Shown here piece after piece: positions 1 through 64,000 of a stretch of DNA of 64,000 nt. The stretch's first letter is position 1. Each line of letters starts with the position of its first letter. The position numbers were made by a program, and so were the translations under genes. Under the pieces are notes generated by a model. The model did no database searches. It worked only from the letters and a program-made list of their open reading frames with translations, and was not told the DNA's origin. Origin of the DNA: Halobacterium noricense (GTDB lineage Archaea > Halobacteriota > Halobacteria > Halobacteriales > Halobacteriaceae); contig NZ_CP089468.1 of the NCBI RefSeq assembly GCF_021233435.1, positions 1 to 64,000 of the forward strand. Direction: 5' to 3'.

Positions 1-25
1 GCCCCGTGGCGGTTACTGACCGGTA

Positions 26-1036
26 ATGGACGAGCCGCTGTGGATAGACGCGCACGCGCCGTCGCTGGCCGACCTCCCACAGGCGGAACTTCGGGACCGC
101 CTGCGGGACGCCACCGACGAGCCCGTGAATCTGGTCGTCTACGGCCCCGAGGGCGCGGGGAAGACGGCGGCGGTGCGCGCGCTCGCCGAGCACGCCCACG
201 AGGCCCCCGAGAACGACCTCGTGGAGCTGAACGTGCAGGACTTCTTCGGGATGACGAAAAAGGAGGTCAGCGAGGACCCGCGGTTCTCGCAGTTCATCTC
301 CTCGAAGCGCCGCCGGAACTCCTCGAAGGCGGACCTCATCAACCACGTGCTCAAGGAGTCCGCGAGCTACCCGCCGGTCTCCGGGGAGTACAACACGATT
401 CTGCTCGACAACGCCGAGGCGATTCGGGAGGACTTCCAGCAGGCGCTGCGCCGCGTGATGGAACGCCACCACGAGGCGACCCAGTTCATCATCGCGACCC
501 GCCAGCCGTCGAAGCTCATCCCGCCGATTCGCTCGCGCTGCTTCCCGGTGTCCGTGCGCGCGCCGACGCCCGACGAAATCACCGCCGTGCTCCGCGACAT
601 CGTGGACGCCGAGGGCGTGGAGTCCGACGCGGACGGCATCGAGTTCGTCGCGGGGTACGCCGACGGCGACCTCCGGAAGGCCATCCTGGGCGCGCAGACG
701 ACCGCCGAGCAGGAGGGCGAAATCACGATGAACACGGCCTACGAGACGCTCCAGGACGTCGGTCCCGACGACCAGATCACGTCGATGCTGGACGACGCGG
801 AGGCCGGCGAGTTCACGGACGCGCGCTCGACGCTCGACGACCTGCTCGTCGACGACGGGCTGAGCGGCGAGGAGGTGCTCGAAGAGATTCTGCGCGTCGG
901 GCGGTCGCGCTACGACGGCGAGGAGCTCGCAGAGATCCACCGGCTCGCGGGCGACGTGGAGTTCGACCTGCACGCGGGGAACAGCGACCGGATTCAGGTC
1001 GGGCGGCTGCTCGCGGAACTCGGTCGAGAGACGTAA
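26..1036 (+). CDS. rfcC: Replication factor C small subunit 2 (clamp loader)
   Basis: A 336-residue AAA+ clamp-loader subunit that would help load PCNA on DNA. The P-loop GPEGAGKT is at residues 40-47 and the SRC arginine-finger motif at about 170-172. The Walker B region reads LLDNAE (about 126-131), not the DEAD of RfcS; such departures are known in the haloarchaeal third RFC subunit. The C-terminal part fits the RFC collar domain. The canonical small subunit is at 42915-43886 and the clamp at 30289-31032, so three replication-clamp genes lie in one window but not in one operon. The ATG follows a short leader. Confidence 0.9.
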   Translation: MDEPLWIDAHAPSLADLPQAELRDRLRDATDEPVNLVVYGPEGAGKTAAVRALAEHAHEAPENDLVELNVQDFFGMTKKEVSEDPRFSQFISSKRRRNSSKADLINHVLKESASYPPVSGEYNTILLDNAEAIREDFQQALRRVMERHHEATQFIIATRQPSKLIPPIRSRCFPVSVRAPTPDEITAVLRDIVDAEGVESDADGIEFVAGYADGDLRKAILGAQTTAEQEGEITMNTAYETLQDVGPDDQITSMLDDAEAGEFTDARSTLDDLLVDDGLSGEEVLEEILRVGRSRYDGEELAEIHRLAGDVEFDLHAGNSDRIQVGRLLAELGRET

Positions 1037-1078
1037 TCGCCGCCCGCCGCGTGTGGTTTCGTGTTCGCCTCGCGGCCG

Positions 1079-1228
1079 TCAGGCGAACACGAGCAGCCCG
1101 ACGAACAGGCCGAAGACGAGAACGACCGGGAGCAGCATCCAGAACACGTCGGCCAGGCTCGTCCCGTCGGTCGAGGGGTTATTCGGGGGCGAGCCCAGCC
1201 CGATACCTAGGTCGTCACCGTCCTGCAC
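1079..1228 (-). CDS. Small single-span membrane protein
   Basis: A 49-residue reading frame with GTG start. It has a short polar N-terminus followed by one hydrophobic segment (about residues 28-48, ADVFWMLLPVVLVFGLFVG) running to the stop. The same frame continues upstream into the next gene's shadow, but composition changes at this GTG, which I chose as the start. It is convergent with rfcC, 42 bases away. I do not recognise a family. Support is the clean hydrophobic helix and acidic N-terminus. Confidence 0.55.
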   Translation of the reverse strand: MQDGDDLGIGLGSPPNNPSTDGTSLADVFWMLLPVVLVFGLFVGLLVFA

Positions 1229-1347
1229 GAATGACTGTTCGAAGCGAGTCGGTAAGTACTCTGTGTCGGTTCTGGAGGCGCGAGCGCGCCGTGGCCGCGG
1301 GCACTCCGAAGGAGTAGTTTTTCTACGCGCGGCCACCGAGAGCCACT

Positions 1348-1695
1348 GTGTCTCTCGCCGACCAGTTCGAGCGCGTCGGAATCGTCGCCGGTGCCGTCCT
1401 GTTGGTGGCGCTGCCGCTGTCACTGGCCGTGGACGCACTCGTCGGCCCGGAAACGCCGTGGTGGCAGCTACTCGTCGTGCTCGGCCCCGGGTTCGTCGTC
1501 GGGTGGGCGGCGGCCGCCGACGACCTGCCGGTGGCGTACGGGAGCGTCTGGTTCGTCTGCTTCGTCGGCTACCTGCTCTCGGTCGCGACGATTCGCCTGC
1601 TCGAACTGGTGCCCGTCCACGAACACACGACGAGCGTGCTGGTCGTGCTCGCGGCGTCGTTCGCGGTTGCCGTCGTCGCCGACAGTTACCGGTAG
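1348..1695 (+). CDS. Conserved haloarchaeal membrane protein (about four spans)
   Basis: A 115-residue protein starting at GTG (MSLADQFERVG). About four hydrophobic segments alternate with short charged turns, and it ends at the polar tail VADSYR. A T-rich stretch (agtagttttt) lies about 27-35 bases before the start, as expected for a leaderless haloarchaeal promoter. Its end overlaps the convergent gene at 1686-2297 by 10 bases. Function unknown. Confidence 0.7.
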   Translation: MSLADQFERVGIVAGAVLLVALPLSLAVDALVGPETPWWQLLVVLGPGFVVGWAAAADDLPVAYGSVWFVCFVGYLLSVATIRLLELVPVHEHTTSVLVVLAASFAVAVVADSYR

Positions 1696-2297
1696 GCACG
1701 ACGCGCGTAGACGAGCGCCGGCAAACCCAGCGGGAGCGCGAGGACGCCGAACACGGCTGCGAGGCGGCGGCCGCTCCGTCCGTCCGAGCGCGTGAGTAGG
1801 AACGCCACGACGCCGAGCACGGCGACGGCGTACGCGAGGTTGCTCCAGGTGGGAACGTACGACGAACAGTACCCCCAGCAGACGAGGGTGTACGACGGGG
1901 CGTTCCACGTCGGTGGGTAGAGTTTCGGCCAGAAGAACCGGCAGTACGTGGTGAGCGCCACCATCAGGTAGGCGGGGAGGCCGACCAGCCACGCGTTCGG
2001 CCCGAGTGGCGTTCGGGCGGCGTAGCGGCGGTACACGGCGAGTAACGCGAACGGAAGCGCGGCCACCCACGTCCAGACAGCGAGCGTGTACGTGACCGGC
2101 CAGTGCTCGATGCGGGGTTGCGTGACTGGGAGGCGCAGCGACGCGGGCAGCGTCGCCCACGGGAACGACGGGTCCGGGACGGGGTTGGTGAGGAACGCGA
2201 CCAGCCCGAGGAGTGTGCCAACCGCGAGTGCAGCGACGCCGAGGTCAGCGGCGGCGTCGAAGCAGTCGGGTAGCGGGTCCGGGGCACGCTCCGACAT
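1686..2297 (-). CDS. Membrane protein of unknown function (about five to six spans)
   Basis: A 203-residue integral membrane protein starting MSERAPDPLPDCFDAA. Hydrophobic segments lie near residues 18-36, 68-90, 100-118, 128-148 and 155-195. Several cysteines and aromatic residues fall in the middle loop (TYCRFFWPKLYPPTW, CWGYCSSYVPTW). No catalytic motif is recognisable. It is convergent with the gene at 1348-1695 and overlaps it by 10 bases. Confidence 0.7.
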   Translation of the reverse strand: MSERAPDPLPDCFDAAADLGVAALAVGTLLGLVAFLTNPVPDPSFPWATLPASLRLPVTQPRIEHWPVTYTLAVWTWVAALPFALLAVYRRYAARTPLGPNAWLVGLPAYLMVALTTYCRFFWPKLYPPTWNAPSYTLVCWGYCSSYVPTWSNLAYAVAVLGVVAFLLTRSDGRSGRRLAAVFGVLALPLGLPALVYARRAYR

Positions 2298-2414
2298 ACG
2301 TCCCCCTTACGCGGCGGGGATTGATTGCAGTTTCTGCTTCGAATCCGAACTCACCGGCAGTGTGAGCCAGCGGTTTCCGGTCCTCGAACGGGTCTCGGAG
2401 TGACGAATCGAAGG

Positions 2415-2663
2415 TTAGCCCGATGGTTCTCGGTGCTTCCGCGCAGCGACGGCGCCGAGGAACGCCAGCGAGACGAGCGCGCGCTTCGGGCTGATGCCGA
2501 GCGCGAGCGGTGAATCGTCGTTCTGTTCGCTGTCGGAGCCGCCGGCGAACGTGACGAGTGCGGAATCTTCCGTCGTGACTGTCGACTCGCTGCTCGCGGC
2601 GACAGATTGGACGCCGGCACCCACCAGCAGGCAGACGACGGCAGCGACGGCACAGAGACGCAC
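2415..2663 (-). CDS. Small exported or membrane-anchored protein
   Basis: An 82-residue protein if translation starts at GTG 2663, giving a signal-like N-terminus (MRLCAVAAVVCLLVGAG). The frame is open to a TTG at 2708, which would add 15 residues. A Ser/Thr/Glu/Asp-rich middle is followed by a second hydrophobic stretch (RALVSLAFLGAVAA) and a short basic tail, so the centre is probably outside the cell. Not recognised. It is preceded by an AT-rich promoter-like region (about 2715-2790). Confidence 0.55.
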   Translation of the reverse strand: MRLCAVAAVVCLLVGAGVQSVAASSESTVTTEDSALVTFAGGSDSEQNDDSPLALGISPKRALVSLAFLGAVAARKHREPSG

Positions 2664-2830
2664 GGCAGTTTCGGCGTTGATATCGTAGGTTAGCCGATAC
2701 GTAGCCAAAAAGGTTATCTGATAATCGTTGTCGTGCTAGGCACCACCAGAGCGCGTATATATCGAAATAGTAGGATACGGGGGCTATCTACTCGTCCTGA
2801 TTGTTACCTTTCGTTGTCACGTCGCTCATG

Positions 2831-3793
2831 TCAGTCGAGTACGAGGACGTAGCGTGTCAGGGAGCGGTGGACGCGGCGCTCGAAGCGCTCGGCGACCGTC
2901 CAGTCGGCGTCGCGCGCGGCGGGCCGCCAGTCGCGGTCGGCGACGAGCACGCAGCGGTCGGTGACGCGCCGGGCTTCTGCGAGCGCGCCGGCGACGAGGT
3001 CCGCGAGTTCGTGCGTCTCGACTTTCGACTGGCGGCCGTACGGCGCGTCGAAGATGACCGCGTCGGCGGTGTCGTCCCGGAGTGGGAGCCGGGTGGCGTC
3101 GGCACGCGCGACGTCGAAGTCCGGGACGTACGCGGCGAGGTTCCGACGAGCGCCCGCGACCATCTTCTGCTGGGCGTCGGTGCCGACCGGGCGCGCGCCG
3201 AGCAAGCCGGCTTCGATGAGCACGCCGCCGGTGCCACACATCGGATCGAGGACGACGTCGCCCGACTTGACGCGCGCGAGGTTGCAGAGCGCGCGTGCCA
3301 ACAACGGGTCCATGCTGCCCGGCTGGAAGAACGGGCGGTCGGTGGGCTTGCGCTCGCCGAAGTCGCGGACGGACTCGGCGGCGAGCCACGCGAGGAAGCA
3401 GGAGTCGTCAGCGAAGAGTGCCCGGAGCTCGTGGTCTGGGTCGTCCAAGTCCACGTCGAAGCCGGCGTCGACGAGCACGCCGCCGAGGTCGCGCTCGGCC
3501 TGCTGGGTGTCGACGTCGGTCGTGTTGCGGACGTTGCGCGCACGGACCGCGACCGAGCGCGCGCGCGCGACGTCGGCGTCTCGGAGCGCGTCGACGGCGG
3601 CGGCGACGCTGGCGTCGGTTGTGGCGACGTGGTCGCCGGCGCGGTGCGTGTACGCGAGGCTGCGGAAGCGCTCGCGGTCGACGTCGCTGGCGAGACCGAT
3701 ACCGGGGGCCGCGACGCGGACGTCGGTCGCGGCGGCGCGGGCTTCGGCGGCGGCGAAGTCGTCGTCGGCACCGCCGAGTTCGAGGACGTACAC
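2831..3793 (-). CDS. trmG10: tRNA (guanine(10)-N2)-dimethyltransferase (Trm-G10 family)
   Basis: A 320-residue class I SAM methyltransferase expected to methylate G10 of tRNA. The N-terminal ~150 residues fit the THUMP-containing region. The SAM-binding motif DPMCGTGG is at 183-190 and the catalytic-loop motif reads DAPYG at 249-253, where the family norm is DPPYG. The frame stays open to TTG 3871, but I chose GTG 3793 because it gives VYVLELGG, the typical family N-terminus. The TTG would also lie inside the promoter shared with tbp. Divergent from tbp. Confidence 0.85.
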   Translation of the reverse strand: MYVLELGGADDDFAAAEARAAATDVRVAAPGIGLASDVDRERFRSLAYTHRAGDHVATTDASVAAAVDALRDADVARARSVAVRARNVRNTTDVDTQQAERDLGGVLVDAGFDVDLDDPDHELRALFADDSCFLAWLAAESVRDFGERKPTDRPFFQPGSMDPLLARALCNLARVKSGDVVLDPMCGTGGVLIEAGLLGARPVGTDAQQKMVAGARRNLAAYVPDFDVARADATRLPLRDDTADAVIFDAPYGRQSKVETHELADLVAGALAEARRVTDRCVLVADRDWRPAARDADWTVAERFERRVHRSLTRYVLVLD

Positions 3794-3872
3794 GTCGGCA
3801 ACTGGACGCCCGCGGGCAATCAGCCTGCCGGCATCGCGGGGTACTTGAGGCGTTACTCCCCGGACTACCAAC

Positions 3873-3892
3873 CTTTATAAACCTTAAATACG
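3873..3892 (+). promoter_or_regulatory. TATA element for tbp
   Basis: The sequence ctttataaac (3873-3882), with a second AT-rich box ccttaaatac just after it, lies about 27-35 bases before the tbp ATG. That is the spacing for an almost leaderless archaeal transcript. The core is nearly symmetric, so it may also serve the divergent tRNA methyltransferase gene. Confidence 0.65.
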
Positions 3893-3908
3893 TGATTTAA
3901 ACCGTACG

Positions 3909-4469
3909 ATGACCGACCCCAAGGAAACCATCAATATTGAAAACGTGGTCGCCTCCACCGGCATCGGCCAGGAGCTCGACCTCCAGAGCGTCGCGATGGA
4001 CTTGGAGGGGGCCGACTACGACCCCGAGCAGTTCCCCGGCCTCGTCTACCGCACGCAGGACCCCAAGAGCGCCGCGCTCATCTTCCGGTCCGGCAAAATC
4101 GTCTGCACCGGCGCGAAATCGACCGACGACGTCCACGAGAGCCTCCGAATCGTCTTCGACAAGCTCCGCGAACTCTCCATCGAAGTCGAGGAGGAGCCCG
4201 AAATCGTCGTCCAGAACATCGTCACCTCCGCGGACCTCGGCCGCCAGCTCAACCTCAACGCCATCGCCATCGGCCTCGGCCTCGAGAACATCGAGTACGA
4301 GCCCGAGCAGTTCCCCGGCCTCGTCTACCGCCTCGACGAACCGGAAGTCGTCGCGCTGCTGTTCGGCTCCGGGAAGCTCGTCATCACCGGCGGGAAGAAG
4401 CCCGAGGACGCCGAACACGCCGTCGACAAGATCGTCTCCCGGCTCGAAGAGCTCGGCCTCCTCGAATAA
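3909..4469 (+). CDS. tbp: TATA-box-binding protein
   Basis: The general transcription factor that binds TATA boxes with TFB. The 186 residues form two direct ~90-residue repeats (about 8-92 and 98-183). Each carries the EQFPGLVYR motif (DPEQFPGLVYR, then EPEQFPGLVYR) and the SGKxVxTG motif. The N-terminus NIENVVAST is standard. Haloarchaea often have several TBPs; this is a complete, canonical one without the acidic C-terminal extension of some paralogues. A small membrane protein follows six bases later. Confidence 0.95.
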   Translation: MTDPKETINIENVVASTGIGQELDLQSVAMDLEGADYDPEQFPGLVYRTQDPKSAALIFRSGKIVCTGAKSTDDVHESLRIVFDKLRELSIEVEEEPEIVVQNIVTSADLGRQLNLNAIAIGLGLENIEYEPEQFPGLVYRLDEPEVVALLFGSGKLVITGGKKPEDAEHAVDKIVSRLEELGLLE

Positions 4470-4475
4470 GGCGAC

Positions 4476-4844
4476 GTGGTCGTCCTCCAGGTCCAGCCCG
4501 CGCCCGGCACGCTCGGCCAGTACGTCGGCACGCTCGTCGGCGGCTGGCTGCTGTTCGCGTTCACCGCGCACGTCGCCGCGACGTACATACTCGGCGACGT
4601 CCCGTGGAAGCGCGCGCTGCTCGTCGGCGTCGCGCCCGCGGTCGTCACGGTCGCGCTCGTCCGGTACAATCCGGCCATCATCATCGCCGTCAGCCTCGCC
4701 GCCGACTTCGCGGCCGTCCACGCGGTCTACCGCGTGAAGTACCGGACCGCCGCGCTCGTCGTCGTGATGCACTACGTCGTCTCGGTGGCGTTGGTGTTGC
4801 TCGCCGCGAACCTGCTGGCGCTGTTGAGCACCGCGCCGGCCTGA
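4476..4844 (+). CDS. Conserved haloarchaeal membrane protein downstream of tbp
   Basis: A 122-residue protein with GTG start, six bases after tbp and probably cotranscribed with it. It has four predicted membrane segments (about 18-40, 47-65, 68-85, 96-118) and a conserved-looking loop YILGDVPWKRA. No enzymatic motif is visible. Function unknown. Confidence 0.7.
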   Translation: MVVLQVQPAPGTLGQYVGTLVGGWLLFAFTAHVAATYILGDVPWKRALLVGVAPAVVTVALVRYNPAIIIAVSLAADFAAVHAVYRVKYRTAALVVVMHYVVSVALVLLAANLLALLSTAPA

Positions 4845-4902
4845 GTTGCACGCGCAGAGAACGGCCGTCTCGCTTTTTGGCCCGTCCCGAGTACTCGCAG
4901 CC

Positions 4903-5253
4903 ATGAACGGCTACGAGCGGCGCGCCCTCCACGCGAGCGCCCTCGCGCTCGCCGCCGCTGCGCTCGCGTACGCCGCGTCCTACGTCCACGAACCCGGGGC
5001 CGACGTCGCCGCCGTCTTCGGCATCGCCGCCGTCCTCCTCGGCGCGTACCACGCGCTCGGCGACCCCGACGCGGCCGCGGGCGCGTGGCTCTCTCCGACC
5101 GGCGCTGCGGTCCTCGCAGTCGTCGCGGACGCCGCCCAAGACCTCCGCCTCGCGGCGCTCGCGCTCGCGGGCCTGAGCGTGCTCGGGTTCGTCCTCTACC
5201 CGCTCACGGCAGCCGCTGCGCGAGCCGTCGCAGGCGGCGACTTCCTCGGATAG
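4903..5253 (+). CDS. Membrane protein of unknown function
   Basis: A 116-residue protein starting MNGYERRALHASAL. It has about four hydrophobic helices with very high alanine content and no recognisable motif. I used ATG 4903 because the T-rich element cgctttttgg (about 4871-4880) is about 27 bases upstream, a leaderless pattern. The longer frame from 4846 would run through that promoter. It ends flush against the convergent hisG. Confidence 0.65.
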   Translation: MNGYERRALHASALALAAAALAYAASYVHEPGADVAAVFGIAAVLLGAYHALGDPDAAAGAWLSPTGAAVLAVVADAAQDLRLAALALAGLSVLGFVLYPLTAAAARAVAGGDFLG

Positions 5254-6102
5254 TTACTCGACGAGGCGCTCGATTTCGGTGACGAGGATACCGGTCGCGC
5301 CCTCGCGCTTGAGGTCGTTGACCGCCTCGAAGACGTCGCGCTCCTCGACGACCGCGTGCACCGCCACGATGCCGGGTTCGTCGACGTCCAGCACGGTCGG
5401 CCCGCCGAGCCCCGGAATCACGCCCTCGATGGCGTCGAGGTTCTCCTCGGGCGCGTTCAACATCAGGTAGCGCTTGCCCGCCGCGGAAAGTACGGACTGC
5501 AGCGCGGTCTCGACCTGCTCGACTTTCGGGTCGTCGGTGACGTCCTCGCGGGCGAACAGCCGCACGGAACTCTGGAGCACCTCGTCGACGATTTTCAGGC
5601 GGTTCACGCGCAGCGTCGTCCCTGTCGACGTGATGTCCACGATGGCGTCGGCCATCTCCACGTGCGGCGTCAGCTCGGTCGCACCAGACACCTCCACGAT
5701 GTCCGGGCTAACGGCCTTCCCGTCGAAGTACGCGCGCGTAATCGTCGGGAACTCCGTCGCGACCGTCTTCCCCGCCAAATCATCGGCGGCGTCGATGCTG
5801 CCGTCCTCCGGCGCTGCGAGCACCAGCCGGCACGTCCCGTAATCGAGGTCCAGCAATTCTTCGACGTTGTCCGCGCCGGATTCGTGCACCTGGTCGAGGC
5901 CCGTGATGCCGAGGTCCGCCGCGCCGTCCGCGACGTACTCCGGGATGTCCGCCGCCCGCGCGTACAACACGGTAATCTCGGGGTCGACGGTGTCGGCGTA
6001 CAACTGGCGTTCCGCACCGCTCTCCACGCCGATCCCGGCTCTGTCGAGGAGGTCCAGCGTCGGATCGTGGATACGGCCCTTGTTGGGCACGGCAATTCGC
6101 AT
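5254..6102 (-). CDS. hisG: ATP phosphoribosyltransferase (long form)
   Basis: Catalyses the first step of histidine synthesis, joining ATP and PRPP. The 282 residues begin [11 protein letters not shown], the standard N-terminus. The substrate-binding segments [14 protein letters not shown] (about 62-75) and the PRPP loop [14 protein letters not shown] (about 154-167) are present. A C-terminal ACT-like domain (about 208-282) marks the HisZ-independent long form, normally feedback-inhibited by histidine. It stands alone here; no other his gene is in the window. Confidence 0.93.
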
Positions 6103-6200
6103 GTGGTCTGCGTAGGTGTGGCACGGGGAACTAGGTTTTCCTTGTGGCAGTGCGAGAATCGCGTTCGATTCTGCGTCGAGGGACGGCGATACGTACTACG

Positions 6201-6445
6201 ACACCCCGAAAGCCCCGGCGGGCTACGGTCGCGCGGCTCGCGGTGCTCGCGTGCTTGCTTCGCCGTGCTTCCCGTAGCCCGCCGCCCCTTTCAGTCCGCC
6301 CACTTACCGGCTGACCAACTGGCTACGGGTGGACTGAAAGGGGCGGGCCGGTCGGCTGCTCCCGGACGAAGTAAGCACCGCAGGCCGGCGGCCGAGGAGC
6401 ACAACGAGTCCCGGAGCACCGAGCGGCCCGGGGCTTTCGAGGTGT
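6201..6445. repeat. Non-coding inverted-repeat element between hisG and the 2'-5' ligase gene
   Basis: The 384-base gap 6103-6486 holds a 245-base structured element. The outer arms 6201-6218 and 6428-6445 match in inverted orientation at 17 of 18 positions. An inner perfect 12-bp repeat pairs 6217-6228 with 6272-6283, and a 21-bp stem with two mismatches pairs 6281-6301 with 6327-6347. No protein is supported on either strand. From memory, similar gene-free blocks recur in haloarchaeal genomes; a MITE-like origin is an inference. Confidence 0.6.
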
Positions 6446-6486
6446 TCCCGTCGAGATGACGGCGAGCAGCCGAGGCAACAGCGAAT

Positions 6487-7014
6487 CTACGCGGGAAGAG
6501 AGAGCGTGTCGACGCGTTCGCCGTATTCGGCGTCGTAGAGGTAGAGTTCCTCGATGTTCCACGTGACGGGGCCGACGCGGCGGCCGTCGACGTTCTCGAC
6601 GGCGCGGCGGCCGCGGAAGCCGTCTGCGTCGCGGGCGAGCGTGACGTGGGGGTCGTAGTCGTCACCGCCCTCCATCACGGGCACGGGGTCGAAGACCTCA
6701 CAGAGGCGCTGGTGGAGGCCGTGGAGGCCGGGGCTCTCGACAGCGAGGTAGACGACGGGACTGGAGCCGTTCGGCGGATTCTCGAACGTGTCGACTTCGG
6801 CGACGCGGGCTTCGACGACGGGCGCGCCGGCGAGGGCGTCCTGAGCGGTCTGCCACGCCGTGCGGAGTTGTTTGCGGTCGGCGGCGGGGACGCGTTTGAC
6901 GAGCAGCGTCTGCTCGCGGCGCTCGCGGACGCGAGCGAACTCCGACAGCGCCGGGCGGAGGTCCGCGGCGACCGCCTTGACCGCGTCCGGCACTGGAGCG
7001 TTCACGCTGTACAC
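6487..7014 (-). CDS. 2'-5' RNA ligase / cyclic phosphodiesterase-like protein
   Basis: A 175-residue member of the 2H phosphoesterase superfamily, which acts on 2',3'-cyclic phosphate RNA ends. The GTG start gives MYSVNAPVP, typical of haloarchaeal members. The second catalytic motif is intact (HVTLA, about 124-128). Where the first HxT motif is expected (EQTLLVKR, about 34-41), glutamine replaces histidine: the codon reads cag, one base from cac. The protein may therefore bind rather than cleave, or this may be a point change. Confidence 0.75.
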   Translation of the reverse strand: MYSVNAPVPDAVKAVAADLRPALSEFARVRERREQTLLVKRVPAADRKQLRTAWQTAQDALAGAPVVEARVAEVDTFENPPNGSSPVVYLAVESPGLHGLHQRLCEVFDPVPVMEGGDDYDPHVTLARDADGFRGRRAVENVDGRRVGPVTWNIEELYLYDAEYGERVDTLSLPA

Positions 7015-7056
7015 ACGCTCTCGTGGGGGCTGGAGCGGGAAAGCGCTGACGTTACG

Positions 7057-7245
7057 CTAGATTCGGTCGAGCAGCCACAGCACGAGGAGGACGAGGACGA
7101 TAGTGCCGACGAGCGGCGGCGCGAGGCCGAGGAGGCCGCTGAGCACGCCGAGAATCCCCTCGAGGATTTCGAGGGCGAGCCAAACGACGACGAGCACCAG
7201 CACGATTTTCAGCAGGTCTTCGACGTCGAGTTTGCCGCGGGCCAT
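7057..7245 (-). CDS. Small two-span membrane protein
   Basis: A 62-residue protein starting MARGKLDVEDLLKIV at ATG 7245 (GTG 7251 in frame just upstream). A charged N-terminus precedes two hydrophobic helices (about 12-38 and 41-60), ending WLLDRI. The N-terminus resembles a small membrane-protein family common in haloarchaea. It lies 42 bases downstream of the 2'-5' ligase start on the same strand. Function unknown. Confidence 0.65.
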   Translation of the reverse strand: MARGKLDVEDLLKIVLVLVVVWLALEILEGILGVLSGLLGLAPPLVGTIVLVLLVLWLLDRI

Positions 7246-7339
7246 GGGCACACGTGGGTCGTTCGGGGAGCACGCAGATAAGGATTCAGGAAGTCGTGTG
7301 GCGTGTTACCATTAATGGCAAGACCACGGGATGGGAGCA

Positions 7340-7485
7340 ACGTTTAAGCACTCGGGACTGTTCGAGACTGGTAATGACGCAGTCGTCGGCTCACGCCCGC
7401 TGCTCGCCCTCGGTGAGCCGCGGGGCCGTCGGCTGTCCGGCGTCCTCCCGTCGCGTGCCGCGACGACCGGGGTCCTTCTGACCCC
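7340..7485 (+). promoter_or_regulatory. argG leader: TATA box, Arg-rich leader ORF and hairpin
   Basis: The 317-base gap 7246-7562 contains a TATA-like cgtttaagca (about 7341-7350) followed 27 bases later by ATG 7374. That ATG opens a 35-codon frame (7374-7481) rich in arginine near its end (SSRRVPRRPGSF). The perfect stem ggggtc/gacccc (7469-7474 with 7480-7485) straddles its stop codon. It looks like an attenuation-type leader for argG, but this is inference; no homologous leader is known to me. Confidence 0.4.
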
Positions 7486-7562
7486 ACTACAGCTACATCC
7501 CTCGTTTTCGGTCTCGCACCACTTCCCGACTACCGCGGCACACAACACACACGGAACACAGA

Positions 7563-8819
7563 ATGACAGGAGGAACGGTCGCGCTCGCCTTCTCCGGCGG
7601 GCTCGACACGACGGTTTGCGTACCGCTGCTGAAAGAAGAGTACGGCTACGACGACGTCATCGGCGTGACAGTCGACGTCGGCCAGCCCGAGTCAGAGTTC
7701 GCCGAAGCCCACGAGACGGCCGACGCGCTCGGCGTCGACCACTACGTCGTGGACGCGAAAGCCGAGTTCGCCGACCTCTGCTTCGAGGCGGTGCAGGCGA
7801 ACGCCAGCTACCAGGGCTACCCGCTCGGCACGGCGCTCGCGCGCCCGGTCATCGCCGAGGCGATTCTCGGCGTCGCCGAGGAACAAGGCTGCACGGCGCT
7901 CGCACACGGCTGCACCGGGAAGGGCAACGACCAACTGCGCTTCGAGGCCGTCTGGCGCGCCAGCGACCTCGACGTCATCGCCCCCGTCCGCGAACTCGGC
8001 CTCACGCGCGAGTGGGAAATCGACTACGCCGACGAGAAAGGCCTGCCAGTCGAGGCAGGCAACGAGGGCGAGTGGAGCATCGACACGAACCTCTGGAGCC
8101 GCTCCGTGGAGGGCGGCCAGCTCGAAGACCCCGGCTACGAGCCGCCGGCGGACATCTACAACTGGACGGACGCCCCCAGCGACGAGACCGAAACCATCGA
8201 CATCGAGTTCGAGCAGGGCGTCCCGGTTGCCGTCGACGGCGACGAGATGGAGCCGGTCCCGCTCATCGAGCACCTCAACGACCTCGCCGGGAGCTACGGC
8301 GTCGGCCGCACGGACATGATGGAGGACCGCATGCTCGGCCTGAAGGTCCGCGAGAACTACGAGCACCCGGCGGCGACGACGCTGCTGACGGCCCACGAGG
8401 CGCTCGAACAGCTCGTCCTGACGAAAGACGAGCGCGACTTCAGCCAGCAGGTCAGCCAGCAGTGGTCCCAGAAGGCCTACGAGGGCCTCGTCGACCACCC
8501 GCTGATGGACGCGCTCAACGGCTTCTTCGAGGGCACCCAGCAGAAGGTCACGGGCACGGTCACCATCAAATTCGAGGGCGGGCAGGCCCGTCCGGTCGCC
8601 CGCGAGAGCGAGTACGCGGTGTACTCCGCGGACGCCGCGAGCTTCGACACCGAGACCGTCAACGGCATCGAGCAGGGCGACGCGACCGGCGTCGCGAAGT
8701 ACCACGGCTTCCAGTCCCGCCTCGCGAACGCGAGCAAGCCCGAACTCAAGCCCGACGGCGGCGACGAGGCGCAGAACGCCTCGGGAAGTACGAGCAACGA
8801 CGGAGCGATCGACGAATGA
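7563..8819 (+). CDS. argG: Argininosuccinate synthase
   Basis: Condenses citrulline and aspartate with ATP in arginine synthesis. The 418 residues start MTGGTVALAFSGGLDTTV, with the PP-loop SGGLDTT at about 11-17. The downstream motifs ALAHGCTGKGNDQLRFE and YNWTDAPSD are intact. The C-terminal tail is longer than usual and Gln/Asn/Ser-rich (AQNASGSTSNDG). It includes a 7-bp palindrome with five-base loop at 8765-8783, like the inserts seen elsewhere. Its stop overlaps the argH start (ATGA). Confidence 0.95.
   Translation: MTGGTVALAFSGGLDTTVCVPLLKEEYGYDDVIGVTVDVGQPESEFAEAHETADALGVDHYVVDAKAEFADLCFEAVQANASYQGYPLGTALARPVIAEAILGVAEEQGCTALAHGCTGKGNDQLRFEAVWRASDLDVIAPVRELGLTREWEIDYADEKGLPVEAGNEGEWSIDTNLWSRSVEGGQLEDPGYEPPADIYNWTDAPSDETETIDIEFEQGVPVAVDGDEMEPVPLIEHLNDLAGSYGVGRTDMMEDRMLGLKVRENYEHPAATTLLTAHEALEQLVLTKDERDFSQQVSQQWSQKAYEGLVDHPLMDALNGFFEGTQQKVTGTVTIKFEGGQARPVARESEYAVYSADAASFDTETVNGIEQGDATGVAKYHGFQSRLANASKPELKPDGGDEAQNASGSTSNDGAIDE
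8765..8783. repeat. Palindrome in the argG 3' tail
   Basis: Arms cgaggcg (8765-8771) and cgcctcg (8777-8783) flank a five-base loop. It encodes part of the extra C-terminal tail of ArgG and may belong to the palindromic insert family described in the findings. Confidence 0.4.
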
Positions 8820-10345
8820 GCGGGGAGAACGACGGCACGGTGGTGCGCCGCGACCGCTTCAGCGGCGGCCCCGCGCGGTCGTTCCTCTCCTCGATGGACG
8901 CCGACCACCGCATCTTCGCGGCGGACCTCGCGGTCGACCGCGCGCACGTCGTGATGCTCGCCGAACAGGGCGTCGTCGACGACGACGAGGCGGCGACGAT
9001 TCTTTCCGCGCTCGACAGCGTCGAGGACGCCGGCTTCGACGCGCTCCCCGACGGCGAGGACGTCCACGAAGCAATCGAGACCGCGGTCGTCGAACGCGTC
9101 GGCCCGGTCGGCGGGAAGATGCACACGGCGCGCTCGCGCAACGACGAGGTCGCCACCTGCATCCGGTGTCGCCTCCGCGAGGACGTGCTGGACGCGCTGA
9201 ACGTCGTCCTGACGCTCCGCACGGCGCTGGCGGACGTCGCCGAGGCCGAAGCGGAGACCGTGATGCCGGGGTACACGCACCTCCAGCCCGCGCAGCCGAC
9301 GACGGTCGCGCACTGGGCGCTCTCCTACGAGGAGACGCTCGCGCGCGACACCGGCCGGCTGCTGGACGCGTTCGACCGCACGAACCAGTCGCCACTTGGC
9401 GCGGCGGCGTTCGCGGGCACCACGTTCGACGTGGACCGCGAGCGCACCGCCGACCTCCTCGGGTTCGACGGCATCGTGACGAACTCGATGGACGCGTCGG
9501 CGAGCCGCGACTTCCTCCTCGAAACGGTGGCGGCGCTGTCCTCGGTCGCGGTGACGTGCTCGGGGCTCGCGGAGGATATTGTCCTGTTCGCCAACCGCGG
9601 GTTCGTGGAGTTGAGCGACGACTACTCCTCGACGTCCTCGATTATGCCCCAGAAGAAGAACCCGGACACGCTGGAACTCGTGCGCGCGACCGCGGGCGAC
9701 GCGGTGGGCGCGTACACGAGTCTCGCGACGACGCTGAAGGGGCTGCCGCGGGCGTACAACCGCGACCTCCAGCGCGCCACGCCGCACGCGTGGGAGGTCG
9801 TCGACGACGTGACGGACGCCGTGGAGGTGGCCGCGGGCGCAGTCGCAACGGCCGAGTGGCCCGCCGAGGAACTCGAGGCCGCAGCAGGCGAGCGGTTCTC
9901 GACGGCGACCGGCGTGGCGGACGCGCTCGCGGCGGCGGGGATGCCGTTCCGCACCGCCCACGAAATCGTCGCGCTCGCGGCCGAACACGGCGAGGCGGCG
10001 GACGCGACGAACTCGGTTCCGGAGAGCCACGCCAGCGACGGCGTCAGCGGCATCGCCGGCGAGCACAGCGCGGATCTCGTCGCGGTGGACGCGGCGGCCC
10101 GCGAAGTGACCGGGAAGCCGCTGTCGGAACTCGCGGACCCGGAGGTCGTGGCCGCGGCGCTGGACCCCGTGACGAACGTCGCACAGCGCGACTCCACGGG
10201 CGGTCCCGCGCCCGAGGCCGTCCGGGACGCGCTCGACGACGTGCGGGTCGCGCTCGCAGCGGACGAGGCAGCGGTCGCGGACCACGAGGAAGCGCTGGCC
10301 GCGGCGGCCGACGACCTCGCCGCGGAGGTGGCGACGTATGAGTGA
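8816..10345 (+). CDS. argH: Argininosuccinate lyase
   Basis: Releases arginine and fumarate from argininosuccinate. The 509 residues belong to the fumarase/aspartase superfamily. The signature SSIMPQKKNPD lies at about residues 276-286. The segments GGKMHTARSRND and PGYTHLQPAQPTTVAHW are intact. I start at ATG 8816, which overlaps the argG stop by 4 bases and gives MSGENDGTVVRRDRFSGGPA, the expected N-terminus. The frame is open much further upstream, but that part is a shadow of argG. Confidence 0.95.
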   Translation: MSGENDGTVVRRDRFSGGPARSFLSSMDADHRIFAADLAVDRAHVVMLAEQGVVDDDEAATILSALDSVEDAGFDALPDGEDVHEAIETAVVERVGPVGGKMHTARSRNDEVATCIRCRLREDVLDALNVVLTLRTALADVAEAEAETVMPGYTHLQPAQPTTVAHWALSYEETLARDTGRLLDAFDRTNQSPLGAAAFAGTTFDVDRERTADLLGFDGIVTNSMDASASRDFLLETVAALSSVAVTCSGLAEDIVLFANRGFVELSDDYSSTSSIMPQKKNPDTLELVRATAGDAVGAYTSLATTLKGLPRAYNRDLQRATPHAWEVVDDVTDAVEVAAGAVATAEWPAEELEAAAGERFSTATGVADALAAAGMPFRTAHEIVALAAEHGEAADATNSVPESHASDGVSGIAGEHSADLVAVDAAAREVTGKPLSELADPEVVAAALDPVTNVAQRDSTGGPAPEAVRDALDDVRVALAADEAAVADHEEALAAAADDLAAEVATYE

Positions 10346-10575
10346 GGCGGCCGCTGCCACAGCCGGCGACGAGCAGCCGGCGAGCACGCCAGCCGGCCTG
10401 CGACGAGAGCGACCGCCCCTCCGTGGGCAAATAGACAACATACTTACTACGTATCTGGTTCCGATTGCTCGCTCGGTTCGCGCGCTTTCGCGCCGTTAGC
10501 TGCTTCTCCAGCTAGTAAAAGAAGTTTGACAAGTCCGATTAGCTTAAGTGCTATCAGTGAGAACGTGGGAGTGCT
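10346..10575. other. Spacer with promoter between argH and lysW
   Basis: This 230-base gap separates argGH from the lysW-argX-CBDEF block. A TATA-like agcttaagtgc lies about 27-35 bases before the lysW ATG, so lysW probably has its own leaderless promoter. An AGCTG/CAGCT inverted repeat is at about 10498-10513. A 53-codon frame overlapping the argH end (10338-10499) is not convincing as a gene. Confidence 0.5.
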
Positions 10576-10740
10576 ATGAGCACATGTCCCGAATGCGGGT
10601 CCGACGTGGCCCTGCACGACGACCTCGAAGTCGGCGAAATCGTCGACTGCGACACCTGTGGCACCGAACTGGAAGTCGTCGACACCGCCCCGCCGGTCCT
10701 CGATCGAGCGCCCGAGCTCTCCGAGGATTGGGGGGAGTAA
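10576..10740 (+). CDS. lysW: LysW-type amino-group carrier protein for arginine synthesis
   Basis: A 54-residue carrier whose C-terminal glutamate is joined to the amino group of glutamate, protecting it through the pathway. The start is MSTCPECGSDVALHDDLE, with zinc-ribbon pairs CPEC and CDTC. The end is the diagnostic EDWGE, needed for attachment. It replaces the N-acetyl group used in bacteria and is followed one base later by argX. Confidence 0.93.
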   Translation: MSTCPECGSDVALHDDLEVGEIVDCDTCGTELEVVDTAPPVLDRAPELSEDWGE

Positions 10741-10741
10741 G

Positions 10742-11608
10742 TTGCGCGTCGGCATCCTGTACTCCCGGATTCGGAAGGACGAGAAACTGCTGCTCGCCGA
10801 GCTGCGCGAGCGCGGCCACGCCGTCGAGAAAATCGACGTCCGCAAGCACGGGTTCGGCCTCGACGGCACCGACGCCGCCCTCGCGGACTGCGACCTCGTG
10901 GTGGACCGCTGCCTGGCGACCAGCCGCAGCAAGTACGCCACGGAGTTCTGCGAGCACTACGACGTCCCCGTCGTGAACAGCCCCGACACCGCGGCCGTCT
11001 GCGCGGACAAAGTGCGGACGAGCCTCGCGCTCGACGACGCGGGACTCCCCACGCCCGACACCACGGTCGCGTTCACCACCGAGAGCGCGCTGGAGGCCGT
11101 CGAGTCGTACGGCTACCCCTGCGTGCTGAAGCCCGTCGTGGGCTCGTGGGGGCGCTTGATGGCGAAGCTGGACTCGCGGAACGCCGCGGAGGCGGTCCTC
11201 GAACACAAGGCGACGCTGGGGCACTACGAGCACAAGGTGTTCTACATCCAGGACTTCGTCGAGAAGCCGGGGCGCGACATCCGCGTGCTGGCGACCGACG
11301 GCGAGCCCGTCGCCGCGATGACGCGCTCGGGCGACCACTGGCTGACCAACGCCGCGAAGGGCGCGGAGACGAACTCCTTCGAGGTCGACGAGGAGGTCGC
11401 CGACCTCGTCGAGACCGCCAGCGACGCGGTCGGCGGCGGCCTGCTGGGTGTGGACCTGATGGAGACCGGCGACGGCTACACCGTGCACGAAGTCAACCAC
11501 ACCGTGGAGTTCAAGGCGCTGAACGATGCCAGCGATGTCGACGTCCCGGCTGCGGTCGTCGACTGGCTGGAGGACCGCGCGGCCGCGGAAGTGGAGGTGA
11601 CGCCCTGA
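10742..11608 (+). CDS. argX: Glutamate-LysW ligase (ATP-grasp)
   Basis: Attaches the amino group of glutamate to LysW. The 288 residues form an ATP-grasp ligase of the LysX/RimK type. Expected segments are present: N-terminal MRVGILYSRIRKDEKLLL, CVLKPVVGSWGRLMAK, IQDFVEKPGRDIRV and the metal/ATP motif HEVNHTVEFK near residue 255. The start is TTG at 10742, one base after the lysW stop; the upstream frame is a shadow of lysW. The stop overlaps argC by one base. Context makes glutamate rather than aminoadipate the likely substrate. Confidence 0.9.
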   Translation: MRVGILYSRIRKDEKLLLAELRERGHAVEKIDVRKHGFGLDGTDAALADCDLVVDRCLATSRSKYATEFCEHYDVPVVNSPDTAAVCADKVRTSLALDDAGLPTPDTTVAFTTESALEAVESYGYPCVLKPVVGSWGRLMAKLDSRNAAEAVLEHKATLGHYEHKVFYIQDFVEKPGRDIRVLATDGEPVAAMTRSGDHWLTNAAKGAETNSFEVDEEVADLVETASDAVGGGLLGVDLMETGDGYTVHEVNHTVEFKALNDASDVDVPAAVVDWLEDRAAAEVEVTP

Positions 11609-12687
11609 TGGCGGCCACCGGCGGCACGACCGCGACGGTCGTCGGCGGGAGCGGGTTCGCGGGCGGCGAACTCCTCCGCCTGCTCGCCGGCCACCCCGGC
11701 TTCGAGGTGGCGCAGGCGACCAGCCGCGAGTACACGAACAAGACTGTCGGGAGCGTCCACCCGAACCTCCGCGACCTCGACCTGCGCTTCACGCCGCCGA
11801 CGGACCTCGAATCCGTCGACGTGCTGTTCGCGGCAGCACCGCACGGCGTCGCGATGGACCACCTCGACGAGTGGCAGGCCGCCGCGGACACCGTGGTCGA
11901 CCTGAGCGCGGACTTCCGCCTCGAAACCGAAGCGCAGTACAGCGAGTGGTACGACGGCCACAGTGCGCCCGAACACCTCGACGACGCGGTGTACGCGCTC
12001 CCCGAATTGAGTCGGGGCGACCTGCCGGGCGCGAACCTGATTGCGGGCGGCGGTTGCAACGCCACCGCGACGATTCTCGGCCTGCTCCCCCTGCAGGAGG
12101 CCGGCCTCCTCGACGACGCGCACGTCGTCGTGGACGTGAAAGTCGGCTCCTCGGAGGGTGGCGCGGGCGGCGGCCCCGCCTCCTCGCACCCCGAGCGCTC
12201 GGGCGTCGTGCGCCCGTACGCGCCCACGAGCCACCGCCACGAGGCCGAAATCGAGCAGGAACTCGGGCTCTCGGTCTCCTTTACCGCGCACGCCGTGGAC
12301 ATGGTCCGCGGCGCGAGCGCGACCTGCCACGTGTTCCCCGCGAACGGAGTGAGCGGGGGCTCGGAAGACTCGTCTTCCGGTGTCTCCACGGGCGACCTCT
12401 GGAGCGCGTACCGTGGGACGTACGAGCACGAACCGTTCGTGGACGTCGTCGCGGGCGGCAGCGGCGTCTACCGCTACCCCGAGCCGAAGGCCGTCGCCGG
12501 CACGAACGGCGCGGAGGTCGGCTTCGAACTGGACGAGGACAACGACCGCATCGTGGCGTTCTCGGCCATCGACAACATGATGAAAGGCTCCGCCGGGCAG
12601 GCCGTCCACGCGGCGAACGTCGCGCTCGGCTTCGAGGAGGCCGCGGGCCTCGACCAACTCGGGTTGCACCCGGTGGGGAGTCCATGA
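11608..12687 (+). CDS. argC: [LysW]-glutamyl phosphate reductase
   Basis: Reduces LysW-glutamyl phosphate to the semialdehyde. The 359 residues have the NADP-binding start TVVGGSGFAGGELL, catalytic C150 in GGGCNATAT and the KVGSSEGGAGGG loop. An unusual segment ([16 protein letters not shown], about residues 247-262) interrupts a normally short stretch between CHVFP and DLWSAYRG. It is encoded by a palindromic insert of which 27 bases are identical to one in ligA. Start and stop overlap argX and argB. Confidence 0.93.
   Translation: MAATGGTTATVVGGSGFAGGELLRLLAGHPGFEVAQATSREYTNKTVGSVHPNLRDLDLRFTPPTDLESVDVLFAAAPHGVAMDHLDEWQAAADTVVDLSADFRLETEAQYSEWYDGHSAPEHLDDAVYALPELSRGDLPGANLIAGGGCNATATILGLLPLQEAGLLDDAHVVVDVKVGSSEGGAGGGPASSHPERSGVVRPYAPTSHRHEAEIEQELGLSVSFTAHAVDMVRGASATCHVFPANGVSGGSEDSSSGVSTGDLWSAYRGTYEHEPFVDVVAGGSGVYRYPEPKAVAGTNGAEVGFELDEDNDRIVAFSAIDNMMKGSAGQAVHAANVALGFEEAAGLDQLGLHPVGSP
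12357..12383. repeat. Palindromic insert in argC, identical to one in ligA
   Basis: These 27 bases are identical to 28024-28050 in ligA. The core arms cggaagac (12362-12369) and gtcttccg (12372-12379) are perfect. GVS is repeated either side at an 11-codon offset, so the insertion is probably 33 bases and in frame. Confidence 0.8.
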
Positions 12688-13520
12688 CGGTAGTAGTGAA
12701 AATCGGCGGCGCGCGCGCCGTCGACCCGGCGGGCGCGGTGACCGACGTCGCACACCTCACGGTGAACGACGAGGACGTCGTGGTCGTCCACGGCGGGTCG
12801 ACGGCGGTCGACGACGCGCTCGACCAGATGGGCAAGGAGCCCGAGTACGTGGAGTCGCCGTCGGGCGTCACCGGCCGGTTCACGGACGAGGAGACGATGG
12901 ACGTCTTCGAGATGGCGATGGGGAAGGTCAACACCGACCTCGTCGCGGCGTTCGAGAACGCGGGCGTGCCCGCGGTCGGCCTCAACGGCGTCGACGGGAA
13001 ACTGCTGACGGGGCCGCGGAAGTCCGCGGTGCGCGTCGTCGAGGACGGCAAGCAAAAAATTCGCCGCGGCGAGCACTCCGGCACCATCGAGGAAGTCAAC
13101 ACTGACTTGCTGGAGACTCAGTTGAACGCGGGCTACGTGCCCGTGGTGTCGGTGCCGATGTTCGCGAAGGAGAGCGACGACGAGGAGGAGTGGACGCCCG
13201 TGAACGCGGACGCGGACCGCGCGGCAGCGGCCGTCGCGGGCGCGCTCGACGCGACGCTGGTCGTGCTGACCGACGTCGAGGGCGTCTACGCCGACCGCGA
13301 CGACCCGACTTCGCTCATCGAGGAGGTGTTGACTCCCGCGGACCTCGACGGCGCGAAAGCGGCCGCGGAGGGGTTCATGACGAAGAAGGTGCTGGCGGCG
13401 ACCGAAGCGCTGGAGGGCGGCGCGGAGGCGGTCGTGGTGTCGGACGCGAACCGCCGCGACCCCATCGTCGCCGCGCTCGAAGGTGCTGGGACGCGCTTCA
13501 GCCCGGAGGCCCTCTCATGA
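12684..13520 (+). CDS. argB: [LysW]-glutamate kinase (acetylglutamate kinase family)
   Basis: Phosphorylates LysW-bound glutamate. The 278 residues belong to the amino acid kinase family. Glycine-rich substrate loops are KIGGARA (6-12) and VHGGSTAVD (about 34-42). The ATP-binding region NADADRAAAAVAGAL and the lysine-containing GFMTKKVLAA segment are intact. It overlaps argC by 4 bases and argD by 4 bases, consistent with one polycistronic message. The neighbouring lysW identifies the carrier-bound substrate. Confidence 0.92.
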   Translation: MTVVVKIGGARAVDPAGAVTDVAHLTVNDEDVVVVHGGSTAVDDALDQMGKEPEYVESPSGVTGRFTDEETMDVFEMAMGKVNTDLVAAFENAGVPAVGLNGVDGKLLTGPRKSAVRVVEDGKQKIRRGEHSGTIEEVNTDLLETQLNAGYVPVVSVPMFAKESDDEEEWTPVNADADRAAAAVAGALDATLVVLTDVEGVYADRDDPTSLIEEVLTPADLDGAKAAAEGFMTKKVLAATEALEGGAEAVVVSDANRRDPIVAALEGAGTRFSPEALS

Positions 13521-14629
13521 GCGGCTTCGTCTTCGGGGAGAAGCCCATCCAAATCGAATCCGGCGAGGGGCCGTACGTCTACGACGACGACGGGAACGAG
13601 TACCTCGACATGGGCGCGTCGTACGCGTGCGCGCCGGCCGGCCACTGCCACCCCGACGTGGTCGACGCCGTCGAGTCGCAGGCCAGCGACCTGCTGTTCG
13701 TGCAGGGCTCGTACCCCACGGAGACCCGGACCGCGCTCTACGACCGCCTCGGCGACCTCGCGCCCGGCGAGCTGGACAACGTCTGGCTCTGTAACTCCGG
13801 GACGGAAGCCAACGAGGCGGCGCTGAAGTTCGCGCGCCACGCGACCGGCCGCGAGAAGGTCGTCGCGGCCAAGCGCGCGTTCCACGGCCGCACGCTCGGC
13901 GCGCTGGCGGCGACGTGGAAGCAGCAGTACCGCGAGGGGTTCGCGGTCCCCGAGAACGTGGAGTTCGTCGACTACGGGGACAGTGACGCGCTCGCCGAGG
14001 CCGTCGACGACGAGACGGCGGCTGTCATTCTCGAGCCGATTCAGGGCGAGGGTGGCGTCCACTCCGCGCCCGAGGGCTACCTGCAGGCCGCGCGCGACGC
14101 CTGCGACGAGACGGGTGCGGCGCTCGTCTTCGACGAGATTCAGACCGGGCTCGGGCGCACGGGCTCGCTGTGGGCGTGCGAGCAGGCCGGCGTCGTGCCG
14201 GACGCGCTCACCGTCGCGAAGGGGCTGGGCAGCGGCCTCCCCATCGGCGCGACGCTGGTCGCGGACTGGCTCGCGGAGGACAGCGGCAACCACGGCTCGA
14301 CGTTCTCCGGCGGCCCCGTGCCGTGCGCGGCGGCGCTCGCGACGATCGACGTTCTGGAGGACGACGACCTCGCGGCGAACGCGGCGAGCGTCGGCGACTA
14401 CCTCCGAGAGCAACTCGCGGAGCTGCCGGTACGTGACGTGCGCGGCGACGGCCTGCTGATTGGCGTCGAGGTGAAACGGGGGGCGAATCGGGCGCTTCGC
14501 GCGCTCGCGATGAACCACGGGATTCTCGCGCTCCCCGCGGGTCGCACCGTGGTACGCCTCTTACCGCCGTTAACTGTCACCGAGTCCCACGCCGATCGCG
14601 TGGTCGACGCGCTCGCCGAGGAGCTATGA
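13517..14629 (+). CDS. argD: [LysW]-ornithine aminotransferase (class III)
   Basis: A PLP enzyme converting LysW-glutamate semialdehyde to LysW-ornithine. The 370 residues carry the class III motifs NSGTEANEAALK, AFHGRT, FDEIQTGLGRTG and the Schiff-base lysine in TVAKGLGSG (about residue 235). The family also makes lysine from LysW substrates, but the arginine genes on both sides favour ornithine. It overlaps argB and argE by 4 bases each. Confidence 0.92.
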   Translation: MSGFVFGEKPIQIESGEGPYVYDDDGNEYLDMGASYACAPAGHCHPDVVDAVESQASDLLFVQGSYPTETRTALYDRLGDLAPGELDNVWLCNSGTEANEAALKFARHATGREKVVAAKRAFHGRTLGALAATWKQQYREGFAVPENVEFVDYGDSDALAEAVDDETAAVILEPIQGEGGVHSAPEGYLQAARDACDETGAALVFDEIQTGLGRTGSLWACEQAGVVPDALTVAKGLGSGLPIGATLVADWLAEDSGNHGSTFSGGPVPCAAALATIDVLEDDDLAANAASVGDYLREQLAELPVRDVRGDGLLIGVEVKRGANRALRALAMNHGILALPAGRTVVRLLPPLTVTESHADRVVDALAEEL

Positions 14630-15666
14630 CCCCACGGGACCTCCTCCGCGACCTCGTCTCGACCCCCTCTGTTTCGGGTGCGGAATCCGAGGCTGCGGGG
14701 GTACTCGTCGACTACTTCGAGCGCCACGGCCGCGAGGCGTGGACCGACGACGCCGGCAACGTCCGCGCGCCCGGCGACGACAGCGTGCTCCTCACGAGCC
14801 ACATCGACACCGTTCCCGGCTACATCGACGTGCGCGTCGAGGACGGGGAGACGTCGAAGACGTCTCAGGCAGACGGCGAACTCTGGGGCCGGGGCAGCGT
14901 GGACGCGACCGGGCCGCTGGCCGCGATGGCCGCGGCGAGCGTCGAGACCGGCGCGTCGTTCGCGGGCGTCGTCGAGGAGGAGACGACCTCGGCGGGCGCG
15001 CGTCACCTCGTCGAGGACCGCGCGGAGCCCGACGCCGTCGTGAACGGCGAACCGTCGGGCTGGGACGCGTTGACGCTGGGCTATCGCGGGCTCGTCGCGG
15101 GCACCTACGAGGTCGCCACCGAGAGCGGTCACTCCTCGCGCCCCGAGCCCAACGCTGTCCAGATTGCGACCGCGTGGACCGAGCGCGTGCGCGCGGCGTT
15201 CCCCGACGACGACACCGTCTTCGAGTCGGTGACCGTCAAGCCCGTCTCCTTCGACGGCGGCCTCGCCGAGGACGGCACCGCCGTCGAGGCGACCGTGGAG
15301 ATGCAGTTCCGGCTGCCGCCCGGCACCACCGCCGACGACGTCTACGAGACGGTCGCGGACTGCACGGAGGCTGGCTCGGTGACGTGGACGGAGTCGATTC
15401 CGCCTGTCATGGCGAGCCCGCGGACGCCCGTCTCGGGCGCGCTCCGCGCGGGCATCCGCGAGGCGGGCGGCGACCCCACGCACCTCCGGAAGACCGGCAC
15501 GAGCGACGCGAATATCTACGCCGGCGCGTGGGACTGCCCCGTCGCCACCTACGGCCCCGGGGACTCCAATTTGGACCACGCGCCCGACGAACGCATCGAC
15601 CTCGCCGCCTTCGACCGCGGCGTCGACGTACTCACCACCGCAGCAGACAGGCTATGCACTTCCTGA
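14626..15666 (+). CDS. argE: [LysW]-ornithine hydrolase (M20 family)
   Basis: Releases ornithine from LysW and regenerates the carrier. The 346 residues form an M20 metallopeptidase-type amidohydrolase. Metal and catalytic motifs are LLTSHIDTVPG (His and Asp, about 61-71), WGRGSVDATGPLAAM and VEEETTSAGA. Between VEDGE and LWGRGS lies a 10-residue extra loop (TSKTSQADGE), encoded by a perfect 8-bp palindrome and bounded by a repeated DGE. The equivalent LysK enzyme is an alternative name. It overlaps argF by 13 bases. Confidence 0.9.
   Translation: MTPRDLLRDLVSTPSVSGAESEAAGVLVDYFERHGREAWTDDAGNVRAPGDDSVLLTSHIDTVPGYIDVRVEDGETSKTSQADGELWGRGSVDATGPLAAMAAASVETGASFAGVVEEETTSAGARHLVEDRAEPDAVVNGEPSGWDALTLGYRGLVAGTYEVATESGHSSRPEPNAVQIATAWTERVRAAFPDDDTVFESVTVKPVSFDGGLAEDGTAVEATVEMQFRLPPGTTADDVYETVADCTEAGSVTWTESIPPVMASPRTPVSGALRAGIREAGGDPTHLRKTGTSDANIYAGAWDCPVATYGPGDSNLDHAPDERIDLAAFDRGVDVLTTAADRLCTS
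14842..14880. repeat. Palindromic insert in argE
   Basis: Arms gagacgtc (14848-14855) and gacgtctc (14859-14866) flank the loop gaa. The repeat gacggggag/gacggcgaa (14842-14850 and 14872-14880) brackets it at a 30-base, in-frame offset. Confidence 0.75.
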
Positions 15667-16535
15667 CAATCGACGACCTCACGACCGACGAACTGGCCGG
15701 CGTCGTAGACGACGCGGCCGCGTTGAAGCGCGCGCAAGCCGACGGCATGCCCCACGAGGCCCTCCCCGGGCGCTCGCTGGCGATGCTGTTCGAGAAGCCG
15801 TCGACGCGAACCCGCGTGAGCTTCGAGGTCGGAATGACCCAGCTCGGCGGCCACGGCGTCTTCCTCGGCGACGACGACATCCAACTGGGCCGCGGCGAAC
15901 CCGTCGCGGACACCGCCCGCGCGCTCGGCCGGTACGTCGACGCGGTGATGGCGCGCGTCTTCGACCACGACGACCTCGAGGAGATTGCCGCGCACGCCGA
16001 CGCGCCGGTCGTGAACGGCCTCACCGACGACGCCCACCCGTGTCAGGCGCTCGCGGACCTCCTGACGCTCCGCGAAGTCGTCGGCGACTCCGGGACGGTG
16101 GCGTGGGTCGGCGACGGCAACAACGTCGCGGCGTCGTTCACCGTCGGCGCGGCGATGATGGGCTACGACGTGCAGGTGGCGACGCCCGAGGGCTACGGCC
16201 TCGACGACTCCGTCATCGCGCGCGCCGAGGAGCACGGCGACGTGACCGTGACCACGGACCCCGAGGCTGCCACCGCGGCCGCCGAAGTCGTCTACACGGA
16301 CGTCTGGGTGAGCATGGGCCAAGAGAGCGAGCGCGAACAGCGCCTCGACGCCTTCGAGGGGTTCCAGGTCGACGACGACCTGCTCGGGGACGCCGCGTTC
16401 ATGCACTGCCTGCCCGCGAACCGCGGCGAGGAAGTCACCGCCGACGTCATCGACGGCCCGCAGTCCGTCGTCTGGCAGCAGGCCGAGAACCGCCTGCACG
16501 CCCAGAAGGCGCTGCTCGTCGAACTCGTGGACTGA
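15654..16535 (+). CDS. argF: Ornithine carbamoyltransferase
   Basis: Makes citrulline from ornithine and carbamoyl phosphate, joining the LysW branch to ArgG. The 293 residues have the carbamoyl phosphate motif STRTR (about 51-55), the HPCQ motif (DDAHPCQALADL) and the ornithine motif HCLP. ATG 15654 lies inside the end of argE, with a 13-base overlap. It is the last gene of the arginine cluster. Confidence 0.95.
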   Translation: MHFLTIDDLTTDELAGVVDDAAALKRAQADGMPHEALPGRSLAMLFEKPSTRTRVSFEVGMTQLGGHGVFLGDDDIQLGRGEPVADTARALGRYVDAVMARVFDHDDLEEIAAHADAPVVNGLTDDAHPCQALADLLTLREVVGDSGTVAWVGDGNNVAASFTVGAAMMGYDVQVATPEGYGLDDSVIARAEEHGDVTVTTDPEAATAAAEVVYTDVWVSMGQESEREQRLDAFEGFQVDDDLLGDAAFMHCLPANRGEEVTADVIDGPQSVVWQQAENRLHAQKALLVELVD

Positions 16536-16581
16536 ACACCCACCGCCAGCTTTTCCGTCGCCGCCCGCGAGCGTGAGCGTG

Positions 16582-16746
16582 ATGACCGACAGCGCCCTCC
16601 AGAAACACGTCGACGTCGCGCTCGTCCTCCTCGCCGCCAACTTCCTGTTGTTGTTCGCGCTCGCGCTCGAATTCGTTCCCGGCGCCGCACTCGGCGTCGC
16701 CGTCCTCGCCGGGCTCGTCGGCTACGGGGTACTCCGGTCGGACTGA
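16582..16746 (+). CDS. Small two-span membrane protein
   Basis: A 54-residue protein starting MTDSALQKHVDVAL. Two hydrophobic helices (about 10-30 and 33-50) are separated by a short turn, and it ends LRSD. It lies between argF and thrC on the same strand. An in-frame GTG at 16573 is an alternative start. Family not recognised. Confidence 0.6.
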   Translation: MTDSALQKHVDVALVLLAANFLLLFALALEFVPGAALGVAVLAGLVGYGVLRSD

Positions 16747-16806
16747 GCGCTGGCAAAAGCCGCAACACCCGCCCCGTATTTGTGTCTCCGTCACCGAGAC
16801 GTGACC

Positions 16807-18054
16807 ATGACTGACCTCTCGCTGGGCGGCCCGACGCCCGACGTCGCCGACGACGGCGTCTGGCTGGCGTGCGTCGAGTGCGGCGACACCATCGCGCCGT
16901 TCGACGACGTGGTGTACGAGTGCCCGGACTGCGGTGGCCTGCTGGAAGCCCAGTACGACGACTACCCGGCGTTCGACGAGTTCTCCGGCGACGGCGTCTG
17001 GCGGTACTCCGCGGCGCTCCCCTTCGACGAGGGCGTCTCGATCCGCGAGGGGAACACGCCGCTGTACGACGTCCCCGCAATCGAGGCCGAAGCGGACGTC
17101 GCGGACCTCCGCGTGAAACACGAGGGCGCGAACCCGACTGGCAGTTTCAAGGACCGCGGGATGACCGTCGGCGTGAAGGTCGCCGACCGGCTCGGCGTCG
17201 ACCGACTCGCGTGCGCGTCCACGGGGAACACGTCCGCGGCGCTGGCGGCGTACGGCGCTCGCGCGAACACGCCCGTGCTCGTCCTCCTTCCCGCCGGCAA
17301 GGTCGCCGCGGGGAAGGTCGCGCAGGCGGCGCTGCACGGTGCGCGCATCTGCGAGGTGGACGGCAACTTCGACGACTGCCTCGACGTCGTCGCGGAGCTT
17401 GCGGACCGCGGGGAGGCGTACCTCCTGAACAGCCTCAACCCGTTCCGCCTGGAGGGCCAGAAGACCATCGGCCTCGAAATCCTAGAGCAGTCCCGGGACG
17501 CCCACGGGCACTTCCCGGACCGCATCGTGCTGCCGGTCGGGAACGCGGGGAACACGGCGGCGCTGTACAAGTGCTTCCGCGAACTCGTCGAAGCGGGCGA
17601 ACTCGAGGAGTCCGAGATGCCGAAGCTCACGGGCGTGCAGGCCGAGGGCGCGGCCCCGATGGTCGAGGCCGTCGAGAAGGGCCGCGACTACGTCGAGCGC
17701 TGGAACGACGTGGAGACGCGGGCGACCGCCATCCGCATCGGCAACCCCGTGAACGCGCCGAAGGCGCTGCCCGGCATCTACGACACGGGTGGGACGGCCG
17801 TCGCCGTCTCCGACGAGAAGATTACCGAGGCCCAGCGCATGCTCGCGGAGGACGGCGTCGGCGTGGAGCCGGCGTCCGCCGCGAGCGTCGCCGGCCTCCT
17901 GAAACTCCGCGAGCGCGGCGACATCGACGCCGACGAGCGCGTCGTCTGCCTCACCACGGGCCACCTCCTGAAGGACCCCGAGGCGGCCGCCGAAGCCGGC
18001 GGCGACACGACGCCCGTCCCCGCGGACGCGGACGGCGTGCTGGACGCGCTGTAA
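16807..18054 (+). CDS. thrC: Threonine synthase
   Basis: Converts O-phosphohomoserine to threonine with PLP. The 415 residues begin with a zinc-ribbon-like element (CVECG, about 20-24, and CPDCG, about 39-43) seen in archaeal ThrC proteins. The PLP lysine is in NPTGSFKDRG (about 112-121). The phosphate-binding loop appears as STGNTSAALA and later as PVGNAGNTAAL. ATG 16807 follows a weak TATA-like region. An upstream GTG at 16801 is in frame. Confidence 0.92.
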   Translation: MTDLSLGGPTPDVADDGVWLACVECGDTIAPFDDVVYECPDCGGLLEAQYDDYPAFDEFSGDGVWRYSAALPFDEGVSIREGNTPLYDVPAIEAEADVADLRVKHEGANPTGSFKDRGMTVGVKVADRLGVDRLACASTGNTSAALAAYGARANTPVLVLLPAGKVAAGKVAQAALHGARICEVDGNFDDCLDVVAELADRGEAYLLNSLNPFRLEGQKTIGLEILEQSRDAHGHFPDRIVLPVGNAGNTAALYKCFRELVEAGELEESEMPKLTGVQAEGAAPMVEAVEKGRDYVERWNDVETRATAIRIGNPVNAPKALPGIYDTGGTAVAVSDEKITEAQRMLAEDGVGVEPASAASVAGLLKLRERGDIDADERVVCLTTGHLLKDPEAAAEAGGDTTPVPADADGVLDAL

Positions 18055-18249
18055 CTGTTCTCAGTCGGTCCCTTCGCTGGCGAGCGCTTCCTGTTCGAGC
18101 CGGCGGTCGCGGTCGGTTTCGACGGTCAGTTCGGGCACTGTCGTGGGTTTCATCGCCTCGTCGACGGCGACGAACACGAAGTGCGAACTCGTCGTCTGCT
18201 CGGTCTCCCCGGTCCGGGGGTCCTCGCGGAACGCCCGTAAGCGGACGTG

Positions 18250-18366
18250 CACGCTGCTCGCGGGTCACTCTACTCGCGGCTCCCGAGGGTCACCGCTCGG
18301 CATTCCGCGCTCTCCTCCGTCGAGCGTGCGCTCCCCGCTCGCTGTAACGTGGCTCGCTTCGCCCAC
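18250..18366. repeat. 117-base insert in the thioesterase gene
   Basis: The 11-base sequence cacgctgctcg occurs at 18250-18260 and again at 18367-18377, exactly 117 bases apart, so this is a 39-codon insertion with a target-type duplication. It contains an in-frame TGA. It is less neatly palindromic than the other inserts. Confidence 0.75.
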
Positions 18367-18537
18367 CACGCTGCTCGTCCCGGCGTCGTAGGCGTACGAC
18401 TCGATGGCGCAGATGTCGCCCTGCGGAATCGGGCGCTCGAAGTCGAGGCCGTTGATGCGCGCGGTGACGCACGTCGACCCCGCGAGCCGCATCGCGGACA
18501 TCGCGCCCACCTCGTCCATCCACTTCACGACGTTGCC

Positions 18538-18595
18538 GTCCTCAGAACGCACAGCGTTCTGACGGGCTGCGAAAATCGCTCCGCGATTTTCGAAC
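18538..18595. repeat. 58-base double-hairpin insert in the thioesterase gene
   Basis: Two perfect hairpins with three-base loops: tcagaacgc/gcgttctga (18542-18550 with 18554-18562, loop aca) and cgaaaatcgc/gcgattttcg (18570-18579 with 18583-18592, loop tcc). The insert length is one more than a multiple of three, so it breaks the frame. Confidence 0.8.
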
Positions 18596-18711
18596 ACCGT
18601 GCGCTGACGCGTAGTTGTTCGTGTCGTCGGGCTGGACGCGCACGCGGTTCTCGATGTACGTCTCCGAAACTGTCGGCACGAACGAACGGGCGGGCCGACG
18701 GGAGAAAAGCG

Positions 18712-20295
18712 TTACTCGCCGTTCAGCTCGATGTTGTGGACGTCGATGATGCGCTCGTCCGCGAGCAGTTCGTCGAGGGCTGCCTCGGGGACCGTGGAGT
18801 CGAGGTTGTAGACGGTGAGCGCCTCGCCGCCGATGGTCTCGCGGGCGTTGAACATCCCCGCGATGTTGACGCCGTTATCGCCGAGCACGGTGCCGATGAA
18901 GCCGATGACGCCGGGCTCGTCATCGTTGCGCGCGGCGAGCATGTGGCCGTGTGGGACGGCGTCGACGCGGTAGCCGTCGATTTTCACGAGGCGCGGGTCG
19001 TCGCCCGCGAACAGCGTGCCGGAGACGGCGAGCGCCTCGTCGCTGTTCCCGACCGTGACCGAGACGAGGCTCTGGAAGTCCTCGCTCTGGCGGGTCTTCG
19101 ACTCGGTGACGTCGATGCCGCGCTCCTCGGCGACGCGGGGCGCGTTGACGGCGTTGACCTGCCACTCCAGCGGGTCGAAGACGCCCTTCTGCGCGCTCGC
19201 GGTGACGAGGTCGAGGTCCTCCTCGGCGATGTCGCCCTCGTAGCTGACTTCGACGCGCTCGATGCGGCCGTCGAACAGCTGGGCGGCGACCTTCCCGGCG
19301 GTCTCGGCGAGGCCGATGTACGGCTCGATGCGGCCGAACGAGCTCTCGTCGACGCTCGGCGCGTTCAGCGCGTTCAGCACGGGTTCGTCGTTCAGCGCGG
19401 CGACGGCCTGGTCGGCGGTCGAGGTGGCGACGTGCTCCTGGGCGGCCTGCGTGGACGCGCCGAGGTGCGGCGTCACGACGATGTCCTCGACGTCCAGCAG
19501 CGGCGAATCCTGGGAGAGCGGCTCCTCGGCGAACACGTCGAGCGCCGCGCCCGCGAGCACGCCGTCCTCGACCGCGTCGGCGAGCGCATCCTCGTCGACG
19601 ACGCCGCCGCGCGCGACGTTGACGACGTAGCCGTCTTCGAGCTGCGCGAACTCGTCCTCGCCGAGCAGACCCTCCGTCTCGTCCGTGAGCGGGACGTGGA
19701 CGGTGACGAAGTCCGCGCGCTCGATGCACTCGTCGAACTCCACGAGGTCGGCGCCGAGCTGTTCGGCGCGCTCCTCGCCGATGTAGGGGTCGTAGGCGAC
19801 GAGGTCCATGCCGAGGCCGCCGAGGCGCTTGGCGACCTCCTGGCCGACGCGACCGAGGCCGACGACGCCCAGCGTCTTTCCGTTGAGCTCCGTGCCGAGG
19901 AACTCTCCTTTCGCCCACTCGCCGTCCTTGAGGCGGTCGTGGGCCTGCGGGATGGAGCGCGCGGCGGCGAACGCCATCGCGACGCTGTGCTCGGCGGCGG
20001 CGCGGACGTTCCCCTCGGGCGCGTTGGCGACGATGACGCCGTGCTCGGTGGCGGCGTCGATGTCGATGTTGTCCACGCCGATGCCGGCGCGACCGACGAT
20101 GACGAGGTCGTCGGCGGCGTCGAACAGTTCCTCGGTGACTTCCGTGCCGGAACGGACGATGAGGCCGTGGGCGTCGCTGACGGCGTCGATGAGCGCGTCG
20201 TCCTCCACGTCGTAGTCGGTTTCGACGTCGTGGCCCGCCTCGCGGAGTCGGTCGAGGCCGGCGTCCGCGATGGGGTCCGTGACGAGTACCTTCAT
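18712..20295 (-). CDS. serA: D-3-phosphoglycerate dehydrogenase
   Basis: Catalyses the first step of serine synthesis. The 527 residues are of the long type. The substrate domain starts MKVLVTDPIADAGLDRL. The NAD-binding Rossmann motif GLGRVG is at 146-151. Catalytic Arg, Glu and His lie in NVARGGVVDE, the DVFAEEP region and TPHLGAST. An intervening domain (about 320-450) and a C-terminal ACT domain (about 455-527) follow. Divergent from serB, giving a serine synthesis pair with a 251-base shared regulatory gap. Confidence 0.95.
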   Translation of the reverse strand: MKVLVTDPIADAGLDRLREAGHDVETDYDVEDDALIDAVSDAHGLIVRSGTEVTEELFDAADDLVIVGRAGIGVDNIDIDAATEHGVIVANAPEGNVRAAAEHSVAMAFAAARSIPQAHDRLKDGEWAKGEFLGTELNGKTLGVVGLGRVGQEVAKRLGGLGMDLVAYDPYIGEERAEQLGADLVEFDECIERADFVTVHVPLTDETEGLLGEDEFAQLEDGYVVNVARGGVVDEDALADAVEDGVLAGAALDVFAEEPLSQDSPLLDVEDIVVTPHLGASTQAAQEHVATSTADQAVAALNDEPVLNALNAPSVDESSFGRIEPYIGLAETAGKVAAQLFDGRIERVEVSYEGDIAEEDLDLVTASAQKGVFDPLEWQVNAVNAPRVAEERGIDVTESKTRQSEDFQSLVSVTVGNSDEALAVSGTLFAGDDPRLVKIDGYRVDAVPHGHMLAARNDDEPGVIGFIGTVLGDNGVNIAGMFNARETIGGEALTVYNLDSTVPEAALDELLADERIIDVHNIELNGE

Positions 20296-20546
20296 GCGAA
20301 GTCGGTCGGTTCACTCGCGGATAAGCGTTTCCGCACGTGCACGAATTGTCGGTGGTTCACGCACCACCAGAATACGCAAGTTCGTGTATCTTCCCGCTTC
20401 GGGGAGTGGACGTTTGCCCACGCCCGCGTCCCTATCCGGCGGAGCTTGCCGGACTCGACCGATTCAGTGGCGTCCCGGTTGGCGCCCGCGAGTAACGTCT
20501 GCCAGAGGAGCGACGCTTTTCCCTGCCCGTCGCCTAGGCGGCGCTA
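20296..20546. promoter_or_regulatory. Divergent serA/serB intergenic region
   Basis: No gene is supported here. The T-rich box acgcttttccc (about 20512-20522) lies about 27 bases before the serB ATG, as expected for a leaderless promoter. The AT-richer stretch around 20340-20400 probably holds the serA promoter. Confidence 0.45.
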
Positions 20547-21182
20547 ATGACGCTCGTCGCGTTCGACTTCGACGGCACGCTCGCGGACTCGGAGATGATG
20601 GACCGCCTCGCCGCCCATCACGGCGTCGGCGACGAAGTGTCCAGTATCACCGAGCGCGCGATGCGCGGCGAACTCTCCTACGCCGAGAGCCTCCGCGAGC
20701 GCGCCAGCCTCGTCGCCGGCCTCCCCACGACGGACGCCGCCGACGTGTACAGTGACGTCCGCCTGCGGGACGGCGCGGGCGAACTGCTCGGGAAACTCTC
20801 GGACGACGGCGTCCGCGTCGTCGTGCTCACTGGCGGGTTCGGCCCCGGCGTGGAGACCGCACTCGACGCCGCGGGCGTGACCGTCGACCGCGTCGTCGCC
20901 AACAGCCTGCCGGAGGCCGACGGCGAACTCACGGGCGACGTAGAGGGCCCGCTCATCGAGGGGACGAAAGACGACGCGCTCGTGGACGTCTGCACGGAGT
21001 TCGGCGTGGACGTGGCGGACTCCGTGGCCGTCGGTGACGGTGCCAACGACGCGCCGATGCTCGACGAGGCCGGCTGCGGCGTCGGCTTCCAGCCGAAACC
21101 CGGCGTGGAGGAGCACTGCGACACGGTCGTCGCGTCGATGGCCGAATTAGAAGCGCTGCTGCGCGAGCGGAACATTCTGTAA
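20547..21182 (+). CDS. serB: Phosphoserine phosphatase
   Basis: Last step of serine synthesis. The 211 residues form a HAD-superfamily phosphatase. Nucleophile motif DFDGT is at 7-11 (Asp7 attacked, Asp9 acid/base). Motif II is VLTGGFGPG, and motif IV is GDGANDAPML near residue 163. A helical cap lies between motif I and motif II. Its position back to back with serA supports the assignment. Confidence 0.92.
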   Translation: MTLVAFDFDGTLADSEMMDRLAAHHGVGDEVSSITERAMRGELSYAESLRERASLVAGLPTTDAADVYSDVRLRDGAGELLGKLSDDGVRVVVLTGGFGPGVETALDAAGVTVDRVVANSLPEADGELTGDVEGPLIEGTKDDALVDVCTEFGVDVADSVAVGDGANDAPMLDEAGCGVGFQPKPGVEEHCDTVVASMAELEALLRERNIL

Positions 21183-21416
21183 GGGATAGAACCCCCGTAG
21201 CCGTGCGGGCGACGGGGTTCTGCGTTCCTTGTTGAAGCGTGTGACGAGAAACCCGCGACGGGTGGAGCCGCGGGGTTTCCCGGGCCGGACGGCCAGGGCA
21301 CACTGAGCGATGCCGACCCGGGCGACTTCCGCTACACCCCTCTCACTCTTGCTTAATTGGTCGTTAAGGTCGCTTTCCTCACGTAATTGGGTGGCGTGTC
21401 GGCAACGGAAGGTTGA
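21183..21416. other. Structured intergenic sequence with two hairpins
   Basis: Hairpin one pairs agaacccc (21188-21195) with ggggttct (21214-21221). Hairpin two pairs gaaacccgcg (21248-21257) with cgcggggtttc (21269-21279) with one bulge. From memory this resembles the structured block after haloarchaeal tnpB (IS1341-type) genes, but no transposase is present. The stretch 21300-21416 probably holds the promoter of the next gene. Confidence 0.4.
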
Positions 21417-21980
21417 TTGGCTGAAACGACAAATCGTGGGGTAGTGGCGGCCGACAAACCGGACGCGGACGAACTCCCCGAAACCGACATCCACGACGTC
21501 CTCCGCAACGACCGACGGCGCATGGTCATCGAGCTGCTCGGCGACGCCGAGGAGCCGGTGACCGCGCGGGAGCTCTCGGAAGTCATCGCGGCGCGGGAGA
21601 CCGGCGAAGAGCCGCCGCCTCGCAACGTCCGACAGAGTGTCTACATCTCGCTCCAGCAGACCCACCTGCCGAAGCTCGCGGAGTTGGGCATCGTGGAGTA
21701 CGACGAACAGACGAAGGAGGTCCGGCCCGCGGAGAACGCGCCCGCGCTCGGCGTCTACATGGAGGTCGTCCCGAAGTACGGCCTCTCGTACGCCGAGTAC
21801 TACGCCGCGCTGGGCGTGCTCGGCGCACTCCTCGTGACTGCGGCCGAAATCGGCGTCCCTGGCGTGAGCGCGGTGAGCGCGAGCGTGTGGGCCGTCGCCG
21901 TCTTCGGCGTGCTCGTGGCCTCCGCGGCGTACCAGACGTACAGCCAGCGGAGCACGCTCGTCCACCGGCTGCGGGACTGA
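21417..21980 (+). CDS. Winged-helix regulator with C-terminal membrane anchor
   Basis: A 187-residue protein with an N-terminal winged-helix region (about 24-110): DIHDVLRNDRRRMVIELLGD, ELSEVIAARETGE, then SVYISLQQTHLPKLAELGIVEYD. This is the layout of the DUF7344-type domains common in haloarchaea. Two hydrophobic helices follow (about 125-145 and 150-170), with a short basic tail. The start is uncertain: TTG 21417 or a nearby GTG. A membrane-tethered transcription regulator is the likely role. Confidence 0.75.
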   Translation: MAETTNRGVVAADKPDADELPETDIHDVLRNDRRRMVIELLGDAEEPVTARELSEVIAARETGEEPPPRNVRQSVYISLQQTHLPKLAELGIVEYDEQTKEVRPAENAPALGVYMEVVPKYGLSYAEYYAALGVLGALLVTAAEIGVPGVSAVSASVWAVAVFGVLVASAAYQTYSQRSTLVHRLRD

Positions 21981-23273
21981 CTACCGCGAGGCCTCCTCGA
22001 TGGCGGCTTCGAGGTCCGCGACCACGTCCGCGGGGTTCTCGATGCCGACGCTCAGCCGCACGAGGTCGTCGCGGACGCCCGCGGCTTCCTTCTCCTCGTC
22101 GGTGAGCTGCTGGTGGGTGGTGCTGGCGGGGTGGATGATGAGCGTCTTCGCGTCACCGACGTTCGCCAGCAGGCTCGCGAGGTCGGTGTTCTCGGTGGTC
22201 TCCTTGGCGGCCTCGTAGCCGGCTTCCAATCCGAAGGTAATCATTCCGCCGTAGCCGCCGTCCAGGTACTCCGTGGCGTTGTCGTGGGTCGGGTGGTCCT
22301 CGAGGCCCGGATACGTGACCCACGCGACGTCCTCGTGGTCGACGAGGTACTCGGCGACCTTCTGGGCGTTCTCGCAGTGTTTCTCCATGCGCAGCGGCAG
22401 CGACTCCAGCTTCTCGAGGGTCTGCCACGCGTCGAACGGCGACTGCTGGTTGCCGAGGTCGCGCAGGCCGCGCGCGATGGCGGTGTACGTGAACGCCGCG
22501 TCCCCGAACCGCTCCGCGAAATTCACGCCGTGGTAGGCGGGGTTGTCCTTCGCGACTTCCGGGAACTTGTCCGCGTACTCCTCCCACGGGAAGTCGCCGC
22601 CGTCGACGAGCGCGCCGCCGACGGTGGTGCCGGCCCCGTGAATCCACTTCGTGGTGGAGTGCCAGACGATGTCCGCGCCGTGGTCGAGGGGGTTGCAGAG
22701 GTACGGCGTCGCGAACGTGTTGTCCACAATCAGGGGGACGCCCGCTTCGTCCGTGATTTCGCCGAGGCGCTCGAAGTCCGGCGTCGTCAGGCTCGGGTTG
22801 CCGATGGTCTCGACGAGCACGTACGCGGTGTCCTCGTCGATGGCCGCCTCGTAGGCGTCGTAGTCGAGGGCGTCCACGAACTCCGTCTCGACGCCGCGGC
22901 GCTCGACGCTGTGCGTGAGGTACGTGTACGTCCCGCCGTAGAGGTCGCTGGACGCGACGATGTTGTCGCCCGCGCTCGCGAGCACGAACGTCGCGAGGTC
23001 CAGACTCGCCATCCCCGAGGAGGTCGCGATAGCGCCGATGCCGCCCTCCAGCGCCGCGAGGCGCTCCTGGAGCGTCTCGACGGTCGGGTTCATCAGCCGC
23101 GAGTAGATGTACCCCGGCTTCTCCAGGGCGAACTGCGCGGCGGCGTCGTCGCTGTCCTCGAAGACGTACGACGTGGTCTGGTAGATGGGTGGGGCGCGCG
23201 CCCCCGTCTCATCGACTTCCTGGCCCGCGTGGACGCTGTTCGTGTCGAACCCGTAGTCGTCTCCGTCTCCCAT
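21981..23273 (-). CDS. metY: O-acetylhomoserine sulfhydrylase (Cys/Met metabolism PLP enzyme)
   Basis: Makes homocysteine from O-acetylhomoserine and sulfide. The 430 residues have the hallmark N-terminus ETxxVHAGQ ([20 protein letters not shown]), the YSRLMNPTVETLQERLAALEGG region and the PLP lysine in HSTTKWIHG (about residue 210). The C-terminal GVRDDLVRLSVGIE completes the family pattern. The uninterrupted EYLDGGYGGMITFGL shows the ancestral state of the site that carries an insert in the paralogue at 24559-25890. Confidence 0.9.
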   Translation of the reverse strand: MGDGDDYGFDTNSVHAGQEVDETGARAPPIYQTTSYVFEDSDDAAAQFALEKPGYIYSRLMNPTVETLQERLAALEGGIGAIATSSGMASLDLATFVLASAGDNIVASSDLYGGTYTYLTHSVERRGVETEFVDALDYDAYEAAIDEDTAYVLVETIGNPSLTTPDFERLGEITDEAGVPLIVDNTFATPYLCNPLDHGADIVWHSTTKWIHGAGTTVGGALVDGGDFPWEEYADKFPEVAKDNPAYHGVNFAERFGDAAFTYTAIARGLRDLGNQQSPFDAWQTLEKLESLPLRMEKHCENAQKVAEYLVDHEDVAWVTYPGLEDHPTHDNATEYLDGGYGGMITFGLEAGYEAAKETTENTDLASLLANVGDAKTLIIHPASTTHQQLTDEEKEAAGVRDDLVRLSVGIENPADVVADLEAAIEEASR

Positions 23274-23377
23274 GCCTGGTACTGCGTGCCCCGGGGTCGT
23301 TAAGCCGGGGGGTCGCCCGCAGTTCCTGCCGCGTACGGTGACGCTCGCTCGACGGCGAATGTTCCGAAAGAGGTTCG

Positions 23378-24559
23378 CTATCCCGAGAAGAGGCTGTTGT
23401 GGACGGGGGCGTACAGCGTCCGACGGTCGTCGTCGTGGTCGACAGTGTCGGTGACGGCGCGGCCGGCGACGCCGTTCGCGAGGAAGTCCCGGACGGGCGG
23501 GCCGACGGACTCGGGTTCGACGAGGAACGCGTCGTGGCCGTGGTCGGACTCGACGACGTGGTGCGAGACCGGGACCTCCTGCTCGCGGAACGCCTGCGCG
23601 AGGCCCTCGCTCTGGTCGACCGTGAAGTGCCAGTCGCCCGTGAACGACACCAGGAGGGATTCGCCGGCGAACGCGCCGACGGCGCTGGCGTCGGAGTCGT
23701 AGCCTTCCGCGAGGTCGTAGTCGTCCATCGCGCGCGTCAGGTAGAGGTAGCTGTTCGCGTCGAAGCGGTCGGTGAACTTCTCGGCCTGGTAATCGAGGTA
23801 CGACTCGACGTCCCGGTACGGGAAGAACGCGCCCGCGTCGTCGACGGGGAACGCGTCGCTGCCGGCCTCGCGGCCCGCGGTGCGGCGGCCGAACTTCCGC
23901 TCCATGGAGTCCTTCGAGAGGTACATCAGGTGGCCGAGCTGGCGCGCGAGCGCGAGCCCCTGCTCGGGGAATCCCCCATTATAGTAGTCGCCGCCGTTCC
24001 AGTTCGGGTCGCCGCGGATGGCGCGCCGGGCGACCGCGTTCAGGCCGAGGCACTGCGCGTCGAGCCGGGGAGCGGCGGCGATGGCGGCGACGCGGCGGGC
24101 GTCGTCGGGGAAGCGGCGCGCCCAGTCGAGGGCGTTCATGCCGCCGACGCTGCCGCCGAGGACGGCGTGCAGGCGGCCGACGCCGAGGTCGTCGAGCAGG
24201 CGGCGCTGGCTGCGCGTCCAGTCACCGACCGTGACAGGTGGGAAGTCCGTGCCCCACGGTTCGCCGTCCGGTCCCTCGCTGGCGGGGCCGTCCGTGCCGT
24301 AGCACGACCCGGGGACGTTCGCGCAGACGACGTAGTACTCGTTCGTGTCGATGGCCTTCCCAGGGCCGACGACGTCGTGCCACCAGCCGCGGCCCTGGCC
24401 GTCGCCGCGGCCGCGGACGTGCTGGCTGCCCGTGAGCGCGTGGCAGACGAGGACCGCGTTGTCGCCCGTGAATTCGCCGTACGTCTCGTAGGCGACGGTA
24501 AAGTCCTCGACCGTCTGCCCGCTCTCGAACTCGAACTCGTCGAAGGTGGTCGTGGGCAT
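23378..24559 (-). CDS. metX: Homoserine O-acetyltransferase
   Basis: Activates homoserine for methionine synthesis. The 393 residues have an alpha/beta-hydrolase fold. The N-terminus is [20 protein letters not shown], the nucleophile serine is in [12 protein letters not shown] (about 145-156), and the C-terminal [10 protein letters not shown] holds the catalytic His/Asp region. I start at ATG 24559, which overlaps the stop of the upstream metY-type gene by one base, so the two are coupled. Confidence 0.92.
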
Positions 24560-25890
24560 CAGTGGGCGTCCTCCAGCGCTCGGTCGAAGTCCGCGAGCAC
24601 GTCCGCGGTGTCCTCGATGCCCACGGAGACGCGAATCATATCGGGACGGACGCCGGCGGCGCGCTGTTCGTCCTCGGAGAGCTGTGCGTGCGTGGTGCTG
24701 GCGGGGTGGATGACGAGCGTCTTCGCGTCCCCGACGTTCGCCGCGAACGAGGCGAGTTCGACGCCCTCGCAGACGGCCTTCGCGGCGCCGAAGCCGCCCT
24801 CGGGGCCGAACGTGAGCATCCCGCCGTAGCCGCCGGCAGACGAGTCTGCCGAGGTGCCACTCGCTCCGCGCGCGGCACCGCCATCGAGGTACTCGCTGGC
24901 GGCGTCGTGCGTGGGGTGGTTCTCGTGGCCCGGATAGGAGACCCACGCGACGTCCTCGTGGTCCGCGAGGAACGCCGCGAGCGCGGCGGCGTTCTCGCAG
25001 TGGCGGTCCATCCGCAGCGGCAGCGTCTCGACGCCCTGCATGGTCTGCCACGCGTCGAAGGGCGTCTGGCCGGTGCCGGTGGCGCGGACGGCGCGCTGGC
25101 GGACGGCCGCGGCGAGCGCGCGGTCGCCGAAGCGCTCCGTGAAGTCGAAGCCGTACGCGGGGTTCTCGCCGGAGAGTTCGGGGAAGTCGGCGTCCGGGTG
25201 GTCCCACGGGAACGTCCCGCCGTCCACGACGACGCCGCCGAGCGTAGTGCCCGCGCCGTGGAGCCACTTGGTCGTGGACTCCCAGACGACGTCCGCGCCG
25301 TGCTCGATTGGGCGACAGAGGTGCGGGGTGGCGAACGTGTTGTCCACGACGAGCGGGACGGCGTGGTCGTGGGCGACATCCGCGATGGCCTCGAAGTCGG
25401 GTGTGACGAGCGACGGGTTCGCGATGGTTTCGACGTGGACGAACGCGGTGTCCTCGTCGATGGCGGCCTCGACGGCTGCGGGGTCGAGCGCGTCGACGGT
25501 CCGGGTGTCGACGCCGCGCTTGCCGGCGATGTGCGAGAAGTACGTGCCGGTGCCGCCGTACATGTCCTCGCTGGCGACGATGTTCCGGCCGGCTTCGGCG
25601 AGCACGGTGGTGATGCCGTCGATGGCACCCATGCCGGCGTTGGTGGCGACGGCGGCGACGCCGCCTTCGAGGCTCGCGAGGCGGTCCTCGAGCGTCGATA
25701 CCGTGGGGTTGGAGATGCGCGAGTAGACGTCTGCCTCGGACTCTAAGGCGTACCGTTCGGCGGCGTCGTCGGCGTCCGGGAAAACGTACGACGTGGTCTG
25801 GTAGATGGGTGGGGCGCGCGCCCCTGTCTCGTCGGGCTCCTGGCCCGCGTGGACGCTACGGGTGTGTCGCCCGCCGCTCGAGTCAGTCAT
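24559..25890 (-). CDS. metY: Second O-acetylhomoserine sulfhydrylase / cystathionine synthase-type enzyme
   Basis: A 443-residue paralogue of the enzyme at 21981-23273, coupled to metX. The PLP lysine is in ESTTKWLHG. Between EYLDGG and YGGMLTFGP it carries 16 extra residues ([16 protein letters not shown]) encoded by a palindromic insert absent from the paralogue. I chose ATG 25890 ([18 protein letters not shown]) because TATA-like aatatagcccgaaaag lies about 15-30 bases upstream. Whether it uses sulfide or cysteine is not decidable here. Confidence 0.88.
24830..24882. repeat. 48-base palindromic insert in the second metY
   Basis: The repeat ccgcc occurs at 24830-24834 and 24878-24882, 48 bases apart (16 codons). 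Inside, cggcagac (24834-24841) pairs with gtctgccg (24844-24851), and ggtgcc (24853-24858) with ggcacc (24874-24879). The paralogue at 21981-23273 lacks the segment. Confidence 0.85.
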
Positions 25891-26045
25891 GTACTGAAGT
25901 AATATAGCCCGAAAAGAATATGCATGGCAGTTACGGCAACGCTTGCCCAGGCGAGGACGGTCGACGGTTCGGCCGGCCAACGCGACAACTCAGGCCCCGT
26001 AGCCGATTCCGGCGCGTTCTTGACGGCGCGTACGCAAGCACGGGT

Positions 26046-29482
<3,437 letters not shown>

Positions 29483-29539
29483 GCATCCTCGGGCTACCGC
29501 GCCCAAACCAATACGTGTCGTCGCGTGCAGCACTGTGCT

Positions 29540-29953
29540 ATGTCCGATCCCTCCCAGCTCGCGTCGCGGCGCGCAGTACTCGCGGCCGGTGTGGCATCGT
29601 TGGCGTCGGTCGCGGGTTGTAGCGCGCTCCCGTCGCGGTCTGCGACACTCGACGTGACCTTGTTCAACCACACGGACAGCCCGTACACGGTCGAACTGAG
29701 CCTGTTCCGCGTGGGGAAGGACCTGTCGCGGAGCGACGCGAGAGCCGACTCCGAGTCCATCGACGTCGAACCGCAGGGTGAAACACGGCGCGAGGACGTC
29801 GCAGTCGCTCGGCAGTACGTCGTCCAGTACGAGGTGTACGAGAACAACCGGGACCCGACCGACGAGGACCACGTGCACTTCTACCCGAGCGACGACGGAG
29901 ACGACGCGCTCGCGTTCGACGTCCACGCACCGGGCGTGCTGACTCGCCGGTGA
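29540..29953 (+). CDS. Tat-exported lipoprotein of unknown function
   Basis: A 137-residue protein with a twin-arginine signal and lipobox (ASRRAVLAAGVASLASVAGC). It should be exported folded and anchored by lipid at Cys. The mature part (about 110 residues) has a beta-rich look (LDVTLFNHTDSPYTVELSL) and an acidic tail. No family is recognised. ATG 29540 was chosen because it places the RR motif near the N-terminus. Confidence 0.7.
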   Translation: MSDPSQLASRRAVLAAGVASLASVAGCSALPSRSATLDVTLFNHTDSPYTVELSLFRVGKDLSRSDARADSESIDVEPQGETRREDVAVARQYVVQYEVYENNRDPTDEDHVHFYPSDDGDDALAFDVHAPGVLTRR

Positions 29954-30072
29954 CGACCGCTCGAACGAGGACGTTGCTGATGTCACTCGGTGTGTGAAGA
30001 ATTCGCCGTTCGGCCGCGTCGCTACGCGACGAAAGAGCGGGAAAATACCGCCGTTAGTTCAGCAATCCGGAG

Positions 30073-30141
30073 TTACGCGCGGACGACGTTCGTCGCACGG
30101 GGACCCTTGGGAGCCTGCTCGATGTCGAATTCGATGCTCGT
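30073..30141 (-). pseudogene. 3' remnant of a CspA-type cold-shock gene
   Basis: These bases encode TSIEFDIEQAPKGPRATNVVRA and a stop, the C-terminus of haloarchaeal cold-shock proteins (normally about 64 residues). The upstream two thirds, including the RNP1/RNP2 motifs, are absent. In their place is the hairpin array 30161-30268. It lies in the 335-base gap 29954-30288 downstream of pcn. Confidence 0.75.
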
Positions 30142-30160
30142 CCAGCGACCGAGCGTGGTT

Positions 30161-30268
30161 CGAGAGACGCCTGCGGCGTCTCTCGTCACTGAGCGAATCG
30201 AAGATTCGCGAGAGCAGGCGAACGCAAAGCGTTCGCCTGCTCTCGAAAGAGCGCTGTGCGCTCTTTCG
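30161..30268. repeat. Array of four concatenated triloop palindromes
   Basis: Four perfect hairpins with three-base loops lie in line: 30161-30171/30175-30185 (11 bp, loop tgc), 30193-30199/30203-30209 (7 bp, gaa), 30209-30225/30229-30245 (17 bp, aaa) and 30244-30254/30258-30268 (11 bp, tgt). The last three share terminal bases. The array sits between pcn and the truncated cold-shock gene. Confidence 0.9.
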
Positions 30269-30288
30269 GCGACAGCAAAAAGTGCGAG

Positions 30289-31032
30289 TTAGTCGGACTG
30301 AATCCGCGGCGCGAGCATGTAGGTGACGTGGCCCTGCGCTTCGGCGATGTCGAAGTGAATCTTGACCGGGTACTCGTCGCCGAGTTCGAGTTCGACCTCG
30401 GCGTCTTTCGGGATGGCCTTGTTCATGTCCTTGAGGTAGTCGAGGCTGAACAGGCTGTGGGCGTCGCCCGCTTCGAGGTCGATGAGGTCGTCGCGGGTGA
30501 GTTCGAGGTGGACGTCGTCGGTGTCGCCCTCCGCGTCGACGTAGAACAGTTCGTCGGCGGCGTCGACGCCGAGCGCGATGTGGTCCGAAACCATGTCGGC
30601 GGCGCGGACGGAGCGGTCGATGTCCGCGCCCTCGATGACGACGTTCGCGGAGAGGTCGAGGTCCGGGATGTCGGGTTCCTGGCGGATAGAGTCGGGGTCG
30701 ATGAGCGCGAGCGTGTATTCGAGGCCGTCAATCTGGATGTGGAGCTTGCGGGTCTCCTCGTCGAGTTCGAGTTGGACGAGCTGGTCGGTGTCGGCCATGC
30801 CGGCGATGTCCTCCAGTCGCGAGAGGTTGACGCCGATGATGCCGCCGTCGGCTTCGTAGGATTCGAACGCGGCCGCCCCGAGGTCGAGGTCGACCATGCC
30901 GACGTTCGCGGGGTCGACAGCACGGATGGAGAAGCCGTCTTCGTCGAGGTGGATTTTGCATTCGTCCACCAGCACGCTCACGGAGTCGAGCGTTTCCCGG
31001 AGCGTGTCGGCGCTCACAATCGCCTTGAACAT
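30289..31032 (-). CDS. pcn: DNA polymerase sliding clamp (PCNA)
   Basis: The 247-residue homotrimeric clamp for DNA polymerases, FEN1 and ligase. The start [25 protein letters not shown] is typical, with the family segment [15 protein letters not shown] at about 40-54 and the C-terminal PRIQSD. The surface is acidic, as in halophilic PCNAs. I used ATG 31032; the upstream MRSSLH extension is not family-like. Clamp-loader genes rfcC and rfcS are elsewhere in the window. Confidence 0.95.
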
Positions 31033-31188
31033 ATGCAAACTGCTACGCAATCAGGGACTAAAAAGCCCTCCGTTCCGCGTGCGCGCGGGAATCGCACGAC
31101 TGCGGCGCGGTCGTTGCGAGACGGGCGGTACTCCCGGAATGTGTGGCTCGGGGCGCGCGACGAGCAGCCCGACCGACTCGACTCGTCG

Positions 31189-31213
31189 TTAACCCGGGTT
31201 AATCCGGGTTAAT
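31189..31213. promoter_or_regulatory. Palindrome and repeat between pcn and a lipoprotein gene
   Basis: A perfect 14-base palindrome TTAACCCGGGTTAA (31189-31202) is followed directly by another tccgggttaat copy (31203-31213). It lies between divergent pcn and the DUF4382 lipoprotein gene and looks like a regulator-binding site. The protein that binds it is unknown. Confidence 0.45.
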
Positions 31214-31279
31214 CCGACCGCTGACCGCCTTTACGGCTTAGTCCCTTTAGGTGCGTGTGGCCCGTGGGGTCGAACGCAC

Positions 31280-32587
31280 ATGAAACGCACCGCAGCCAGC
31301 CTCCTCGTGGCCGCGCTCGTGCTGCTCGCCGGATGCGCCGGCGGCATCGCGGGCCCGAACGGGGCACAGACGGCCGACAGCGAGAACGGGACCGTCCAGT
31401 TCTACGTGAGCGACGAACAGAACGCCATCAGCCAGTTCGAGCACCTGAACGTGACGGTGACGAGCGTCGGGTTCGCGCAGACCTCGGCGGCGGACGCGAA
31501 CGCGTCCACGGACGGCGAGGCTGAGACGAACGAAACCACGACGAACACGACTGACGAGGCGGCCGACGAGACGGAAACTGCCGCCGAGAACGAGACTGAG
31601 ACCGAGTCCGAGACGGAGACCGAGTCTGAGGACGACGGCGAGGGCGACGCCGAGTGGGTCGAGCGCAACGTCGGCTCGCAGACTGTGGACCTGACCGAGC
31701 TACAGGGCGCGAACGCGACGTTCCTGGGGAACATGAGCGTCCCCGCGGGCGAGTACGAGAAAGTGTTCGTCCACGTTAGCGACGTCAACGGGACGCTGAA
31801 GACCGGCGAGCAGGTGAACGTGAATCTCCCGAGTCAGAAGCTCCACCTCAACGAGGACTTCACTGTGAACCAGAGCAGTGACGTCGAGTTCGTCTTCGAC
31901 ATCACGGTGTTCGAAGCCGGCAACAGCGGGAAGTACATCCTGAAGCCGGTCGCCAGCGAATCCGGGACCGACGTCCCCATCGAGCGCGTGGACGTCGAGG
32001 GCGAAGCCGAACTCGAAGCCAACTTCGTCGGGAACGTGACCGCCGGCGAGAACGCCACCGTGCAGGTCACGCAGGACGGCGAACCCGTCGAGAACGCGAC
32101 GGTCACCGTGAACGAGGACGTCGTCGTGACGACCGACGCGAACGGGACGGCCTCGGTGAGCGTGCCCGCGGACGCCGAGGAGTTCACGCTCGAAGCCTCG
32201 ACCAGCGAGGACAGCGCGTACGGCGAAGCCGAAGCCGAACTCGAGTTCGAACTCGGCGAGTCAGGGAGTGACGACGGCGACGACAGTGACGCCGAGAACG
32301 AGACCGACAACGAGAACGAGACTGACAGCGAGGCCGAACTCGGCGCGGTCCTCGAGGGCAGTCTCGCGCCCGGCGAGAACGCCACCGTCGTCGTGACCGA
32401 CGGCGAGGGCGACGCCGTCGAGGACGCCGCGGTCGCCGTGGACGGCGAGGTCGTCGGGGAGACGAACGCGGACGGCGAACTGACGTTCGTGGTGCCCGAG
32501 GACGTCAGCGTCGACACCGAGGTGACGGTGACTTCGGATGGCGAGACCATCACGCTGGATTCGGCGACGGCGGCGGCCGCGAACTGA
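31280..32587 (+). CDS. DUF4382-type surface lipoprotein
   Basis: A 435-residue exported protein with signal peptide and lipobox (LLVAALVLLAGC, Cys about 19). The DUF4382-like region (about 37-225, VQFYVSDEQNAISQFEHLNVTVTSV) is interrupted by a long acidic Thr/Glu linker (about 72-122). Two Ig/carboxypeptidase-regulatory-like repeats follow, starting TAGENATVQVTQDGEPVENA and APGENATVVVTDGEGDAVED. Many N-x-S/T sequons suggest N-glycosylation outside the cell. Role unknown, probably cell-surface. Confidence 0.8.
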   Translation: MKRTAASLLVAALVLLAGCAGGIAGPNGAQTADSENGTVQFYVSDEQNAISQFEHLNVTVTSVGFAQTSAADANASTDGEAETNETTTNTTDEAADETETAAENETETESETETESEDDGEGDAEWVERNVGSQTVDLTELQGANATFLGNMSVPAGEYEKVFVHVSDVNGTLKTGEQVNVNLPSQKLHLNEDFTVNQSSDVEFVFDITVFEAGNSGKYILKPVASESGTDVPIERVDVEGEAELEANFVGNVTAGENATVQVTQDGEPVENATVTVNEDVVVTTDANGTASVSVPADAEEFTLEASTSEDSAYGEAEAELEFELGESGSDDGDDSDAENETDNENETDSEAELGAVLEGSLAPGENATVVVTDGEGDAVEDAAVAVDGEVVGETNADGELTFVVPEDVSVDTEVTVTSDGETITLDSATAAAAN

Positions 32588-32701
32588 CGGCCTACCGCTG
32601 CTGACTGCGGGCGACTCTTCTGCGGTTTTTCGCGCCGACGTGCCGTAGCACCCGGAGCGACGTGGTTTTCAGTCCGGCCGCCGTAGTTCTCGTAACTAAC
32701 C

Positions 32702-33478
32702 ATGGGGAACGGGAAAGACCACTACTACAACAAGTCCAAGCAGGAGGGCTATCGGACGCGGGCGGCGTACAAGCTCCAGCAGATCGACGACGAGTTCGAC
32801 GTACTCTTCGGCGGCGCGACGGTCGTCGACCTCGGCGCAGCGCCGGGCGGCTGGCTGCAGGTCGCCGCCGAGGAGACCGGCGCGCGCGGGAAGGTCGTCG
32901 GCGTGGACTTCCAGCGCATCGACGAAATCGAGGACGCCGAGGCTGGCATCCAGACCATCAAGGGCGACATGACCGAGGCGGACACCCGCGAGGACATCGA
33001 GCGCGCCGCGCCGGGCGGCATCGACGTCGTCATCTCGGACATGGCCCCGAACATGACCGGCGAGTACAACCTCGACCACGCGCGCTCCGTGCACCTCGCG
33101 CGGATGGCGCTGGACACCGCCCGCGAGTTACTGAACGACGGCGGGCACTTCGTCGCGAAGGTCTTCGACGGGCAGGACTATCAGGACTACCTCGCGGACG
33201 TCGAGGAGGAGTTCGCGTTTACGCGGACGTACACGCCGGACGCGTCGCGCGACTCCTCTTCGGAGCTGTACGTGGTGGCGAAGAACCGCGTGAACGCGCC
33301 AATCGAGAAAGGCGACACCATCGAGGTCGACATCGTCGACGAGGGCGACGAGGGCGACGGCGTCGCGAAGGCTGACGGCTACACGCTGTTCGTCGCGGAC
33401 GCCAACGAGGGCGAGACTATCGAGGTGGAAGTGACGGACGTGAAGCCGAACTTCGGGTTCGCCGAGCGCCGCGACTAG
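32702..33478 (+). CDS. rlmE: 23S rRNA (uridine-2'-O-)-methyltransferase
   Basis: FtsJ/RrmJ-type methyltransferase, 258 residues. Expected segments: N-terminal GKDHYYNKSKQEGYRTRAAY, the SAM motif DLGAAPGGWLQVA (about 43-55), DMAPN (about 113-117) and the catalytic lysine in HFVAKVFDG. Unlike the bacterial enzyme it has a C-terminal TRAM domain (about 197-258), a known archaeal arrangement that aids RNA binding. It is convergent with and overlaps the next gene by four bases. Confidence 0.92.
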   Translation: MGNGKDHYYNKSKQEGYRTRAAYKLQQIDDEFDVLFGGATVVDLGAAPGGWLQVAAEETGARGKVVGVDFQRIDEIEDAEAGIQTIKGDMTEADTREDIERAAPGGIDVVISDMAPNMTGEYNLDHARSVHLARMALDTARELLNDGGHFVAKVFDGQDYQDYLADVEEEFAFTRTYTPDASRDSSSELYVVAKNRVNAPIEKGDTIEVDIVDEGDEGDGVAKADGYTLFVADANEGETIEVEVTDVKPNFGFAERRD

Positions 33479-34161
33479 CGGTCGGCGAGCAGCCGCCGGA
33501 CGCCGTAGACGAACGGCGTGTCGGCGACCGCAATGCCGAGTTTGAGGACGTACTGCCCGACGATGAGCGCGAGAATCTGGTTCTGTCCGTAGACCGGCCC
33601 GACGCCGAGCACCTGCGGTGCCGCCCAGAACGCGACGGTGACGAAGATGACGGTGTCGATGACCTGGCTGGTGGCCGTGGAGCCGACGTTGCGCAGCCAG
33701 AGGTACGCGCCGTCGGTGCGCCGGCGGATGGCGTGGAACGCGAGCACGTCCCAGTTCTGGCTGATTACGTACGCCAGCAGGCTGCCGGTGACGATGTTCG
33801 CCGACGACCAGAGCACGCCGGCGAACTCCGACTGGCCGACGCCGGAGAACGGCGCGATGGGCGCAACGATTGTGGTGTAGACGAGCGCGAGCATCACGAG
33901 CGTCATCGCGAACCCGACGTTCACGAGCACCTGGGCGGCGCGGCGGCCGTACAGCTCGGAGTAGCAGTCCGACGCGAAGAACGTCAGCGCGTACGCCAGC
34001 GCCGCGCCCGGCATCACCAGCGACGACCCGGTGAACGGCAGCGAGAACGGAATCTGGATCAACAGCAGTTTCGACGCCGTGAGCTGGGCGGTGACGAGTG
34101 CGGTGACGAACAGTCCGACGAGCGCGACCTGCCCGGCGACGAGGCGGTCCTCACTCCGCAT
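33475..34161 (-). CDS. VUT-family queuosine/archaeosine precursor transporter
   Basis: A 228-residue membrane protein with about six spans, of the YhhQ/VUT family, which imports deazapurine precursors. Family segments include TASKLLLIQIPF, GAALAYALTFFASDCYSELYG and SSANIVTGSLLAYVISQNWDV. In an archaeon the precursor would feed archaeosine in tRNA (inference). It is translationally coupled to the upstream ribbon-helix-helix gene, with an 11-base overlap. Confidence 0.88.
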   Translation of the reverse strand: MRSEDRLVAGQVALVGLFVTALVTAQLTASKLLLIQIPFSLPFTGSSLVMPGAALAYALTFFASDCYSELYGRRAAQVLVNVGFAMTLVMLALVYTTIVAPIAPFSGVGQSEFAGVLWSSANIVTGSLLAYVISQNWDVLAFHAIRRRTDGAYLWLRNVGSTATSQVIDTVIFVTVAFWAAPQVLGVGPVYGQNQILALIVGQYVLKLGIAVADTPFVYGVRRLLADR

Positions 34162-34330
34162 CGTCGTCGAGCCTCCCGTGGCGGCCGTCGATTTCGTCGA
34201 GGATGTCGAGGTTCTTCCGGATGGACGCGCGCACGGCGTCGCTGCGGTTCACGAACTTGCCGTCGTCGCCGACGTGGCCGTCGAGGTCCTCCAGGAGCTC
34301 CTCGGGAATCTCGACGCTTATCTTGGGCAT
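34151..34330 (-). CDS. Ribbon-helix-helix (CopG-type) protein
   Basis: A 59-residue protein: MPKISVEIPEELLEDLDGHV, then FVNRSDAVRASIRKNLD. This is the beta strand and two-helix pattern of CopG/MetJ-type DNA-binding dimers, with the NRSDAVRASI signature of archaeal members. It overlaps the VUT transporter start by 11 bases, so they form one operon; it may autoregulate or control the transporter (inference). The AT-rich gap 34331-34355 holds its promoter. Confidence 0.8.
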   Translation of the reverse strand: MPKISVEIPEELLEDLDGHVGDDGKFVNRSDAVRASIRKNLDILDEIDGRHGRLDDDAE

Positions 34331-34355
34331 ACCCCGAGAATATCACGGGAATATC

Positions 34356-36542
34356 TTAAGCCGTTCGTGTCGACGCGGAGCCGCCGCGGCGGCCGCCGAG
34401 AGTCACGATGGCGAGGATGGCGAGCCCGACGAGGTACATGAGCGCGATGGGCAACGCGATGAGCAGCATCGTGTAGAGGCTGTCGGGCGTGACGAGCGCG
34501 CTGAACGCGAACGCAGTGATGACCGGCACGCGCCAGCGCCGCCGCATCGTCTGGTAGGAGACGATGCCGCCGGCGTGGAACAGCACCATCGTCACCGGGA
34601 TGTCGACGAGGATTCCGATGCCCACGGTCAGCAGGAACACCATCCACGCGAACGTGCTGACGGTGAAACTGATTATCATGCCGGCGTCGAGCGCGTCGTA
34701 GACGAGGAACGAGATGGCTTCGGGCGCGACGAACGAGTACCCGAGGTAGCTCCCGACCGCGAGGCCGCCGACGAGTCCGCCGCCCCAGACGGCGATGACG
34801 CGGCGGTCGCCGGTCACCCAGCCGCGGTCCGAGAGCGCGGGCCAGATGTAGTAGATGATGACCGGGAGCGTGCCGATGGCGGCCAACACCACGGAAATCT
34901 TCACTTGGAAGACGAGTGCCTCGACGGGGTGGAGCGTGATGGGCCACTCGCCGCCGGTCGCCAGCGGCCGGACGTCCGCCGGGATGCGCGCGATGAAGTT
35001 GTCCCGGAGCTCCCGGAACCCGCCGTAGTAGAGCCACCCGAAGATGCCGACCATCAGCGCCATGAACGTCCCGACGATGCGGAACGCCCGCGAGCGCAGG
35101 CTGGAGAACACGAACCGGATGTCGTAGTAGTAGCCGCCGATGTCGTCCTCGGTGGTCTCCTCCTCGGTGAACGCGTCCATCATCCCCGCGGCAGTGCTCT
35201 GGACGGTGTCGGACTCTTCCTCGGACGCCTGCTCCGCTTGGACCGCTTCTTCGTCGATGTCGGCGTGAACTTCGTCGAACCGGTCGAGAATCGCCTGCGC
35301 CTTCTCGTCGTCGTCGGCGTCGAGCGCGCGGTTGGCCGTCGAGAGCGCTTCGTCCTCGGTCAGCGACGCGAACGCTTCCGGGGGCGCGGCCCGCACGCCG
35401 GCGGCGTCGAGTTCGTCGAGGTCGATGTCGCCGGGGTTCTCGGGTTGACCGAGACGGGATTGTGCGACCTGCTGGGCGGCGCGGTCGATGGCGACGTACG
35501 TGTAGTACAGCGCCGCCGCGGTGAGGGCAACGACCGCGAACGCCGCGCCGAGCACCAGATAGCCGGTCGCGGGGGCGACGCCGAGTGCGTCGGCGACGGT
35601 CGGCACGCGGACCTGCGACCCGATGAATTCGAGGCCAGCGTTGAACGCCGCGACGCCGCCGTACTGGCCGGTCGCGTAGCCCGCGGCGAACCCGAGCACG
35701 CCGACGCCGAGCACGCGGTTCCAGCGCTCGCGGAACACGCCGCGGACGTCGACGTGCTCGCGGCCGCGCTTCATCGTCACGACGACTTTCGCGCAGTACA
35801 GCGAGAGGCCGTACAGCATGATGAGCGGGGACGCCCACAGAATCTGGGTGAACGGGTCCGGCGGCGAGAAGAACGCGCCGAACGCGAAGATGCCGACGAC
35901 CGCGTACTTCCACTTGTCGCGGAACGTCTCGTAGGGGATGATGCCGGAGTACGAGAACGCCGACACCGCCAGCGGGAGCTGGGCCGCCAGCGCAAAGGAG
36001 AGCGCGAGGAAGAGGATGAACTCCGTCCACTTCACGATGGAGTACTTCGGCGCGAGCCCCGCGCCCACGGCGTTGCTCGCGAGGAAGTCGAACATCAGCG
36101 GGAAGAACAGGAAGTACGCGTACGCGACGCCGGCCGATGCCAGCCCCGCACAGACGAGCGCGACGAGCGCGACGTTGAGCCGGGAGACGGAGACGTCGGG
36201 GATGATTTCGCGCTCCACGAGCGGCTCGCGGGCGTGGTAGAGGAGGACCGGGATGGCGAGCGCAGCCCCCGTGAACAGGCCGATTTTCACCTGCATCAGG
36301 ATGACGTCGAACGGCGTCTGCGCGATGACGTTGGCGGTCTCGACGAGGAGGTCTTCCTCGAGCTTCGGCCAGACGTACAGCCGCATCGCCATGATGCCGC
36401 CGACGAGCCCGACGACGAACGCGATGAAGACGTGCTGGAGCTTCGACTGGGCGGTCCGGAGCATCACACCGAGCGTCTGCCGGCCGGACTCGATGGTGCG
36501 GGCCGTACTGGGGTCTATCGGGCCCGAACCGGAGCTACTCAT
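34356..36542 (-). CDS. tatCt: Double TatC protein (TatCt)
   Basis: Twin-arginine translocase receptor made of two TatC units in one 728-residue chain, a haloarchaeal speciality. The first TatC domain spans about 30-270 and the second about 475-710, joined by extra spans and a long acidic cytoplasmic linker (about 370-460). Conserved TatC segments appear twice (VFQVKISVVLAAIGTLPVIIYY; EAISFLVYDALDAGMIISFT). It is divergent from tatCo. The window's Tat lipoproteins are probable clients. Confidence 0.93.
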   Translation of the reverse strand: MSSSGSGPIDPSTARTIESGRQTLGVMLRTAQSKLQHVFIAFVVGLVGGIMAMRLYVWPKLEEDLLVETANVIAQTPFDVILMQVKIGLFTGAALAIPVLLYHAREPLVEREIIPDVSVSRLNVALVALVCAGLASAGVAYAYFLFFPLMFDFLASNAVGAGLAPKYSIVKWTEFILFLALSFALAAQLPLAVSAFSYSGIIPYETFRDKWKYAVVGIFAFGAFFSPPDPFTQILWASPLIMLYGLSLYCAKVVVTMKRGREHVDVRGVFRERWNRVLGVGVLGFAAGYATGQYGGVAAFNAGLEFIGSQVRVPTVADALGVAPATGYLVLGAAFAVVALTAAALYYTYVAIDRAAQQVAQSRLGQPENPGDIDLDELDAAGVRAAPPEAFASLTEDEALSTANRALDADDDEKAQAILDRFDEVHADIDEEAVQAEQASEEESDTVQSTAAGMMDAFTEEETTEDDIGGYYYDIRFVFSSLRSRAFRIVGTFMALMVGIFGWLYYGGFRELRDNFIARIPADVRPLATGGEWPITLHPVEALVFQVKISVVLAAIGTLPVIIYYIWPALSDRGWVTGDRRVIAVWGGGLVGGLAVGSYLGYSFVAPEAISFLVYDALDAGMIISFTVSTFAWMVFLLTVGIGILVDIPVTMVLFHAGGIVSYQTMRRRWRVPVITAFAFSALVTPDSLYTMLLIALPIALMYLVGLAILAIVTLGGRRGGSASTRTA

Positions 36543-36634
36543 TAAGTCGGGCTAACCCACTCGCAATTATCAATCTTCCCGTCCGCGCCCAAAAGAAAGC
36601 CTATAACGCCCCCGTCGCCAAAGCACGGACACGA

Positions 36635-37795
36635 ATGGCCGAGGAACCGGACGGCGGGCGCGACCGCAACCACGACTGGGAGGGGCTCGCGCCAGCCGTC
36701 CGTCCCGTCGATAGCGCGGACAGCGGGCACAGCGAGTGGGGCGACCTCTCGCCCGCAGTCCGCCGCGTCGACGGCGCTGACGGCTACGCAGGCCCGCGGG
36801 TCACCCGCGACGACGAGTGGTGCGACCTCACGCCCGCCGTCGAACGCGTCGAAACCGACGACGGCGACGAGTGGGACTGGGACGACGACGCCATCGCGGC
36901 CGCGGGCGACAAGAGCGCCGACCCCGCGTCGGGCGGCGAACCCGAACTGCTCGCCGACGACGACCACCAGGCCGACGACCCCGACGAGGACGCCGCGCTC
37001 GACCCGCGCGAGAACTCCGTCGTCGACGCCGAGGAGAACCCGGCACCGCCGGACGACGGTATCGGCTTGGACGCCCCCGAGTCCGACGTCGAAGAGCCGC
37101 TGGCCGTCCACGTCGAGGAGATGGTCAAGCGGCTCGCCATCGTCATCGCCGTCGCCGCGCTCGTCAGCGTCGTCGTCTTCCCGCTCACGGAGGGCCTCAT
37201 CACCACCATCTGGAACTACGTCCTCCCCGGCGGCGAAGCCGTCGACCCCCGCGTCTACCAGCCCCTCGAACTCGTCATCACGCAGGTGAAGGTTGCGAGC
37301 CTCGCGGGCCTCGTCATCGCGTTGCCCGTGTTCGTCTACGAGTCCTACGCGTTCATGCGCCCCGGCCTCTACCGCCACGAGCGCCGCTACTACCTCGCCG
37401 CCGTCCCGACGAGCCTCGTGCTCGCCGTGCTCGGCGTCCTCTTCGCGTACCTGCTCGTGCTCCCGTACACGATGAACTACTTCCAGGGCTACACCGAAGG
37501 GACCGCCGACGTCGCGTTCGCCCTGGGCTCGACGTTCAACCTCATCCTCATGGTGATGGGCTACCTCGCGGTGGTCTTCCAGATTCCGCTGTTCATCATG
37601 CTCGCCATCATGCTCGGCGTCACCACCCGCCAGTGGCTCGAAGACCGCCGCCTCCTCTTCTGGGCGGCGTTCGCCGGCATCTCGTTCACGTTCGGCGCTA
37701 TCGACCCGACCGGCGTGGTCCCCATCATCGTCGCCCTCACGATGATTGCCCTCTTCGAAGGGACGCTCGCGCTGCTGCGGTGGACGGGTAACTAA
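36635..37795 (+). CDS. tatCo: Single TatC protein (TatCo) with acidic N-terminal extension
   Basis: A 386-residue TatC. The six-span TatC domain covers about 155-386 (VEEMVKRLAIVIAV, LELVITQVKVASLAGLVIALPVFVYESYAFMRPGLYRHERRYY split over helices 1-2). The first ~150 residues are soluble and acidic and contain three tandem copies of a W-x-x-L-x-P-A-V-x-x-V unit near residues 15-27, 35-47 and 61-73. Divergent from tatCt with a 92-base gap. Confidence 0.92.
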   Translation: MAEEPDGGRDRNHDWEGLAPAVRPVDSADSGHSEWGDLSPAVRRVDGADGYAGPRVTRDDEWCDLTPAVERVETDDGDEWDWDDDAIAAAGDKSADPASGGEPELLADDDHQADDPDEDAALDPRENSVVDAEENPAPPDDGIGLDAPESDVEEPLAVHVEEMVKRLAIVIAVAALVSVVVFPLTEGLITTIWNYVLPGGEAVDPRVYQPLELVITQVKVASLAGLVIALPVFVYESYAFMRPGLYRHERRYYLAAVPTSLVLAVLGVLFAYLLVLPYTMNYFQGYTEGTADVAFALGSTFNLILMVMGYLAVVFQIPLFIMLAIMLGVTTRQWLEDRRLLFWAAFAGISFTFGAIDPTGVVPIIVALTMIALFEGTLALLRWTGN

Positions 37796-37814
37796 AAGCC
37801 CACTTTTTGCGCTG

Positions 37815-37966
37815 CGGGGGTGCGCCTTCGGCGCACCCCGCTCGGCAAAAACTTGCGGAAAAAGCACTCCTCGCTCCTGCCGCGCCCTGCGGGCGCGTTA
37901 GTCGGTCGTCGGCCTGCGCTCCCTTCGGTCGCGCAGTGAACCGCGAGCGCCATACGGCGCTCGCGG
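37815..37966. repeat. Triloop palindrome array between tatCo and rpiA
   Basis: The 249-base gap holds cgcgccc/gggcgcg (37881-37887 with 37891-37897, loop tgc), ccgcgagcgcc/ggcgctcgcgg (37941-37951 with 37956-37966, loop atac) and a near-perfect stem 37815-37826 with 37830-37840 (loop ttc, one extra G). Same style as the array beside pcn. Some may act as tatCo terminators. Confidence 0.75.
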
Positions 37967-38044
37967 ATGCCGCGCCTCGTCATCCGGTCCGCTGCTCTCG
38001 CCGAGCGCGTGGGTTTTTGGTCGGCGGTCGACCACGCTACGGGT

Positions 38045-38719
38045 ATGAAGAACACGGGCGGCAGCGACGCGGCGAAGCGGCGCGCGGGCGAGGCGGCGGC
38101 CGACGACGTCGAGCACGGGATGGTCGTCGGGCTCGGGACGGGGAGCACGGCGGCGCACGCGATTCGCGCCATCGGCGAGCGCGACCTCGACGTCGAGGGC
38201 GTGCCGACCTCCTACCAGTCCCGCCGACTCGCCATCGAGGCGGGGATTCCGTTGACGACGCTGGAGGAGGCGTCCGTCGACCTCGCCATCGATGGAGCCG
38301 ACCAGGTCGCGGGCACGGACCTCGTGAAGGGCGGCGGCGCGGCGCACGCCCGCGAGAAGTACGTGGACGCCAGTGCGGACCGCTTCGTCGTCGTCGCGGA
38401 CCCCTCGAAGGAGGTGGACGCGCTGGACTACCCCGTGCCAGTCGAAGTGCTGCCGGACGCGCAGCCGGTCGTCGCCGAGCGCGTGCGCGGACTCGGTGGG
38501 GAGCCCGAACTCCGCGCCGCCGAGCGGAAGGACGGCCCCGTGGTGACGGACAACGGAAACCTCGTGCTGGACTGCGAGTTCGGCGCGCTTGACGACCCCG
38601 GCGAGGTGGCGGCGGCGCTGTCGGAACTCCCGGGCGTCGTCGAACACGGGCTGTTCGTCGGGCTGGCCGACGCTGTCTACGTGGGGACTGACGACGGCGT
38701 ACGGGTCACGGACGCGTAG
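38045..38719 (+). CDS. rpiA: Ribose-5-phosphate isomerase A
   Basis: Interconverts ribose 5-phosphate and ribulose 5-phosphate. The 224 residues have the family motifs GLGTGSTAAHAI (about 27-38), SIDLAIDGADQV-type VDLAIDGADQV (about 79-89) and KGGGAAHAREK (about 95-105). ATG 38045 lies about 27 bases after the T-rich gtgggtttttgg, a leaderless promoter. The open frame upstream runs through that promoter and is not coding. Confidence 0.93.
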   Translation: MKNTGGSDAAKRRAGEAAADDVEHGMVVGLGTGSTAAHAIRAIGERDLDVEGVPTSYQSRRLAIEAGIPLTTLEEASVDLAIDGADQVAGTDLVKGGGAAHAREKYVDASADRFVVVADPSKEVDALDYPVPVEVLPDAQPVVAERVRGLGGEPELRAAERKDGPVVTDNGNLVLDCEFGALDDPGEVAAALSELPGVVEHGLFVGLADAVYVGTDDGVRVTDA

Positions 38720-38762
38720 CTACGGGGCGTGGCGTCGCAAAAAACGGAAGGGTCGAACCTGG

Positions 38763-38930
38763 TTACAGGTCGCGCGGCTGGACGGTCTTGCGACCGTTGG
38801 ACTCGGCGCGTGCCGCGGCGTCTTCGAGGAGCTCCGACACTTCTTCGTCGAGCGCCTCGTAGAAGTCGGAGGCAACGTTCTTGTCGTCGAGTTCTTCCTT
38901 CACAGCGGCCTTGACGATGAGGTCTGCCAT
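38763..38930 (-). CDS. DUF1931 histone-fold-like protein
   Basis: A 55-residue protein: MADLIVKAAVKEELDDKNVASDFYEALDEEV...NGRKTVQPRDL. The helical pattern and the RKTVQPRDL ending resemble histone-fold proteins, and the sequence matches the short DUF1931 proteins abundant in haloarchaea. ATG 38930 is 27 bases from the symmetric TATA ccttataagg (38954-38963). DNA binding is inferred, not shown. Convergent with rpiA. Confidence 0.85.
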   Translation of the reverse strand: MADLIVKAAVKEELDDKNVASDFYEALDEEVSELLEDAAARAESNGRKTVQPRDL

Positions 38931-38953
38931 ACGACCTGGTTTTTTCCTCGCCT

Positions 38954-38963
38954 CCTTATAAGG
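38954..38963 (-). promoter_or_regulatory. TATA box of the DUF1931 gene
   Basis: Perfectly symmetric ccttataagg centred 28 bases before the ATG, as expected for a strong leaderless promoter. The rest of the gap to 39178 is unusually AT-rich for this window and holds no supported gene. Confidence 0.7.
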
Positions 38964-39178
38964 CTTCCCATAAGACGCGGCCGTAGCGGCCACTCACGCC
39001 TTCCTACAGGCGCACGCGCGGTGAATCCTGTCGGTGAGCGCTGGCAATCGCTCGCGTACAGCCGGGAACGAGAACTCAGATTTGAATTCGGCCAAATTTT
39101 GTTCGAAATTGGGAAAACCCACTTGTTTGGGTGTGGTGTATCCTCACATACTGGCCACTCGCGCCAGGGACCACGATA

Positions 39179-39328
39179 ATGCCCCGCTGTGACCACTGCG
39201 ACGCCCACGTCTCCGAGAACTTCGCGCGCGTGTTCGCCGACGAGGCCGGCCGCCTCCACGCGTGCCCGAACTGTGCGGCGAACGTCGGCATCGCCGAAGT
39301 GTCGAAAGACCGCGCCCGCCGGGCCTGA
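39179..39328 (+). CDS. Small zinc-ribbon protein
   Basis: A 49-residue protein with two CxxC pairs (CDHC at 4-7 and CPNC at about 29-32): MPRCDHCDAHVSENFARVFADEAG then LHACPNCAA. It fits the small one-ribbon proteins common in haloarchaea, thought to bind one zinc. ATG 39179 is preferred over the GTG further up because it puts the first CxxC at the N-terminus. Role unknown. Confidence 0.75.
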   Translation: MPRCDHCDAHVSENFARVFADEAGRLHACPNCAANVGIAEVSKDRARRA

Positions 39329-39366
39329 CCGAAACGCAGTCCTTTCCGTACGCCCTCGCTTCAGGC

Positions 39367-39627
39367 GTGCATTACGTCTATCTGTTGGAGTGCAGCGACG
39401 ACACCTACTACACGGGCTACACGACGGACGTCGAGCGCCGCGTCGCCGAACACGACGCCGGCGACGGCGCGAAGTACACGCGCGGCCGCACCCCCGTCAC
39501 CCTCCAGTACGTCGAGCCCTTCGAGACGAAGTCCACGGCGATGAGCCGGGAGTACGAACTCAAACAGCGCTCGCGCGGACAGAAGGAGAAACTCGTGGCC
39601 GAGCAAGACGACCCGTGGCCGGCCTGA
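39367..39627 (+). CDS. GIY-YIG nuclease-domain protein
   Basis: An 86-residue single-domain GIY-YIG protein of the YhbQ/SLX1-like group. The core reads HYVYLLECSDDTYYTGYT (Y-V-Y and Y-T-G in place of GIY/YIG), followed by the conserved Arg (ERRVAEHD), the GAKYTRGR segment and Glu in SREYELKQRSRG. These small proteins are predicted nucleases with poorly known targets. GTG 39367 is chosen since the domain begins directly there. Confidence 0.85.
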   Translation: MHYVYLLECSDDTYYTGYTTDVERRVAEHDAGDGAKYTRGRTPVTLQYVEPFETKSTAMSREYELKQRSRGQKEKLVAEQDDPWPA

Positions 39628-39688
39628 ACTGGCGAGTGCGACCGCGTGGACCGCAGGGATTTTGACGCGACGCAGCGACGCTCCGGGC

Positions 39689-41059
39689 ATGGACGGCATC
39701 TCCTTCGGGACGGACGGCTGGCGGGCGACGCTGGACGTGTTCACGAGCGGGCGCGTCCGCTCGGTCGCACAGGCTACCGCGGACTACCTCGCCAGCGAAG
39801 GCCACACCGGCGAAACCGTCGCGGTCGGCTACGACGCCCGCGAGACGTCGGAAGGGTTCGCCGAGGACATCGCGGACGTACTCACGGCGAACGGCTTCGA
39901 CGTGCTGTTGCCCGAGCGCGACTGCCCGACGCCGCTGGTCGCACACGCCATCGTGGAGCGCGACCTCGCGGGCGCGCTCGTCGTCACGGCCTCGCACAAC
40001 CCACCGGAGTACAACGGCGTGAAGTTCATTCCCGAGGACGGCGCGCCAGCGCTCCCCGAGGTCACCGAGGCCATCGAGGCAAACCTCCGCGAACCCGTGG
40101 AGGGCGCAGCGCAGGGCGACGTCCGCGAGGTCGACCTCGTGACGCCGCACGCCGAGCACTGTCGCGACCTGATAGACGCGGACCTCTCCGGGCTGACGGT
40201 CGTGTACGATGCGATGCACGGGAGCGGCCGTGGCGTCACCGACGACCTACTGGAAGCCGCCGGCGCGGAAGTGATTCGGGAGCGCTGCGACCGCGACCCC
40301 GAGTTCGGCGGTACGCCGCCCGAGCCCGACGAGGCGAACCTGCAGGGGCTCGCGCTCGCCGTCGACGAACACGACGCTGACTTCGGCGTCGCCAACGACG
40401 GGGACGCCGACCGCGTCGCCGTCGTCACACCCGAACGCGGCGTCCTCGACGGGAACCGGTTCTACGCGCTCGCCTACGACTACCTCCTCAAATCCGACGC
40501 GGGTCCCGCAGTCCGCACGGTGTCGACGACGTTCCTCGTGGACCGCCTCGCCGACGCCCACGGCTGCGAGGTCGTGGAGACGCCGGTCGGCTTCAAGTGG
40601 GTCGCGGACGCGATGGGCGAGCACGACGCCCTGTTCGGCGGCGAGGAGTCCGGCGGGTACACGATGCGCGGGCACGTCCGCGAGAAGGACGGCATCCTGA
40701 TGGCGCTGCTGGCGGCCGCCGCGGCCAGCGAACGCCCGCTCGACGACCGCCTCGACGCCATCGCCGACGAGTACGGCGACATCCACCAGGACAAGGTGAG
40801 CGTCGACTGCCCGGACGACCGCAAGGTCGCGGTTCTGGACGAACTCGAGGACCGCCTCCCCGACGAGGTCGCCGGCGTCCCAGTCGAGCGCGTCAACGAC
40901 ACGGACGGCTTCAAAATCCTGCTCGCGGACGGCTCGTGGCTGCTCGTTCGACCCTCGGGCACGGAGCCGAAGATGCGGGTGTACGCGGAGGGCGACAGCC
41001 CCGAGCGCGTCGCGGACCTCCTCGCGGCGGGCCGCGACCTCGTCGAACCGCTAGTCTAG
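39689..41059 (+). CDS. Phosphoglucomutase / phosphomannomutase family enzyme
   Basis: A 456-residue alpha-D-phosphohexomutase. The active-site serine is in TASHNPPEYNG (about 101-111), the metal loop is NDGDADR (about 237-243), the sugar loop GGEESGGY (about 318-325) and the phosphate loop RPSGTEPKMRVY (about 428-439). The N-terminus GISFGTDGWR fits glucose-1-phosphate mutases. Whether glucose, mannose or glucosamine phosphate is preferred cannot be told. The overlap with the convergent GNAT gene is 9 bases. Confidence 0.9.
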   Translation: MDGISFGTDGWRATLDVFTSGRVRSVAQATADYLASEGHTGETVAVGYDARETSEGFAEDIADVLTANGFDVLLPERDCPTPLVAHAIVERDLAGALVVTASHNPPEYNGVKFIPEDGAPALPEVTEAIEANLREPVEGAAQGDVREVDLVTPHAEHCRDLIDADLSGLTVVYDAMHGSGRGVTDDLLEAAGAEVIRERCDRDPEFGGTPPEPDEANLQGLALAVDEHDADFGVANDGDADRVAVVTPERGVLDGNRFYALAYDYLLKSDAGPAVRTVSTTFLVDRLADAHGCEVVETPVGFKWVADAMGEHDALFGGEESGGYTMRGHVREKDGILMALLAAAAASERPLDDRLDAIADEYGDIHQDKVSVDCPDDRKVAVLDELEDRLPDEVAGVPVERVNDTDGFKILLADGSWLLVRPSGTEPKMRVYAEGDSPERVADLLAAGRDLVEPLV

Positions 41060-41446
41060 AATTCCCCGATACCGGTCGCCTCGTTTCTCGCAGTCGAAAC
41101 CTAATGAATCGTAGAACGGCTTCACGCCCGGGTCGAAGTCCGCCGTCAGCGGCGTCCACTCGCCGGCGGCGTGTTCGACGAGCGCGGTGCCGATGCCGTC
41201 CGCGCGCCGCCGGCGGCGCACGGCGATGGCCTCGATGTGGACGCCTTCCTCCCGCCGGGTAGCGACGAGCGCGCCGACGATGCGGTTGTCGTCGTCCGCC
41301 ACGACGACCCTGCCGGCGTCGATGCGTCGCTGTGCGGTCTCACTGGAGAGTTCGAGGTTCGCGCCGTCGAGCACGCGCATCACGCCGAGGTGGTCGCGGG
41401 CCGACGCCCGGCGAACCACGACACCGCGCGGTCCGGGTGTCGGCAC
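41051..41446 (-). CDS. GNAT-family N-acetyltransferase
   Basis: A 131-residue acetyltransferase. The acetyl-CoA motif A is HIEAIAVRRRRRADGIGTAL (R/Q-x-x-G-x-G/A) and motif B contains KPFYDSLGF. GTG 41446 lies one base after the stop of the SAMP2-type gene, so the two are cotranscribed. The longer frame to 41491 would run inside that gene. The acetyl acceptor is unknown. Confidence 0.85.
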   Translation of the reverse strand: MPTPGPRGVVVRRASARDHLGVMRVLDGANLELSSETAQRRIDAGRVVVADDDNRIVGALVATRREEGVHIEAIAVRRRRRADGIGTALVEHAAGEWTPLTADFDPGVKPFYDSLGFDCEKRGDRYRGILD

Positions 41447-41447
41447 G

Positions 41448-41645
41448 TTACCCACCCCGGATGAGCCGCAGCACGCGCACGTGCTCGGCATCGACGGGCT
41501 GGTCCTCGGGAACGGGCGTCCCGTCGACCATCACCGAGACCTCGTGCGGGCTGACCTCAATTGATTCGAGGAGGTCGGCGTACGTCTCGTCGGTCACGTC
41601 GAACTCGTGGGTGTCCTCGCCGACCACCTCGACGGTCACGCGCAT
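41448..41645 (-). CDS. samp2: SAMP2-type ubiquitin-like modifier / sulfur carrier
   Basis: A 65-residue beta-grasp protein ending in the diglycine RLIRGG needed for conjugation. Segments MRVTVEVVGEDTHEF, VSPHEVSVMVDGTPVPEDQPV and EHVRVLRLIRGG match haloarchaeal SAMP2, which modifies lysines and also carries sulfur for tRNA thiolation (established in Haloferax volcanii). It is followed one base later by a GNAT gene. Confidence 0.92.
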   Translation of the reverse strand: MRVTVEVVGEDTHEFDVTDETYADLLESIEVSPHEVSVMVDGTPVPEDQPVDAEHVRVLRLIRGG

Positions 41646-41692
41646 GACTGCTGGTAGCCGGCGGGCGGCCTTAGGGGCCGCGATTGCGACGG

Positions 41693-42760
41693 TCAGGCCG
41701 TCGATTCAGTGTCGCCGCCGCGCCGGTGGCGGACGTGCTGGTAGCCCGCGACGGTGAGGCCGCCGAGCCCGAACAGCAGCACGACGAGCTCGATGAGGTC
41801 GCCGAGGAACGGCGCGTAGCTGACGACGTGGACCGCGAGCACGCCGGCGACGAGTGCGAGCCAGCGACTCTCGCGGTCGGCGAGTCCGAGTATCCACTCG
41901 CCGACGGCGTACGCACCCCAGACGTACGAGAGCACGAGCACGAGCGCGTAGAGGACCATTCCGACGACGGCTATCGGGACGCCGACGATGGTGAACAACA
42001 GCAGGACGAAGACGAACGGTGCGCCGACGAGTGTGAGGAAGCCCGCGCCGAGCGTGCGTAGCGGCGAGTTCGCGGTGGCGTCGGCGACGGTCGCGGAGAC
42101 GCCGGGGAGCGCGACCAGCAGGAGCGCGCCGACGAACAGCGTGAGCGCGAGGACGTACAGCGTCACGAGCCACCCCGCGATGTTGGGGAGCACGGAGACC
42201 TGCATCGAGCCGAGGTCGGAGTCGTGGCGGACCTCGCCGCCGACGGTGGCGCCGTCGGCCTGCGTGAATTCGCCGTCGTAGACGAAGTCGCCGCCGACCG
42301 AGGCGGTCGAGGTCAGCGTGACGCTCCCAGCGCCGACCCGCACGCTCCCGTTGACCGTGCCGGCGTGGGTGAACGAGCCCGCGCCGGCTTTCACGTCACC
42401 GCGGACGACGCCGGTCTCGGTGATGTCGATGCTGCCGCCGGCGGCGTCGACGCTGCCCTCGACGGTGCCGGCGATGCGAATCGACCCGGCGGCTCCCCCG
42501 AGGTTGCCGGTGACGGTGCCGGACTCGGTGACGTCGACGGTGCCGGCGAACGCTTCGAGGTCGCCTTGGACGGTGCCGCGGATGACGACCGTGCCGCCGG
42601 TCGCCTGCAGGCCGTCGGTGACAGTCTGGCCTTCCTCGACGACAATTGTGCCGCCGGCCTGGTCGTCGGCGGCGGCAGCGGCGACGCCGGCGAACGTCGA
42701 GACCGCGAGGACGGCAGCGAGGGCGAACGCGAGCGCACGGCGGGGAGTGGAGGGACGCAT
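41693..42760 (-). CDS. Exported polymer-forming (bactofilin-like) membrane protein
   Basis: A 355-residue protein with a signal peptide (about 1-30, ALAFALAAVLAVSTFAG). A repetitive beta-helix region (about 40-190) of Val/Gly-rich rungs follows (GTVDVTESGTVTGNLGGA, GSIDITETGVVRGDVKAG), typical of polymer-forming proteins. About four membrane helices (about 205-340) and a short basic tail end it. The beta-helix would lie outside the membrane; role unknown. ATG 42760 puts the signal peptide at the N-terminus. Confidence 0.82.
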   Translation of the reverse strand: MRPSTPRRALAFALAAVLAVSTFAGVAAAAADDQAGGTIVVEEGQTVTDGLQATGGTVVIRGTVQGDLEAFAGTVDVTESGTVTGNLGGAAGSIRIAGTVEGSVDAAGGSIDITETGVVRGDVKAGAGSFTHAGTVNGSVRVGAGSVTLTSTASVGGDFVYDGEFTQADGATVGGEVRHDSDLGSMQVSVLPNIAGWLVTLYVLALTLFVGALLLVALPGVSATVADATANSPLRTLGAGFLTLVGAPFVFVLLLFTIVGVPIAVVGMVLYALVLVLSYVWGAYAVGEWILGLADRESRWLALVAGVLAVHVVSYAPFLGDLIELVVLLFGLGGLTVAGYQHVRHRRGGDTESTA

Positions 42761-42914
42761 GGTCGATCTGTCACCCCTCACGGACTTAACTTTAGGTGTG
42801 CGTCGGGCCGTAGACCACCCGTTTCGCGGGCGTAGCGGGATACAGCGCGCAGTCGTCGAGGCGGCTGCTCGCCGTCTCGCGGCCTTTAAGGCCGGGTAGG
42901 GCCTGAGTGTGCGT

Positions 42915-43886
42915 ATGGCAGACGCCGCCGGCGGTCGGCAGGAAATCTGGGTGGAGAAGTACCGACCACAGAGGCTCGAAGACGTCGTCGGGCACCCCTC
43001 GATTACCGAGCGCCTCCGGAGCTACGTCGACCGCGACGACCTCCCGCACCTCCTCTTTGCGGGGCCCGCGGGCACCGGGAAAACTACCGCCAGCTTGGCC
43101 ATCGCGAAAGAAATCTACGGCGACGACTGGCAGGACAACTTCCTCGAGCTGAACGCCAGCGACGAGCGCGGCATCGACGTGGTCCGGGACCGCATCAAGG
43201 ACTTCGCGCGCACGTCGTTCGGCGGCTACGACCACCGCATCATCTTCCTCGACGAGGCCGACGCGCTCACCGACGACGCACAATCAGCGCTGCGCCGCAC
43301 GATGGAGCAGTTCTCCGAGAATACGCGGTTCATCCTCTCGTGTAACTACTCCTCGAAGATTATCGACCCGATTCAGTCCCGCTGTGCGGTGTTCCGGTTC
43401 TCCCCTATTGACGACGACGCGGTCGCCGCCCACCTCCGCGACCTCGCGGACCGCGAGGACCTCGAATACACGGACGACGGCATCGACGCGCTCGTCTACG
43501 CCGCGGACGGCGACATGCGCCGCGCCATCAACGCCCTGCAGGCGGCGTCGGCGACCGGCGACGTGGTCGACGAGGAGACCGTCTTCGCCATCACGGCGAC
43601 CGCCCGCCCCGAGGAAATCGAGGACATGGTCACCGAAGCCATCGCGGGCGACTTCACGGCCGCGCGCTCGACGCTCGACGACCTCATCTCGAACCGCGGG
43701 CTCGCCGGCGGCGACATCATCGACCAGGTCCACCGCTCGGTCTGGGAGTTCGACGTCGAGGAGGCGGCCGCAGTCCGGCTGCTCGACCGCCTCGGCGAAG
43801 CCGACTACCGCATCGCGGAGGGAGCCAACGAGCGCGTCCAACTCGAAGCGCTGCTGGCCTCGGTGGCGCTGAACGCTCGGGAGTAA
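42915..43886 (+). CDS. rfcS: Replication factor C small subunit
   Basis: Main small subunit of the clamp loader. 323 residues: N-terminus [19 protein letters not shown]-loop GPAGTGKT (about 46-53), DEAD Walker B ([11 protein letters not shown]) and SRC arginine finger (PIQSRCAVF). No intein interrupts it, although archaeal rfc genes often carry one. ATG 42915 is preferred over GTG 42909. The divergent neighbour is the polymer-forming protein. Confidence 0.95.
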
Positions 43887-43962
43887 CCGCGAGCGCGGCG
43901 AACGGGTGTTTCTGCGGGCGCGAACGATAGGACTCTTCCCGACGCATCCGCACGAACGTGTA

Positions 43963-44280
43963 ATGGCAGACCTCCCCGAGTACCAGGAGCAGGTCATCGA
44001 GACGATTTCGACGCTGGACGACGTGCCGATGGCGCTGCTGTACTACGCGCCCAACGGCCCCGAAATGTTCCTCCAGAACGACCACCGGAACCGCGACGAC
44101 GTCTCCCCACACGTCGGCCTGCTGGCGGCGTACACCATCCAGGTCGCGCAGGACAGCGGCAACGACACCAGCGAGATTCTGCACGCAGTCGACGAGAAGA
44201 TTCACAAGTGGGCCGACGATGGCGTCGCCATCACCGCCGAGGAGCGCGGCGGCCCGGACTTCGACGGCGACGAGGAGTAG
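43963..44280 (+). CDS. Conserved haloarchaeal protein of unknown function
   Basis: A 105-residue soluble acidic protein (MADLPEYQEQVIETISTLDDVPMALLYYAP...), mostly helical. HVGLLAAYTIQVAQDSGN and IHKWADDGVAI are the most distinctive segments. No signal peptide, membrane segment or known catalytic motif is visible. It lies 76 bases after rfcS on the same strand. Confidence 0.7.
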   Translation: MADLPEYQEQVIETISTLDDVPMALLYYAPNGPEMFLQNDHRNRDDVSPHVGLLAAYTIQVAQDSGNDTSEILHAVDEKIHKWADDGVAITAEERGGPDFDGDEE

Positions 44281-44283
44281 CCG

Positions 44284-45333
44284 CTACTGCTGGAGGTCCG
44301 CGGGCGGGCCGCCCGGCAGGTCGTCGCGGTCGTGGGGCGCGAAGAAGTCCGGGTTCGGGCCCGTGGGGACGAGGCGCTTGGGGTTGAGGTGGCCGTGGCT
44401 GCGGTAGTAGTGCTGCTTGACGTGGTTCATGTCGAGCGTGTCCGCGACGCCGGGGGACTCACGGGTCGCTTCGCTCCCCGTTCGTTCGTTCGGCGTCCCC
44501 TCACCCCGTTCGGCGACGCCCGTCTGGCAGAGGTCGCGGAGGTACGGCCAGAGGTTGTCGTAGTCGACGATGCGGTTGCGGTTGCACTTGAAGTGCGTGT
44601 GGTAGACCTCGTCGAAGCGATAGAGGGTGGTGAACATCGCGACGTCGGCTTCGGTGAGCACGTCACCTGCGAGATAGCGCTGGTCGGCCAGGAGGTCGTC
44701 GTAGTGCGCGAGCGCCTCGAAGAGGTCGTCGGCGGCGTTGTCGTACGCGCGCTGGCTGTCCGCGAACCCCGCGCGGTAGACGCCGTTGTTGATGGGGTCG
44801 TAGATGTCCTCGATGAGGCGGTCGACCTCGTCCTGGTAGCCCTCGGGGTAGAGGTCGACGTCGCGGGTGGCGACCTCGTCGAAGGCGACGTCGAGCATCC
44901 GCATGATCTCCTCGCTCTCGTTGTTCACGATGGTGTCCGCGTCCGTGTCGTAGAGCACGGGCACGGTGACGCGGCCGGTGTACTCGGGGTCGGCCTGCGC
45001 GTACACCTCGCGGAGGTAGTCGGAGCCGAAGCGGTGGTCGGGGGTCGCGCCGGGCTTGTCGGGGTCGAACTCCCAGCCCTGGTCGTAGCGCACGGGGTCG
45101 ACGACGCTGACGGAGACGGCGTCTTCGAGGCCCTTGAGCGCGCGCGTGAGCAGCGTGCGGTGCGCCCACGGACAGGCGTAGGAGACGTAGAGGTGGTAGC
45201 GCCCGGACTCGGCGGGGACGTCCTCGCCGACCCAGTCGCGGAACGTCGTCTCCTCGCGCTCGAACTCGCCGCTCTCGCCGTGCTCTATCATCTCCTCCTC
45301 GGTGCGCCACTCGCCGTCCACCATGCGTCCCAT
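44284..45333 (-). CDS. Glutathionyl-hydroquinone reductase (Xi-class GST-like)
   Basis: A 349-residue ECM4/YqjG-type enzyme. The catalytic CPWAHRT (about residues 54-60) sits in the thioredoxin-like half; the helical half follows. Haloarchaea use gamma-glutamylcysteine, so the true thiol may differ (inference). Near the C-terminus, between DLCQT and GVADTLDMNHVKQHYYRSH, 23 extra residues (GVAERGEGTPNERTGSEATR and more) are bounded by a repeated GVA and look like a palindromic-family insert. ATG 45333, with Met4 as alternative. Confidence 0.88.
   Translation of the reverse strand: MGRMVDGEWRTEEEMIEHGESGEFEREETTFRDWVGEDVPAESGRYHLYVSYACPWAHRTLLTRALKGLEDAVSVSVVDPVRYDQGWEFDPDKPGATPDHRFGSDYLREVYAQADPEYTGRVTVPVLYDTDADTIVNNESEEIMRMLDVAFDEVATRDVDLYPEGYQDEVDRLIEDIYDPINNGVYRAGFADSQRAYDNAADDLFEALAHYDDLLADQRYLAGDVLTEADVAMFTTLYRFDEVYHTHFKCNRNRIVDYDNLWPYLRDLCQTGVAERGEGTPNERTGSEATRESPGVADTLDMNHVKQHYYRSHGHLNPKRLVPTGPNPDFFAPHDRDDLPGGPPADLQQ
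44444..44520. repeat. 69-base insert in the glutathionyl-hydroquinone reductase gene
   Basis: Direct repeat gcgacgcc at 44444-44451 and 44513-44520, a 69-base in-frame offset. The inside contains ggcgtc/gacgcc (44492-44497 with 44515-44520) and an imperfect stem around the tcgcttcgct motif shared with other inserts. Confidence 0.65.
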
Positions 45334-45390
45334 GGACGGGGGAATGTGCGCCGGCGGTTTAGCGGTTGAGGGCGCGGCCCGTCTCGCCGG

Positions 45391-46665
45391 CTACACGAAC
45401 GCGCGCACGGAGTTGTCGTACATCGCGCCGGCCTCGTCCTTGATGCAGATGCCGGCGTACAGCACGTCGTCGACGACGATGGGCGCGCCGTACGTGAGGT
45501 GGAAGACGTCCTCCGTGAGTTCGAACTGGATGTCTCCCGTTTCGGAGTCGAGCGCGAACAGCGGTTCGCCGCCGACGTACAGCGTCCCGCCGCCGACCGC
45601 CATCCCCGTCAACTGGGTGCGGTCGCTGGCCGCACGCCAGTCCTCGTCGCCGGCGTCGTCGTAGGCCACGATGTCGTCGACGGTGAGGACGAACAGCCGG
45701 CCGTTCGCGTGCGCCGGGCGGGTGTACACTTTCGTGCCGGCGTCCGCCGACCAGCCGCGCTTGCCGTCCGTGGAGACAGTTTGTACGGTGCCGTCGCGCG
45801 CGACGACGTGGATGCGCTCGTCCGCGACGATGGGCGCGAACGGGAGCGCGGCCTCGGTGGACAGCGACCACGACGGGTCGCCCGTCTCCGGGTCGAGCGC
45901 GTACAGCGCGCCCGAGGTCGTGCCGTCGTCGGCGAGGTGCGTGGCGGTGACGTAGAGCGTGTCGTCGGCGGACGCGGGCGTGCCGAGCACGTAGCTCCGT
46001 GGGGCGTCCGGCACGTCGAAGCGCCAGCCGCGCTCGCCACTTTCCGGGTCGAGCGCCTGCACGTAGCCGCGGTCGTCCGCCTTCGCGGCGACGTAGAGGC
46101 GGTCGCCGTCGTGGGCGACCGTGGACGTCACCGAGAGGTCGGTGCGCCACTGCTGGCTGCCGTCCGCGGGGTCGAGCGCACGCACGGAACCGGGGAGGTC
46201 GGTGTTGACCCCGCCAGACTCCTTGGCGGCGACGAACAGGGAGCCGTCGCGGTGCGTGGGCGGGTACTGGTGGGGGAGCGCGCCGAGGTCGGTGTCCCAC
46301 TCGGATTCGCCGGTAGCGGCGTCGAACGCCCACATGGACTCGCCGCTCCCGACGAACAGCCGGCCGTCCGCGACCGCGGGCTCGCGGAGGGTGTAGATGC
46401 CGTCGACGAACCCCTCCCAGACCTGCGTCGGGTCGCCGGCGACGCCGCTGGCGTTCGGGTTGTGGCCGGTGTGGGCCGGCGTGTAGCCGTACGTCGTCCA
46501 ACTGGCGTCGCTCGCCAGCGAGATTTCGCGCTCCGATGCGGTGGTGGACTGGTCGGGCTGGGAGGACTCGGGGGCGTCCGCGGGCGCGGTGCAGCCGGCG
46601 GTCGCGGTCGCCGCCGCGCCGAGCGCGCCGAGCAGGGCGCGCCGCGAGAACCGACGGTTGGGCAT
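45391..46665 (-). CDS. Tat-exported PQQ-like beta-propeller lipoprotein
   Basis: A 424-residue protein with a Tat signal and lipobox (NRRFSRRALLGALGAAATATAGC is split here: RR at 7-8, Cys about 25). A seven- or eight-bladed propeller follows, with repeated ALDPxTG...W motifs (WAFDAATGESEW, RALDPADGSQQW, QALDPESGERGW, YALDPETGDPSW, ALDSETGDIQF). Such propellers bind quinones or act as scaffolds; no enzyme activity can be assigned. Divergent from alaS with a 117-base gap. Confidence 0.85.
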   Translation of the reverse strand: MPNRRFSRRALLGALGAAATATAGCTAPADAPESSQPDQSTTASEREISLASDASWTTYGYTPAHTGHNPNASGVAGDPTQVWEGFVDGIYTLREPAVADGRLFVGSGESMWAFDAATGESEWDTDLGALPHQYPPTHRDGSLFVAAKESGGVNTDLPGSVRALDPADGSQQWRTDLSVTSTVAHDGDRLYVAAKADDRGYVQALDPESGERGWRFDVPDAPRSYVLGTPASADDTLYVTATHLADDGTTSGALYALDPETGDPSWSLSTEAALPFAPIVADERIHVVARDGTVQTVSTDGKRGWSADAGTKVYTRPAHANGRLFVLTVDDIVAYDDAGDEDWRAASDRTQLTGMAVGGGTLYVGGEPLFALDSETGDIQFELTEDVFHLTYGAPIVVDDVLYAGICIKDEAGAMYDNSVRAFV

Positions 46666-46782
46666 GGTAGCGCGATTACGGGGCGGCAGCCGTAAGCCTG
46701 ACGCTCCCCCGAGAACGGCGGGCTCGGGGCCACGAGTCAGCCCCGGAACTGTTTTACTCGTCGGTCGGCCACCATACTGGTA

Positions 46783-49566
46783 ATGAGCGACCTCGAGTCG
46801 GCGTACCGCCTCGACTACTTCGAGGAGGAGGACTTCGAGCGACGGGAGTGCACGGAGTGTGGGGCGCACTTCTGGACGCGCGACCCGGACCGTGAGACGT
46901 GCGGCGAACCACCCTGCGAGGACTACCAGTTCATCGACGACCCGGGGTTCGACGACGAGTACACCCTCGAAGAGATGCGCGAGCGGTTCCTCTCCTTCTT
47001 CGAGGCCCACGACCACGAACGCATCGACCCGTACCCGGTCGCGGCGAACCGGTGGCGCGACGACGTGCTGCTGACGCAGGCCTCCATCTACGACTTCCAG
47101 CCGCTGGTGACCTCGGGGCAGACGCCGCCGCCGGCGAACCCCCTCACCATCAGCCAGCCCTGCATCCGGATGCAGGACATCGACAACGTCGGAAAGACGG
47201 GTCGGCACACGATGGCGTTCGAGATGATGTCGCACACGGCGTTCAACGCCCGCGAGGACGCCGAGGAGGAGTACGCCTACGAGGGTGAGGTCTACTGGAA
47301 GGAGGAGACAGTCGCCTACTGCGACGAGTTCTTCGTCGACATGGGTGCGGACCCGGAGGAGATCACGTACATCGAGGACCCGTGGGTCGGCGGCGGGAAC
47401 GCCGGGCCGGCGTTCGAGGTCATCTACAAGGGCGCGGAGCTCGGGACGCTCGTCTTCATGTCGATGGAGCAGGACCCCGAGGGCGACTACGAGATGAAGG
47501 ACGGCAACCGCTACAGCCCGATGGACACGTACATCGTGGACACGGGCTACGGGCTGGAGCGCTGGACGTGGGTGAGCCAGGGCACACCCACCGTCTACGA
47601 GGCCATCTACCCCGAGGCCATCGAGTTCCTGAAAGCACAGGCGGGTATCGAGCACACCGAGGCGGAAGAGCAGCTCGTCCACCGCGCGGCGAGGCTCGCG
47701 GGCCACCTCGACATCGACGAGGCCGAGGACATCGAGGCGGCGCGGGACAACATCGCCGACCAGCTCGGCGTCGAGACCGAGCGGCTCCTCGACCTGCTGC
47801 GCCCGCTCGAGGACATCTACGCTATCGCGGACCACTCCCGGACGCTGGCGTACATGTTCGGTGACGGCATCGTGCCGTCGAACGTCGGCACGGGCTACCT
47901 CGCGCGCATGGTGCTGCGCCGCACGAAGCGCCTCGTGGACAACGTCGGCGCGGACGTGCCACTGGACGAACTCGTGGACATGCAGGCCGAGCGCCTCGAC
48001 TACGAGAACCGCGACACCGTCCGCAGCATCGTCCGCAGCGAGGTCGAGAAGTACGCCGAGACGCTGGAACGCGGCGGCCGGAAGGTCCGCCAACTCGCCG
48101 AGGAGTACGCCGAGCGCGGCGAGGCGATTCCGACCAGCGAACTCATCGAACTGTACGACTCCCACGGCATCCAGCCGGACATGGTCGAGGACATCGCCAG
48201 CGAGGTCGGCGCGAGCGTGGACGCTCCCGACGACTTCTACTCGCTGGTCGCCGAGCGCCACGACTCCGCGGAGCCGCTCGAAACCGAGGAGAGCGAGGAC
48301 GAGCGCCTCGACGACCTCCCGGAGACGGAGGCGCTGTACTACGACGACCCCTACCGCTCGGAGTTCGAGGCGGTCGTGCTCGACGTCTTCGAGCGCGAGG
48401 AGGACGGCGAGGAGGTGTACGACGTGGTGCTCGACCAGACGATGTTCTACCCCGAGGGCGGCGGCCAGCCGGCCGACCACGGCACGCTGGCGACGGACGA
48501 CCAGTCCGTCGACGTCGTGGACGTCCAGAAGCGCGACGGCGTGGTGCTCCACCGCACTACGGACGACCCCGGGAAGGGCGAGTTCGTGCGCGGCCAAATC
48601 GACATGGAGCGCCGCCAGCGCCTGATGGCCCACCACACCGCGACGCACGTGGTCGTCCACGCCGCCCGCGAGGTGCTCGGCGAGCACGTCCGGCAGGCGG
48701 GCGCGCAGAAGGGCACGGAGAGTTCGCGCATCGACGTCCGGCACTACGAGCGCATCGAGCGCGAGACGGCCAAGCGCATCGAGCGCGTCGCCAACGACAT
48801 CGTGCGCGAGAACACGAGCGTGCAGCGCGAGTGGCCCCACCGCCACGAGGCCGAGGAGAAGTACGGCTTCGACCTCTACCAGGGCGGGATTCCGGCGGGC
48901 GAGAACATCCGCCTGATTCACGTCGCCGAGGACGTCCAGGCCTGCGGCGGGACGCACGTCAACCGCACCGGCGAAATCGGGGCCATCAAACTGCTGAACA
49001 CCGAGCGCGTGCAGGACGGCGTCGAGCGGCTGACGTTCGCCGCGGGCGACGCCGCCGTCGAGCACGTCCAGGAACTGGAGGACGACCTGCTGGCGGCCGC
49101 GGAGACGTTCGACGTGGCACCGAGCGAGGTGCCCGAGACCGCCGAGCGATTCTTCACGGAGTGGAAGGAGCGCGGGAAGACCATCGAGGACCTCAAAGAA
49201 CAGGTCGCGGAGGCCCGCGCCTCGGGCGGCGCTGGCGGCGAGGAGGTCGAGGTCGCGGACGCGACGGCGGTCCTCCAGCGCCTCGACGGCGACATGGACG
49301 AACTCCAGGCGACGGCGAACGCGCTCGTCGCCGAGGGCAAGATAGCAGTCGTCGGCTCCGGGCAGGACGGCGCGCAGTTCGTCGTCGCGGTGCCGGAGGG
49401 CGTGTCTGTGAACGCGGGCGACGTGGTCGGCGAACTCGCGAGCATGGTCGGCGGCGGCGGCGGCGGCCCGCCGGACTTCGCGCAGGGCGGCGGCCCCGAC
49501 ACGGAGAAACTCGACGAGGCGCTGGAAGCCGCGCCGGAGATTCTGCGGGAAGTCGCGAGCGCGTAG
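46783..49566 (+). CDS. alaS: Alanyl-tRNA synthetase
   Basis: A 927-residue class II synthetase of the archaeal type. A zinc-ribbon-like N-terminal module ([20 protein letters not shown], about 22-42) precedes the catalytic core ([28 protein letters not shown]). The editing domain has HHTATH (about 619-624) and CGGTH (about 713-717). The C-terminal region, with a glycine-rich [14 protein letters not shown] loop, completes it. The long open frames on the opposite strand are codon-bias shadows. Confidence 0.95.
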
Positions 49567-49618
49567 GCGAACGTCTTCGGGAGACGGCTCATTCTGTCGG
49601 CGGCGGTAGGCCCAGTGG

Positions 49619-50551
49619 ATGCAGGCGCACACGAGACTCGAAGACGGCGACGTGGTATCGTCCGTCGACGAACTGGTCGGCGAGACGCCGCTGCTCCGAC
49701 TAGACGCGTTCGCACAGAACCTCCTCGGGAAGGTCGAGGCCGCGAACCCGTATTCGGTGAAAGACCGCATCGCCCGCGAGATGCTGGACGCCGCTGAGGA
49801 CGCCGGCGACCTCGAACCCGGCGGGACGGTCGTGGAGTCCACGAGCGGGAACACGGGCATCGGGCTGGCGTCGGTCGCGGCCGCCCGGGGCTACGATTGC
49901 GTGTTGACGATGCCCGAGTCGATGTCCGAGGAGCGGCGCGCGCTGCTCGGCGCGCTCGGCGCGGACCTCGAACTGACGCCCGCCGACGAGGGGATGGGCG
50001 GCGCGAACGAGCGTGCCGCGGAGCTCGCCGCGGAGCGCGAGAACGCGATACTGGCGCGGCAGTTCGAGAACCCCGCGAACGCCCGCGCCCACCGCCGGAC
50101 CACCGGCCCGGAAATCTACGAAGACACCGGCGGCGCGGTCGACGCGGTCGTCGCCGGCGTCGGCACGGGCGGCACCATCACGGGCGTCGGCCGCTACCTC
50201 ACCGAGGACGAGAGTGCGGACGTGACGATGGTCGGGGTCGAACCCGACGCGTCGCCGACGCTTTCCGAGCGCAGTGACGCGAGCCACGCCATCCAGGGTA
50301 TCGGCCCGGGCTTCCTCCCGGACGTACTGGACACGGACGTCGTCGACGAGGTGCGCAGCGTCGAAGACGAGGCGGCGAAGGCGGCGGCGCGGCGGGTCGG
50401 CCGCGAGGCCGGCCTGCTCGTCGGCATCTCCGCGGGCGCGGCGGTCGCGGCGGCCGCGGAGTACGCCCGCGAGCACCCCGACGAGGTGATCGTTGCCGTG
50501 CTCCCGGACGGCGGCGAACGCTACCTCTCGACGGACCTCTACGAGGCCTGA
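49619..50551 (+). CDS. cysK: Cysteine synthase
   Basis: PLP enzyme forming cysteine from O-acetylserine (or phosphoserine) and sulfide. 310 residues: PLP lysine in NPYSVKDRIA (about 41-50), the loop TSGNTGIGLA (about 69-78), and the phosphate-binding GTGGTITGVGRYL (about 180-192). The C-terminus GISAGAAVAAA fits. It starts 53 bases after alaS. Serine from serA/serB in this window would supply the substrate pathway. Confidence 0.92.
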   Translation: MQAHTRLEDGDVVSSVDELVGETPLLRLDAFAQNLLGKVEAANPYSVKDRIAREMLDAAEDAGDLEPGGTVVESTSGNTGIGLASVAAARGYDCVLTMPESMSEERRALLGALGADLELTPADEGMGGANERAAELAAERENAILARQFENPANARAHRRTTGPEIYEDTGGAVDAVVAGVGTGGTITGVGRYLTEDESADVTMVGVEPDASPTLSERSDASHAIQGIGPGFLPDVLDTDVVDEVRSVEDEAAKAAARRVGREAGLLVGISAGAAVAAAAEYAREHPDEVIVAVLPDGGERYLSTDLYEA

Positions 50552-51736
50552 CTACTGTTCTGACGTGTCGCCGACGCCGTCGAGGCCGAGCACGTGCTCG
50601 GCGGCGGCGGCGACTTCGGGGACGTGCTCGTCGGGCGCGTAGACGCCGAAGCGCCACTGCACGCGCTGGGATTCCTGTAAGCCCTGCACGAGCGGGGACT
50701 GCTGGTCGAGCGGGCGGACGTCGTCCCCGACGACGACGCGCACGGAGGATTCGGGCATCGACGGGTGGCCGGGGTTGTCCACGACGACCTCGCTGTCGGG
50801 GACGCCGGCGGTGTCGGCAATCTCGCGCTCGAACTCACGGACGGCCGCGTAGTCGGCGTCCACGACGTCGCCGGGGACGTCGCCGCGTTCGGCCCAGACG
50901 GCGCGCTTGTAGAGGTCGCGCTCGGTGATGCGGCGGGCGGCGTCGGCGGTGGCGTCGTGCTCGCGGAGCGCGCCGAGGAGTTCGGCGTCGGTCATGCGCG
51001 CGAACGACTCGGGGTCGATGGCGGCAGTGTCGAGGAGGCGTTCGCCCGCGCGATCGAGCATCGACCCCGCGATGCGGGAGACGTGGTGGCGGTAGACGGT
51101 CGCGTTCATCAGCGCGCGCCCGACCAGCAGGGATTCGGCGGTCGCGACGTTGCCTTCCGCGAGCACGAGGTCGTCGCCGCGGAAGGTGAGCGCGCGCAGC
51201 AGCCGGCCGTAGTCGATGGTGCCGTAGGGGACGCCGGAGTGGTGGGCGTCCCGCACGAGGTAGTCCATCCGGTCCACGTCCAGTTCGCCCGCGACGAGCT
51301 GGCCGAGTTTGCCGTCGCCGCGGACGGTCGCGGCGACCCGGTCGGGGTCGAGGCCGTGGTCGCGGAGCACAGCCCCAATATCGCCGTCCACGAGGAGGTG
51401 GGCGACGTCGTCGTGGTGGCGGCCGAGGTGGCGCTGAATGATGCCCTCGGTCTGGTGGCCGTAGGGACCGTGGCCGACGTCGTGGAGGAGCGCGGCGGCG
51501 CGGACGGTGTCGGCGCGCGCGCCGGTGACGTCGAGGTTGGCGAGCGCGCGGTCGGCGAGGTGGTAGACGCCCAGCGAGTGCTCGAAGCGCGTGTGGTTCG
51601 CCGAGGGGTAGACCAGCCGAATCGTCGAGAGCTGCTTGATGTGGCGCAGGCGCTGGACGGGCGGCGTGTCCAGCAGGGCTTCGGCGACGCCGTCGACCTC
51701 CACCCAGTCGTGAACGCTGTCCTTGATGGCGCGCAT
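50552..51736 (-). CDS. HD-domain phosphohydrolase (dNTPase-like)
   Basis: A 394-residue metal-dependent phosphohydrolase. The HD motif residues are in TRFEHSLGVYHLA (about 49-61), ALLHDVGHGPYGH (about 81-93) and a later Asp in LDVDRMDYLVRDA (about 152-164). The layout matches archaeal dGTPase/SAMHD1-type enzymes, so nucleotide triphosphate hydrolysis is likely but the substrate is unproven. Convergent with and directly abutting cysK. Confidence 0.87.
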   Translation of the reverse strand: MRAIKDSVHDWVEVDGVAEALLDTPPVQRLRHIKQLSTIRLVYPSANHTRFEHSLGVYHLADRALANLDVTGARADTVRAAALLHDVGHGPYGHQTEGIIQRHLGRHHDDVAHLLVDGDIGAVLRDHGLDPDRVAATVRGDGKLGQLVAGELDVDRMDYLVRDAHHSGVPYGTIDYGRLLRALTFRGDDLVLAEGNVATAESLLVGRALMNATVYRHHVSRIAGSMLDRAGERLLDTAAIDPESFARMTDAELLGALREHDATADAARRITERDLYKRAVWAERGDVPGDVVDADYAAVREFEREIADTAGVPDSEVVVDNPGHPSMPESSVRVVVGDDVRPLDQQSPLVQGLQESQRVQWRFGVYAPDEHVPEVAAAAEHVLGLDGVGDTSEQ

Positions 51737-51967
51737 CCTACGTCAGAGGAGGGAGCGAGCGCACCAAAGGTGGTTCGGAGACGTCGCGAACGTTTGCGTC
51801 GTTCCGTAGAGTTATGTTCTAGTACGTTAGTCGTTACCACGCAGCGCATCGGATAGTCCGACTACCGACGGGAGAGGCGGAGACGGCCTGTCATCCCCGT
51901 CTCCGACACCGCGACAGGACGTGTGGGTGCCGAAACGCCTTTTGACTGTGGTCGACTTCGAACTGCC

Positions 51968-52714
51968 ATGAACCGGCCACGCGTCGCGTTGCTGAACGCG
52001 GCCCACGACCCGACCGACACCACGCGGAACTTCCGCCGCGAACTCGACGCGGAGCTCGTGGAGTTCCACGCCGCCGACGGCGACCTCCCCGACAGCCACG
52101 ATTACGACGGAGTCCCCGGGAGCGACGCGACCGGGGGCTCGTCGAACGAGCGATGCGAGTTCGACGGCGTCGTCGTCACGGGGTCGCGGTCGTCGGTGTA
52201 CTGGGACGAGGACTGGATCGACCCGCTCGTGGCGTACGTCGCGGACTGCCACGACGCGGGCGTCCCCGTCCTCGGGGTCTGTTTCGGCCACCAGGTCGTC
52301 GCGGCGGCGCTCGGCGGTCGTGTCGACGACATGGGCGAGTACGAAATCGGCTACCGGCGCGTCGAGCGCGTCGCCGACGACCCGCTGTTCGACGGCATCG
52401 ACGAGACGTTCACCGCGTTCACCACGCACTCGGACGCGGTCGTGGACCTGCCGCCGGGCGCGCAGTTGCTCGCGGAGAACGACTACGGCGTCCACGCGTT
52501 CCGGCTCGGCGAGTCGGTGGGCGTCCAGTTCCACCCCGAGTACGACACCGAGACCGCCGCGGACGTCACCACGCGGAAGGACGACCTCGGCGACGAGCGC
52601 AAACAGGACGTGCTGGACGGCATCACGCCCGAGAACTACGCGGCGGCCTGCGAGGCCAAGCAGCTGTTTGCGAACTTCACGCAGTCGCTGGTCCGGCCGA
52701 AGGCCGCAGACTGA
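51968..52714 (+). CDS. Class I glutamine amidotransferase
   Basis: A 248-residue GATase with the nucleophile cysteine in GVCFGHQ (about 100-106) and the His-x-Glu of the triad in VQFHPEY. It resembles stand-alone GMP-synthase-like amidotransferases rather than a specific named enzyme. Near the N-terminus (about 47-65) extra residues GVPGSDATGGSSNERCEFD are bounded by repeated DYDGV/EFDGV and encoded by palindromic sequence. T-rich ccttttgac lies about 27 bases before ATG 51968. Confidence 0.85.
   Translation: MNRPRVALLNAAHDPTDTTRNFRRELDAELVEFHAADGDLPDSHDYDGVPGSDATGGSSNERCEFDGVVVTGSRSSVYWDEDWIDPLVAYVADCHDAGVPVLGVCFGHQVVAAALGGRVDDMGEYEIGYRRVERVADDPLFDGIDETFTAFTTHSDAVVDLPPGAQLLAENDYGVHAFRLGESVGVQFHPEYDTETAADVTTRKDDLGDERKQDVLDGITPENYAAACEAKQLFANFTQSLVRPKAAD
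52105..52171. repeat. 57-base palindromic insert in the amidotransferase gene
   Basis: Direct repeat cgacggagtc (52105-52114) and cgacggcgtc (52162-52171), 57 bases apart and in frame. Inside, gctcgt/acgagc (52137-52142 with 52146-52151, loop cga) and ccccgg/ccgggg (52114-52119 with 52131-52136) pair. Confidence 0.75.
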
Positions 52715-52781
52715 TTCTGCCGAGACGCAGCGGGCACACCTCGCGACAAGACACTTACCGGCGCCGCGGGAACGCCGGCGC

Positions 52782-53650
52782 ATGGTCTCCCGCAGAGACG
52801 CCCTCCGAGCCGGCGGTGCGGCGCTGCTCGCCGTCGTCGCGGGCTGTGCGAGCGGTGCCGACGCATCGCCCGAGACGACGGAACCGACTTCGGTGGGCAC
52901 GACAGCCGACAGCACCTCTCTCGGCGAGCGTGTTCTCGCCGGCGAAGCAGTCCCCGCCTCGAACGTTCCCGACGGTTCGCCGGTCGCCGTCGCGTCGCCC
53001 GCGCTCCACGAACTCGTCGCGGACGCCGCGAGCGCGGACGGGCGCGTCGACCTCCTCGCGAGCCGCGAAGTCGAGCCCGAGACGCTCGCGCTCGGCCAGT
53101 TCGAGTATCTGGAGTTCCGCGGCGAGACGTACGAGCCGACGGCGACGTTCACGGGATTCGCCGGGGAGGCGACCTACGACTACAGCCTCGTGAGCGCGAA
53201 CGACAACGCGGGCGACGGCGAGGTACTCGACTACGAGTCGCTGAACGATAGCGAGCGTGCTATCGCCGACGAGATGCTGGAGAACGGCTCCTACGACGTA
53301 GGACCCCACGAGGAGCGACGCGACGCCGCACGTACGTTCGAGCCGCAGTCGCACCTCCGGGTCGACGGCGAGACGTACCGCATCCGCGTGGCGGTCGGCG
53401 ACTACGGTCGGCACCACATGCTCCGACTGGACACCGCAGACCCCGACGAGGACGCACAAGTCGTAACTGTCCGGACCGCGCGCCCGACGAGAGCTGGGTA
53501 GAGGCGCTGCGTGAGGCAGTCGAAACAGGGAGCGGCGACGTGGCGGACATCGAGAACGGCGACGGACTTGGCGAGTACGTCGAGCGCGCGGACTACGTCG
53601 CGACGACGCGCGCCGTCGCGGAGGTCGGCGCCGTCGAGAACTCGCGGACT
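52782..53650 (+). pseudogene. Tat lipoprotein gene with a 3' frameshift
   Basis: The frame from ATG 52782 to the stop at 53499-53501 gives 239 residues: Tat lipoprotein signal (SRRDALRAGGAALLAVVAGC), a Thr/Ser linker and a soluble domain ending VVTVRTARPTRAG. In the next frame, coding-like sequence resumes without a break (DESWVEALREAVETGSGDV, then YVERADYVATTRAVAEVGAV). One lost base in the CCC run near 53482-53484 would explain this. The real end is unclear because it meets the convergent DCC gene. A sequencing error or a genuine shorter protein are alternatives. Confidence 0.5.
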
Positions 53651-53652
53651 GA

Positions 53653-54992
<1,340 letters not shown>

Positions 54993-55032
54993 GGAGGGCG
55001 TCAGTTAGCGGGCGGAACCGCTGCGGGGGTCA

Positions 55033-55194
55033 CTACGACCGTTCGATTTCGAGCTGCTCTCGGAGCTGCTGGAGGGCGTCGCTGTCGGAAAGCTCGTCGA
55101 GCCGCTCCTGGAAGTGCTCCTCGCAGACGCCGACCTTCAGGCCGCCCTTCTCGACGGTGAGGTCCGCGTCCCGGTCGCAGTAGTGACACTGCAT
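55033..55194 (-). CDS. Small zinc-finger-like protein
   Basis: A 53-residue protein: MQCHYCDRDADLTVEKGGLKVG, then CEEHFQERLDEL. CxxC near the N-terminus and a later C..H pair suggest one zinc site. A charged helical tail (ALQQLREQLEIERS) follows. It resembles a short family found widely in haloarchaea. Convergent with the ferredoxin gene. Function unknown. Confidence 0.75.
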   Translation of the reverse strand: MQCHYCDRDADLTVEKGGLKVGVCEEHFQERLDELSDSDALQQLREQLEIERS

Positions 55195-55255
55195 ACGCCT
55201 CCGTTCGGCCCACAGCTACCTGAACCTCACGGCACCGGCACGCTTCTGTCAGTCC

Positions 55256-56056
55256 TCAGAGCCGCGCGCGGAAGTCGGCGTACGCGGCCTCGTCGAGTCC
55301 CGTCCTCCCGAGTTCGCGGCCGTGGGCGTCGCTGCCGCCCGCGGGGAGGAGGTCGTACTCGTCGATGGCGGCCTCGACGAGTGCGCGGCCGTCCTCGTCG
55401 GGAGCCTCGCCGACGGGGCGGTCGTAGGGGTAGTGGAGTTCGACGGCGTCGAGCGCGTCGCAGCGCGCGAGCGCGGCCTCGGGGTCGGGATACCGGAGCG
55501 GGTGTGCGAGGCCGACGACGCTACAGGCTTCGGTGAGGAGTTCGACGCCCGTCTCGAAGTCCGGGACGTCGCGGGCGACGAAGCACGGGCCGTCGTTGCC
55601 GATGAGGTCCGCGAAGACCGCGTCGGGCGTGTCGTAAGCGGTGTCGGGGTGGGCGACGACGCTGCGGGCGATGTGCGGGCGGCCCAGTCCCTCGCGGGGT
55701 TCGACGTCCAGTGAGACGCCGAGTTCGGCCTCGACGCTCTCGATGATGGCGCGGCCGCGAGCGACGCGGTCGCGCTGGATGCGGTCGGTCTCGGCGACGA
55801 GCGCGTCCGTGGGGGTGACACCGTAGCCGAGGAGGTCGAGGCGCTGGTCGCCAGTCGCGACGCGGAGTTCGATGCCGGCGACGACTTCGACGCCGGCGCG
55901 CTCGTCGACGGGCGCGTCGAAGCCGGGGTGGATGCGGTCGTGGTCGGTGACCGCGACGGCGCTGACGCCGGCCTCGCTGGCGGCCGCGGGCACCTCGTCG
56001 AGCGTGAGCGTGCCGTCGGAGTGCTGCGTGTGGACGTGGAGGTCCGCGTAGACCAT
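55256..56056 (-). CDS. PHP-domain phosphoesterase
   Basis: A 266-residue PHP protein. Metal-binding motifs: DLHVHTQHSDGTL (about 5-17), VTDHDRIHPG (about 39-48), the GIELR Glu (about 62-66), HP in GLAHPLRYP and GGSDAHG near the C-terminus. It resembles the YciV/RNase AM group, which acts on nucleotide 3',5'-bisphosphates and short RNA ends. That substrate is likely but unproven. ATG 56056; the longer frame adds no conserved sequence. Confidence 0.87.
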   Translation of the reverse strand: MVYADLHVHTQHSDGTLTLDEVPAAASEAGVSAVAVTDHDRIHPGFDAPVDERAGVEVVAGIELRVATGDQRLDLLGYGVTPTDALVAETDRIQRDRVARGRAIIESVEAELGVSLDVEPREGLGRPHIARSVVAHPDTAYDTPDAVFADLIGNDGPCFVARDVPDFETGVELLTEACSVVGLAHPLRYPDPEAALARCDALDAVELHYPYDRPVGEAPDEDGRALVEAAIDEYDLLPAGGSDAHGRELGRTGLDEAAYADFRARL

Positions 56057-56192
56057 ACTAGGACGCCGGGACGCCGGCACCTAAACGAACTGGTGTGACT
56101 CTCCCTGCCATACAATCGTCCTTAGACAAATTAAATTCTTCATTATCGTTCATGGGTAACGTACTTGTGTATCGTGAAAGTTCGTGATGTTA

Positions 56193-56477
56193 ATGACGCT
56201 CCGAGAGACCGCCGACGTCCTCGCATCGCAGAGCTACCCGCTGACCGCCGACGAGCTGGCCGACGCCATCGGGGACCACGAGCTCGCCCACCCCGACGGC
56301 AGCGAGAGCCTCGAATCCGTCATCGAGCGCACCGGCGAGACGCGCTTCGAGGACGCCCAGGACGCGACGTTCGCGGTGTACAGCGCGCTCGACGCCGACG
56401 CGGTCGGCCGCATCGGCTACAGCGACCGCGACCCGACGCCGATGGGGACCGACGGCCCCGGCCAGGTTTCGTTCTAG
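56193..56477 (+). CDS. DUF5789-type small haloarchaeal protein
   Basis: A 94-residue acidic protein: MTLRETADVLASQSYPLTAD, GDHELAHPDGSESLESVIERTG, and the ending GRIGYSDRDPTPMGTDGPGQVSF, the pattern I associate with DUF5789. In-frame starts at 56184 and 56187 are possible. The AT-rich upstream region (about 56110-56180) holds the promoter. Role unknown. Confidence 0.75.
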   Translation: MTLRETADVLASQSYPLTADELADAIGDHELAHPDGSESLESVIERTGETRFEDAQDATFAVYSALDADAVGRIGYSDRDPTPMGTDGPGQVSF

Positions 56478-56541
56478 GCCGACGGTCGTGAACGTCCGTT
56501 ACATTCATACTACCAAACCACAAAGGATGGGTGTAGTTACC

Positions 56542-56715
56542 ATGTCTATGGGTGCCTATGACGAAGCCGAACACGAACGCCGCGAAGCGAAGACCAACAA
56601 CGTCGAGGTCGCCGACGACGACACCCGGACGACCTACGAGGGCTCCGTGGAGTTCGAGGACGGCGACTCAGCCGAGGACCTCATCGACCAGTTCCAGCAG
56701 CTGCAGTCGAACTAG
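56542..56715 (+). CDS. DUF5786-type small haloarchaeal protein
   Basis: A 57-residue acidic protein: MSMGAYDEAEHERREAKTNN, then YEGSVEFEDGDSAEDLIDQFQQLQ. The MGxYDExEHERRE start is the DUF5786 hallmark as I recall it. ATG 56548 is an alternative start. It lies in the same direction as the DUF5789-type gene, 64 bases after it, and converges on the next gene with a 4-base overlap. Confidence 0.75.
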   Translation: MSMGAYDEAEHERREAKTNNVEVADDDTRTTYEGSVEFEDGDSAEDLIDQFQQLQSN

Positions 56716-57428
56716 CCGCCCTGTTTTATCGCGAGCAGCGACCCGGTAGCGACGAGCACGACCGCGGCGACGTGGCCCGCGACGGCGACCACCAGCGGCG
56801 GGTGCGTCCAGACGAACGGCAGCATCACGGTCTGGAGCGCGCCGAACGCCAGCGTCCGCCGGTCGACCGCGCGCACCACGGCGGCGGTGTCGGCGTCGAA
56901 GTCGTAGGAGAGCGACCGCCAGAGTGCGACGACCGCCGCCCACCAGCCCGTGCCGATGCGGTAGCAGACGTCCCAGAGCACGAGCAGCGCGAACGCCGCG
57001 GGGAGCACGGGCGGCCGCTCGCCGAGCAGCGCCGCGAACAGCGTCGCGCCGTCCCGCGGGTCGTAGACGAACAAGTAGGTCAGGAGGGCGACGTACGCGA
57101 CGACGCCGAGGACGACTTCGATGCTGGACGCGAACAGCAGTCGCCGGTAGCGGACCGGCACGCCGGGGTTCCGAGCGCGACGGCCGATGTCGAGCATGAA
57201 CGCGCTCCCCGCCGCGGCGACGACGACGGCGGCGGTCCCCGGGATGATAGTACCGGGGAGGTCGTAGGCGAACGCGAGCGCGAGCAACACCGCCTCGAAG
57301 CCCGCGAACTGGACGATGACGGCGGTACGGTCCGAGACATCGACGCCGGGAATCGCGCCGACGATGCTCTCGTACACCCACGCCTCACCGTAGACCGCCT
57401 GCATCCGCTCGCGGTCGGTGTCACCCAT
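56712..57428 (-). CDS. Haloarchaeal membrane protein (about six spans)
   Basis: A 238-residue membrane protein. The cytoplasmic-type N-terminus MGDTDRERMQAVYGEAWVYESIVGAIPG is split here by a charge-rich turn; helices lie near 38-58, 62-82, 100-122, 138-160, 190-205 and 212-232. A conserved-looking WDVCYRIGTGWWAAV segment is central. Its start overlaps the stop of the upstream NAD(P)-binding gene by 8 bases, so they are probably one operon. Function unknown. Confidence 0.75.
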   Translation of the reverse strand: MGDTDRERMQAVYGEAWVYESIVGAIPGVDVSDRTAVIVQFAGFEAVLLALAFAYDLPGTIIPGTAAVVVAAAGSAFMLDIGRRARNPGVPVRYRRLLFASSIEVVLGVVAYVALLTYLFVYDPRDGATLFAALLGERPPVLPAAFALLVLWDVCYRIGTGWWAAVVALWRSLSYDFDADTAAVVRAVDRRTLAFGALQTVMLPFVWTHPPLVVAVAGHVAAVVLVATGSLLAIKQGG

Positions 57429-58323
57429 CGACGTCCTCCCCGTACTCTCGGAGCGCGCGCTTGGCGGCGTCCTCGAACGGCGTCAACTCGACGGGAATCA
57501 CGTCCCTGATGCCGTGGTCGGTGACGACGACGGGGTTCTTCAGGCCGTGAATCAGCGGGTGGGCGACAGACCGAGGCACGTCGGTCACGAGGTCCACCCA
57601 GTACGTCGACAGCCGCGGCGAGAGCACGGGGACCGGGAGGACGAGGAGGCGTTTGCCCGCGAGTTCGGCGGTGCGTTCGAGCATCGTCTCGTAGGAGAGC
57701 ACCTGCGGCCCGCCGACTTCGTACGTCTCGCCCGCCGTCCCGGGGTGGTCGAGGACGCCCACGAGGTAGGCGACGACGTCGCGGACGGCGATGGGCTGGC
57801 AGGGCGTACGCACCCACTTCGGCGTCACCATCACGGGGAGTTTGTCGACGAGCTGGTAGACGACGTCGAAGCCCGCGCTCCCCGCGCCGACGATGACCGC
57901 GGCGCGCAGCGTCGTGAGGTCGAAGGCGGCGTCCGCGAGCACGGCCTCGACTTCGCGCCGCGAGGCGAGGTGCGGGGAGAGGTCGTCGCCGGTCTCCCCG
58001 AGGCCGCCGAGGTAGACCACCCGGGAGACGGCGGCGGCGTCGGCGGCCGCCGCGAAGTTCCGGGCGGCGCGACGGTCGCGCTCGGCGAAGTCGCCGCCCG
58101 ACCCCATCGAGTGCACGAGGTAGTACGCGGCGTCGACGCCGTCGAAGACGCCCGACAGTGTTTCGGCGTCGAGCAGGTCGCCGGCGACGACGTCGACGCC
58201 CTCCGGGGCGTCGTAGCGCTCGGGGTCGCGGACGAGCGCCCGGACGTCGTGGCCGGCGGCGACGAGTTCGGGGACGAGGTGCCCACCGACGAAGCCGGTG
58301 GCACCCGTGACGAGCACGCGCAT
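57421..58323 (-). CDS. NAD(P)-binding Rossmann protein, NmrA/extended SDR-like
   Basis: A 300-residue protein starting MRVLVTGATGFVGGHLVPEL, the GxxGxxG dinucleotide motif. AYYLVHSMG and VVYLGGLG are typical of the atypical SDR group related to the complex I 39-kDa subunit and NmrA. The usual YxxxK catalytic pair is not clear (ASRREVEAVLA at the expected place), so it may be a binding or structural protein. Coupled to the membrane gene at 56712-57428. Confidence 0.85.
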   Translation of the reverse strand: MRVLVTGATGFVGGHLVPELVAAGHDVRALVRDPERYDAPEGVDVVAGDLLDAETLSGVFDGVDAAYYLVHSMGSGGDFAERDRRAARNFAAAADAAAVSRVVYLGGLGETGDDLSPHLASRREVEAVLADAAFDLTTLRAAVIVGAGSAGFDVVYQLVDKLPVMVTPKWVRTPCQPIAVRDVVAYLVGVLDHPGTAGETYEVGGPQVLSYETMLERTAELAGKRLLVLPVPVLSPRLSTYWVDLVTDVPRSVAHPLIHGLKNPVVVTDHGIRDVIPVELTPFEDAAKRALREYGEDVDG

Positions 58324-58405
58324 ACCGGAATGTGGGCCCGCGGCCGCTTAACTGTCGAGGACGGTCCAGCCGAAAGGGTTTGCCCGCTTGCCCCCAAGTG
58401 AGGGT

Positions 58406-58669
58406 ATGAGCGAGCGCTGCGAGGGCTGTGGCGACAGCGTCCGAGTCGCGGGCGGTATCGGCGACATCTGGACGATGGACCCGACGGGCACTGGCGGGAT
58501 GACCCTCGAATTTACGGACGTTCAGGAGTCGCAGAGCGACTCCTGCACCCCATCAGAAGCGCGAAGCGCTTCTGAGGACGATTCGGAATTCTTCCTCTGT
58601 TTCGACTGCATCGACGCGCTCCCCGACGAACCGGGTGCGGGCGACGTGGCCGCGCTCGGCGAGCAGTGA
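58406..58669 (+). CDS. Small zinc-ribbon protein (DUF7561-like)
   Basis: An 87-residue protein with CEGC (5-8) and CFDC (about 67-70), probably one zinc site: CEGCGDSVRVAGGIGDIWTM, then FFLCFDCIDALPDEPG. Between GMTLEFTD and DSEFFLCF lie about 20 extra residues (VQESQSDSCTPSEARSASED) encoded by two perfect palindromes. Relatives, as I remember them, join these segments directly. ATG 58406 is preferred over an upstream TTG. Confidence 0.75.
   Translation: MSERCEGCGDSVRVAGGIGDIWTMDPTGTGGMTLEFTDVQESQSDSCTPSEARSASEDDSEFFLCFDCIDALPDEPGAGDVAALGEQ
58516..58580. repeat. 60-base double-palindrome insert in the zinc-ribbon gene
   Basis: ggacg occurs at 58516-58520 and 58576-58580 (offset 60, in frame). 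Inside are two perfect 10-bp hairpins with three-base loops: caggagtcgc/gcgactcctg (58523-58532 with 58536-58545, aga) and tcagaagcgc/gcgcttctga (58553-58562 with 58566-58575, gaa). Confidence 0.85.
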
Positions 58670-58700
58670 GGTTATCCGAGCGGCCCGCCTGCTTCCGACA

Positions 58701-60566
58701 GTGAATCCCGAGCGCATCGTCGGGGAGTTCCCCGCCCCCGAGTTCCGCGGCGCCCAGCAGCAGGCCCTGCGGGACGTCCGCGACGCGTTCGACGCGGGCA
58801 ACGACGTGGTACTGGTGCGCGCGCCCACCGGCAGCGGGAAGAGCCTCATCGCGCGCGCCATCATGGGCTGCGCGCGCCGCGTCGAGGACGCCGACCCCGT
58901 CGACCCGACGGGCGCGTACTACACGACCCCGCAGGTCTCCCAGCTGGACGACGTCGCCGAGGACGACCTGCTCGACGACCTCAAACTCATCCGCGGGAAG
59001 TCCAACTACACCTGTATTCTGCCGGGCGAGGAGGACACGCCGGTCGACCGCGCGCCCTGCGCCCGCGAGCGCGGCTACGACTGCGCGGTCAAACACCGCT
59101 GCCCGTACTTCTCCGACCGCGCCATCGCCTCCTCCCGGGAGTACGCCGCGATGACGCTGGCGTACTTCATGCGCACCGCGGGCTCGGAGGTGTTCCGCAA
59201 GCGCGACGTCTGCGTCATCGACGAGGCGCACGGGCTCGCGGAGTGGGCGGAGATGTACGCGACCATCGACCTGAACGAGCACACCGTCCCCGTCTGGGCG
59301 GACGTGCGCGTGCCGGACGTGGACGGCGACCCGGACGCCGCGGTGAACTTCGCCGAACACCTCGTGCGGACCTGCGAGAGCGCGAAGGACGAACTGCTCG
59401 GACAGGACGAACTCACGCCCGAGGAGGCCGGGAAACGCGACCGCCTCCAGGAACTCATCTCGGAGCTGAACTGGTTCGTGGAGGACTACAAGGACCCCGA
59501 GTCCGCGACGACGTGGGTCGTGGATAGCGAGGCGCGAAGCGCCTCGGAACAGTCGAGCGGGCAGCGCCCGCGAGACGCCGACGAGCAGTCGGTGACGGTG
59601 AAGCCGATGGACCCCGAGCGCTACCTCAAGCACACGGTGTGGGACCGCGCGAACAAGTTCGCGCTCCTCTCCGCGACGATTCTGAACAAGGAGGCGTTCT
59701 GCCGGAGCGTCGGCCTCGACCCGTCGAACGTCGCGCTCGTCGACGTCGAACACACGTTTCCGCTGGAGAACCGCCCGCTGTACGACGTGACGCAGGGGAA
59801 GATGACCTACGAGGACCGCGAGCAGACGCTCCCGAAGGTCGCCGAGACGGTGGTGCGCGTGATGGCCCACCACCCCGACGAGAAGGGCATCGTGCACGCC
59901 CACTCCTACGACATCGCCGAGAAACTCGCCGGTCACCTGCAGGAGTTCGGGGTCGGCGACCGCGTGCGCACGCACGACTCGGACACCCGGGACGCCGAAT
60001 TGGAGCGCTGGAAGGAAAGCGACGACCCCGAGGTGTTCGTCGCGGTGAAGATGGAGGAAGCCCTCGACCTGAAGTACGACCTCGGGCGCTGGCAGGTGCT
60101 CTGCAAGGCGCCGTTCCTGAACACGAACGACTCGCGGGTGGCCGCGCGGCTCGCGGACGGCCAGTGGGCGTGGTACTACCGGACGGCGCTCCAGACCGTG
60201 ATTCAGGGCTGCGGGCGGGTCGTCCGCGCGCCCGACGACCACGGCGCGACCTACGTCGTGGATTCGAGCATCCTCGACCTCTTCGACCGCGCGCGCACCG
60301 ACATGCCGCCGTGGTTCCGCGACCAGGTGGACGCGAGGACGACGCCCGACCTCCCCGAACCCGACGCGGCCGCTGCGCTGGCCGCTATCTCGGGCGGCGT
60401 CGACCAGGTGGAACTGACGTACACGTCCAGCCGCGGGTCGAGCACGTCGTCGAGCGCGAGTACGAGCACGAGCGAGCAAAGCAGCGCGAGCGACGACCGT
60501 GATAGCAGCGGCGACCGCAGTTCGCGCTCCGGGAGCCCACTTGCGGACGTCTGGGACGCCGAGTAG
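58701..60566 (+). CDS. XPD/DinG-type superfamily 2 DNA helicase
   Basis: A 621-residue ATP-dependent helicase. Walker A is APTGSGKS (41-48), DEAH is at 174-177, and motif VI is QGCGRVVRAPDD. Four cysteines (105, 120, 128, 134) are spaced like the 4Fe-4S cluster of XPD/DinG proteins. GTG 58701 gives MNPERIVGEFPAPEFRGAQQ. Extra residues about 275-297 (SEARSASEQSSG...) come from a palindromic insert. The last ~45 residues are a Ser-rich tail. Likely role: nucleotide excision repair or unwinding of structured DNA. Confidence 0.88.
   Translation: MNPERIVGEFPAPEFRGAQQQALRDVRDAFDAGNDVVLVRAPTGSGKSLIARAIMGCARRVEDADPVDPTGAYYTTPQVSQLDDVAEDDLLDDLKLIRGKSNYTCILPGEEDTPVDRAPCARERGYDCAVKHRCPYFSDRAIASSREYAAMTLAYFMRTAGSEVFRKRDVCVIDEAHGLAEWAEMYATIDLNEHTVPVWADVRVPDVDGDPDAAVNFAEHLVRTCESAKDELLGQDELTPEEAGKRDRLQELISELNWFVEDYKDPESATTWVVDSEARSASEQSSGQRPRDADEQSVTVKPMDPERYLKHTVWDRANKFALLSATILNKEAFCRSVGLDPSNVALVDVEHTFPLENRPLYDVTQGKMTYEDREQTLPKVAETVVRVMAHHPDEKGIVHAHSYDIAEKLAGHLQEFGVGDRVRTHDSDTRDAELERWKESDDPEVFVAVKMEEALDLKYDLGRWQVLCKAPFLNTNDSRVAARLADGQWAWYYRTALQTVIQGCGRVVRAPDDHGATYVVDSSILDLFDRARTDMPPWFRDQVDARTTPDLPEPDAAAALAAISGGVDQVELTYTSSRGSSTSSSASTSTSEQSSASDDRDSSGDRSSRSGSPLADVWDAE
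59528..59591. repeat. Palindromic insert in the helicase gene
   Basis: cgaggcgc/gcgcctcg (59528-59535 with 59539-59546, loop gaa) and gcgggc/gcccgc (59557-59562 with 59566-59571, loop agc). cagtcg is repeated at 59550-59555 and 59586-59591, 36 bases apart and in frame. Confidence 0.75.
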
Positions 60567-60650
60567 CTAGAAGAACGAGAGGCCGTAGACGAGCGAGGAG
60601 CCCAACATCAGCGCCGTGAGGAAGAGAGCGAGTATCTGGTCTCGCGTCAT
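60567..60650 (-). CDS. Very small single-span membrane protein
   Basis: A 27-residue frame: MTRDQILALFLTALMLGSSL then VYGLSFF. It is charged at the start and then hydrophobic throughout, like the tiny membrane proteins often found in haloarchaea. It abuts the helicase stop on the opposite strand and lies 38 bases from the Taw2/Trm5 gene end. Too short for certainty. Confidence 0.45.
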   Translation of the reverse strand: MTRDQILALFLTALMLGSSLVYGLSFF

Positions 60651-60688
60651 ACCCGAACCGTGGGGTTCGCCCGCCAAAGCCGTACTGG

Positions 60689-61843
60689 TTACGCGATTCG
60701 CGCGTCCAGCACGACGTGCTCGACGCCCGCGCTGTGTGACTTCACGCGCCGTCGTGCCTCGATGTCGACCGAGCGGCCCGCCCGCTCGCAGCCCGCACGG
60801 AGCCGCGACTCGGGCCGTTCCCACAGCTCGGCCTCCGGAACGGCGCTGTGGACGTGGAGAACACCGCCAGAGACGAGGTTGTCGAGCGCGGCGTCGAGGT
60901 AGCCCGGGCCGCCCTCACTCGTTTCGACCTCGTCGACGGGGCCGCCGCCGAGCGCGTCGTAGTAGCCCATGACGACGCGGTCGGCTTCACTGTCGACTTC
61001 GCGGCAGTCCCCGAGCACGCAGTCCAGGTTCTCGCTGACGTCGTTGAGCTGGGCGTTCTCCGCGAGGTAGCGGAACGACTCGGGGTTCTTCTCGACGGCG
61101 GTGACAGTAGCGCCGGCGCGCGCCATCGGGAGCGCGAAGTAGCCGATGCCAGCGAACATGTCGAGAACGCGCTCGCCGTCGCCGCTCGCGGGTCCTCCGT
61201 TCCCGTCTTCTCGCGGGCTTCGCCCGCTCGAATGGTCCGAGGAACTCCGTCCCTCGCTACTCGCGCATTCCGACGGCTCACTTTGTTCGCCGTCGCGCAC
61301 GACCTCGCCCATGCGGGCGCGCTCGGCCTTGTTCCCCGGTGCGAACATCACCCGCGAGAGGTCGAGCGCGTACTTCGTGCCGTGCTCGGTGTGGACGGTT
61401 TCGGTGTCGCCCGCGCCCGCGACGACGGAGACGTCGGGTTCGCGGTGTTCGCCGTCGATGCCGCCGCGCGCGAGCACGGTGTCGGCCTCGCTGTGGAGGT
61501 CCAGCAGCGCATCCCCAACCTCCGTGGGACGCGGGCAGTCGGTGAAGTCAGCGAGAATCACGGTGCCGACGACCGCCCACGACGACGGCGCGCGGTCGCG
61601 CTCGGCCTCGCTCCAGCCGCGCTCGCGGAGCAAGTCGTCGAGGCCGGGCGCGCGCAACTCGGGGTCGGACTGCTCGACGACACGCTCGATGGGCGTGTCG
61701 CTCGGGCGCGCGGTGACTGGGAGTTCGACGCGCTCGGCGTCGTGTTCGCGGACTTTCCGCGCGTCGTCGTAGACGCCCTCGGCTTCCAGGGCGGCGATGC
61801 GGGCTTCAGAATCCGGTTTCGGGACGACGACGGCGAGGTCCAT
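60689..61843 (-). CDS. Taw2/Trm5-family tRNA-Phe G37 modification enzyme
   Basis: A 384-residue SAM-dependent enzyme: N-terminal domain (about 1-150), then the Rossmann motif ERVLDMFAGIGYFALPMARAG (about 230-249; listed in part). The motif-IV region reads DRVVMGYYDA rather than the NLP of Trm5 methyltransferases, which favours Taw2, the aminocarboxypropyltransferase of wybutosine synthesis. A 38-residue Ser/Glu-rich segment (about 188-225) before the SAM domain is an insert bounded by a 10-base direct repeat. Overlaps nmd3 by one base. Confidence 0.85.
   Translation of the reverse strand: MDLAVVVPKPDSEARIAALEAEGVYDDARKVREHDAERVELPVTARPSDTPIERVVEQSDPELRAPGLDDLLRERGWSEAERDRAPSSWAVVGTVILADFTDCPRPTEVGDALLDLHSEADTVLARGGIDGEHREPDVSVVAGAGDTETVHTEHGTKYALDLSRVMFAPGNKAERARMGEVVRDGEQSEPSECASSEGRSSSDHSSGRSPREDGNGGPASGDGERVLDMFAGIGYFALPMARAGATVTAVEKNPESFRYLAENAQLNDVSENLDCVLGDCREVDSEADRVVMGYYDALGGGPVDEVETSEGGPGYLDAALDNLVSGGVLHVHSAVPEAELWERPESRLRAGCERAGRSVDIEARRRVKSHSAGVEHVVLDARIA
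61173..61296. repeat. 114-base insert in the Taw2/Trm5 gene
   Basis: The identical 10-base repeat tcgccgtcgc at 61173-61182 and 61287-61296 is 114 bases apart (38 codons). Inside is the perfect hairpin gcgggc/gcccgc (61213-61218 with 61222-61227, loop ttc) and a long imperfect inverted repeat. Confidence 0.85.
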
Positions 61844-62940
61844 CAGGCCTCGGGGAGGACGTGGAGGCCGGCGCGGGACTTGAACGCCGGGACGGTGCTG
61901 GCGTCGGCGTCCACGTAGTCCGGGCGCGGGACGGTCTTGGACTCGTAGGTTTCGGGGTCGAGAATCTGGACGGCGTTGTCGTCCTCGACGGTGACGACGG
62001 TGGCGTCCGTGGTGTCGTCTATCGAGCCGAGCTTCCGCGCGTCGGGCGCGTCGCCGTCCTCGTAGCTCGCCTCGTAGGGCTCGCCCGTGGTGACGCGGAC
62101 GCCCTTGAGGTTGCCGTGGACCGAGCGCACGAGCACTGGGCCGCCGTCGTCGTCCGCGAGGCCGATGACGTCGCCGGGCGTGAACTCGGGGAGGCGGACG
62201 GCGTACGTCACGCGGTAGACCTCGTTGCCGTCCTCGTCCTCGGTGACGAGCTTCTCGTGGTCCTCGAAGCTCCCGCCGAACTCCTCGATGAGCTTGCGCG
62301 CGAGTTTCAGCCCGATTTTGTTCGTCGAGAGTTTGAGGTCGATGCCGGACTCGGCCTCCGAGACCTCCGTGACGAAGGCGTTCCGGTCGCCCGTGGCCTC
62401 CATGTCGGCGACGATTTGGTCGGCGAGTTCGCTCGCGCGCTCGGTCTCCTCGGTGGTCGGGTCGCGGCCGACGGCCCGCACCTGCACGATGGACGCGAAC
62501 GAGTCGCCCGCGATGCGCCCACACCGCTTGCACGTCTGGCGGCTGACCTTCACCGGGACGACGACCTCCTCGGTCTGGACTTCGTCCCGGACGACGCCCG
62601 TGAACAGGCAGTGCATGCGAATCGTGTTCTGGTCGACCTGCTCGGGGCGGACCTCCCAGTCGACGTCCTCGGCTTCGACGTGGACCGCCAGCGCCTCGCT
62701 GGTCTCCTCGATGGCGACGTCGGTGTAATCGTCGGCGTCGACGTCCACCCAGCGGTTCCCGCGGTGGACCGCGCCACAGCGCGCGCACACCATCACTTCG
62801 ATGCGTTCGGGCGCGTCCACGAACTCGAAGTCCTCGAAGTAGCAGGCGTCACACAGCGAGCGCTCGCGGCGGGTGACGCCGTCGCCGTCGGCGTCGATGG
62901 CGTCGCCGCAGCGGGGGCAGAACGTGCCTGCGTCAGTCAT
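61843..62940 (-). CDS. nmd3: NMD3-type ribosome biogenesis protein
   Basis: A 365-residue archaeal homologue of the eukaryotic 60S export adaptor NMD3, which binds the large ribosomal subunit. The N-terminus holds several CxxC pairs (CPRC 8-11, CDAC about 30-33, CARC about 52-55, and CKRC near 137-140). The middle fits the NMD3 core (EEVVVPVKVSRQTCKRC, SFASIVQVRAVGRD). The gene is coupled to the tRNA-modifying enzyme downstream (one-base overlap), which places two RNA-maturation genes in one operon. Confidence 0.9.
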   Translation of the reverse strand: MTDAGTFCPRCGDAIDADGDGVTRRERSLCDACYFEDFEFVDAPERIEVMVCARCGAVHRGNRWVDVDADDYTDVAIEETSEALAVHVEAEDVDWEVRPEQVDQNTIRMHCLFTGVVRDEVQTEEVVVPVKVSRQTCKRCGRIAGDSFASIVQVRAVGRDPTTEETERASELADQIVADMEATGDRNAFVTEVSEAESGIDLKLSTNKIGLKLARKLIEEFGGSFEDHEKLVTEDEDGNEVYRVTYAVRLPEFTPGDVIGLADDDGGPVLVRSVHGNLKGVRVTTGEPYEASYEDGDAPDARKLGSIDDTTDATVVTVEDDNAVQILDPETYESKTVPRPDYVDADASTVPAFKSRAGLHVLPEA

Positions 62941-63081
62941 ACACCGCGGTAGGCCGCGCTGCCTGTTAAGTTGCCCGTCGCAGACTCACCGGGCGGTCGG
63001 CGGACAGTCCCGCGCGCCAGTTTCACTTTCAATCCGGTGTATACGAGGCTTTATGATGCGGTGGGGACAACCCCTGTGTAC

Positions 63082-64000
63082 ATGCCCGAAGCAGACCTCG
63101 AGGAACTCCCCGGCGTCGGCCCCGCGACCGCGGAGAAACTCCGAGAGAGCGGATTCGAGTCGTTCCAGAGCATCGCCGTCGCGTCCGCCGGCGAGCTCTC
63201 CAACACCGCAGACATCGGCGACAGCACCGCCGCAGACGTCATCCAGGGCGCGCGTGAGGCCGCCGACGTCGGCGGCTTCGAGACCGGCGCGACCGTGCTC
63301 GAACGCCGCGAACAGATCGGCAAGCTCACCTGGAATGTCCCCGAAATCGACGAGATGCTCGGCGGCGGCATCGAGACCCAGTCCATCTCGGAAGTGTACG
63401 GCGAGTTCGGTGCCGGCAAGTCCCAGGTCACTCACCAGCTCTCGGTGAACGTTCAGCTCCCCCAGGAGCAGGGCGGGCTGCGCGGTCGCGCCATCTTCAT
63501 CGACTCCGAGGACACGTTCCGCCCCGAACGCGTCGACGACATGGTGCGCGGACTCAGCGACGAGAAGATTCAGGCCGCGATGGACGACCGCGACATCGAC
63601 GGCACCCCCGACGACGAGGAAGCGATGGAGGCGCTCGTCGCGGAGTTCCTCGACAAGATCCACGTCGCGAAAGGGTTCAACTCCAACCACCAGATGCTCC
63701 TCGCGGAGAAGGCCCAGGAGATCGCCTCCGAGTACGAGGACGACGAGTACCCCGTCCGCCTGCTCTGCGTGGACTCCCTGACCGCGCACTTCCGCGCGGA
63801 GTACGTCGGCCGCGGCGAACTCGCCGACCGCCAGCAGAAGCTCAACAAACACCTCCACGACCTCGACAAGGTCGGCAACCTCTACAACGCTGCCGTCGTC
63901 GTCACCAACCAAGTGCAGTCCAACCCGGACTCCTTCTTCGGTGACCCCACCAAGCCCATCGGCGGCAACATCCTCGGCCACAAGTCCACGTTCCGGATGT
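63082..64000 (+). CDS. radA: DNA repair and recombination protein RadA (partial)
   Basis: The archaeal Rad51/RecA recombinase, cut by the window end after 306 residues. The N-terminal helix-hairpin-helix region ([19 protein letters not shown], about 6-24) precedes the ATPase core. Walker A is GEFGAGKSQ (about 113-121) and the Walker B strand is [25 protein letters not shown] and [12 protein letters not shown] fit the loop regions. No intein is seen so far. About 35-40 residues are expected beyond the edge. Confidence 0.95.

Follow-up and report, generated by a model that had tools for sequence, protein, structure and literature searches.

What explains a gene that is split by two inserts and yet shows no other damage? 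The question arises at an acyl-CoA thioesterase gene in the genome of Halobacterium noricense (G000), located within a 64,000-nt stretch of DNA that was analysed as a whole (hereafter the window). The original prediction, made from the letters alone, left a choice between very recent insertions and sequence that is bypassed or removed in expression. Short structured coding inserts skipped by the ribosome are indeed known, from the byp elements of yeast mitochondria and from phage T4 gene 60.

Two inserts in an otherwise clean thioesterase gene

The gene product is a 4HBT/hotdog protein, a YciA-like acyl-CoA thioesterase, and the gene lies between a phosphoglycerate dehydrogenase-like gene (serA) on one side and a threonine synthase-like gene on the other, both named from reading of their open reading frames. 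Its predicted architecture proved accurate to the base. The 58-nt double hairpin said to shift the frame after SAHG consists of exactly GTTC...GGAC, placed inside the conserved AHG^G motif, and the 117-nt insert described with an 11-base flanking repeat and a TGA resolves into 106 nt plus one repeat copy. Removal of both from the 619-nt gene leaves 444 nt (147 codons and the stop) that encode the expected clean thioesterase, 99% identical to the intact protein of G004, the nearest congener. A search for further stops or frame shifts in the gene beyond the two inserts found none, nor any other decay, again as predicted.

Table 1. Features of the interrupted thioesterase gene and of the second double-hairpin copy in the window
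Feature	Position	Strand	Remarks
Interrupted acyl-CoA thioesterase gene	18061..18679	minus	GTG start 18679; TGA stop 18063-18061; two inserts
Insert 1, 58-nt double-hairpin element GTTC-H1-GCAGCCCGT-H2-AGGAC	18538..18595	minus	shifts frame; upstream frame hits TGA near element end
Hairpin 1 (H1) of insert 1, GAAAATCGC-GGA-GCGATTTTC	18571..18591	minus	
Hairpin 2 (H2) of insert 1, CAGAACGC-TGT-GCGTTCTG	18543..18561	minus	partly by reading of the sequence
11-bp flanking repeat CGAGCAGCGTG, first copy	18367..18377	minus	
Insert 2, 106 nt, member of G+C-rich multi-hairpin repeat family	18261..18366	minus	in-frame TGA 18267-18265
11-bp flanking repeat CGAGCAGCGTG, second copy	18250..18260	minus	single in intact relatives
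Second double-hairpin copy, 60 nt, in frame in DUF7561 gene (58406-58669)	58520..58579	plus	

The comparison with sister genomes, which had been proposed as a check, found the gene uninterrupted in 10 of the 12 congeners in the genus Halobacterium; that the window itself belongs to this genus agrees with the identity of G004 loci to Halobacterium sp. KA-4. The gene of G010, another species, carries the 58-nt insert only and is otherwise clean, and in the draft genome G006 nothing closer than a 42%-identical paralogue turned up. An intact second copy, named beforehand as evidence against the predicted reading, was present only in the weak form of a 40%-identical thioesterase paralogue that occurs across the genus and is not a duplicate. 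With the inserts excluded, the thioesterase genes of G000 and G004 differ by 16 synonymous and one nonsynonymous changes (dN/dS 0.018). As far as sequence comparison can tell, this low ratio says that the gene was under constraint and functional until recently; short of continued production of the enzyme, both inserts must then be recent too.

The RNA fold computed for insert 1 contained two hairpins with a minimum free energy of -35.4 kcal/mol (z -3.15), and 1 of 200 shuffles was as good. With at most 3 mismatches allowed, the window has a single match to its hairpin-1 pattern, vs 0.02 expected. The fold of insert 2 was not clearly better than those of shuffles (z -1.71). The repeat family of which insert 2 is a member has 27 matches in G000, the best other copy being 86% identical, and is matched in 12 of the 13 genomes of the genus. 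Because CGAGCAGCGTG is native to the thioesterase gene and resembles the family end motif GAGCAGCGTG, joining of insert 2 at an 11-bp match appears as likely as duplication of the target. A repeat related to insert 2 also forms a tandem array with a 77-bp period at another locus of the same genome (L301, G000:C1:2168500-2169700).

A double-hairpin element family in Halobacteria

Searches with insert 1 as the query revealed dispersed copies in the genus. The core pattern CAGCCC[A/G]TCAGAA..TTCTGAGGAC recurs there, and at least 114 sequence stretches from named genomes contain it, almost all of them from haloarchaea; DNA similar to the element was also found on haloarchaeal plasmids, and IMG/VR contained no copies of the core pattern. 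A pattern describing the whole element matched 85 of 292 Halobacteria genomes, in 38 of 77 genera, and its reversed control matched none. Rfam gave no credible match, either for 15 loci at the gathering score or for the thioesterase gene at a lax E-value, and the open-licence papers searched described neither this family nor any other coding palindromic element of haloarchaea.

The element has the architecture GTTC-hairpin 1-GCAGCCCAT-hairpin 2-AGGAC. Its stems vary among copies and pair within a copy: 7.8 of 8 hairpin-1 pairs were formed, compared to 4.8 when the arms (27 distinct ones) were swapped among copies. At nearly all of the 63 distinct insertion sites the element is 54-62 nt long, too short for a transposase. 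The left flanks of these sites follow C-G-R-C, with C at -1 in 62/63, R at -2 in 60/63, G at -3 in 47/63 and C at -4 in 36/63, and G occupies +1 on the right in 61/63, which defines the target as CGRC^G. Comparison with relatives whose thioesterase or DUF7561 gene has an empty site revealed no target duplication, and by reading, the ends GTTC and GGAC form an imperfect inverted repeat with 3 of 4 positions matching. Inversion of the loop (e.g. GCTGTGC vs GCACAGC) is the sole difference between some copies, affecting 6 of 22 near-identical pairs (L047/L044, L081/L056, L157/L152, L241, L243/L238, L250/L231). At L306, L315, L323, L330 (match at 1501) and L279 (2150-2210), another kind of double-hairpin unit (...GGGATGAC-hairpin-GAACCA) appears to sit within the linker of the first, so that four hairpins form an array.

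Copies inside host genes are filtered by reading frame. When the 63 sites were classed, partly by eye, by codon scores of the joined flanks, ORF extent and recognisable homology, the length was a multiple of three for 18/22 copies in host genes vs 8/31 outside host and transposase genes (Fisher P=7.7e-5, or 2.3e-4 with the least certain gene moved to the other class), and for 3/10 copies in transposase genes. This distribution differs from the byp-type expectation that copies are tolerated at any length. All 18 in-frame copies in host genes are open throughout, in sense orientation and at a codon boundary, and they encode a VRKTTxSSSAAHQNAxRSED-type peptide in unrelated protein families, as a coding palindromic element would. 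Their hosts include genes in which the copy lies within or beside PALP/TrpB, fibrillarin, NAD kinase, lipoate ligase, ABC transporter and DUF2797 Pfam domains, as well as a DNA polymerase DP2/intein ORF. The two TrpB copies (L182 and L178), in Natrialba hulunbeirensis and Haloferax profundi, members of two haloarchaeal families, are one codon apart. The thioesterase copy, 58 nt long and with a stop, is an exception among the host-gene copies, and the others out of frame are L050 (58 nt), L204 (59 nt) and L248 (62 nt). L050, in a macro-domain gene of G001 whose two parts both show good codon bias, is itself a candidate recent disruption. The frame filter makes it most likely that ribosomes read the element, as opposed to its being skipped or spliced, and that a 58-nt copy disrupts its gene; in frame, it would presumably be translated as a short hydrophilic peptide.

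Recurrence at one nucleotide and the fate of the thioesterase

G010 carries the same element variant as G000 at the same nucleotide of the thioesterase gene, and G004, the closest relative of G000, is without it. The two elements are identical over about 53 nt except for an inverted 5-nt loop (CTGTG/CACAG), in genes that differ by 9.7%. In the gene tree, G010 falls together with G000 and G004 at modest support, the placement of G000 being based on a nucleotide alignment, and both one gain followed by precise loss in G004 and two separate gains fit these data. Other sites are patchy as well: the DUF7561 gene contains one in-frame variant in G000 and G002 (L353) and empty sites in G004, G009, G010 and G012, and the DUF2797 gene contains the element in G002 and G012 and is uninterrupted in G000, G004 and G010. 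This pattern likely reflects site-specific re-insertion or precise excision or loss. Gene conversion was considered as a carrier of the element between G010 and G000 and between G002 and G000 at DUF7561. It was rejected at the former site, where one base 10 nt left of the element and another 3 nt to its right differ from the G010 type, and likewise at the latter by nearby bases, since bases close to the element that are the species' own argue against a converted tract.

We consider it very probable that the thioesterase was disrupted recently by two unrelated dispersed repeats and that neither bypass nor splicing is needed. The mobile double hairpin of ~54-62 nt, spread across Halobacteria, inserts after CGRC without target duplication, as the empty sites show, and an IS200/IS605-type single-strand transposase acting in trans is the most likely means of its movement. 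Its 58-nt version lies in the active-site region (AHG^G), where it puts the following codons out of frame and runs into a TGA; full-length enzyme should therefore not be produced, and the G+C-rich multi-hairpin repeat would have joined at the 11-bp match to add another in-frame stop. Several observations count against this account, namely the same variant at the same nucleotide in an otherwise intact G010 gene, with a tree that allows shared descent and loss in G004; the unusual finding that a gene disrupted by two insertions shows hardly any amino-acid change; and the three other host-gene copies that are out of frame too. Given the insertion shared with G010, there is a small chance that something more unusual happens at the thioesterase. 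It is improbable, in particular, that the out-of-frame element predates the G000/G010 split in a gene that still works, by a +1 shift at UUC-UGA or by reversible precise excision acting as an on/off switch.

Translation past the insert, whether by bypassing of the hairpin as in byp elements and T4 gene 60 or by a +1 shift at UUC-UGA near the element end, would keep the enzyme in production, in agreement with the gene's freedom from decay and the stable double hairpin of insert 1. After a +1 shift in G000, reading would continue precisely in the frame beyond the element (GAG GAC GGC AAC), and the arithmetic also holds in G010 and in the 58-nt copy of the G001 macro-domain gene. However, the frame filter on host-gene copies argues that the element is not generally skipped, which sets it apart from byp and T4 gene 60, the slip from UUC to UCU would probably re-pair poorly, and the second insert in G000 brings its own stop, so that we regard this explanation as very unlikely. 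The same frame filter speaks against removal of the element from RNA as a small intron, an idea that its defined ends, structure and precise boundaries, as well as the ability of the termini GUUC and GGAC to pair, might otherwise recommend. The flanks of the 63 sites show no pairing constraint beyond CGRC^G, unlike archaeal bulge-helix-bulge introns, whose motif was absent on inspection, and with no match in Rfam either, splicing appears highly improbable.

A single insertion older than the G000/G010 split, lost precisely and often in a gene toggled by insertion and excision, would account for the tree position of G010 next to G000 and G004, for the shared variant at the shared site and for the similar patchiness of DUF7561. 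Yet the elements show no difference over ~53 positions outside the inverted loop while the gene differs by 9.7%, an outcome with a probability of about 0.005 by our estimate if both changed at equal rates, and in a gene switched off for long, changes would not have stayed nearly all synonymous; this history is therefore unlikely. An assembly or sequencing artefact in G000 can practically be dismissed, given insert 1 at the same nucleotide in the independent genome G010 and the membership of both inserts in repeat families. Thus, of the two answers originally offered, recent insertion is supported by the low dN/dS against G004, whereas bypass or removal in expression is disfavoured by the family-wide frame filter.

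Significance, mobilisation and relation to known elements

A broken thioesterase is in itself ordinary; what deserves attention is the element family, together with its recurrence at one nucleotide in different species. When in frame, this tiny mobile hairpin, known from at least 38 genera of haloarchaea, would lengthen conserved proteins (fibrillarin, TrpB, NAD kinase) by about 20 residues, and the family thereby offers a natural data set on protein tolerance of insertions. Use of the same nucleotide across species raises the testable question of how such elements move and leave. The Rickettsia palindromic elements are bacterial mobile palindromic repeats that likewise lie in frame in unrelated protein-coding genes. 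The haloarchaeal element differs in being shorter and in having two separate hairpins, and we know of no sequence relation between the two families.

The hairpins near both ends, the short target and the lack of duplication make the family resemble IS200/IS605-type elements and the palindrome-associated transposable elements (PATEs) described below, and machinery of the IS200/IS605 type is our best guess for its mobilisation. Insertion 3' of the fixed target CGRC^G is as in that type of transposition. Y1 transposases were found in 16 of the 18 genomes searched, and none matched in G005 and G050, two genomes with copies of the element. At L279 (G010) and L265 (G124), a Y1 transposase gene is flanked on either side by double-hairpin elements, and one of those at L279 is in frame inside an intact 433-aa TnpB ORF.

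The closest likeness by description is to the PATEs of Haloquadratum walsbyi, which include 52-bp terminal-only forms of IS605-type transposons (PMC3119063). Like the double-hairpin family, they are haloarchaeal, of similar length and without transposase coding capacity, with palindromes near both ends and no target duplication (PMC3119063). PATEs associate with IS605-type transposons (PMC3119063), and several double-hairpin copies lie inside such transposons. No autonomous IS605-type parent bounded by hairpins 1 and 2 was found among 30 Y1-transposase loci from 16 genomes. The small mobile repeats (SMR-A) of the same species, about 110 bp long with prominent terminal inverted repeats, are similarly transposase-free, make no target duplication and are often inserted into IS605-type elements (PMC3119063), whereas the double-hairpin element is 54-62 nt long with only the weak GTTC/GGAC end match. 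In contrast to PATEs, which it resembles by description, the double-hairpin family spans 38 genera and lies in frame in conserved host genes.
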